A stretch of DNA of 25,123 nucleotides from a virus, in IMG/VR virus record IMGVR_UViG_3300025133_007396, positions 1 to 25,123 of that record; one strand, 5' to 3'. A program made the position numbers and the translations under genes. Shown in pieces: positions 1 to 25,123 of this stretch. Numbering within the stretch: position 1 is the first letter of the stretch; every line of letters begins with the position of its first letter. Below the pieces are notes generated by a model. That model searched no databases. It saw only the letters and a program-made list of their open reading frames with translations, and had not been told where the DNA came from.

Positions 1-127
1 CAAAAAGATCTTGGAACAAAAGGAAATTTACTACCTGGACATATGAGGACTTTTTTATCCAAAAGGTTGACACCTAGCTCCAGATGAAGTATAATTGTAA
101 CAAATGAAGTCCCCCCGCTCGTACCAT
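1..127. other. Left-edge segment, possible 3' end of an upstream gene plus promoter
   Basis: All three plus-strand frames are open to the left edge, with stops at 44-46, 75-77 and 85-87, so the 3' end of a truncated gene is likely here but its frame cannot be decided from this window. The remainder carries the sigma70-type promoter of the tRNA-Lys gene (listed separately) and a C-run at 111-116. Confidence 0.35.
67..95 (+). promoter_or_regulatory. Perfect-consensus sigma70 promoter for tRNA-Lys
   Basis: TTGACA at 67-72 and TATAAT at 90-95 are separated by exactly 17 bases, the textbook ideal for the bacterial housekeeping sigma factor. Transcription should start near 102, about 26 bases before the tRNA. 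It implies strong use of host RNA polymerase and could also drive the genes that follow the tRNA. Confidence 0.85.
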
Positions 128-202
128 AGGATTGTGGCGCAACGGTAGCGCAGCGGACTTTTAATCCGTTGGTTGTGGGTTCGATTCCCTCCAGTCCTAC
201 CA
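128..202 (+). tRNA. tRNA-Lys(UUU)
   Basis: A full cloverleaf with encoded CCA (200-202). The 7-bp acceptor is AGGATTG/CAGTCCT with one G-U pair and discriminator A199. The anticodon stem is 153-157 with its partner, and the loop CTTTTAA places anticodon TTT at 160-162. The T loop is TTCGATT. It reads AAA/AAG, which fits the strongly lysine-rich proteins of this window. It lies just downstream of a perfect sigma70 promoter. Confidence 0.95.
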
Positions 203-219
203 AAAAAGGAGATAAAAAA

Positions 220-291
220 ATGTCAGGAATATCAGTCGCCATCGGCGCTATATTAATTATTGCTGTGCTTTATATTGTTTGGCGCGATTAA
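220..291 (+). CDS. 23-residue single-helix membrane miniprotein
   Basis: This tiny gene has an AAGGAG ribosome-binding site at 206-211, eight bases before the ATG. The product is almost entirely one hydrophobic helix (residues 3-20, rich in I, V, A and L) ending in the short polar tail WRD. It probably sits in the inner membrane with a short cytoplasmic end. It lies between tRNA-Lys and the GIY-YIG gene and is probably co-transcribed from the promoter at 67-95. The function is not recognised. The strong ribosome-binding site and clean hydrophobic pattern argue that it is real despite its size. Confidence 0.55.
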   Translation: MSGISVAIGAILIIAVLYIVWRD

Positions 292-339
292 AGCGATATC
301 GGAATAATCATTAAAATTAACAAAGAAGGAGAAAATAAT

Positions 340-774
340 ATGAATGGTAAACGCACTCGTTGGCTTCGGCAACACCGTATTCAAATTCGGCCAACATGCC
401 CACACACTAGTGTCACCCGCGTCAATGACGACCGCGACTTCTGGTGGCGATGCAGCCACTGCGGCGCGGAAGTTAACTGGCGCCTCTACGTTGTCCGGTG
501 TAGCGATAATACGCTATACACGGGGATAACAAACGATCTTGATCGGCGCATCAATGAACATAATACAAGCAAGCGTGGAGCAAAGTATACAAAGACTAGA
601 AGGCCGGTTGAGTTGATTTATTATGAATCATATAAAAACCGATCGGTTGCTCAACAGGCTGAATACGCATTTAAGAAGCTAAAGCGCGAACAAAAAGAAA
701 AAAAGATACAAGAAAGTCACAGCTTTGAACAGCCTACTGTCGGAGAAAGAGAAATCGCTGCAGTGAGAGATTAA
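340..774 (+). CDS. GIY-YIG nuclease with N-terminal zinc ribbon
   Basis: Residues about 48-125 form a compact GIY-YIG domain of the YhbQ/UPF0213 (SLX1-like) type: LYVVRCSDNTLYTGIT carries the two Tyr-containing strands, DLDRRINEH carries the catalytic Arg, and AEYAFKKL carries the metal-binding Glu. YhbQ proteins usually begin right at this domain. Here about 45 residues precede it, with C20-x-H22 and C39-x2-C42, suggesting a zinc ribbon that could guide DNA binding. GIY-YIG enzymes cut DNA or branched DNA, and in phages they act as homing or repair/recombination nucleases. AAGGAG precedes the start. The target is unknown. Confidence 0.85.
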   Translation: MNGKRTRWLRQHRIQIRPTCPHTSVTRVNDDRDFWWRCSHCGAEVNWRLYVVRCSDNTLYTGITNDLDRRINEHNTSKRGAKYTKTRRPVELIYYESYKNRSVAQQAEYAFKKLKREQKEKKIQESHSFEQPTVGEREIAAVRD

Positions 775-915
775 ATGGAATTGTTTTCTTTGCTTGTTGG
801 GTGGCTAGCCGTGCTTGTGTATGAAGCATATGTAGATGCTTTTATGTATGTGGGTGCCATTTCCTTGGCGACAGCTTTGGTGTTGTCTATTTTATATTTG
901 AGGTTTTATGACTAA
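775..915 (+). CDS. 46-residue two-helix membrane protein
   Basis: The ATG directly follows the stop codon of the GIY-YIG gene, and the gene overlaps the next one through ATGACTAA at 908-915, so all three look translationally coupled. The product has two hydrophobic segments (about residues 3-17 and 22-42) with almost no loop between them, and ends in RFYD. Size and shape would suit a small membrane protein such as a holin-type or host-takeover factor, but there is no recognisable family and the lytic enzyme is more than 2 kb away. Function unknown. Confidence 0.55.
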   Translation: MELFSLLVGWLAVLVYEAYVDAFMYVGAISLATALVLSILYLRFYD

Positions 916-1147
916 TACAACTTTTTTAATTGGAATCTTAATAATAAACACTTTGTTTCTTTTACGGGAGTTCATCAAAAGCGTTATTTTATCTAAGAGG
1001 CTTGAAGAGGCAGAAGACACGTTAGAAGTAAAAATCTTAGAAGTCATAAATTTAGAACAGTATATGGGTAAACAAATTCAAGAGTTACGCTCACAAAATA
1101 AACAACTAAAAGAAGAACAAAAGCTATTGATCCCGGCCGCAGAGTGA
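908..1147 (+). CDS. Membrane-anchored coiled-coil protein, 79 aa
   Basis: An N-terminal hydrophobic helix (about residues 5-20, TFLIGILIINTLFLL) is followed by a highly charged helix with heptad-like leucine spacing (residues 28-75, KRLEEAEDTLEVKILEV then QELRSQNKQLKEEQ), which predicts a single-pass membrane protein with a coiled-coil tail. GAGG lies upstream of the start, and the start overlaps the previous gene. i-spanins have this shape, but no lytic partner is adjacent. Function unknown. Confidence 0.55.
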   Translation: MTNTTFLIGILIINTLFLLREFIKSVILSKRLEEAEDTLEVKILEVINLEQYMGKQIQELRSQNKQLKEEQKLLIPAAE

Positions 1148-1155
1148 TGTATAAT
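1127..1155 (+). promoter_or_regulatory. Sigma70-like promoter before the tRNA-like element
   Basis: TTGATC at 1127-1132 and a perfect TATAAT at 1150-1155 are 17 bases apart. The predicted start, near 1162, almost coincides with the 5' end of the tRNA-like element at 1163, so that RNA could be made with little or no 5' leader. Confidence 0.6.
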
Positions 1156-1162
1156 ATATATA

Positions 1163-1252
1163 CCGCGATGTTCCCGGCGGGGGTCTTATAAGCCTTTGGC
1201 TAAACTAGGCCGGGTGGTGCCCAATGAGGTTCAACTCCTCCATCGCGGACCA
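1163..1252 (+). tRNA. Atypical tRNA or tRNA-like RNA (candidate anticodon UAU)
   Basis: The ends are those of a tRNA: a perfect 7-bp acceptor CCGCGAT/ATCGCGG (1163-1169 with 1242-1248), discriminator A1249, encoded CCA at 1250-1252, and a T arm with the canonical loop TTCAACT (1230-1236), although the first T-stem pair is a T/C mismatch. The middle is not canonical. I find no D arm. The best anticodon arm is 1180-1184 paired with 1192-1196 around loop CTTATAA, giving anticodon TAT (Ile, AUA codons). A competing 6-bp helix, CCCGGC at 1173-1178 with GCCGGG at 1209-1214, would enclose that hairpin. The length of 90 would otherwise suggest a long-variable-arm tRNA (Leu, Ser or Tyr), but no such anticodon fits. 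Confidence 0.5.
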
Positions 1253-1266
1253 ATTAGGAGAAAAAA

Positions 1267-1461
1267 ATGTATAAAATTAAAGATTTTAAAATTGGAGATA
1301 AAATTTACAAACATACAGAAACTGGCTGGAAATACAGCGGCAGCATAGCGAGTGTAACTGATGAGTGTTATGGTGTGCGCGTTGAATCCATTACCGGAAT
1401 TATAATGACTAGAAAAGATCTTTTTGAATTGCAAGGATATATTGGCGAATCAAAAATTTAA
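1267..1461 (+). CDS. Small beta-rich (SH3/KOW-like) protein, 64 aa
   Basis: A strong AGGAG lies just before the start. The short protein alternates charged and hydrophobic residues in a beta-strand pattern (FKIGDKIYK, WKYSGSIASVTD, YGVRVESITGIIMTRKDLFEL), as in small SH3-like barrels and in several other small proteins of this window (6711, 20677, 23649). Such folds often bind nucleic acid or protein, but nothing specific can be assigned. It follows the tRNA-like element and may share its transcript. Confidence 0.6.
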   Translation: MYKIKDFKIGDKIYKHTETGWKYSGSIASVTDECYGVRVESITGIIMTRKDLFELQGYIGESKI

Positions 1462-1466
1462 ACAAC

Positions 1467-1475
1467 CTATTTAAA
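1467..1475 (+). promoter_or_regulatory. CTATTTAAA motif, weak member of the second promoter class
   Basis: The 90-base gap before the lipoprotein gene holds CTATTTAAA at 1467-1475, a possible hairpin (1479-1484 with 1490-1495, loop TAAAA) and a perfect 12-base palindrome CAGCAATTGCTG at 1505-1516. The motif matches the core shared by the elements at 2741, 13024 and 17498 but lacks their T-rich upstream blocks, so its promoter role is doubtful. No sigma70 promoter is visible in this gap. Confidence 0.3.
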
Positions 1476-1551
1476 CCTATTGGGTAAAACTCAATAAACA
1501 TTTTCAGCAATTGCTGGATCTTAAAGGTAAAACATTAAAGGAGAAAATATA

Positions 1552-1863
1552 ATGAGATACTTTATTACAATGATGCTTACTGTTGCGATTTTATTTATCG
1601 CATCTAGTTGCGGAGACAAGGAAGAGAAGACGTGTGATGCTGGAGAAACTACAACTGATGTAACAAAGAAGGAAAAGGAAGATAAGAACTATCTTTGTTA
1701 TATTGGCTGTTTAGAGGCTGAGAAGTCAAAGGTCGACTGCAAGAAAGAATGCTATGGCGACAAGAAGGGCAAAAAGGATGTGGTTGATTCACCAGATGAT
1801 GCTACGGCTACCAAGGCTGATGCTGTTTCAGCGCCTGACGACGCTAGTGGAACAAACGGATAA
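1552..1863 (+). CDS. Phage-encoded lipoprotein with twin CX3C motif
   Basis: The N-terminus is a type II signal peptide: a short basic start, hydrophobic residues 4-17, then IASSC with the lipidated Cys at residue 20, so the mature protein should be attached to a membrane of the host envelope. The mature part is short, acidic and lysine-rich and carries C49-x3-C53 and C63-x3-C67, a twin CX3C arrangement that typically makes a disulfide-linked helical hairpin. The tail (residues 75-103) is low-complexity D/A/T. AAAGGAG precedes the ATG. Small phage lipoproteins such as Llp of T5 block receptors against superinfection. That role here is inference only. Confidence 0.7.
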   Translation: MRYFITMMLTVAILFIASSCGDKEEKTCDAGETTTDVTKKEKEDKNYLCYIGCLEAEKSKVDCKKECYGDKKGKKDVVDSPDDATATKADAVSAPDDASGTNG

Positions 1864-1873
1864 GTGTTCCATA

Positions 1874-1948
1874 GCTCCCATCGTCTAGCGGTTAGGACAC
1901 CGGCCTTTCAAGCCGGCGACGAGAGTTCAATTCTCTCTGGGAGTACCA
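1874..1948 (+). tRNA. tRNA-Glu(UUC)
   Basis: A full cloverleaf with encoded CCA (1946-1948). The acceptor GCTCCCA/TGGGAGT starts with a G-U pair. The anticodon stem CCGGC/GCCGG closes the loop CTTTCAA, giving anticodon TTC at 1907-1909. The T loop is TTCAATT and the discriminator is A1945. It starts 10 bases after the lipoprotein stop and is probably processed from that transcript. It reads GAA/GAG, abundant in the acidic proteins here. The minus-strand protease gene ends four bases beyond the CCA. Confidence 0.95.
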
Positions 1949-1952
1949 AAAA

Positions 1953-2726
1953 TTATTCAAAGACCTTTTTGATGATACCAGCAATGGTGTCTATATTCCT
2001 TTTACGGCGATCTTCATCAACTACCTTTTTAACAAAAGTTGTGGTTTCTTTGAATTTCGGCGAGATGGCTAAGTGAGAAAATCGTATAAAAGCAGCACTA
2101 ACCATTCCAACTAATTCGCCTCTGTGGTTCATTATCGGAGAACCTGAACTTCCGCCCATCGCTGGCAATGTGTAAATTGCCCTATCATATACTCGCGCAT
2201 CCCCATCATAAAAGCCCTGAAAAGTCGGTATCATATTTTGATCAAAAATTCCGAGTGGCGCAGCTAAATTATATACACGATCGCCCGGCTTGGGCTTATC
2301 AACTGCAATGCGCATTGCGGGGTTTGATAAATCCTTTACATATAATATACAGAGATCATTTTGTTGATCGGTCGCGACGATTTCAACTGGGAAGTATGTG
2401 CTTTCAATGTTAATAACATAGAAGAACATTTTATGTTCAACTTTGCTTAAAAACTTCTTTGCTTTTTCGTCAATACAGACATGGGCGGCCGTTAAAACAT
2501 ATGCACCGTTGCCCGTTACTTTGACGACTGCACCAGAGGCCACGGCGCCAAATCGCTTTGTTACACAGAAGTTCTTTTTTTCTGGGTGGCACATTGTTGC
2601 TTCTATTGTTTTTTGTATTTTAAGAAAAGAATCGCGCGGCAAAATATTTTTTACAGTATTGCGATGGTGACCGCACGACAACAAAGTGATCAAGATCAAG
2701 GGAGTCAAAAATTTAAATAACTTCAT
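1953..2726 (-). CDS. Trypsin-like serine protease, lipoprotein
   Basis: Residues 1-18 form a lipoprotein signal with lipobox LLSC (Cys18), so the enzyme should be anchored in the host envelope facing the periplasm or outside. The chymotrypsin/trypsin-fold domain carries the full triad: H82 in LTAAHVC, D124 in QQNDLCILYV, and S194 in GGSSGSPI. At 257 residues it is a single protease domain with no PDZ domain visible, unlike DegP. It is the only convincing minus-strand gene here, set between tRNA-Glu and the endolysin operon. No good ribosome-binding site precedes the ATG. It could shave host surface proteins, process phage proteins, or be a transferred cargo gene. Confidence 0.85.
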   Translation of the reverse strand: MKLFKFLTPLILITLLSCGHHRNTVKNILPRDSFLKIQKTIEATMCHPEKKNFCVTKRFGAVASGAVVKVTGNGAYVLTAAHVCIDEKAKKFLSKVEHKMFFYVINIESTYFPVEIVATDQQNDLCILYVKDLSNPAMRIAVDKPKPGDRVYNLAAPLGIFDQNMIPTFQGFYDGDARVYDRAIYTLPAMGGSSGSPIMNHRGELVGMVSAAFIRFSHLAISPKFKETTTFVKKVVDEDRRKRNIDTIAGIIKKVFE

Positions 2727-2730
2727 ATAA

Positions 2731-2767
2731 TAAATAGATGTTTTTTTACATTTTTAGGATCTATTTA
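2731..2767. repeat. 9-bp inverted repeat in the divergent intergenic gap
   Basis: TAAATAGAT at 2731-2739 is the reverse complement of ATCTATTTA at 2759-2767, with 19 bases between. The gap separates the minus-strand protease from the plus-strand 2808 gene, so the repeat puts a CTATTTA core on both strands. It may be a two-way promoter or an operator. The minus copy lies only about five bases from its ATG, which argues against a promoter on that side. Confidence 0.4.
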
Positions 2768-2769
2768 AA
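2741..2769 (+). promoter_or_regulatory. T-block/CTATTTA element before the endolysin operon
   Basis: T7-ACA-T5, five bases, then CTATTTAAA (2761-2769), 39 bases before the ATG at 2808. It aligns without gaps to the elements at 13024 and 17498 (T block, A-containing break, T block, five bases, CTATTTA). It is a candidate phage-specific promoter, and no TTGACA/TATAAT pair is present in this gap. Confidence 0.45.
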
Positions 2770-2807
2770 GTGATCGTCAAAAAATCCCAAAAAAAGGAGA
2801 AAAAATC

Positions 2808-3011
2808 ATGACAGAACTTATAGTAGCGGGCGCTCTTGTTTTTAGCATGGCAACGCCGGTGAATTGGGGGAAAATTACAACTGATTTTTCACATTGGTCG
2901 TATCACTCCCAGAAGGAAGTAAAAAAACTTCAAAAGACCGAGCATTGCTTCGTTTGGCACGAAGAAGGTATTGTTAAATTCACACCCCCCAAGAAAAAGG
3001 CCAAAAAATGA
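2808..3011 (+). CDS. Small protein with hydrophobic N-terminus, 67 aa
   Basis: An AAAAGGAG site precedes the ATG. Residues 3-18 (ELIVAGALVFSMATPV) form a hydrophobic stretch without an N-terminal basic residue, either a membrane anchor or an uncleaved signal. A polar part with several His and Trp residues and a KKKAKK tail follow. The stop overlaps the next ATG (ATGA at 3008-3011), so it is the first gene of the coupled run leading to the endolysin. Function not recognised. Confidence 0.6.
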   Translation: MTELIVAGALVFSMATPVNWGKITTDFSHWSYHSQKEVKKLQKTEHCFVWHEEGIVKFTPPKKKAKK

Positions 3012-3172
3012 GCTTAATTGCTGATAAGATTAAGCAGATCAAAAGAGAAGAAAATTTAACCACCTCAGAGCTATTTACTAAGTATCCACACCTTGCAGAT
3101 CTTCTTCTTGCAGAACAAGAAGAAAAGAAGCAAGAGGTGAAAGAAAGTAAAAAACAGCTTCTTAAGGGGTAA
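3008..3172 (+). CDS. 54-residue charged helical protein
   Basis: It starts inside the previous stop (ATGA) and ends six bases before the endolysin ATG. The product is strongly charged and looks all-helical: SLIADKIKQIKREENL, then ELFTKYPHLADLLLAEQEEKK, ending in a K/E-rich tail. It is too short for a fold assignment. Its tight placement between two coupled genes supports that it is translated. Confidence 0.55.
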   Translation: MSLIADKIKQIKREENLTTSELFTKYPHLADLLLAEQEEKKQEVKESKKQLLKG

Positions 3173-3177
3173 ATCAT

Positions 3178-4125
3178 ATGATTTTGTATGTCGGCCAGAC
3201 AGGCGAATTAATTAAAAAACTGCAGGAAGGGCTAGCTTATTTGGGTTATCATCCCGGGCCAATCGATGGTCATTTTGGCACTATGACTGAAGATGCTGTA
3301 GAGGCATTCCAAAAGAAATCAAAAATCTATGTAGACGGCAAAGTCGGCTCTTCAACCGCAGGCATGTTTAATCGAGCCTTGGGTTCACCCAAAATTGAAC
3401 TTCATTTAGATTTAAAGCCGCCAGAAGAAACCATTCCAGATGCTCCTCAAAAGCTCAAATGGGTTAGATGCCCAGCCGATAGATTTCAGAACAGAGGCGG
3501 CTTTACTAGAACAACTTTACGCGAAGACACTGCGGAAGCTTATAACAAATTATATGAAGAAGTTCATGCGCTTGGGGGAATTATTACTTCTGCCGGCGGC
3601 AGGCGCGGCCTTAGTTCTAAAGCCAGCCCAGCGAGAAGTAAGAAGTCTATGCACTATGTTGGCCGAGCATTTGATATGGCACTTCCAACCGGTATGCAAA
3701 ATCCGAGTACAGACCCTTACTTGATTGAAAATGTTGGCGGGAGGAAGTGGACTGTTTGGTGTAAAACAGACAACCCGAACGTAGCCGAGCAAACTATTGA
3801 AGCTTCCTATGTTGTCACAAAGAAAAACTCTAAAGGTAAAAGATACACGGTCGTCAAAACAACAGAAATAACTTGTAGAGCTTTTAATTTTACTGATTTG
3901 GCCGAAAAACATGGATTCAAGCGCATTTCAGCTAGGCGCAGTTTCTTTAAGGGTGGCGCCTATGGTGGTGCCGAATGGTGGCATTTTCAGTGGGAAGATG
4001 ATTTAGAGTCAAATAAAACTACATTTGGCGAAGAATTATTAAAAGTATATACTCTACAAAAAGCTAAAAAGTTTGTATACTGGAATGAGGCCAAGAATTG
4101 TAAATGGAAAGTTAATTGGTTTTAA
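3178..4125 (+). CDS. Endolysin: peptidoglycan-binding domain plus M15 peptidase
   Basis: Residues 5-66 are a PG_binding_1 domain (GELIKKLQEGLAYLGYHPGP, then DGHFGTMTEDAVEAFQ). After a proline-rich linker (residues 80-92) comes an M15-family (VanY / D-Ala-D-Ala or L-Ala-D-Glu peptidase) domain with its zinc ligands: SMHYVGRAFDMA supplies H159 and D166, and EWWHFQW supplies H269. It cuts peptide stems of peptidoglycan. There is no signal peptide, so export would need a holin or another route. AAGGGG lies nine bases before the ATG. The peptidase contains a long insertion between the two metal motifs (about 100 residues) and a C-terminal extension of about 45 residues. A virion-borne entry enzyme is the alternative role. 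Confidence 0.9.
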   Translation: MILYVGQTGELIKKLQEGLAYLGYHPGPIDGHFGTMTEDAVEAFQKKSKIYVDGKVGSSTAGMFNRALGSPKIELHLDLKPPEETIPDAPQKLKWVRCPADRFQNRGGFTRTTLREDTAEAYNKLYEEVHALGGIITSAGGRRGLSSKASPARSKKSMHYVGRAFDMALPTGMQNPSTDPYLIENVGGRKWTVWCKTDNPNVAEQTIEASYVVTKKNSKGKRYTVVKTTEITCRAFNFTDLAEKHGFKRISARRSFFKGGAYGGAEWWHFQWEDDLESNKTTFGEELLKVYTLQKAKKFVYWNEAKNCKWKVNWF

Positions 4126-4134
4126 GGAGAAAAA

Positions 4135-5223
4135 ATGAACGAAGAAAATAATCAAAATGAGTGGACAGAACCGGCGATTGAAGACGATGATGATTTTGAT
4201 TTTGTAGACCATTATGGCGCAGAAATAGATACGAAAAGTCAAGACCAGCTACCCGATAATACTATAAAAAGCGCACTCAATTGCGCCTTTGTTGGTTTCG
4301 GCGGCGGCGGCGGCAAGATGGCGAAAGCTTTTTTAGACTTAGGTTTTAATAAGACTTTTCTAGTTAACACAACGGCCAAGGATCAGCCAGAAGGAATGGA
4401 CCCTAAGCACTTAGTATTAATTCCAGATGCCGATGGTGTCGGAAAGGATGTCGATCTCGGAAAGGCAATTTTTAAGAATAATGGAACAGTTGTTGAGGAC
4501 GCCTTAAAAAATAAATTAGGCAATATTGATTGGCTTTTTGTTTGTGCTGGCGGTGGCGGGGGTACTGGAAGTGCCTGTGTCGCCCTTCATGACGTTTTTG
4601 ACAGATATCTTAAGTCTGTACAGGCCGGCGGAAAGGTTGTTTATATTGTTTCGTGGCCATCTGCTCAAGAGTTGCTTAATAAAACAATTGCTAAAAATGC
4701 ACTAGCACTAGCCAATGATGTCGCTGGCCACACTCATATTTTGTTGGACAACGAAAGGCAATTAGAGTTGTTGCGCGGTAAGGTGGGCATACTTGGAATG
4801 TACCCAACGGCGAATAAAACATTTGCTAAGTTATTTAGTCAAATCCTTAAGTTGGCATCAGAACAATCATCTGTGCAAACATTTGATTCGAAAGATTTGG
4901 AAACGTGCCTAAGAACAGAAAAGAGAGTTTTCTTGGGTACCACAGTTATTCCAGACCCCAAGGCTTCAAGTTTGGGCGCTGCCATTTATCAAAATTGTTC
5001 TAAAAGATCGCCCTGCCCGCCGCCTCGCACAAAGGGTGAAACTGGCACTATGCTTTTAGTTGCAACACCAGAAATGGCAAATGATCCAGAAATTAGTAAA
5101 CATTTAGATGCTGCTATTTCATATGTCGGCGGAAGAACAGATACTTTGTTTTCTGGAGTGTATATAAGAAACAAGTTGCCGGGACTTATCGCTATATTAA
5201 TGGTGAGCGGTTTAGACAAGTAA
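4135..5223 (+). CDS. FtsZ/tubulin-family GTPase
   Basis: This 362-residue protein has the FtsZ/tubulin nucleotide-binding pattern: T1 loop GFGGGGGKMAKAF (residues 54-66), a strand ending LVNTTAKDQ (76-84), the tubulin signature GGGGGTGSA (139-147), LLDNERQL (203-210) corresponding to the nucleotide-sensing N-D-R region, and a T7-loop-like FDSKDLE (250-256) with two aspartates (D251, D254) where FtsZ has the catalytic pair. It should therefore bind GTP and polymerise, with hydrolysis completed at subunit contacts. A 40-residue acidic N-terminal tail precedes the fold. In some large phages such proteins (PhuZ, TubZ) centre or move viral DNA. It is spaced 9 bases after the endolysin and has an AAGGAG site. 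Confidence 0.85.
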   Translation: MNEENNQNEWTEPAIEDDDDFDFVDHYGAEIDTKSQDQLPDNTIKSALNCAFVGFGGGGGKMAKAFLDLGFNKTFLVNTTAKDQPEGMDPKHLVLIPDADGVGKDVDLGKAIFKNNGTVVEDALKNKLGNIDWLFVCAGGGGGTGSACVALHDVFDRYLKSVQAGGKVVYIVSWPSAQELLNKTIAKNALALANDVAGHTHILLDNERQLELLRGKVGILGMYPTANKTFAKLFSQILKLASEQSSVQTFDSKDLETCLRTEKRVFLGTTVIPDPKASSLGAAIYQNCSKRSPCPPPRTKGETGTMLLVATPEMANDPEISKHLDAAISYVGGRTDTLFSGVYIRNKLPGLIAILMVSGLDK

Positions 5224-5238
5224 AAAACTAGTTATTAT

Positions 5239-5472
5239 GTGGACGATGAGCTTAAAGAATTATTAGGTAGCGTAAGAAGTAAAACTTTTGCGCTGCTTTT
5301 TATGTTATTTGCTGCAGCGCTTTTTGTTGAAGAGCACGTTAAGCACGATTTGACACAAGAATTAGAAATAAGACAGCTAATTAATTATGTTTCGCACTTA
5401 GAAAAACAAACCTCTAATTACTATCAGGAGATTCAACGCCTTAAGACAAGAAACGCGTGCATAGTAAGATGA
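5239..5472 (+). CDS. Membrane-anchored coiled-coil protein, 77 aa
   Basis: A GTG start is the most natural reading, with no clear ribosome-binding site. Residues 15-30 (KTFALLFMLFAAALFV) form one membrane helix, followed by a long amphipathic helix (HDLTQELEIRQLINYVSHLEKQTSNYYQEIQRLK) that looks like a coiled coil. The stop overlaps the kinase ATG (ATGA at 5469-5472). i-spanins have this form and the endolysin is two genes upstream. An alternative is a membrane anchor for the neighbouring tubulin-like polymer. Both are inference. Confidence 0.5.
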   Translation: MDDELKELLGSVRSKTFALLFMLFAAALFVEEHVKHDLTQELEIRQLINYVSHLEKQTSNYYQEIQRLKTRNACIVR

Positions 5473-6698
5473 AAATATTATTTGAAAATTGGCGAAAGTT
5501 TTTAAAAGAAGAGGACACAACGAATGTTCCTTGGCGTAAAACTGTTCGGGAGAAGCCTGCAGGGTTTCATGGCGCTCGCACCGTACCTGCTAAAAAGGGC
5601 CTTGAGCCTATGGATCCAAGGGGCATAAGAACTCCTGCCGCCACGCCACCCCCGGGTGTGGGAACGAAGGAAATCCCCGCAGTTCAACTTTCTGGTGAAA
5701 CGCAAGTAAACAACGCAAGCAAACTTTATGAATATTTTAACGAAGATCATCGCATCAGAAATATATTTGCAGAAGGTTGGGGCGGCGGCTATACTGTCCC
5801 GAGCACACTTCGACCAGAGCCGGCTAAGAGATTAATTAATTTTATGGTGGCGAATAATCCCATTTTTCAGAACAATAAAATTGTTGAATATTTAGGTGGC
5901 GGCTCTTTTGGGTTTGTAGTACTGCTTGATAACAACCATGCTTTAAAAATCTTTGTAGGATCATATGATCCGGGCAGTGGGCGCATCGATCCAACCGGCG
6001 GATTAGATATTAAAAGATATAAAGCCTCACAAGAAAAAGCATTTGGTGGAACGTCCGAACCCGGCGAATTAATGATTTATGATGAAGGCGAAATTGAAAC
6101 TCCGCTTGGTAGAAAGTGGTTTTACGCAGAAATGCCACAATTAAGAACTCTCAGTGATTATATGCGGTATGTCCACAAAGATAAGGATGCGCAGAAAGTT
6201 ACAGAGGGCGTTGATTATGAAATTTCATTTTTAAAGGAATTGGCTTATATATCTAACTTGGTTGATGCACACGGCGCAGAGGCAGTTATAGAAGATGCGG
6301 AATCCCCAGCACAAGCTCAAGCTTGGGAAGATCTTTGGAATGCCGATCCGGAGGCCCTAGCGGCGAAGCTCAAAGACAAATCTCGCAAGAAGCCAATTAT
6401 AAATATGATGAAGTGTTGTATGGCTATTGATACTAAGCCACGCGGTGATGAGCCTACGCAGCTAGCAGAGTTTGCGGAATTGTTAGGGCAGGGAAATTTA
6501 GATGCTATTTTTAACACAACCGGCTATAAAAATCGTAAAAAGCTTTTTCTTTTAGACAAAACATATGCCAAGAATCTTTTTAATCAACTTAAAGAAATAT
6601 TAAAAACTAAAATTCTTGATGATATCACGGACATAAGGGGCGCGAATGTTGGTATCTCCCAACAAGATGAAAGCCTTCCAATTATCTTTGATTACTGA
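5469..6698 (+). CDS. Protein-kinase-like protein with N-terminal virion-type helix
   Basis: From the ATG at 5469 (overlapping the previous stop) the product is 409 residues. It opens with the amphipathic helix MKILFENWRKFLKEE, then a low-complexity P/G-rich linker (residues 20-75). A kinase-like fold follows: Gly-rich loop YLGGGSFGFVV (141-151), HALKIF with K160 as the ATP-lysine candidate, hinge FYAEMPQL (219-225), a long helical region, catalytic-loop-like DIRGANVG (D388, N393), and IIFDY (405-409) matching the metal-binding DFG. The chain ends right at that motif, with no activation segment or further C-lobe. It may phosphorylate host or phage proteins and be carried in the virion, but activity is unproven. 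A longer GTG start at 5457 is possible. Confidence 0.65.
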   Translation: MKILFENWRKFLKEEDTTNVPWRKTVREKPAGFHGARTVPAKKGLEPMDPRGIRTPAATPPPGVGTKEIPAVQLSGETQVNNASKLYEYFNEDHRIRNIFAEGWGGGYTVPSTLRPEPAKRLINFMVANNPIFQNNKIVEYLGGGSFGFVVLLDNNHALKIFVGSYDPGSGRIDPTGGLDIKRYKASQEKAFGGTSEPGELMIYDEGEIETPLGRKWFYAEMPQLRTLSDYMRYVHKDKDAQKVTEGVDYEISFLKELAYISNLVDAHGAEAVIEDAESPAQAQAWEDLWNADPEALAAKLKDKSRKKPIINMMKCCMAIDTKPRGDEPTQLAEFAELLGQGNLDAIFNTTGYKNRKKLFLLDKTYAKNLFNQLKEILKTKILDDITDIRGANVGISQQDESLPIIFDY

Positions 6699-6710
6699 TA
6701 TAATAATTAT

Positions 6711-6914
6711 ATGAACCTCAAAGAAGGCCAACTTGTAAAGTTTTCTTATGTGGATGGCGGTGTCGATGCTATGCTTGGCATTGTTACGAAAATTACCGGA
6801 AGCAAAATAAACATCCTTTGGATTTTAGAAGATCATACCCACACAGTTTCATATAAAGATTTTCAACACGCACTGGACAACGGCGTATACATAATAGTTG
6901 AAGAAAACGATTGA
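6711..6914 (+). CDS. SH3-like small protein, 67 aa
   Basis: The sequence has the rhythm of a small beta barrel: LKEGQLVKFSYV, AMLGIVTKITGSKINILWI, HTHTVSYKDFQHAL, VYIIVEEND. That resembles KOW/SH3-type proteins that bind nucleic acid, and it is comparable with the genes at 1267 and 20677. No clear ribosome-binding site is visible in the 12-base gap after the kinase gene. The sigma70 promoter of the next operon overlaps its 3' end. Function unknown. Confidence 0.55.
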   Translation: MNLKEGQLVKFSYVDGGVDAMLGIVTKITGSKINILWILEDHTHTVSYKDFQHALDNGVYIIVEEND

Positions 6915-6938
6915 CATTGCGCCCAGATTTGGTATACT
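6911..6938 (+). promoter_or_regulatory. Sigma70 promoter of the groES operon
   Basis: TTGACA at 6911-6916 and TATACT at 6933-6938, spaced 16 bases, stand 24 bases before the ATG at 6963. The promoter overlaps the end of the 6711 gene. It should drive 6963, 7217, the GroES-like gene and probably beyond. Confidence 0.75.
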
Positions 6939-6962
6939 GATAGTACAGAAAAGGAGGCTATT

Positions 6963-7217
6963 ATGTCTGATGAGACAGCCAAAGCAGTACACATTACTGA
7001 ATACATTAAATCACTATCCGCAATCGAGGATTGCATTCGACCATACCAAGATCAGCGCCGAGATTTGGCGCGGAACTATGTTAACAACAAGTGGCTTTCA
7101 AAGGAAGAAATTCGACTTGCCAAGAAGGCTTATCGCTTGATGAGCGACGATATTGACTTTGAGCAGCTTGGTGCATTTTATGACCGAGTTGTTGAAGCAT
7201 CAAAGGAGGCAAACTAA
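6963..7217 (+). CDS. Conserved-looking helical protein, 84 aa
   Basis: First gene after a sigma70 promoter, with AAGGAGG before the ATG. It is predicted all-helical: HITEYIKSLSAIEDCIRPYQ, DQRRDLARNYVNNKWLSKEE, IRLAKKAYRLMSDDIDFEQL and a final helix. The order helix, 'D-L-x-x-x-Y', 'E-I-x-L-A-x-K-A-Y-R' resembles GapR (DUF2312)-type small DNA-binding proteins in layout, but the match is loose and I give it low weight. Its stop and the next start share TAATG. An early host- or DNA-directed role is plausible from the promoter. Confidence 0.55.
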   Translation: MSDETAKAVHITEYIKSLSAIEDCIRPYQDQRRDLARNYVNNKWLSKEEIRLAKKAYRLMSDDIDFEQLGAFYDRVVEASKEAN

Positions 7218-7339
7218 TGGAAGTCCTATGGATTACCGGGGCGCTCTTCGCGCTGATTATTGGTATAACAAAGTTTGTAGAATACACCAATCGCAAGGAA
7301 GCTTATGACCGCGCAGTTAAAATCGCTCGGGGGAAATAA
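7217..7339 (+). CDS. 40-residue single-helix membrane protein
   Basis: Joined by TAATG to the gene before and the GroES-like gene after, with an AAGGAGG site upstream. Residues 2-18 (EVLWITGALFALIIGIT) are one membrane helix, followed by a basic amphipathic tail (EYTNRKEAYDRAVKIARGK). Its position inside a coupled operon argues that it is expressed. Function unknown. Confidence 0.55.
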   Translation: MEVLWITGALFALIIGITKFVEYTNRKEAYDRAVKIARGK

Positions 7340-7605
7340 TGAAGATCAAGCCGCTGAATAGGCACCTTGTTGTGCACAAGAAACCAAAGGAAAAGAAAGA
7401 AAAGAATTCATCTTTTATCTTGCCCGAAGGCTATGAATCTTCAATCGAAAAATATTCTATAGTCAAAGTGCTAGACATTGCAGAAGACAGCAAACTCAAG
7501 GGCATCAAACCCGGCAGTGAAGTTATTGTTGAGACAAGTATGCTGTTTGAAGTTACTGGGAGTACTTTGGTTTTGGAGAATTATGTTTACGGGCTAATCA
7601 ACTAA
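7339..7605 (+). CDS. groES: GroES-like co-chaperonin (Cpn10)
   Basis: 88 residues, slightly shorter than GroES (97). The opening IKPLNRHLVVHKK matches the 'I-(R/K)-P-L-x-D-R-(V/L)-(V/L)-V' start of the family. A lysine-rich mobile loop (residues 14-29, ending SSFILPEG) comes next, then SIVKVLDIAEDSKLKGIKPG, SEVIVETSMLFEV and a C-terminal LENYVYGLIN strand. It should form the heptameric lid of a chaperonin, as GroES and T4 gp31 do. It is separated by almost 11 kb from the GroEL gene at 18382 and sits in a different operon, driven by the sigma70 promoter at 6911. Confidence 0.8.
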   Translation: MKIKPLNRHLVVHKKPKEKKEKNSSFILPEGYESSIEKYSIVKVLDIAEDSKLKGIKPGSEVIVETSMLFEVTGSTLVLENYVYGLIN

Positions 7606-7612
7606 AGCTGGA

Positions 7613-8515
7613 ATGAAAAAGCATGTTTATGAATATGACGAAGTTGTTGTCGGCAGCGGACTGTCTGCAATATTTTATTCGTATATAAATCAACTGCCGC
7701 TTATTTTTAAAGAAGAGAATCCGCCTCAATTTTATGAACACTTTGAGGCGGATTTTCCTTTAGATGGCTTGTTTTTAACTAATCCCGCGGGAACCTTAAA
7801 TACGCCCCAAGGACAAATTAAAGTGGGCACATCTAAGTTACAGATGTATGATCGTCTTTTGTTTGTTTTGTCGGTGGCTGGTAAAATTCCAATTTCGGAT
7901 AAAATAGAAAAAATCAGATCAGAAGGAAATACTTTAAAAATTGCGACACAAAGGGCGAGATCTATAAAAATTAAATTTAATAAATTACGCGTTTTTGATC
8001 CTGAGTTGATTCAGAATCTTAACAGACTTTCTTCTCAAAAAAAGAAATGTTTGGTCCAAGATAAATTTAGAGTTGTAATGGAAGAGCATGATTATGATTT
8101 AATAAGAGTCAACGATGATTTTGTTTCTGAGATTCGTTTTTATGCAAACGAAGTTATTAAGAAAAGAAAGGAAATTGTTGTTACGTCCTTTTTAACTGAT
8201 GATGATTTATTAAAATTTGATTATTCTTTAATTCCAATGAAGTATAAATTAAGAAGTATATTTGAAAATCTAGGATTAAAAAAAAGAGTATATGAACAAG
8301 AAATCGTTCTTGATTATATTAACAGGGAGGTATATAATCGTGATACAAGTGAATATGAAGAAGTCGAAAATATTGTTTTTGATTTTAGGACTGAAAAAGA
8401 GATATGTTTAAACACACTGCAGCACATGCACCACCAAACTCGTTTAACCTTGCTGGATGTATATCCATGGAGGTTAAACCATCTACTTTTGGATTCCAGT
8501 GGCATGATTCGCTAA
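7613..8515 (+). CDS. Rossmann-like (FAD/NAD-binding?) protein, 300 aa
   Basis: The N-terminus, YDEVVVGSGLSAIFYSYI (residues 8-25), is a G-x-G-x-x-A dinucleotide-binding turn on a beta-alpha-beta unit, as in FAD-dependent enzymes such as UDP-galactopyranose mutase. No second flavin motif is obvious, and the rest (lysine- and aspartate-rich, beta/alpha) is not recognised. Its 3' end overlaps the nucleotidyltransferase-like gene by up to 112 bases in another frame. The pairing with a sugar-nucleotide type enzyme suggests glycan or nucleotide-sugar metabolism, by inference only. The start follows the groES stop by seven bases, with a weak ribosome-binding site. Confidence 0.6.
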   Translation: MKKHVYEYDEVVVGSGLSAIFYSYINQLPLIFKEENPPQFYEHFEADFPLDGLFLTNPAGTLNTPQGQIKVGTSKLQMYDRLLFVLSVAGKIPISDKIEKIRSEGNTLKIATQRARSIKIKFNKLRVFDPELIQNLNRLSSQKKKCLVQDKFRVVMEEHDYDLIRVNDDFVSEIRFYANEVIKKRKEIVVTSFLTDDDLLKFDYSLIPMKYKLRSIFENLGLKKRVYEQEIVLDYINREVYNRDTSEYEEVENIVFDFRTEKEICLNTLQHMHHQTRLTLLDVYPWRLNHLLLDSSGMIR

Positions 8516-9315
8516 TGCCAATTGGCCCAAACTATACAGCCCTTGAGCGTGCTATTTTTGAGTGCGCATGCGCGGGGTGTGAATCTATATGGATTACCGT
8601 AAATGATGATTGGGCGCCCCTTATTAAACATAGGATTGGCGACTATGTACAAGATCCTGTTTGGTATTATCGCGAGTATGATGTTTTTGGAAGCGACTCT
8701 AGAAAGGTTATTCCAATTTTTTGTGTTCCTCATGTGCCAAAATATAGAAGCCGAAGAGACAGCTTGGGTTGGGGTATCATTAATGCTGCACTATACGCAC
8801 TGCGAGTAACAAAAAATATAAGCGAGTTTTTGTATCCGAATAGATTCTATGCTGCTTTTCCATTTGGTGTGTATGATCCGCGGGCCCTTATTAAAGAGCG
8901 CAACATAATATCTTCTTCGAAGCAGTTTTACGTAACACATAAAGGCAGAACAGTCAAAGATAACAAGCGCCTAGGTTTTACTTTTACGCGAGAAGATATT
9001 AAAAAAATTAATGCAAACATTTCATCCAAAAATACTGGCACATGGGAGGCTATCGGAGATTTTGTTAAAGATGATCCTTCTGCTTGGTCTAAACGCCGAC
9101 CGCTTGATGAACAGTATATAGCTAGAAAATTTACCCTAGATAAAGTTTTTGAGCCTATGGGAATATCTGACGCAGAAAAACTAGAATTACCATGGTATTA
9201 TGATATAAGTACATGGGAAGGGTACAAAAAATATATGGGCTCTACAGAACAGCTTAAGAGGCCAAAACCACTAACGGCAGGAAAATTGCCGGCAATAGGA
9301 GTAGATGATGATTGA
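8404..9315 (+). CDS. Nucleotidyltransferase-like protein
   Basis: The first 80 residues follow the outline of sugar-phosphate nucleotidyltransferases: a strand with LAG (FNLAGCISME), WHDSLMPIGPNYTALERAIF like the 'P-(K)-x-(M/L)-(L/M)-P-(V/I)-x-x-x-P-x-(L)-E' region, then ACAGCESIWITVNDD like 'a-G-x-x-x-I-x-I-V'. The usual G-G-x-G-T-R loop is not intact, so activity is uncertain. Two starts compete: ATG 8404, which keeps the LAG strand but overlaps the previous gene by 112 bases, and ATG 8515, which makes a TAATG junction like others here but loses that strand. I favour 8404. The C-terminal 100 residues are Trp- and Lys-rich and unrecognised. Confidence 0.55.
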   Translation: MFKHTAAHAPPNSFNLAGCISMEVKPSTFGFQWHDSLMPIGPNYTALERAIFECACAGCESIWITVNDDWAPLIKHRIGDYVQDPVWYYREYDVFGSDSRKVIPIFCVPHVPKYRSRRDSLGWGIINAALYALRVTKNISEFLYPNRFYAAFPFGVYDPRALIKERNIISSSKQFYVTHKGRTVKDNKRLGFTFTREDIKKINANISSKNTGTWEAIGDFVKDDPSAWSKRRPLDEQYIARKFTLDKVFEPMGISDAEKLELPWYYDISTWEGYKKYMGSTEQLKRPKPLTAGKLPAIGVDDD

Positions 9316-9625
9316 AGAAAAAGTGTATGACGAAATTTCGCTACTAATTAAAGAGCATTGCGGATTACCATGCTATTGGTATGAATTAACAATCGACCAA
9401 CAAAACTTTGTTATCGCGATGTTAGAGACGCAAAAAAATCTTAAGGTGGAAACAATGAAAGACTTGCTTTTAGAACGCATTCGTTATAAAATAGAGGAGT
9501 GCAGAGAAGAAAGAGAGCATTTTGCCAATGTTGAAGAGGCACAGGAGTCTTTCGACAATCTTCTCGATGAACTTGAAACACTAGTAGACGATTGGTTTGA
9601 TAATGAAAACAAAAGCAGAGAATAA
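9305..9625 (+). CDS. Acidic coiled-coil protein, 106 aa
   Basis: It overlaps the preceding stop and runs 23 bases into the polymerase gene. AGGAG at 9297-9301 fits the second of two tandem ATGs (9308) better than the first. The protein is mostly helical and acidic: KVYDEISLLIKEHCGL, then LLLERIRYKIEECREEREHF, then SFDNLLDELETLVDDWFDNE. It is coupled to the DNA polymerase gene, so a polymerase-associated role is conceivable but not shown. Confidence 0.55.
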   Translation: MMIEEKVYDEISLLIKEHCGLPCYWYELTIDQQNFVIAMLETQKNLKVETMKDLLLERIRYKIEECREEREHFANVEEAQESFDNLLDELETLVDDWFDNENKSRE

Positions 9626-12600
9626 TATACCCTTTGTAAATTTACACGGACACACAACATTTAGCATTTTTGATGCAATAGGCTTTCCCCAAGAACATAT
9701 GGATTTTGCATATGAGAATGGGTCGAAAGCCTTGGCAATCACTGATCATGGAAACATGAACGGCCTTTCCTATCAGGTTCTTCACGCGAAGAAGATGAAA
9801 GAAGAAGGCCGCGATCTCAAGCCGATTTATGGTATTGAGGCGTACTTCATTGATGATCTGGACAAATGGAAGGGCGAATACGAAGAACACAAAACAACAC
9901 AGAAAAAGAAGAAGAAAGAGGACATCTCTATGTCCGTAGAAGACGAACAAGAAAGTAAGCGAGCGGCAAAGAATATCCTTAATAGGCGAGCACACTTGGT
10001 ATTGTTGGCTCAGAATCAGAAAGGGTTAACAAATCTTTTCCAATTGGTTTCCAAGTCGTTTCAACCCGAAAGCTTCTATCGTTATCCTCGCATGGATTAC
10101 AAAATGCTTGAGGAGCATAACGAAGGAATCATATGTTCTTCTGCCTGCCTGGGAGGCCCTCTAGGCAAAGATTATTGGAACAACCGGGACCAGGGCTCTA
10201 AAGCAGTAAAAGACGCGATGACGGACACTGTGAGGCGCTTTAAAGACATCTTTGGCGATAGGTTCTATGGAGAACTCCAATGGAACACAATCCCCGAACA
10301 ACATGAAGTCAATAGACACATCATTGACGTGTGTGCAGAAGAGGGTGTTGAGCTTATTTCAACCGCCGATGCCCACTATCCGCGACCAGAACTATATAAG
10401 GACAGAGAGCTTTATAAGCAGCTAGGCTGGCTTGGGAAATCTAAGCCAGATTATGCAGATAACAAGCTGCCCAACAGCAGAGAGGAACTAAAATATGAGC
10501 TTTATCCGAAGAGCGGCGAACAAATGTGGGAAGCGTATAAAAGATACAGCAGAGAATGTAATGTTGTATACGATGATGATGCCATTCTTGGCAGTATCGA
10601 GCGTACATCTGACATCGCTTTTAGTCGTATCGATAGTTTCTACCCGAACGATGAAGTCCAGCTACCAGAATTTGTTGTGCCCAAGGATAAAACCGAAGAA
10701 GAAGCCCTAATTGAAATGTGTATCGCCGGGCTTAAAGCCAAGGGATTACACAAGAATAACGAATATGTTTTGAGACTTCAGAAGGAGTACGCGGTCATTA
10801 AAGATCGCGGCTTTGCAAAGTACTTCCTTACAATGAAGGCTATCTCCGACAAGGCGCAGTCGTGCCAGTTGGTGGGTAGTGGTAGGGGTAGCGCTGCTGG
10901 TTCCCTCGTTGCATATGTGCTGGATATTACACAGGTTGATCCGATTAAGTTTGGGCTTCTGTTTGAGAGATTCTTGACGAAGGATGGTAGCGGTTATCCC
11001 GATATTGATTATGATGTTTCAGATCCGATGGAACTGAAGGATATGTTTATTAATGAGTGGGGCAAGAACAATGTTGTGCCCATCTCAAATTATAACACGC
11101 TGCAGTTTCGTTCTTTGATTAAAGACATCAGCAAGTTTTACGGCATACCTTTCACTGAAGCGAACAAGGTAACGAGCCAAATGCTTGACGAGGCAACACC
11201 AATTGCGAAGAAGGCACACGGCATCAAAGCCGGTGTGTATGTTCCAACGTTTGAAGAATTAATGGAATATAGCTATACTTTGAAGGCATATTTTAACAAG
11301 TATCCACACATTAAAGAACACGTATTGAATCTGAAAGGGCAGATCCGTTCAGTTTCGCGACACGCAGGCGGCGTGCTTGTAGCGGATGATTTGAATAAGA
11401 AAATGCCGCTAATTAATAGTGGGGGAGTTATACAAACCCCTTGGAGTGAAGGACAAAATGTTAGACATCTTGAGCCTCTTGGCTTTATTAAGTTTGATAT
11501 TCTCGGACTTGCATCATTACGAATGGTTGAGGATTGCATCAGGCACATCCTTCGGCGGCATCATGGCGTGGAGACACCAACTTTTTCAGATGTTAAAGAG
11601 TGGTATGACAAGCATTTGCATCCCGATGTAATTGATTTTAATGATCAGAAGGTTTATAAAAATATATTCCACAAAGGTAAGTGGGCTGGCGTATTTCAGT
11701 TTGCAAACAATGGCGCGCAGAATTTCTGCAGGAAATCAAAACCAAAGAGTATCATTGATATTTCAGCGATTACTTCGATTTATCGCCCGGGCCCTTTGAG
11801 CGCCGGCGTTGATAACCAATATGTAAATGCGAAGAACAATCCTTCAAGTGTGAAATATATTCACAAGCTGATTAAGGAAGTTACTAAGGAAACTCACGGC
11901 TTTCTTATCTTCCAAGAACAGATCGCTTTGTTGGCTCACAAGCTGGGCAAAGATCTTTCTCTTGACGAAGGCAACATGCTTCGCAAACTATTAACCAAAA
12001 AAGGAACAACAGGAAAAACTTATGAAAAGAAAAAGAAGATTTACAACAAGTTTATTGAAGGCTGTGTCGAAAAGAGGATCGACAAAAGCGAAGCTGAAAA
12101 GCTCTGGCAAACATTCGAATACTTTTCGGGGTATGGCTTTAATAAGTCCCACGCAGTCAGCTATTCTATTCTTAGCTATCAGTGTGCCTATCTTCTTAAT
12201 TACTATCCCTCTGAGTGGCTGGCGGCTTTTTTGGACAAAGAACCAGAGGACAAGAAGGCAAAAGCTATATCCATCGCAAGAAGTCTTGGATATAATATCA
12301 AAACAACAGACATAAACACCTCTGGTAAAGTTTGGGAGATTGATGGTAAAACACTAATCCAGCCGCTTACTTCAATTAAGGGCTTGGGCGCTGTTGCGAT
12401 TGATCAGATTATTATGAACAGGCCTTTTAATAATGTTGAGGAGTTGTTGTTTAATGAGAATATTTCATACAGTAAGCTGAATAAAAAGGGCATCGATGTA
12501 TTAACTCGCAGTCAAGCGCTAAATTGTTTGATGGACGATAGATTCGCTGGCCTTAAACACTTTTGGTCTGCCGTTGCGGTAGATCGGCCGAAGACGAAGA

Positions 12601-13019
12601 AGAAACTTGATGAGAACATCGAACTTTACAAGGACGAAGGAAGCTTTACAAATGAAGAAAAGGTTCAGTATCTCGACTCTTTGACAGGTGTATATCCAAT
12701 TGAAATGGTTGTTGACGATACTACAATTAAGAATTTTGAAAAGTATAAGGTACCGCCGCTTGGTGAATTCGACCCGGCTCTTAAGATAGCTTGGTTTATT
12801 CCGAAGGAAATTGTCGAAAAGAAAACAAAACACGGAAAGATATACTGGATTTTACGTGTTACCGATAGCTCTAGTAAACTTAATTCTATTAAATGCTGGG
12901 GCGTGAAAAAAGATCAGCAATTAGCGCTGAACAAGCCTTATATGGCCAAGCTTGACTATAATAGTAAATGGGGATTCAGCACAAGATCAATTAAGTATAA
13001 TTTTAAGCTAGTGGGGTGA
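9603..13019 (+). CDS. dnaE: DNA polymerase III alpha subunit (DnaE-type replicase)
   Basis: About 1138 residues, close to E. coli DnaE (1160). An N-terminal PHP domain retains metal-site motifs (NLHGHTTFS near residue 14, ITDHGN near 47, CSSACLGG, STADAHYP), so a proofreading or related hydrolase role is possible. The family C palm has GSGRGSAAGSLVAY, then PDIDYDVSD with the catalytic Asp pair, and FIKFDILGLASLR with the third Asp. KSHAVSYSILSYQCAYLLNY lies in the fingers. The C-terminal 100 residues look like an OB fold. It synthesises DNA, normally with a sliding clamp. The start is the ATG at 9603, overlapping the previous gene; an upstream TTG at 9597 adds two residues. Most tailed phages use family A or B polymerases. 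Confidence 0.95.
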   Translation: MKTKAENNIPFVNLHGHTTFSIFDAIGFPQEHMDFAYENGSKALAITDHGNMNGLSYQVLHAKKMKEEGRDLKPIYGIEAYFIDDLDKWKGEYEEHKTTQKKKKKEDISMSVEDEQESKRAAKNILNRRAHLVLLAQNQKGLTNLFQLVSKSFQPESFYRYPRMDYKMLEEHNEGIICSSACLGGPLGKDYWNNRDQGSKAVKDAMTDTVRRFKDIFGDRFYGELQWNTIPEQHEVNRHIIDVCAEEGVELISTADAHYPRPELYKDRELYKQLGWLGKSKPDYADNKLPNSREELKYELYPKSGEQMWEAYKRYSRECNVVYDDDAILGSIERTSDIAFSRIDSFYPNDEVQLPEFVVPKDKTEEEALIEMCIAGLKAKGLHKNNEYVLRLQKEYAVIKDRGFAKYFLTMKAISDKAQSCQLVGSGRGSAAGSLVAYVLDITQVDPIKFGLLFERFLTKDGSGYPDIDYDVSDPMELKDMFINEWGKNNVVPISNYNTLQFRSLIKDISKFYGIPFTEANKVTSQMLDEATPIAKKAHGIKAGVYVPTFEELMEYSYTLKAYFNKYPHIKEHVLNLKGQIRSVSRHAGGVLVADDLNKKMPLINSGGVIQTPWSEGQNVRHLEPLGFIKFDILGLASLRMVEDCIRHILRRHHGVETPTFSDVKEWYDKHLHPDVIDFNDQKVYKNIFHKGKWAGVFQFANNGAQNFCRKSKPKSIIDISAITSIYRPGPLSAGVDNQYVNAKNNPSSVKYIHKLIKEVTKETHGFLIFQEQIALLAHKLGKDLSLDEGNMLRKLLTKKGTTGKTYEKKKKIYNKFIEGCVEKRIDKSEAEKLWQTFEYFSGYGFNKSHAVSYSILSYQCAYLLNYYPSEWLAAFLDKEPEDKKAKAISIARSLGYNIKTTDINTSGKVWEIDGKTLIQPLTSIKGLGAVAIDQIIMNRPFNNVEELLFNENISYSKLNKKGIDVLTRSQALNCLMDDRFAGLKHFWSAVAVDRPKTKKKLDENIELYKDEGSFTNEEKVQYLDSLTGVYPIEMVVDDTTIKNFEKYKVPPLGEFDPALKIAWFIPKEIVEKKTKHGKIYWILRVTDSSSKLNSIKCWGVKKDQQLALNKPYMAKLDYNSKWGFSTRSIKYNFKLVG

Positions 13020-13023
13020 AGGA

Positions 13024-13050
13024 TTTTTAATTTTTTATACACTATTTATT
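13024..13050 (+). promoter_or_regulatory. T-block/CTATTTA element before the 13079 gene
   Basis: TTTTTAATTTTTT (13024-13036), five bases, then CTATTTATT (13042-13050), 29 bases before the ATG. It aligns without gaps to the element at 17498-17525 over 27 bases with only a few changes. It starts just after the polymerase stop. Candidate phage-specific promoter. Confidence 0.5.
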
Positions 13051-13078
13051 GTTGTATCTCACAAAGGAGAGAAATAAG

Positions 13079-13489
13079 ATGAAAATTACCAAAGCCGCTT
13101 TAAAGCAATTAATCCGCGAAGAGATTACGAACTCTCTTGAGGAGGCCGAGGTGTCGCCCGCGGCATATGCGCGGCAACTTGGTGGCGCCGAAGGCGCCGC
13201 GGCCTTCGAGGCTGGCGAGGGCCCACAGACCTACGGCGGCGATCACGCCGCGTCAGATGCGAAATTCCTTAAATTAATAGATGCAGAGGTAAAGAAATTT
13301 CTGGTCGCTCTCGACAAGATACAGAGACAGACAAGAAGCAAGGAAGTTCAAAAGAAAGCAGACATTTTAAAATCTTTGATGAAGAAGACAATAGTTGGCG
13401 CTTTCTACGACAAGTCTGGCAAACCAATTAAGATGTTTAACGAACCCGGCGCCGAGACGGTTCCCCCGGGAACGTTCGGTCCTGAATAG
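13079..13489 (+). CDS. Probable virion-associated protein with LKQLIREE N-terminus
   Basis: The chosen start is ATG 13079, with AAAGGAG upstream, rather than an in-frame upstream start. The product of 136 residues opens with the amphipathic helix MKITKAALKQLIREEITNSL, followed by a Gly/Ala-rich segment (residues 25-55; DNA there is strikingly GC-rich) and a helical, Lys-rich domain (61-115), ending in a Pro/Gly tail. Short N-terminal helices of this kind recur at the fronts of several genes here (5469, 17561, 21274) and recall capsid-targeting leaders of phage internal proteins. It lies behind a CTATTTA element. No enzymatic motif is visible. Confidence 0.55.
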   Translation: MKITKAALKQLIREEITNSLEEAEVSPAAYARQLGGAEGAAAFEAGEGPQTYGGDHAASDAKFLKLIDAEVKKFLVALDKIQRQTRSKEVQKKADILKSLMKKTIVGAFYDKSGKPIKMFNEPGAETVPPGTFGPE

Positions 13490-13500
13490 CATATTATCGC

Positions 13501-13528
13501 TTGACTTATTCCCCTCCTGTGTTATAAT
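13501..13528 (+). promoter_or_regulatory. Sigma70 promoter of the 13555 gene
   Basis: TTGACT at 13501-13506 and TATAAT at 13523-13528, spaced 16 bases, predict a start near 13535, 20 bases before the ATG. The -10 box overlaps the left arm of a perfect 14-bp inverted repeat (next entry). Confidence 0.75.
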
Positions 13529-13551
13529 GAATACTAGATAACACAGGAGGG
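13512..13551 (+). promoter_or_regulatory. 14-bp inverted repeat pairing the -10 region with the ribosome-binding site
   Basis: Positions 13512-13525 are the exact reverse complement of 13538-13551, with a 12-base loop. The right arm contains the AGGAGG ribosome-binding site of the 13555 gene; the left arm lies in the promoter spacer and -10 box. RNA read through from upstream would fold and hide the ribosome-binding site. RNA started at the local promoter lacks the left arm and stays open. An operator for a repressor is the alternative. Confidence 0.7.
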
Positions 13552-13554
13552 AAA

Positions 13555-13968
13555 ATGTTTTCTGTTACAAAAAAAATTACATTGGCCGTTGCGTTGATTG
13601 TGCTGTGCTTTGCGCCGCCTCAAGTATTTGCTGATTCTGATTCGCTGGCTGTAAAAAGCGATGGCTATACTGGAATTGCCGCACCTATTATTTTAGATAA
13701 GGATGAGGAGACCACGCCGCTTGTATTGAAGATGGTGTTTTCTCTAAAGAGAGAAAATCAAAGGAGACTTTTAAAGAAAAAGCCTTTAAAGGCGTGTGAT
13801 TCGAACCCAATTTTAGGAAAAATTCTTAGCGGGTTTCATGAGCATATTAAGCAGGCATTTGGAGAGGATATTAAGAGAAAAGGGAATTTTATATATTTTT
13901 TCACCACTGAAGATCATTACAAAGATAAAGATCTAATTTTTCTTCTTTGTCATTGGCCAGAAAAATAA
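13555..13968 (+). CDS. Secreted (periplasmic) protein of unknown function
   Basis: 137 residues with a classical signal peptide: basic start MFSVTKK, hydrophobic residues 8-20, and an A-x-A-like site FAPPQVFA before DSDS, so cleavage is expected after residue 26. The mature protein of about 110 residues has two cysteines (in KACDSNP and LLCHWPEK) that could form a disulfide in the periplasm. It is a single-gene unit with its own sigma70 promoter, a very strong ribosome-binding site and its own terminator. That layout is typical of early or cargo genes. No family recognised. Confidence 0.7.
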   Translation: MFSVTKKITLAVALIVLCFAPPQVFADSDSLAVKSDGYTGIAAPIILDKDEETTPLVLKMVFSLKRENQRRLLKKKPLKACDSNPILGKILSGFHEHIKQAFGEDIKRKGNFIYFFTTEDHYKDKDLIFLLCHWPEK

Positions 13969-13980
13969 ATCACTTTTTTC

Positions 13981-14010
13981 AAAGCCCCGGCGAAAGCCGG
14001 GGCTTTTTTT
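13981..14010 (+). terminator. Intrinsic terminator after the secreted-protein gene
   Basis: An 11-bp perfect stem AAAGCCCCGGC/GCCGGGGCTTT (13981-13991 with 13996-14006) closed by a GAAA tetraloop and followed by a T run to 14010. It begins 12 bases after the stop codon. Confidence 0.95.
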
Positions 14011-14012
14011 AT

Positions 14013-14041
14013 TTGACATTGCTTTCAAAATTGTGTATTAT
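14013..14041 (+). promoter_or_regulatory. Sigma70 promoter of dut
   Basis: TTGACA at 14013-14018, 17-base spacer, TATTAT at 14036-14041, directly after the terminator and 22 bases before the dUTPase ATG. It probably drives the nucleotide-metabolism run that follows. Confidence 0.8.
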
Positions 14042-14063
14042 AAACATATGCTTTGGAGGCAAA

Positions 14064-14525
14064 ATGAATTTAAGAGTTTATAAAATTAGAAAAGACGCAA
14101 AGCTACCTGTTCGGGCACACGTTGCAGACGCTGGAATTGATTTGTTTTATTGTCCGGACAAAGAACACTTGATGTATGGAATGGACTATTGTGTTCATGC
14201 CGGCGAATCAAAGATTGTTCCAACCGGCATCAAGGTAGAGGTGCCATATGGCTTTATGTTAGAAATTAAAAATAAGTCAAGCGTGGCTGCAAAGAGGCAA
14301 CTGCTTGTCGGGGCATGCGTAGTTGATAGCGGATATAACGGCGAAGTGTTTGTTAATTTACACAATGTCGGCGCCGCTTCTCGCATTATCGAGCCGGGAC
14401 AAAAAATCGCGCAAGGTGTGATGATTCCTGTGGAGCCTTGTGTGGTAGTTGAGTGCCCTACGGACACTTTAAATGAAAATTCAACCAGAGGCGAAGGCGC
14501 ACTGGGAAGCACAGGAGATAAGTAA
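14064..14525 (+). CDS. dut: dUTP diphosphatase
   Basis: The start at ATG 14064 has GGAGG five bases before it and lies behind the promoter. A longer reading from 13947 would cross the terminator and is rejected. All five trimeric dUTPase motifs are present: DAGIDLF (22-28), KNKSSVA (69-75), VVDSGYNGEV (86-95, catalytic Asp and Tyr), PGQKIAQGVMI (111-121) and the C-terminal P-loop-like TRGEGALGSTG (141-151). Length 153 is normal. It hydrolyses dUTP to dUMP and pyrophosphate, keeping uracil out of new phage DNA and feeding dTMP synthesis. It is joined directly to the adenine methyltransferase gene. Confidence 0.96.
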   Translation: MNLRVYKIRKDAKLPVRAHVADAGIDLFYCPDKEHLMYGMDYCVHAGESKIVPTGIKVEVPYGFMLEIKNKSSVAAKRQLLVGACVVDSGYNGEVFVNLHNVGAASRIIEPGQKIAQGVMIPVEPCVVVECPTDTLNENSTRGEGALGSTGDK

Positions 14526-15110
14526 ATGGAATGGGGTATGAAAAGTATGTCTAACGACAGAACGCAATTAGGTAAAATGGCTGTACATTATTCAAGCAAG
14601 TCAAATGAGTGGGAAACACCACAAGATTTTTATGAAAGATTGAACAACACCTTTCAGTTCAACTTAGATCCTTGCGCGGTACCGGAAACTACTAAGTGTG
14701 AAAAATATTTTACCAAACAAGAAGACGGCTTAAGCAAAAGCTGGGAAGGACACAGAGTTTTTATGAACCCTCCATATGGCCGCGAAATAGGCCAGTGGAT
14801 AAAGAAAGCGTATGAAGAGGGCGAAAAGCCCAATACAGTTGTTGTCTGTCTTGTTCCATCCAGAACTGATACAAAATATTGGCACGACTACTGTATGAAA
14901 GCAGACGAAATTTATTTCATCAAAGGCAGGTTAAAATTTGGGAACTCTAACAACGCCGCCCCCTTTCCGTCGGCGGTTGTGGTCTTTAGAGGCCCACCAG
15001 TTGCAGGCATGCCGAGGTCACAATTAAGAATTACAACAATGGAGAATAAAAATGGGCAGCTTAGAAAGAAAACTAATGAGAAAACAACAAAAAGAGAACA
15101 GAAAATTTGA
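14526..15110 (+). CDS. dam: DNA N6-adenine methyltransferase (P1 Dam-like)
   Basis: 194 residues of the phage Dam type (PF05869-like): SNEWETPQDFYERLN (26-40), FQFNLDPCAVPETTKC (43-58), the catalytic NPPYGREIGQWIKKA motif (81-95; N-P-P-Y), VVCLVPSRTDTKYWHDY and GRLKFGNS with AAPFPSAVVVF. It transfers a methyl group from S-adenosylmethionine to adenine in DNA, which may guard phage DNA from restriction. AGGAG seven bases upstream supports the ATG at 14526, right after the dut stop. The C-terminus (from about residue 165) is lysine-rich and overlaps the next gene by 59 bases. Confidence 0.93.
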   Translation: MEWGMKSMSNDRTQLGKMAVHYSSKSNEWETPQDFYERLNNTFQFNLDPCAVPETTKCEKYFTKQEDGLSKSWEGHRVFMNPPYGREIGQWIKKAYEEGEKPNTVVVCLVPSRTDTKYWHDYCMKADEIYFIKGRLKFGNSNNAAPFPSAVVVFRGPPVAGMPRSQLRITTMENKNGQLRKKTNEKTTKREQKI

Positions 15111-15327
15111 GAAGAAATTAGCAAAAAAACTAAACATGTTCGATGATTTACCAGAGAATTGTTTAACTTGCGAAAAAGAATATGATAAAAAGAATAAAGA
15201 ACAAGCAATGACTTGGCAAGTGGTAGTAAAAACGGATGCTGTGAGGCTTTATTGTCCAGAGTGTTGGGACAAAGCCAAAGATTTAATAAACAAATATATG
15301 GAGGAACAAAATGAAAGAACTGACTAA
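15052..15327 (+). CDS. Zinc-ribbon protein, 91 aa
   Basis: A very basic helix (residues 3-28, LERKLMRKQQKENRKFEKKL) leads into a treble-clef/zinc-ribbon-like unit with C37-x2-C40 (NCLTCEKEYDKK) and C68-x2-C71 (RLYCPECW), so four cysteines can bind zinc. GGAG precedes the ATG. It overlaps the methyltransferase gene upstream and the thioredoxin gene downstream. The basic helix suggests nucleic-acid or ribosome contact. No exact function assigned. Confidence 0.65.
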   Translation: MGSLERKLMRKQQKENRKFEKKLAKKLNMFDDLPENCLTCEKEYDKKNKEQAMTWQVVVKTDAVRLYCPECWDKAKDLINKYMEEQNERTD

Positions 15328-15667
15328 TAAAGATTTTGTTCAGGTTACAAAAACTAATAAACGAAGCATAGTCGCGTTTAAAAGCAACGGCTGCCATCTT
15401 TGTGTCGCCTTGCAGCCGATCCTTGATGAAGTTGGTGAAAGATATGCCGAAAAATGTAAATTTTATAATTTAAACATAGATTTACCCGAAAATGAACCAA
15501 TTGCAAAGAAGTTTATTCAAAATGGCGTACCGACGCTGTATTTTTTCGAGAAAGGACAGCCGTATGAAATCCCAGACCCTGAAAATCCAGCCAGAGACTC
15601 ATGGTTTTCTGAACAATATTTAAGTGGCTTTTTAAATGGCGTTCTCAAGAAGAAGATGGGAGTTTAA
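15311..15667 (+). CDS. Thioredoxin-like protein
   Basis: 118 residues with a thioredoxin fold: active-site FKSNGCHLCVAL (C28 and C31, C-H-L-C instead of C-G-P-C), a middle strand FYNLNIDLPENEPIA, and the cis-proline element NGVPTLYFF (P74). It should be a cytosolic dithiol redox protein. In this cluster it could reduce ribonucleotide reductase or another phage enzyme. The atypical C-H-L-C pair and the NPARDSW insertion near the C-terminus differ from standard TrxA. GGAGG precedes the start. The stop codon abuts the next gene. Confidence 0.88.
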   Translation: MKELTNKDFVQVTKTNKRSIVAFKSNGCHLCVALQPILDEVGERYAEKCKFYNLNIDLPENEPIAKKFIQNGVPTLYFFEKGQPYEIPDPENPARDSWFSEQYLSGFLNGVLKKKMGV

Positions 15668-16744
15668 ATGCAATCGACTTATGATTTAGACAAATATCAG
15701 AAAAAAGCTTGGTCATATATTGCTAAAATGAATACAAATGAAGTCAAGTTAACGTTTGATGATATTTTATTGCTGCCTCAATACTCAACAATTATTAGCA
15801 GAAAGTATGTAGTGTTAGAACAAGAATTAGATTCGAAAAATAGTTTGCAGATTCCAATCATATCTAGCCCAATGGACACTATAACAGGCACAACTATGAC
15901 TCAAGCAATGAGTGATTTGGGTGGTTTGGGAATTCTACACAGATACAATACAATCGAAGAACAGGCGGCCATGGTCCGCAAGGTATCAGGCTTGTGTGGC
16001 GCAGCCATCGGAGTAGCTGGAGATTTTGAAGAGCGCTCTACAGCACTATATGATGCTGGTGCAAGAGTTCTTTGTCTAGATGTTGCGCACGGCCATCATG
16101 TTCTAGTGGAGCGGGCATTAAAGACATTAAAGGATATTTATGGTAACGACGTTCATCTGATGGCTGGCAATGTTGCAACACTGGGAGGATTCAATGATTT
16201 GGCTGACTGGGGTGCTGATAGCATTAGATGTGGTATTGGAGGTGGTAGCATTTGTACTACAAGAATACAAACGGGACACGGTGTTCCGGGGTTTGAGACG
16301 ATACTTGAGTGCGCCCAATCAGACAGAGATGCAAAAATCATCATTGACGGCGGTATTAAAAATTCGGGTGATATTGTTAAGGCTCTCGCTGCTGGCGCTG
16401 ATTTTGTCATGTTGGGATCACTCCTTGCTGGAACTACTGAATCTCCCGGTGAAGTGGTAACTTACACAGATGGTAGCAAACGAAAGGCTTATCGCGGCAT
16501 GGCCAGCAAAAAGGCACAAGAAGCTTGGCGGGGAAAGTCTAGCACCCCCGAAGGAATTGCGACAACAGTACATTATAAAGGCTCTGTCAAAAATATAATA
16601 AAAGATTTGGTAGGCGGCATTAAGAGTGGTTGTTCTTATTCGGGAGCTAAAAACTTGAAAGAGCTAAGGGCACATTGTCATTTTATAAGACAATCAGCGG
16701 CGAGTAAGTATGAAAGCTCTCCGCATATTTTGGTAAAAGAATGA
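15668..16744 (+). CDS. IMP dehydrogenase / GMP reductase family enzyme
   Basis: A TIM-barrel enzyme of 358 residues. Recognisable parts are LTFDDILLLPQYS (28-40), ISSPMDTITGTTM (65-77), the catalytic loop GIGGGSICTTRIQTG (189-203, Cys196), the phosphate-binding IIIDGGIKNSGDI and DFVMLGSLLAGTTESPGE, then YRGMAS and YKGSVKN. There are no CBS domains. The C-terminus (ESSPHILVKE) resembles IMP dehydrogenase, but the flap between residues 279 and 295 is short like GMP reductase, with no Asp-Arg-Tyr and no Ser-Glu at the GMP reductase position. It acts on IMP/XMP/GMP in guanine-nucleotide supply; direction is undecided. GGGAG precedes the start. Confidence 0.85.
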   Translation: MQSTYDLDKYQKKAWSYIAKMNTNEVKLTFDDILLLPQYSTIISRKYVVLEQELDSKNSLQIPIISSPMDTITGTTMTQAMSDLGGLGILHRYNTIEEQAAMVRKVSGLCGAAIGVAGDFEERSTALYDAGARVLCLDVAHGHHVLVERALKTLKDIYGNDVHLMAGNVATLGGFNDLADWGADSIRCGIGGGSICTTRIQTGHGVPGFETILECAQSDRDAKIIIDGGIKNSGDIVKALAAGADFVMLGSLLAGTTESPGEVVTYTDGSKRKAYRGMASKKAQEAWRGKSSTPEGIATTVHYKGSVKNIIKDLVGGIKSGCSYSGAKNLKELRAHCHFIRQSAASKYESSPHILVKE

Positions 16745-17064
16745 AGAAATATAAAGTGATAGGTTATAAATTTCCTGTAAAACTTCACGCTGAATTAAAG
16801 GCGCGTCTTTTTTACGATGAGATTCCCATGACTAAGTTTATTCGGTCTTATGTTGAGGCTTACCTCAATAAAGACTCTTTGGTTCTTGAATTTATAAATC
16901 AATATAAAGAACAAGAAAAAATTCAAAATAAAAAGAAAAGAAGCGAAAATAAAAAATTGATTGAAAAGGGGGAAAAAATTGAAAGCCTTTTCAATCTCTC
17001 AAAAGAAGAAGTCGAAGACATTTATGATGTTATAACTGACGATATTAGGGGTTTAGAAATATGA
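16741..17064 (+). CDS. Possible ribbon-helix-helix regulator, 107 aa
   Basis: It starts inside the previous stop (ATGA). Residues 4-45 have the order of a ribbon-helix-helix domain: strand YKVIGYKFPVKL, helix HAELKARLFYDE, then turn and helix MTKFIRSYVEAYLNKDS. A very basic segment (KIQNKKKRSENKK) and an acidic helical tail follow (LSKEEVEDIYDVITDDI). It may bind DNA and regulate transcription together with the next gene, with which it overlaps by four bases. The fold call rests on pattern only. Confidence 0.5.
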   Translation: MKKYKVIGYKFPVKLHAELKARLFYDEIPMTKFIRSYVEAYLNKDSLVLEFINQYKEQEKIQNKKKRSENKKLIEKGEKIESLFNLSKEEVEDIYDVITDDIRGLEI

Positions 17065-17294
17065 AGTGCGTAGAGTTGGTCGAAGCGAGCCGTGTGGCGT
17101 GTTGCAGTAGTGATTGTCGCTACTGGATAGATTATGAAAAAGATTTAAATTGTACAATTGCGTGTGTCAAAAAAAATGGCGCTATGACACTACAAGAAAC
17201 ATCGAAACGTATTGGGTTGAGTTATGTCAGAATAAAGCAGATCCAAGATAAGGCAATGAAAAAAATAAATAAAGAAATTACCAAAAACTCCTAG
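17061..17294 (+). CDS. Cys-rich protein with sigma-region-4-like helix-turn-helix
   Basis: Residues 40-70 (GAMTLQETSKRIGLSYVRIK and onward) match sigma70 region 4.2 closely in pattern ('T-L-x-E-x-(G/S)-x-R-x-(G)-(V/L)-(S/T)-x-x-R-(I/V)-x-Q-I-x-x-K-A-(L/M)-x-K-(I/L)'), the part that reads the -35 box. The front half has six cysteines (3, 14, 15, 19, 31, 35) around CRYWIDYEKDLNC and could bind zinc. There is no region 2, so it is not a complete sigma factor. It may act as a DNA-binding adapter to host polymerase or as a regulator. ATGA overlap couples it to the gene before. Confidence 0.7.
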   Translation: MKCVELVEASRVACCSSDCRYWIDYEKDLNCTIACVKKNGAMTLQETSKRIGLSYVRIKQIQDKAMKKINKEITKNS

Positions 17295-17304
17295 TTATTT
17301 AGGG

Positions 17305-17505
17305 ATGAAAGCGATGAAAAAATATAATGTTAAGATTCAAGAAAGAGATGCTCAAAAAGAGGATTTTAAACTTTTATTGGTGAAAGTTGATTCCCATGAA
17401 GATTTCATTACGTGGTTTAAACTGTTCTCAACCATTGAGAAGAGAAAAAAGTTATCGTTCATAGAGTTGTTAGACTGTGATGATTCCAAAGGAAGGGTTT
17501 TTTAA
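17305..17505 (+). CDS. Unknown protein, 66 aa
   Basis: Two in-frame starts, 17305 and 17314, share one AGGG at about 17301-17304; the spacing favours 17314. The product is lysine-rich with a mixed alpha/beta pattern (YNVKIQERDAQKEDFKLLLV, EDFITWFKLFSTIEKRKKL, FIELLDCDDSKGRVF). Its 3' end lies inside the T-rich element of the next gene's putative promoter. No family recognised. Confidence 0.5.
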   Translation: MKAMKKYNVKIQERDAQKEDFKLLLVKVDSHEDFITWFKLFSTIEKRKKLSFIELLDCDDSKGRVF

Positions 17506-17525
17506 TTTTTTGTGAACTATTTAAT
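17498..17525 (+). promoter_or_regulatory. T-block/CTATTTA element before the acidic repeat gene
   Basis: TTTTTTAATTTTTT (17498-17511), five bases, CTATTTAAT (17517-17525), 35 bases before the ATG at 17561. It is nearly identical to the element before the 13079 gene. The T blocks include the stop codon of the previous gene. Confidence 0.5.
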
Positions 17526-17560
17526 AAAGACAGCCGTTAAAAACATTAGGAGTTAATAAC

Positions 17561-18064
17561 ATGAGCAAGAAGATTTTAAAAGAGGCCACAATCCGAAGAT
17601 TTATGAAGTTGGCCAAGATTGACAATTATTTAAATAAAGACTTTTTGCAAGAAAATGCTGATTTGTCGGAAGAAGAGCTAGAAGAGTCTGAAGAGTTGGT
17701 TGAGCTTGATGGTCTTTTTGAAGACGAAGGCGAAGACGAAGGCGAAGACGCCGATCTTGGTTTAGGCGATGAAGAGCCCCTAGGTGACGACGAGCCTGAT
17801 GCTGACCTTGGAGACGAGGCTGACCTTGGAGACGAGGCTGACTTAGAGGCCAAGCTTGTTGCTGGTATCGAGGCCATGGCGGCGGCAATGGGTGTCGATG
17901 TAGAAGTTTCCGGTGAAGCCGACGAGGCAGCCATGGAAGAGCCTGCAGAACCCATGGAAGAGCCCATGGAAGAGCCCATGGAAGAAACAGAGTTGGCAAT
18001 GGAAGGCCTCGTTAATCGAATCGCCGCGAGAGTTGCTAAAAGAATTCTTAATGAAAGCAAGTAA
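17561..18064 (+). CDS. Highly acidic repeat protein, 167 aa
   Basis: A basic N-terminal helix (residues 1-30, MSKKILKEATIRRFMKLAKI, then DNYLNKDFL) is followed by an extremely acidic low-complexity region (33-150) and a basic C-terminal helix (NRIAARVAKRILNES). The acidic region contains DNA-level tandem repeats listed separately. The layout of two helical ends bridged by a D/E-rich linker resembles scaffold or prohead-core proteins, or a DNA-mimic, but neither can be shown. AGGAG precedes the ATG. It has a CTATTTA element upstream and a strong terminator downstream, so it is probably a single, highly expressed gene. Confidence 0.65.
   Translation: MSKKILKEATIRRFMKLAKIDNYLNKDFLQENADLSEEELEESEELVELDGLFEDEGEDEGEDADLGLGDEEPLGDDEPDADLGDEADLGDEADLEAKLVAGIEAMAAAMGVDVEVSGEADEAAMEEPAEPMEEPMEEPMEETELAMEGLVNRIAARVAKRILNESK
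17720..17746 (+). repeat. 12-base in-frame tandem repeat (EDEG)
   Basis: GAAGACGAAGGC occurs at 17720-17731 and 17732-17743, then starts a third partial copy. It encodes E-D-E-G repeats in the acidic protein. Slippage could change its copy number. Confidence 0.8.
17801..17848 (+). repeat. 18-base in-frame tandem repeat (ADLGDE)
   Basis: GCTGACCTTGGAGACGAG at 17801-17818 is repeated exactly at 17819-17836, followed by a diverged partial copy to 17848. It encodes A-D-L-G-D-E. Confidence 0.85.
17951..17986 (+). repeat. 12-base in-frame tandem repeat (PMEE)
   Basis: CCCATGGAAGAG is present three times in a row (17951, 17963, 17975, the last with one changed base), encoding P-M-E-E. A related CCATGGAAGAG lies just upstream at 17931. 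Confidence 0.85.
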
Positions 18065-18086
18065 AAATAAACTGCTTTAAAAAAAC

Positions 18087-18121
18087 AACCAGCCCTTTAT
18101 ATCAAAGGGCTGGTTTTTTTA
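18087..18121 (+). terminator. Intrinsic terminator after the acidic repeat gene
   Basis: A perfect 12-bp stem AACCAGCCCTTT/AAAGGGCTGGTT (18087-18098 with 18104-18115), loop ATATC, and a run of T to 18121. Confidence 0.95.
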
Positions 18122-18133
18122 TATTTTGAAAAA

Positions 18134-18385
18134 ATGAAAAAGAAAGATGCCTTTATAGAATTTCTACGGGAAAGAGATATTCTGTATATAAAAGACAATG
18201 TTTATCACGCTGAAAGAGCTTTTAAAACAAAGGCTCTAATGGATTGGTTTTTGAAACAAAAAAATGAAAAACATTTTAAAAAATATGTTATTCTAATTGA
18301 AGAGTTTTTAGTTGGAGATATTGACATTTCCATAGAAGATGATAGAATAGTAGTAGAAGAGAAGAAAAAACAGGAGCACGCGTGA
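18134..18385 (+). CDS. Unknown protein upstream of GroEL, 83 aa
   Basis: It begins 13 bases after the terminator T run without a visible ribosome-binding site and overlaps the GroEL start by four bases. The product is mixed alpha/beta: KKDAFIEFLRERDILYIK, AERAFKTKALMDWFLKQK, KYVILIEEFLVGDIDISIE, DDRIVVEEKKKQ. No promoter is obvious before it, so GroEL expression may rely on terminator read-through or on a promoter type I cannot see. Function unknown. Coupling to GroEL suggests linked expression. Confidence 0.55.
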   Translation: MKKKDAFIEFLRERDILYIKDNVYHAERAFKTKALMDWFLKQKNEKHFKKYVILIEEFLVGDIDISIEDDRIVVEEKKKQEHA

Positions 18386-19956
18386 ATAAAGAATATTGTA
18401 ATGGCTTTGCACTTCATGAAAAATTATTAAAAGGAGTAGACACATTAACAGAAAATGTTGCTGCCACTTTAGGTCCGAAAGGAAGAAACGTAATAATTCA
18501 TAGAAAAAATGCCAACCCTTTTATTACCAAAGACGGCGTTACTATCGCAAAATTTGTAGATTTATCAGATCCTTTTGAGAATGCTGCAGCCCAAATTATA
18601 AAAGAGGCCGCGCTTAATACAAATATGATGGCTGGTGATGGAACTACAACATCTATAGTATTAACGCAAAAATTAATTTCAGAAGCCCAAAAATATTTAA
18701 GAAGCGGCATTTCCCCAGTCGAACTCAAGAGAGGGATGGATGTCGCCGTTGAAGAAGTAATACAATATTTGACTACTAGCGCCAAACAAGTGTCTAGCAA
18801 AGAAGACATAGCCAGTGTTGCAACTATATCAGCGAACGGAGACAAAGTAATAGGTGAGTTAATTGCCATGGCCATTGATCAAGCAGGTAAAAATGGTTCT
18901 GTTAGCATTGAGGAGGCTCGCTCTGCCGAGACTTCTTTAGAGCTAATTGAAGGGTTTGCCTTTGACAGTGGATATGTATCGCCCAGCTTCATTACCGACG
19001 AAAGAACAGGAGCAGTTAAGCATGAAAATTGTTTATTTTTTATAACTGACCACAAGCTAGAAGCCCTTGACGAGGTGTTGCCAGTATTGGAATTAGCCGC
19101 AAGGGAATCTAGGCCCTTCATCATTATTGCGGATGATATAAAAGGGCAGTTTTTAGCGGCCCTTGTTGCCAACTCTCTGAGGGGCTCAATGAAGGTTGCA
19201 GCCGTTAAAGCGCCCTTTTATGGCGAGCAACGGCAAGAAATTCTTTCTGATTTGGCGCTATCTACTGGCGCTACTTTTATAAAAAGAGAGTCGGGCATTT
19301 CTTTTAAAGAAATTAAATTAAGTCATTTTGGCAGAGCTAAAAATATTGAAATTTATAAAAACAAAACTATAATTGCGGGCGGTAAGGCTGATTATAAGAG
19401 AGTAGAAGAAAAAATAGAAACAATTAAAGAACAAATAAAATCTGAAGAGTCCATGCAGATCTGCGAACGGCTTCAAGAAAGAATTACAAGATTGGTCAGC
19501 GGAGTTGCAGTCATTAAGGTTGGTGCAGCAAGTCAGATAGAGTTGGTAGAAAAGGTACATCGTATTGAGGATGCTTTGGGCGCGGTTCGCGCTGCTCAAT
19601 TGGGTGGCATTCACGCTGGTGGTGGTGTCGGCTTGGTCAGAGCTTCAAAAAAGATTAAAGTGCCAAAGAAATTACCAGAAGAACAAAAGATCGGGTTTAA
19701 AATTGTTTTAACGGCAATCAAGGAGCCTATTAAACAAATGGCCCGTAATGCCGGCGAGTCACCAGATATCATTCTTAGCTTGGTAGAAAAGAGTGCTGGT
19801 CCAGTTGGTTATGATTTTGTTTCAAGAAAAATTATAAACCTTGTCAAGCACGGAATTATTGATCCGGTTCGGGTGACATGCTGTGCCCTAAGAAACGCAG
19901 CTTCAGTCGCCTCAACTTTAATTACAACAACCTGTGCAATTGTAGAGGAGGAATAA
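18382..19956 (+). CDS. groEL: GroEL chaperonin (Cpn60)
   Basis: 524 residues from a GTG start with AGGAG five bases before it. The ATP-binding signature is intact: TLGPKGRNV (29-37), KDGVTIA (50-56), GDGTTT (85-90), VGAASQIELVEKVHRIEDAL with the Asp needed for ATP hydrolysis, and the closing equatorial segment (NAASVASTLITTTCAIV). The apical domain (roughly 185-370) is complete but diverged. The Gly/Met-rich C-terminal tail of bacterial GroEL is absent. It should form a ring that folds phage proteins, with the phage GroES at 7339 or host GroES as lid. It is coupled to the 83-residue gene before it. Confidence 0.95.
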   Translation: MNKEYCNGFALHEKLLKGVDTLTENVAATLGPKGRNVIIHRKNANPFITKDGVTIAKFVDLSDPFENAAAQIIKEAALNTNMMAGDGTTTSIVLTQKLISEAQKYLRSGISPVELKRGMDVAVEEVIQYLTTSAKQVSSKEDIASVATISANGDKVIGELIAMAIDQAGKNGSVSIEEARSAETSLELIEGFAFDSGYVSPSFITDERTGAVKHENCLFFITDHKLEALDEVLPVLELAARESRPFIIIADDIKGQFLAALVANSLRGSMKVAAVKAPFYGEQRQEILSDLALSTGATFIKRESGISFKEIKLSHFGRAKNIEIYKNKTIIAGGKADYKRVEEKIETIKEQIKSEESMQICERLQERITRLVSGVAVIKVGAASQIELVEKVHRIEDALGAVRAAQLGGIHAGGGVGLVRASKKIKVPKKLPEEQKIGFKIVLTAIKEPIKQMARNAGESPDIILSLVEKSAGPVGYDFVSRKIINLVKHGIIDPVRVTCCALRNAASVASTLITTTCAIVEEE

Positions 19957-19957
19957 A

Positions 19958-20383
19958 ATGCGCATACGCTATTCATTTACTTCAGATATTGAAGATCTTC
20001 AAAAATTTATTAAATTTTATTTTGAAAATTTCAATGAGAAGTATAATATAAACAAAGAGATAACTAAGCTGCTTAAGGAATTTGGAAAAGAAGAATTAAA
20101 TCATGTAGCTATAAAAAAGTTAATTGAGGATTTAAGAGTGAATTTAATAAAGCTAGATTCTCTTTTGGAGGATACGCTGTTAACAACGCAGACTCACCTA
20201 CAAGCTTCGACAACAACACCAGAAATTTCCAGCGAGAAAGAGAAAGAGCCGGCGAGCTTGGCCAAAGAAGTACAAGAAGAGCCGACTGCGACTCCAGAGA
20301 AGTTGGCCGAGCTACAATCCTCTCTTAACCAACTAGGGAATTTTACAAAAAACTTAAAAGCGGCAAGAGAACGTGGAAATTAA
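19958..20383 (+). CDS. Helical protein with low-complexity middle, 141 aa
   Basis: It starts two bases after the GroEL stop codon with GGAGG upstream. Residues 1-70 are charged helices (IEDLQKFIKFYFENFNEKYN, LIEDLRVNLIKLDSLLED). Residues 78-112 are T/E/P-rich low complexity, and the C-terminus is again helical (LAELQSSLNQLGNFTKNLKA). It overlaps the next gene, which starts with GTG, by 11 bases. Its place directly behind GroEL suggests a substrate or partner, without direct evidence. Confidence 0.6.
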   Translation: MRIRYSFTSDIEDLQKFIKFYFENFNEKYNINKEITKLLKEFGKEELNHVAIKKLIEDLRVNLIKLDSLLEDTLLTTQTHLQASTTTPEISSEKEKEPASLAKEVQEEPTATPEKLAELQSSLNQLGNFTKNLKAARERGN

Positions 20384-20666
20384 TGCTTTAATTTCGGTAT
20401 ATGCAATTGTTAAAAGTACTTTAACGAAGGTGCTTTTTTTGTTAAAAACAGAAGAAATCTCAAAAGAGGCTAGAGTTTTGTTGTGTCAATATGCCGTAAT
20501 TCTAGATTATGTAGAGAAATCTATTAGGCTATACGGAGAGTATTTTGTTGTTGGGAAGAAAGAACAAAGGAAACAGGTCAAAAAATATATTAAATACTTT
20601 ATGACTACGGCCGCGGAGATGGAAAAAGAACTCGACAGCCACAATATATCATTTAGTATACACTAA
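20373..20666 (+). CDS. All-helical protein, 97 aa
   Basis: GTG start inside the previous gene. The product is a run of helices (INALISVYAIVKSTLTKVLF, EARVLLCQYAVILDYVEK, YGEYFVVGKKEQRKQVKKYI, AAEMEKELDSH) with some hydrophobic stretches too short and charged for certain membrane helices. No family recognised. Translational coupling to the previous gene is likely, because no ribosome-binding site is visible. Confidence 0.5.
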   Translation: MEINALISVYAIVKSTLTKVLFLLKTEEISKEARVLLCQYAVILDYVEKSIRLYGEYFVVGKKEQRKQVKKYIKYFMTTAAEMEKELDSHNISFSIH

Positions 20667-20676
20667 TTATAAATAA

Positions 20677-20904
20677 ATGTATGACTACCCAATAGGTTCA
20701 GTTGTGATTCACAAAAAGAAGCCAGAATTTGGTTATGGAATCGTTGTAACTAATTTTTCAGATCTGGAAATAGCCGATCAGCCTGATGAGTCTATCGTGG
20801 TGGTACTGTGGCATGGCGACGAAGAGAAAGAATTGATTGAAATGCCACAGTTCCACGCGTGTTCAGAATTAAAAATACTAAATACGCAAGTCGGATTTGC
20901 ATGA
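20677..20904 (+). CDS. SH3-like small protein, 75 aa
   Basis: A beta-barrel-like sequence: YPIGSVVIHKKKPEFGYGIV, VVVLWHGDEEKELIEMPQFH, CSELKIL. 'G-S-V-V-x-H' followed by 'G-x-G-I-V' is the pattern of CarD/SH3-type or YodC-like small proteins. No ribosome-binding site is seen; TATAAATA, identical to the T4 late promoter core, stands two bases before the ATG but would leave no leader. The stop is overlapped by the next start (ATGA at 20901). Confidence 0.55.
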   Translation: MYDYPIGSVVIHKKKPEFGYGIVVTNFSDLEIADQPDESIVVVLWHGDEEKELIEMPQFHACSELKILNTQVGFA

Positions 20905-21257
20905 AAGACACCAAGTTAGTTATCATAGGCTGCTTATTATTTTTTGTAGGCCATCTCCTGTCGTGGTTCCAAAATAATAGTCAATTTGTTTGGGATTGGT
21001 GGAAAGATCGGCCGCTGTTTACTGTATTATTATTCTCTGTGCCAACGTCTTTAACGTTTTGGTACGGCATGCGCTATGCATATCATGGTATGGGCGATAA
21101 GCTATGGTCGGCCAGATTTTTAGGATTTGCAGCTTCTTATATAACCTTTCCTTTGTTAACCTACTTATTCTTGGGTGAGGGTTTATTCAAAACTAAAACT
21201 CTCCTGTGTATTACATTATCATTTTGTATAGTAGGAATACAGATCTTCTGGAAATAA
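20901..21257 (+). CDS. Four-helix inner-membrane protein, 118 aa
   Basis: The start ATG 20901 overlaps the previous stop; an upstream in-frame start at 20859 lies within the neighbour and is rejected. Four hydrophobic segments are visible: LVIIGCLLFFVGHLLSWF (5-22), FTVLLFSVPTSLTFWYG, RFLGFAASYITFPLLTYLF, and KTLLCITLSFCIVGIQIFW, with the charged loops WWKDRP and YHGMGDKLW. It is a polytopic membrane protein of unknown role. It does not resemble a classical holin, as these loops are longer. Confidence 0.65.
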   Translation: MKDTKLVIIGCLLFFVGHLLSWFQNNSQFVWDWWKDRPLFTVLLFSVPTSLTFWYGMRYAYHGMGDKLWSARFLGFAASYITFPLLTYLFLGEGLFKTKTLLCITLSFCIVGIQIFWK

Positions 21258-21273
21258 GGAACTAATTATAAGC

Positions 21274-22845
21274 ATGAACAACCTAGTAAATGAACTATTA
21301 AAAGAGATTATTCAAAATTCAAGAATAATAACAGAAAAAGAACAAGAAGGCGCCGGCGAGCGAGAACGAGTACTGCGCCTGCCAAATGTGTTTGCCAGCG
21401 AAATTAGCGTAGGCCAAAAGCCCAATTCCGAAGAGCGCAGCGCTTTTCAGACTTGGATGCAGCACATCGAAGGCACCACACCAGACGAAAAAATTAAAAA
21501 TGTACAAGCATTTTTTGAGAGCGATGTCGAAAACTACACAATCTCTGAAACATTATCACACTTAATGTTTATGAATTCTTTTGTTTTTATTATGAAAGAA
21601 TTTAACCCATCTGTGTCCGGATTTCTTTGGGAGCCGCTCTTGGCTGGCTTATTCGGTGGAGAAGGAGGTTATGGAAAGCAAATTCCTGCTGGTTCAGAAC
21701 ACGACATTGCCGATATCAGAGTATATACGGCAGATGGCGCCGAAGTCCCATATAGTTTAAAGGTCTTATCTGGTGGGGATGTTAAGGGTAGTTTTACAGA
21801 CTTGGCAAGGCACTTTAAATTGCGCCCAACTGAACCCATGATCTATGAAATAATTTTCAAAGACAGCGAAAGTACTATGAAATTTTATAGATTTGAAATA
21901 AATCAAGAGACCATCTGGGATGTTCTTGGCGGTTTTAAGTACAAAGAGACCCTGGAAACAGAGCCAGTTTCATTTTCGATGAACCCAGAGAAATATAAAG
22001 ATATTGTACAAGTCGATGGAAAAAATCTGCAGATTAAACAAGCGGTCAAGAGAAGTGGAGAGGACGCAGGCTGGCGGCATGAGTGGGTAACTATCGCAAG
22101 TAAGAGCAGGCTGGCGGATGAGCGATATCAAGTAAAGAAAGGTCACGCAAAAAACATTGCAACGCGACATATGAATCTAAAATATGGCGAAGAAGATGTT
22201 GTTATGGGCCATGAAATTGATCCTGTGGGCGTATACACAGCCACTCTGGCAGTTAGTGATGAAATTATTGCCAAGCACAAGGCGACAGAAGCAAGAACCC
22301 CAATGTCTAAAAAGATATGGGGTGATGATAAAACATATGCTTATTGGCAGCGCCGATATGATGAATTAGACTGGCAACAGTTTTGGGCAGAAGTTAGCGA
22401 TGAAACTAGAGGCGCCCCCGGCTATGTAAAAACAGAACAATTTCATATTCCTCCGGGCCAGTGGCTCAAGGGCGGCAACGCATATGCAGAATTAAAAATT
22501 GATAGTGCAAAAGTACAGGCAATATTCGAAAAAAGCGCGGCGCGAATGGGCGCAGAACTAACTGCTATGTTTAATCACTTAGCCGATCTAACTGATAATA
22601 TTGGTAGGTTCTTCTTAAGCAATTGCGGAGGCCCACAGAAAGTGCAAAAGTGCAGCAAAGAAGACGCCAACAGACGCGGCGCTGCAGCAGCAGAAGCCAA
22701 GGACAACGCAACAAACCTGAAAACCTCGGTGGATGCGTCTATAGAAAAAGCAGCCACAGAAGACACCGGCGCAGTCCAAGAATCTAAGCAGCCAATTATA
22801 CTCGACAAACTAATTGAACAATTGATCAGTAAGAGTTTTAATTAG
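21274..22845 (+). CDS. Large protein with possible PD-(D/E)XK nuclease core, 523 aa
   Basis: It opens with the amphipathic helix MNNLVNELLKEIIQNSRII and ends with another, ILDKLIEQLISKSFN. In between, residues 117-165 show a nuclease-like order: E120 in FLWEPLLAGLFGG, then SEHDIADIRVY (D144, D147), then VPYSLKVLS with K163, compatible with a PD-(D/E)XK core of the form E, D, (S)xK. The middle (170-460) is not recognised, and 465-500 is Ala/Lys-rich low complexity. It could be a DNA-cutting or DNA-end-processing enzyme carried in the virion. The assignment is pattern-based and tentative. AAGGA lies upstream of the ATG. Confidence 0.55.
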   Translation: MNNLVNELLKEIIQNSRIITEKEQEGAGERERVLRLPNVFASEISVGQKPNSEERSAFQTWMQHIEGTTPDEKIKNVQAFFESDVENYTISETLSHLMFMNSFVFIMKEFNPSVSGFLWEPLLAGLFGGEGGYGKQIPAGSEHDIADIRVYTADGAEVPYSLKVLSGGDVKGSFTDLARHFKLRPTEPMIYEIIFKDSESTMKFYRFEINQETIWDVLGGFKYKETLETEPVSFSMNPEKYKDIVQVDGKNLQIKQAVKRSGEDAGWRHEWVTIASKSRLADERYQVKKGHAKNIATRHMNLKYGEEDVVMGHEIDPVGVYTATLAVSDEIIAKHKATEARTPMSKKIWGDDKTYAYWQRRYDELDWQQFWAEVSDETRGAPGYVKTEQFHIPPGQWLKGGNAYAELKIDSAKVQAIFEKSAARMGAELTAMFNHLADLTDNIGRFFLSNCGGPQKVQKCSKEDANRRGAAAAEAKDNATNLKTSVDASIEKAATEDTGAVQESKQPIILDKLIEQLISKSFN

Positions 22846-22849
22846 ACCC

Positions 22850-22877
22850 TTGACACAGACGCTCACTATGCTATACT
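22850..22877 (+). promoter_or_regulatory. Sigma70 promoter of hsp20
   Basis: TTGACA at 22850-22855, 16-base spacer, TATACT at 22872-22877; the predicted start is near 22884. It begins five bases after the previous stop codon. No heat-shock sigma32 pattern is evident, so expression is expected with the host housekeeping polymerase. Confidence 0.8.
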
Positions 22878-22883
22878 GTATAT

Positions 22884-22901
22884 GCCCTTCCAAAAAAGGG
22901 C
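22884..22901 (+). promoter_or_regulatory. 5'-terminal hairpin in the hsp20 leader
   Basis: GCCCTT (22884-22889) pairs with AAGGGC (22896-22901) around a CCAAAA loop, right at the predicted transcript 5' end. Such hairpins can protect mRNA from 5'-end decay. The ribosome-binding site at about 22916-22920 is not paired, so this is not an obvious RNA thermometer. Confidence 0.5.
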
Positions 22902-22931
22902 GATTAACATTAGCATAGGAGAAATAAAATA

Positions 22932-23360
22932 ATGTCAAATCTAGCAAGAACAAGGGAACGACTTTTTGGAGATCTCTTTAACGATTGGAACGATCATTTT
23001 GATGTCATGTTTCGCCCTTTGAGCGGAACACCTTTTAATATGGCACCAACAACCATTGGCCTTCCACATACCAACGTTTTGAATCACAAAGACAACTGGA
23101 CCATCGAGGTGGCAGCACCGGGATTGGACAAGAAGGATTTCAAGATCGCGATTGATAAGGATGTGCTTACAGTTTCATATGACGTAAATAAGGAGAGCAG
23201 CAATTCGTTTGTTCGTAATTCTTTCCAGCGTTCATGGAATCTACCAGAGGGCACAAAGTTTGAAGATATTGCAGCAACTTATAAGTCGGGCATTTTGGGC
23301 CTTACTGTGAAGAAGCCGGATATTATCAAGCAAGAAACTAAGTATATTAACATTACTTAA
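22932..23360 (+). CDS. Small heat-shock protein (Hsp20/IbpA family)
   Basis: 142 residues with a complete alpha-crystallin domain (about 48-132): TNVLNHKDNWTIEVAAPGLD, FKIAIDKDVLTVSYD, FQRSWNLPEGTKFEDIAA and the family hallmark YKSGILGLTV, followed by a C-terminal I-x-I anchor (YINIT). It holds unfolding proteins for refolding by ATP-driven chaperones and forms oligomers. Here it complements GroEL and GroES. It has its own sigma70 promoter, AGGAG and a hairpin downstream. Many large phages, especially marine ones, carry such genes. Confidence 0.93.
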   Translation: MSNLARTRERLFGDLFNDWNDHFDVMFRPLSGTPFNMAPTTIGLPHTNVLNHKDNWTIEVAAPGLDKKDFKIAIDKDVLTVSYDVNKESSNSFVRNSFQRSWNLPEGTKFEDIAATYKSGILGLTVKKPDIIKQETKYINIT

Positions 23361-23421
23361 ACTTTTTATAAACTTAATAACAATGATACGCGTGGATGGC
23401 CGACGCAGCGAACAGGACAAC

Positions 23422-23442
23422 GGGGGGACTTTTAGTCCCCCC
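23422..23442 (+). terminator. G/C hairpin downstream of hsp20, possible terminator
   Basis: GGGGGGACT (23422-23430) pairs perfectly with AGTCCCCCC (23434-23442) around a TTT loop. The following bases are only modestly T-rich, so termination may be partial, or the hairpin may stabilise the 3' end. The rest of 23361-23460 holds nothing convincing. Confidence 0.6.
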
Positions 23443-23460
23443 CAATTTTAAAGGATAACA

Positions 23461-23649
23461 ATGGAAAAGAGAAAGCATAAATTTTGGCGATGCCCCAAAT
23501 GTAAAAAAGAAGGTCAACTTCTAGAAGAGGGATCGTTTATTTATCATCACAAATGTGAACACGGCAAAGAAACAAGAACGCGCAAATGGAGCGGCAACTC
23601 TGGTAGGCTTGTAGGAGAAGTTTATTCAGATGATGACTCTTTATGGTAA
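23461..23649 (+). CDS. Zinc-ribbon miniprotein, 62 aa
   Basis: Residues 9-36 show WRCPKCKKEGQLLEEG, then YHHKCEHG: C11-x2-C14 with H30/C32/H34 as further zinc ligands. The remainder is basic (KETRTRKWSG) and ends in acidic DDDSLW. AAAGGA lies upstream. The stop TAA shares bases with a later start (TAATG). Probably a nucleic-acid or protein-binding zinc ribbon; specific role unknown. Confidence 0.6.
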   Translation: MEKRKHKFWRCPKCKKEGQLLEEGSFIYHHKCEHGKETRTRKWSGNSGRLVGEVYSDDDSLW

Positions 23650-23924
23650 TGAGAGTAAGAGATATATCAATCGGAGATCTAGTAAAAATAACAGAGCGGA
23701 GTCGTGTTCGTCCGCTGCTTGTAGATTCAATTGGCGGCTCTAGAATGATCCGATGGGTAGAAAACAATACACACAACGAAGAAGAGCTTAAAGGAGAGAT
23801 CTTACTTTATATAGGTCCGTATAGAACTGGGCCACAGAATAGATACAAAATGCACCAATTCATATGTAAGGGGGAAAAATGCCACATTCGATGCCACAAT
23901 TTTAGATACTTGGAAAAAATATGA
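23649..23924 (+). CDS. SH3-like small protein with Cys/His tail, 91 aa
   Basis: The start at 23649 makes a TAATG junction with the previous gene; ATG 23643 two codons earlier is possible. A beta-rich first half (VRDISIGDLVKITERSRVRP, LLVDSIGGSRMIRWV) suggests a small barrel. The tail has KMHQFICKGEKCHIRCHNFR with C-x4-C-x3-C and His residues, possibly metal-binding. It overlaps the SPOUT methyltransferase start (ATGA at 23921). Function unknown. Confidence 0.55.
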   Translation: MRVRDISIGDLVKITERSRVRPLLVDSIGGSRMIRWVENNTHNEEELKGEILLYIGPYRTGPQNRYKMHQFICKGEKCHIRCHNFRYLEKI

Positions 23925-24523
23925 ATGTGTTAGACAAATATAAAGAATGGCAAGTGGATTTAATTAAGAAAGAGGTAGAAAAGAATACCTTTCCATATGC
24001 CGTTCTTATGGAAAATTGGGGCAGTGATTTCAACTTAAGCACGCTTGTTCGCAACGCCAATGCTTTTGGCGCGAAGGAAGTGTTTTATTTAAAAGACAAG
24101 AAAAGGTGGGACAAGAGGGGTGCTGTGGGGACATATCATTATACGAACGTGCAGCATCTCTCATCCTACGATCAAATCGAAGAGATTAAGAAGAGATATA
24201 AGCTCGTTGCCGTGGAAAACGGCCTGTGGCGCTCTCGGGCGCTCGCGAGCTACGAATGGGAGCCGAATACCTTATTGGTGTTTGGAGAGGAAGGAAACGG
24301 TATTACGTCGCGATTGATGGATATGTGCGAGGATGTTGTTTATATCCCGCAGTACGGTTCGGTCAGATCTCTGAATGTTGGAACTGCAAGCGGAATAATA
24401 ATGAATGATTACGTTTCGAAAACTATTTATAAAGCGAGGTTAAACGATGGAAGAAACACAAAACGAGGCAACAGAAGACCTCAAGCCAAAACCGCCACCC
24501 AAATTAGCAGCGCAAGGCATTAG
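23921..24523 (+). CDS. SPOUT-family (TrmH/SpoU-like) RNA methyltransferase
   Basis: Contains the three SpoU motifs: motif 1 NLSTLVRNANAFGAKEV (38-54, N and R), motif 2 LLVFGEEGNGITSRLMD (118-134), and motif 3 YIPQYGSVRSLNVGTASGII (141-160), which form the knotted S-adenosylmethionine site. It should 2'-O-methylate a ribose in tRNA or rRNA. It is compact (200 residues) without the extra RNA-binding domain of RlmB. The last 25 residues are basic low complexity and overlap the next gene by 77 bases in another frame. A target among the phage tRNAs is attractive but unproven. Confidence 0.9.
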   Translation: MNVLDKYKEWQVDLIKKEVEKNTFPYAVLMENWGSDFNLSTLVRNANAFGAKEVFYLKDKKRWDKRGAVGTYHYTNVQHLSSYDQIEEIKKRYKLVAVENGLWRSRALASYEWEPNTLLVFGEEGNGITSRLMDMCEDVVYIPQYGSVRSLNVGTASGIIMNDYVSKTIYKARLNDGRNTKRGNRRPQAKTATQISSARH

Positions 24524-24758
24524 AACTTTTACAGTTTGTCGTCAGGACGACGAAACCGGAGTATCTGGTACTGGTATCGTAATCGAAGGTTGTAAGCTAG
24601 CAACAGGCCAGTGTATTGTTCACTGGCTATACCCTCCTCCGAGGGGTGGTATTGCTATATTTGATTCAATGGATGACTTCATCAAAGTTCATATCAAACC
24701 ACACCCAGACAACAAAACGATTATTACTTTTGAAGACGGCGAACAAGAAACTTACTAA
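24447..24758 (+). CDS. Phage-type small beta protein, 103 aa
   Basis: After a 20-residue acidic and proline-rich leader, the core (residues 27-95) reads RTFTVCRQDDETGVSGTGIV, IEGCKLATGQCIVHWLYPPP, GGIAIFDSMDDFIKVHIKPH. The 'F-x-(V/L)-x-R-x-x-D-x-(T/S)-G-V-S-G-T-G-x-V-x-E-G', '(V/I)-x-x-W', 'S-(I/V)-x-D' order is a small conserved beta protein I associate with many phage genomes, of unknown function. GAGG lies upstream. It overlaps the methyltransferase 3' end by 77 bases and joins the next gene by a one-base TAATG overlap. Confidence 0.7.
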   Translation: MEETQNEATEDLKPKPPPKLAAQGIRTFTVCRQDDETGVSGTGIVIEGCKLATGQCIVHWLYPPPRGGIAIFDSMDDFIKVHIKPHPDNKTIITFEDGEQETY

Positions 24759-25123
24759 TGAAAAATTTAATTGGCAATACGCCACTGATAAAAATTAGCG
24801 ATAAGATATATGCAAAGCTAGAAACCTACAATCCATCAGGTTCAATTAAAGACAGGATGGCTTATTACATTTTGGTGGAAGCTAAAAAACGCTGGGAGTT
24901 AAAACCCGGCGACACCATTGTTGAAGCCACGTCGGGGAACACAGGAATCGCCATGTCGATGCTGGGTGCATCTATGGGACACCCAGTTATCATTATCATG
25001 CCACGCAACATGAGCGAGGAAAGAAAGTGCATGATGCGCGTATACGGCGCGGAAATCATTGAGGTAGGTGATAACGCCTTTAAGGACGCAATTGCGCTTA
25101 GAGACGAAATGTGCGCTGCTAGA
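24758..25123 (+). CDS. Cysteine synthase-like PLP enzyme, truncated by window edge
   Basis: An open frame from ATG 24758 runs in frame to the last base (122 residues seen; the family is about 300). It begins IGNTPLIKISDKIYAKLETY, then NPSGSIKDRMAYYI (residues 28-41), where the Lys in SIKDR is the pyridoxal-phosphate lysine, then VEATSGNTGIAMSM with the substrate-binding TSGNTG loop, then IIIMPRNMSEERKCMMRVYG. This is the start of CysK/CysM O-acetylserine sulfhydrylase or a close relative such as cystathionine beta-synthase core. It makes cysteine from activated serine and sulfide. It is joined by TAATG to the gene before. An auxiliary metabolic gene in a phage. Confidence 0.9.
   Translation, partial: MKNLIGNTPLIKISDKIYAKLETYNPSGSIKDRMAYYILVEAKKRWELKPGDTIVEATSGNTGIAMSMLGASMGHPVIIIMPRNMSEERKCMMRVYGAEIIEVGDNAFKDAIALRDEMCAAR

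What the first reader, a model, noticed from the sequence alone, without database searches (positions are those of the whole stretch)
4135..5223. FtsZ/tubulin-family GTPase with intact GTP and T7-loop signatures beside an endolysin
Both glycine-rich nucleotide motifs and the two catalytic-type aspartates are kept, so it should polymerise. The sequence looks closer to FtsZ in layout than to known PhuZ proteins, has a 40-residue acidic N-terminal tail, and is followed by a membrane coiled-coil gene that could be its anchor.
Basis: partly seen in the sequence, partly recalled or inferred. Interest (0 to 1): 0.62.

Follow-up and report, generated by a model that had tools for sequence, protein, structure and literature searches.

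The report
FtsZ-like tubulin of T4-type jumbo phages
This marine virus of bacteria carries its own version of the filament-forming protein that bacteria use to divide (FtsZ, a relative of tubulin); it belongs to a large, apparently undescribed family found in giant T4-type phages, where no such cytoskeleton was known.

Summary
The ORF at 4135-5223 encodes a 362-residue tubulin/FtsZ-fold protein: significant matches to FtsZ and CetZ, a confident AlphaFold model, and all GTP-site loops plus both T7-loop aspartates present. It is one of at least 274 relatives in IMG/VR. In the 91 full-length copies compared, T1, T4 and both T7 aspartates (D251, D254) are essentially invariant, and dN/dS is about 0.07. 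It groups with neither PhuZ, FtsZ, TubZ nor CetZ.

The carriers are uncultured phages with contigs up to 205 kb, a T4-type (gp23) capsid gene, no detectable chimallin, and usually a phage Pol III shared with the window. In 34 of 96 loci the gene lies beside neck genes (gp13-gp14-gp15-sheath), often close after the major capsid gene. What is conserved is an N-terminal acidic peptide (DDFDFIDHY) on a disordered linker.

Best reading: a GTP-driven filament of T4-type jumbo phages that lack the PhuZ nucleus system, placing or moving capsids or genomes late in infection. Polymerisation is well supported by inference; the cellular role is not shown. A new variant of a known kind.

The parts
4135..5223 (+). 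phage tubulin/FtsZ-superfamily GTPase, 362 aa
4124..4129 (+). Shine-Dalgarno AAGGAG, 5 nt before the ATG, overlapping the stop of the upstream gene
   Evidence: read from sequence
4135..4257 (+). acidic, predicted disordered N-terminal tail (residues 1-41)
4189..4215 (+). conserved N-terminal peptide DDFDFVDHY (residues 19-27) inside the variable tail; candidate partner-binding motif
   Evidence: D20 86/90, F21 89/90, F23 81/90 (M 9/90), Y27 76/90 (F 13/90)
4294..4317 (+). T1 glycine-rich loop GFGGGGGK (residues 54-61)
4552..4572 (+). T4 tubulin signature GGGGTGS (residues 140-146)
4876..4902 (+). T7 (synergy) loop QTFDSKDLE (residues 248-256) with D251 and D254
   Evidence: 91/91 relatives keep both Asp
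3178..4125 (+). upstream neighbour: endolysin-like (PG_binding_1 plus M15-like SxHYVGRAFD...EWWHF motifs by eye); not conserved beside relatives
5239..5472 (+). downstream neighbour: 77-aa membrane/coiled-coil ORF; no relative in other loci
5457..6698 (+). downstream 413-aa ORF, kinase-like by eye, with capsid-tag-like N-terminus (likely start 5469); no relative beyond the tag

Best explanation
The gene makes a phage-owned tubulin-superfamily protein that binds GTP, assembles head to tail into filaments, and hydrolyses GTP when the T7 loop (D251, D254) of one subunit completes the active site of the next. It is used by T4-type jumbo phages without the chimallin nucleus. The filament most likely positions or moves phage capsids or replicating genomes late in infection, in the way PhuZ does for nucleus-forming phages; the conserved acidic peptide on the flexible N-terminal tail (DDFDFIDHY) recruits the partner, playing the part that the C-terminal tail plays in FtsZ and TubZ. 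Shown here: fold by homology and model, motif conservation, purifying selection, phage group, gene neighbourhood. Inferred: polymerisation, GTP hydrolysis, partner binding, and the transport/positioning role (the least certain step). My confidence is about 0.9 for a GTP-dependent polymer and about 0.5 for the full statement.
For: Significant homology and model. All catalytic and GTP-site residues kept in 91 copies; dN/dS median 0.068 in 99 close pairs, so selection acts on the protein. It is more conserved than gp23, neck and sheath proteins of the same phages, as multi-interface polymer proteins tend to be (with sampling bias). One copy per genome in the large contigs. Ten of 12 large carriers tested hold a gp23-type capsid gene; none matches phiKZ chimallin, with phiKZ itself as positive control. 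The window shares Pol III alpha at 61-65% identity with seven carriers, six of them with gp23 and up to 205 kb..., tying it to the group. gp13 lies within five genes in 34 of 96 loci, 23 of them also with the gp23 capsid gene, which suggests late, morphogenesis-linked expression. The N-terminal peptide stays conserved while the surrounding linker varies in sequence and length. PhuZ filaments carry capsids to the phage nucleus and position it (PMC10299810, PMC13282480).
Against: No experiment. About 20 loci place the gene beside an SbcCD-type nuclease and others elsewhere, the window included, so the capsid-gene link is not universal. Only 4 of 27 contigs with a related gp23 show the tubulin, and a 257-kb relative lacks it, so it is accessory in the wider group. 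No partner gene is shared across contexts. The window itself has no capsid gene. N207 of FtsZ is not kept.
Confidence: 0.5

Rival explanations
1. It is an antagonist of host division: it mixes with or mimics host FtsZ and disturbs the Z-ring, so that infected cells do not divide and stay large enough for a jumbo burst.
For: Closer to FtsZ/CetZ than to PhuZ in sequence and fold; phage proteins that bind FtsZ are known (T7 gp0.4, PMC13423816). The acidic N-terminal peptide could mimic a binding motif.
Against: Identity to FtsZ is only about 17-23%, so co-polymerisation is unlikely; an intact own GTPase cycle kept in 91 of 91 copies, with the whole C-terminal domain conserved, is more than a decoy needs. 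It frequently sits in the late structural cluster rather than among early host-takeover genes.
Confidence: 0.15
2. It is a TubZ-like DNA segregation motor that keeps the phage genome as a stable episome (pseudolysogeny) or separates replicated genomes.
For: TubZ of low-copy plasmids and one clostridial phage works this way, and a review links jumbo-phage tubulins to pseudolysogeny (PMC7824862). About 20 loci are beside an SbcCD-type DNA nuclease.
Against: No adjacent TubR-like DNA-binding gene or repeat array recurs among the neighbour families; no TubZ-type C-terminal tail, since the protein ends right after the last strand. Weak sequence relation to a plasmid TubZ-like protein (E=0.6).
Confidence: 0.15
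3. It is a virion or prohead component, or an assembly factor, using the tubulin fold as a GTP-regulated scaffold without long filaments.
For: Place between gp23 and gp13/gp14 genes in many loci.
Against: T7 and GTP-site conservation points to a hydrolysis cycle across a filament interface; no capsid-targeting-like N-terminus, unlike many neighbouring proteins; the location varies.
Confidence: 0.1

Closest known systems
PhuZ (phiKZ gp39, 201phi2-1), Chimalliviridae
   Same: phage-encoded tubulin of a jumbo phage; probable function in organising infection
   Different: no detectable sequence similarity in a direct profile comparison (hhalign E=0.32; PHROG PhuZ E=0.14); Foldseek TM about 0.5; here T4-type capsid gene, no chimallin match, N-terminal instead of C-terminal tail, FtsZ-like T1/T4 loops and T7 DxxD
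FtsZ
   Same: T1 GGGGG, NT, T4 GGGTGS-type loop, N206/N227 guanine-site residues, T7 DxxD; TM 0.6-0.68 on query and up to 0.79 on target
   Different: 17-23% identity; about 36 bits against an equivalog cut-off of 295; no C-terminal FtsA/ZipA peptide; T7 Asn replaced by Ser/Thr; own branch outside a fully supported FtsZ group
CetZ (archaeal, 3zid and 4b45)
   Same: best PDB hit by sequence and by fold, including alignment through the C-terminal domain
   Different: 21% identity; archaeal cell-shape proteins; not grouped with it in the tree, whose deep branches are unreliable
TubZ (plasmid and phage segregation)
   Same: superfamily; an extrachromosomal replicon's own tubulin (Foldseek TM about 0.7 to B. 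cereus TubZ)
   Different: no TubR-like neighbour, no C-terminal helix/tail, about 15-17% identity
Other unnamed phage FtsZ-like proteins (BFVD A0A6J5RW92, A0A8S5UFG9; PHROG phrog_17961)
   Same: top viral fold matches, TM 0.70-0.76 on query; phrog_17961 E=4e-4
   Different: only 15-18% identity, so separate families; to my knowledge not characterised

Membership tests
tubulin/FtsZ superfamily | GTPase domain with T1-T4 loops and T4 signature | tested here: met
tubulin/FtsZ superfamily | complete fold: GTPase domain, H7, C-terminal activation domain | tested here: met
   AF2 pLDDT 86.7; Foldseek to CetZ/FtsZ over about 330 columns
tubulin/FtsZ superfamily | T7 acidic catalytic residue(s) | tested here: met
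   D251 and D254 in 91/91
tubulin/FtsZ superfamily | GTP-dependent polymerisation | not testable with these tools
   needs purified protein
FtsZ (cell division equivalog) | score above the TIGR00065 curated cut-off of 295 bits | tested here: not met
   35.6 bits for the window protein
FtsZ (cell division equivalog) | C-terminal conserved peptide for FtsA/ZipA | tested here: not met
   protein ends just after the last strand in the aligned members
PhuZ | sequence/profile match to PhuZ | tested here: not met
   phrog_4733 E=0.14; hhalign E=0.32
PhuZ | occurs in chimallin-encoding (nucleus-forming) phages | tested here: not met
   no match to phiKZ chimallin in 11 carrier contigs and one carrier MAG, positive control found; a divergent shell could be missed
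PhuZ | C-terminal helix H11 and acidic knuckle (PMC3678025) | tested here: not met
   no C-terminal extension
TubZ partition system | adjacent TubR-like DNA-binding protein and tubC repeats | tested here: inconclusive
   no recurrent neighbour of that kind among families seen; repeats were not searched
CetZ | groups with archaeal CetZ | tested here: inconclusive
   best hit by E-value, but the tree does not group them and its deep branches are long

The most novel reading that the evidence does not exclude
T4-type jumbo phages without a phage nucleus build their own FtsZ/CetZ-like cytoskeleton that moves capsids or genomes through the host cell, with an N-terminal hook peptide; that is, phage tubulin transport is independent of the nucleus and arose or was acquired separately from PhuZ.
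Probability: 0.45. Interest if true: 0.8.

Novelty: new variant of a known kind. Interest (0 to 1): 0.6.

Why it matters
Phage tubulins are studied almost only as part of the phage nucleus (PhuZ) or of plasmid-like partition (TubZ). A conserved, FtsZ/CetZ-like tubulin in common marine T4-type jumbo phages, beside head and neck genes and without chimallin, would mean that cytoskeletal organisation of infection is not tied to the nucleus. It would also give an independent phage branch for studying what these filaments do and how the tubulin superfamily diversified. Both become testable by expressing one 362-residue protein.

Tried and rejected
Membrane coiled-coil anchor: no relative in 95 other loci, membrane-like ORF just downstream in 9 of 84. 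Endolysin link: window-specific. T4-type late promoter TATAAATA in the window: 3 matches against 2.2 expected, none upstream of the tubulin gene. Cultured phages: no real homologue among 50,697 records; the only hits are weak matches (E 0.06 to 0.8) to an Acinetobacter phage neck protein, taken as chance. Deep phylogeny: long branches, only the separateness of the group can be used. Cellular origin: four genome-collection hits lie in MAG contigs (Flavobacteriales, Halobacteriovorax) that look like binned phage DNA, and those genomes carry their own true FtsZ. Conservation figures carry sampling bias: relatives were found through the tubulin, and two search patterns contain NTT..KD and NE[RK]Q, so those positions are partly selected for; T1, T4 and T7 are not in those patterns. 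I asked once for the record of Clostridium phage c-st (NC_007581) as a TubZ yardstick; it was not held and nothing came back. On recognising that it is a toxin-carrying phage I did not pursue it.

Full report
The gene. The ORF at 4135-5223 is real: 362 codons, ATG start, Shine-Dalgarno AAGGAG five bases upstream, overlapping the stop of the gene before it. It is a tubulin-superfamily protein by four independent routes: Pfam PF00091 (1.5e-5, under the curated cut-off), the NCBIfam FtsZ model (6e-9, under its equivalog cut-off), PDB sequence search with CetZ 3zid first and FtsZ next, and an AlphaFold2 model (pLDDT 86.7, pTM 0.84) whose best Foldseek matches are CetZ and FtsZ over about 330 columns.

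The active site. Profile alignment with E. coli FtsZ pairs T1 with T1, T4 with T4, N206 with the FtsZ N165 position, and QTFDSKDLE with the T7 loop NVDFADV (the residue assignments to FtsZ numbering are mine). In 91 full-length relatives D251 and D254 are invariant, as are G54, G56, G57, G59, the T4 core GGGTGS, E179, N206 and N227. The FtsZ T7 asparagine is Ser or Thr here, rarely Ala. Among 99 close pairs the median dN/dS is 0.068 and the highest 0.24. I take GTP binding, head-to-tail assembly and hydrolysis as very likely, but none of this has been measured.

The family. IMG/VR holds at least 274 relatives, of which the best 80 were kept (25). None of 50,697 deposited phage genomes has a real homologue, and one weak plasmid TubZ-like match appears. 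Four copies lie in metagenome-assembled bacterial genomes on contigs that look like phage DNA; those genomes also hold an ordinary FtsZ. The family is one branch in a tree with FtsZ, CetZ, TubZ and PhuZ references (84% bootstrap). The FtsZ and PhuZ groups are fully supported and exclude it, but deep order is not resolved because of long branches. Sequence and fold are clearly nearer to FtsZ/CetZ than to PhuZ.

The phage. Carrier contigs reach 205 kb. Ten of 12 large carriers searched hold a T4-type gp23 capsid gene, and none matches phiKZ chimallin, whereas phiKZ shows the reverse. A shell protein too diverged for tblastn is not excluded. The window has no capsid gene of its own, but its Pol III alpha is 61-65% identical to that of seven carriers, six of which also have gp23 among those tested for both plus G015, and its trypsin-like gene family also occurs in other carriers. 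So the window is most likely a fragment of a T4-type jumbo phage. Carriers have one tubulin each (the faint extra hits at E about 0.01 are short). The gene is not universal: 4 of 27 contigs with a related gp23 show it, and a 257-kb relative lacks it. Most of those contigs are fragments, so 4 of 27 is a lower bound.

The neighbourhood. In 34 of 96 loci the head-tail adaptor (gp13-like) lies within five genes, usually in the order gp23 - tubulin - gp13 - gp14 - gp15 - sheath; 20 loci have an SbcCD-type nuclease upstream; the rest, the window included, have other settings. The endolysin, the 77-residue membrane coiled-coil ORF and the 413-residue ORF beside the window's copy have no relatives beside the other copies. 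Only 9 of 84 loci have a membrane-like ORF right downstream, of several unrelated sequences. The proposed anchor is therefore not a general part of the system.

The N-terminal tail. Residues 1-34 are predicted disordered, and the tail varies greatly in length and sequence (total protein length 344 to 468), yet a peptide [DE]DFDF[VI][DE]HY is kept in nearly all copies. The C-terminus ends at the last strand. FtsZ and TubZ recruit partners through a C-terminal tail (established knowledge; PMC3678025 for TubZ), so here the hook seems to have moved to the N-terminus. That is an inference.

What it does. Best reading: an own filament that positions or moves capsids or genomes late in infection, a PhuZ-like job without the nucleus. 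The gene order supports a late, morphogenesis-linked role but is not universal. Rivals are a host-division antagonist, a TubZ-like segregation motor and a structural or assembly factor. I put about 0.9 on a GTP-dependent polymer and 0.5 on the positioning/transport role.

Novelty. Literature searches found phage tubulins only as PhuZ of nucleus-forming phages and TubZ. [quoted passage not shown] I found no description of an FtsZ/CetZ-like tubulin in T4-type jumbo phages. Only open-licence papers could be searched, so this is not proof of absence.

Noticed in passing
window 5469 onward and 13079 onward; many ORFs in L003-L095: A short N-terminal tag, MK[ILV]T+xxL+QIIKEE or MKLLMENWRKFVNE, is on 101 of 1383 ORFs near the tubulin loci against 1 of 776 internal control windows. 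It ends in (I/L)xE like T4 capsid-targeting sequences cut by the prohead protease, so it may mark proteins packaged in the head.
   Followed up: partly
window 5457-6698: A 413-residue ORF with such a tag has, by eye, kinase-like motifs (GGGSFGFVV, ALKIFV, DIRGAN, IIFDY); no Pfam or PHROG match and no relative beyond the tag. Possibly a packaged kinase.
   Followed up: partly
window 9597-13019: A complete bacterial-type DNA polymerase III alpha (PHP, NTPase, finger, HHH), shared at 61-65% identity with other carriers of T4-type capsid genes; T4 itself uses a B-family polymerase.
   Followed up: partly
window 18382-19956, 15668-16744, 22932-23360, 24758-25123: The fragment also carries a group I-like chaperonin, IMP dehydrogenase, HSP20 and the start of a PLP-dependent (cysteine synthase-like) enzyme.
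   Followed up: no
window 1953-2726 -: A trypsin-like protease with a lipoprotein-like N-terminus on the opposite strand, with relatives in at least seven other tubulin loci.
   Followed up: no
L188: One tubulin copy, in a 29.5-kb contig, has a single in-frame TGA; sequencing error, decay or recoding not resolved.
   Followed up: no
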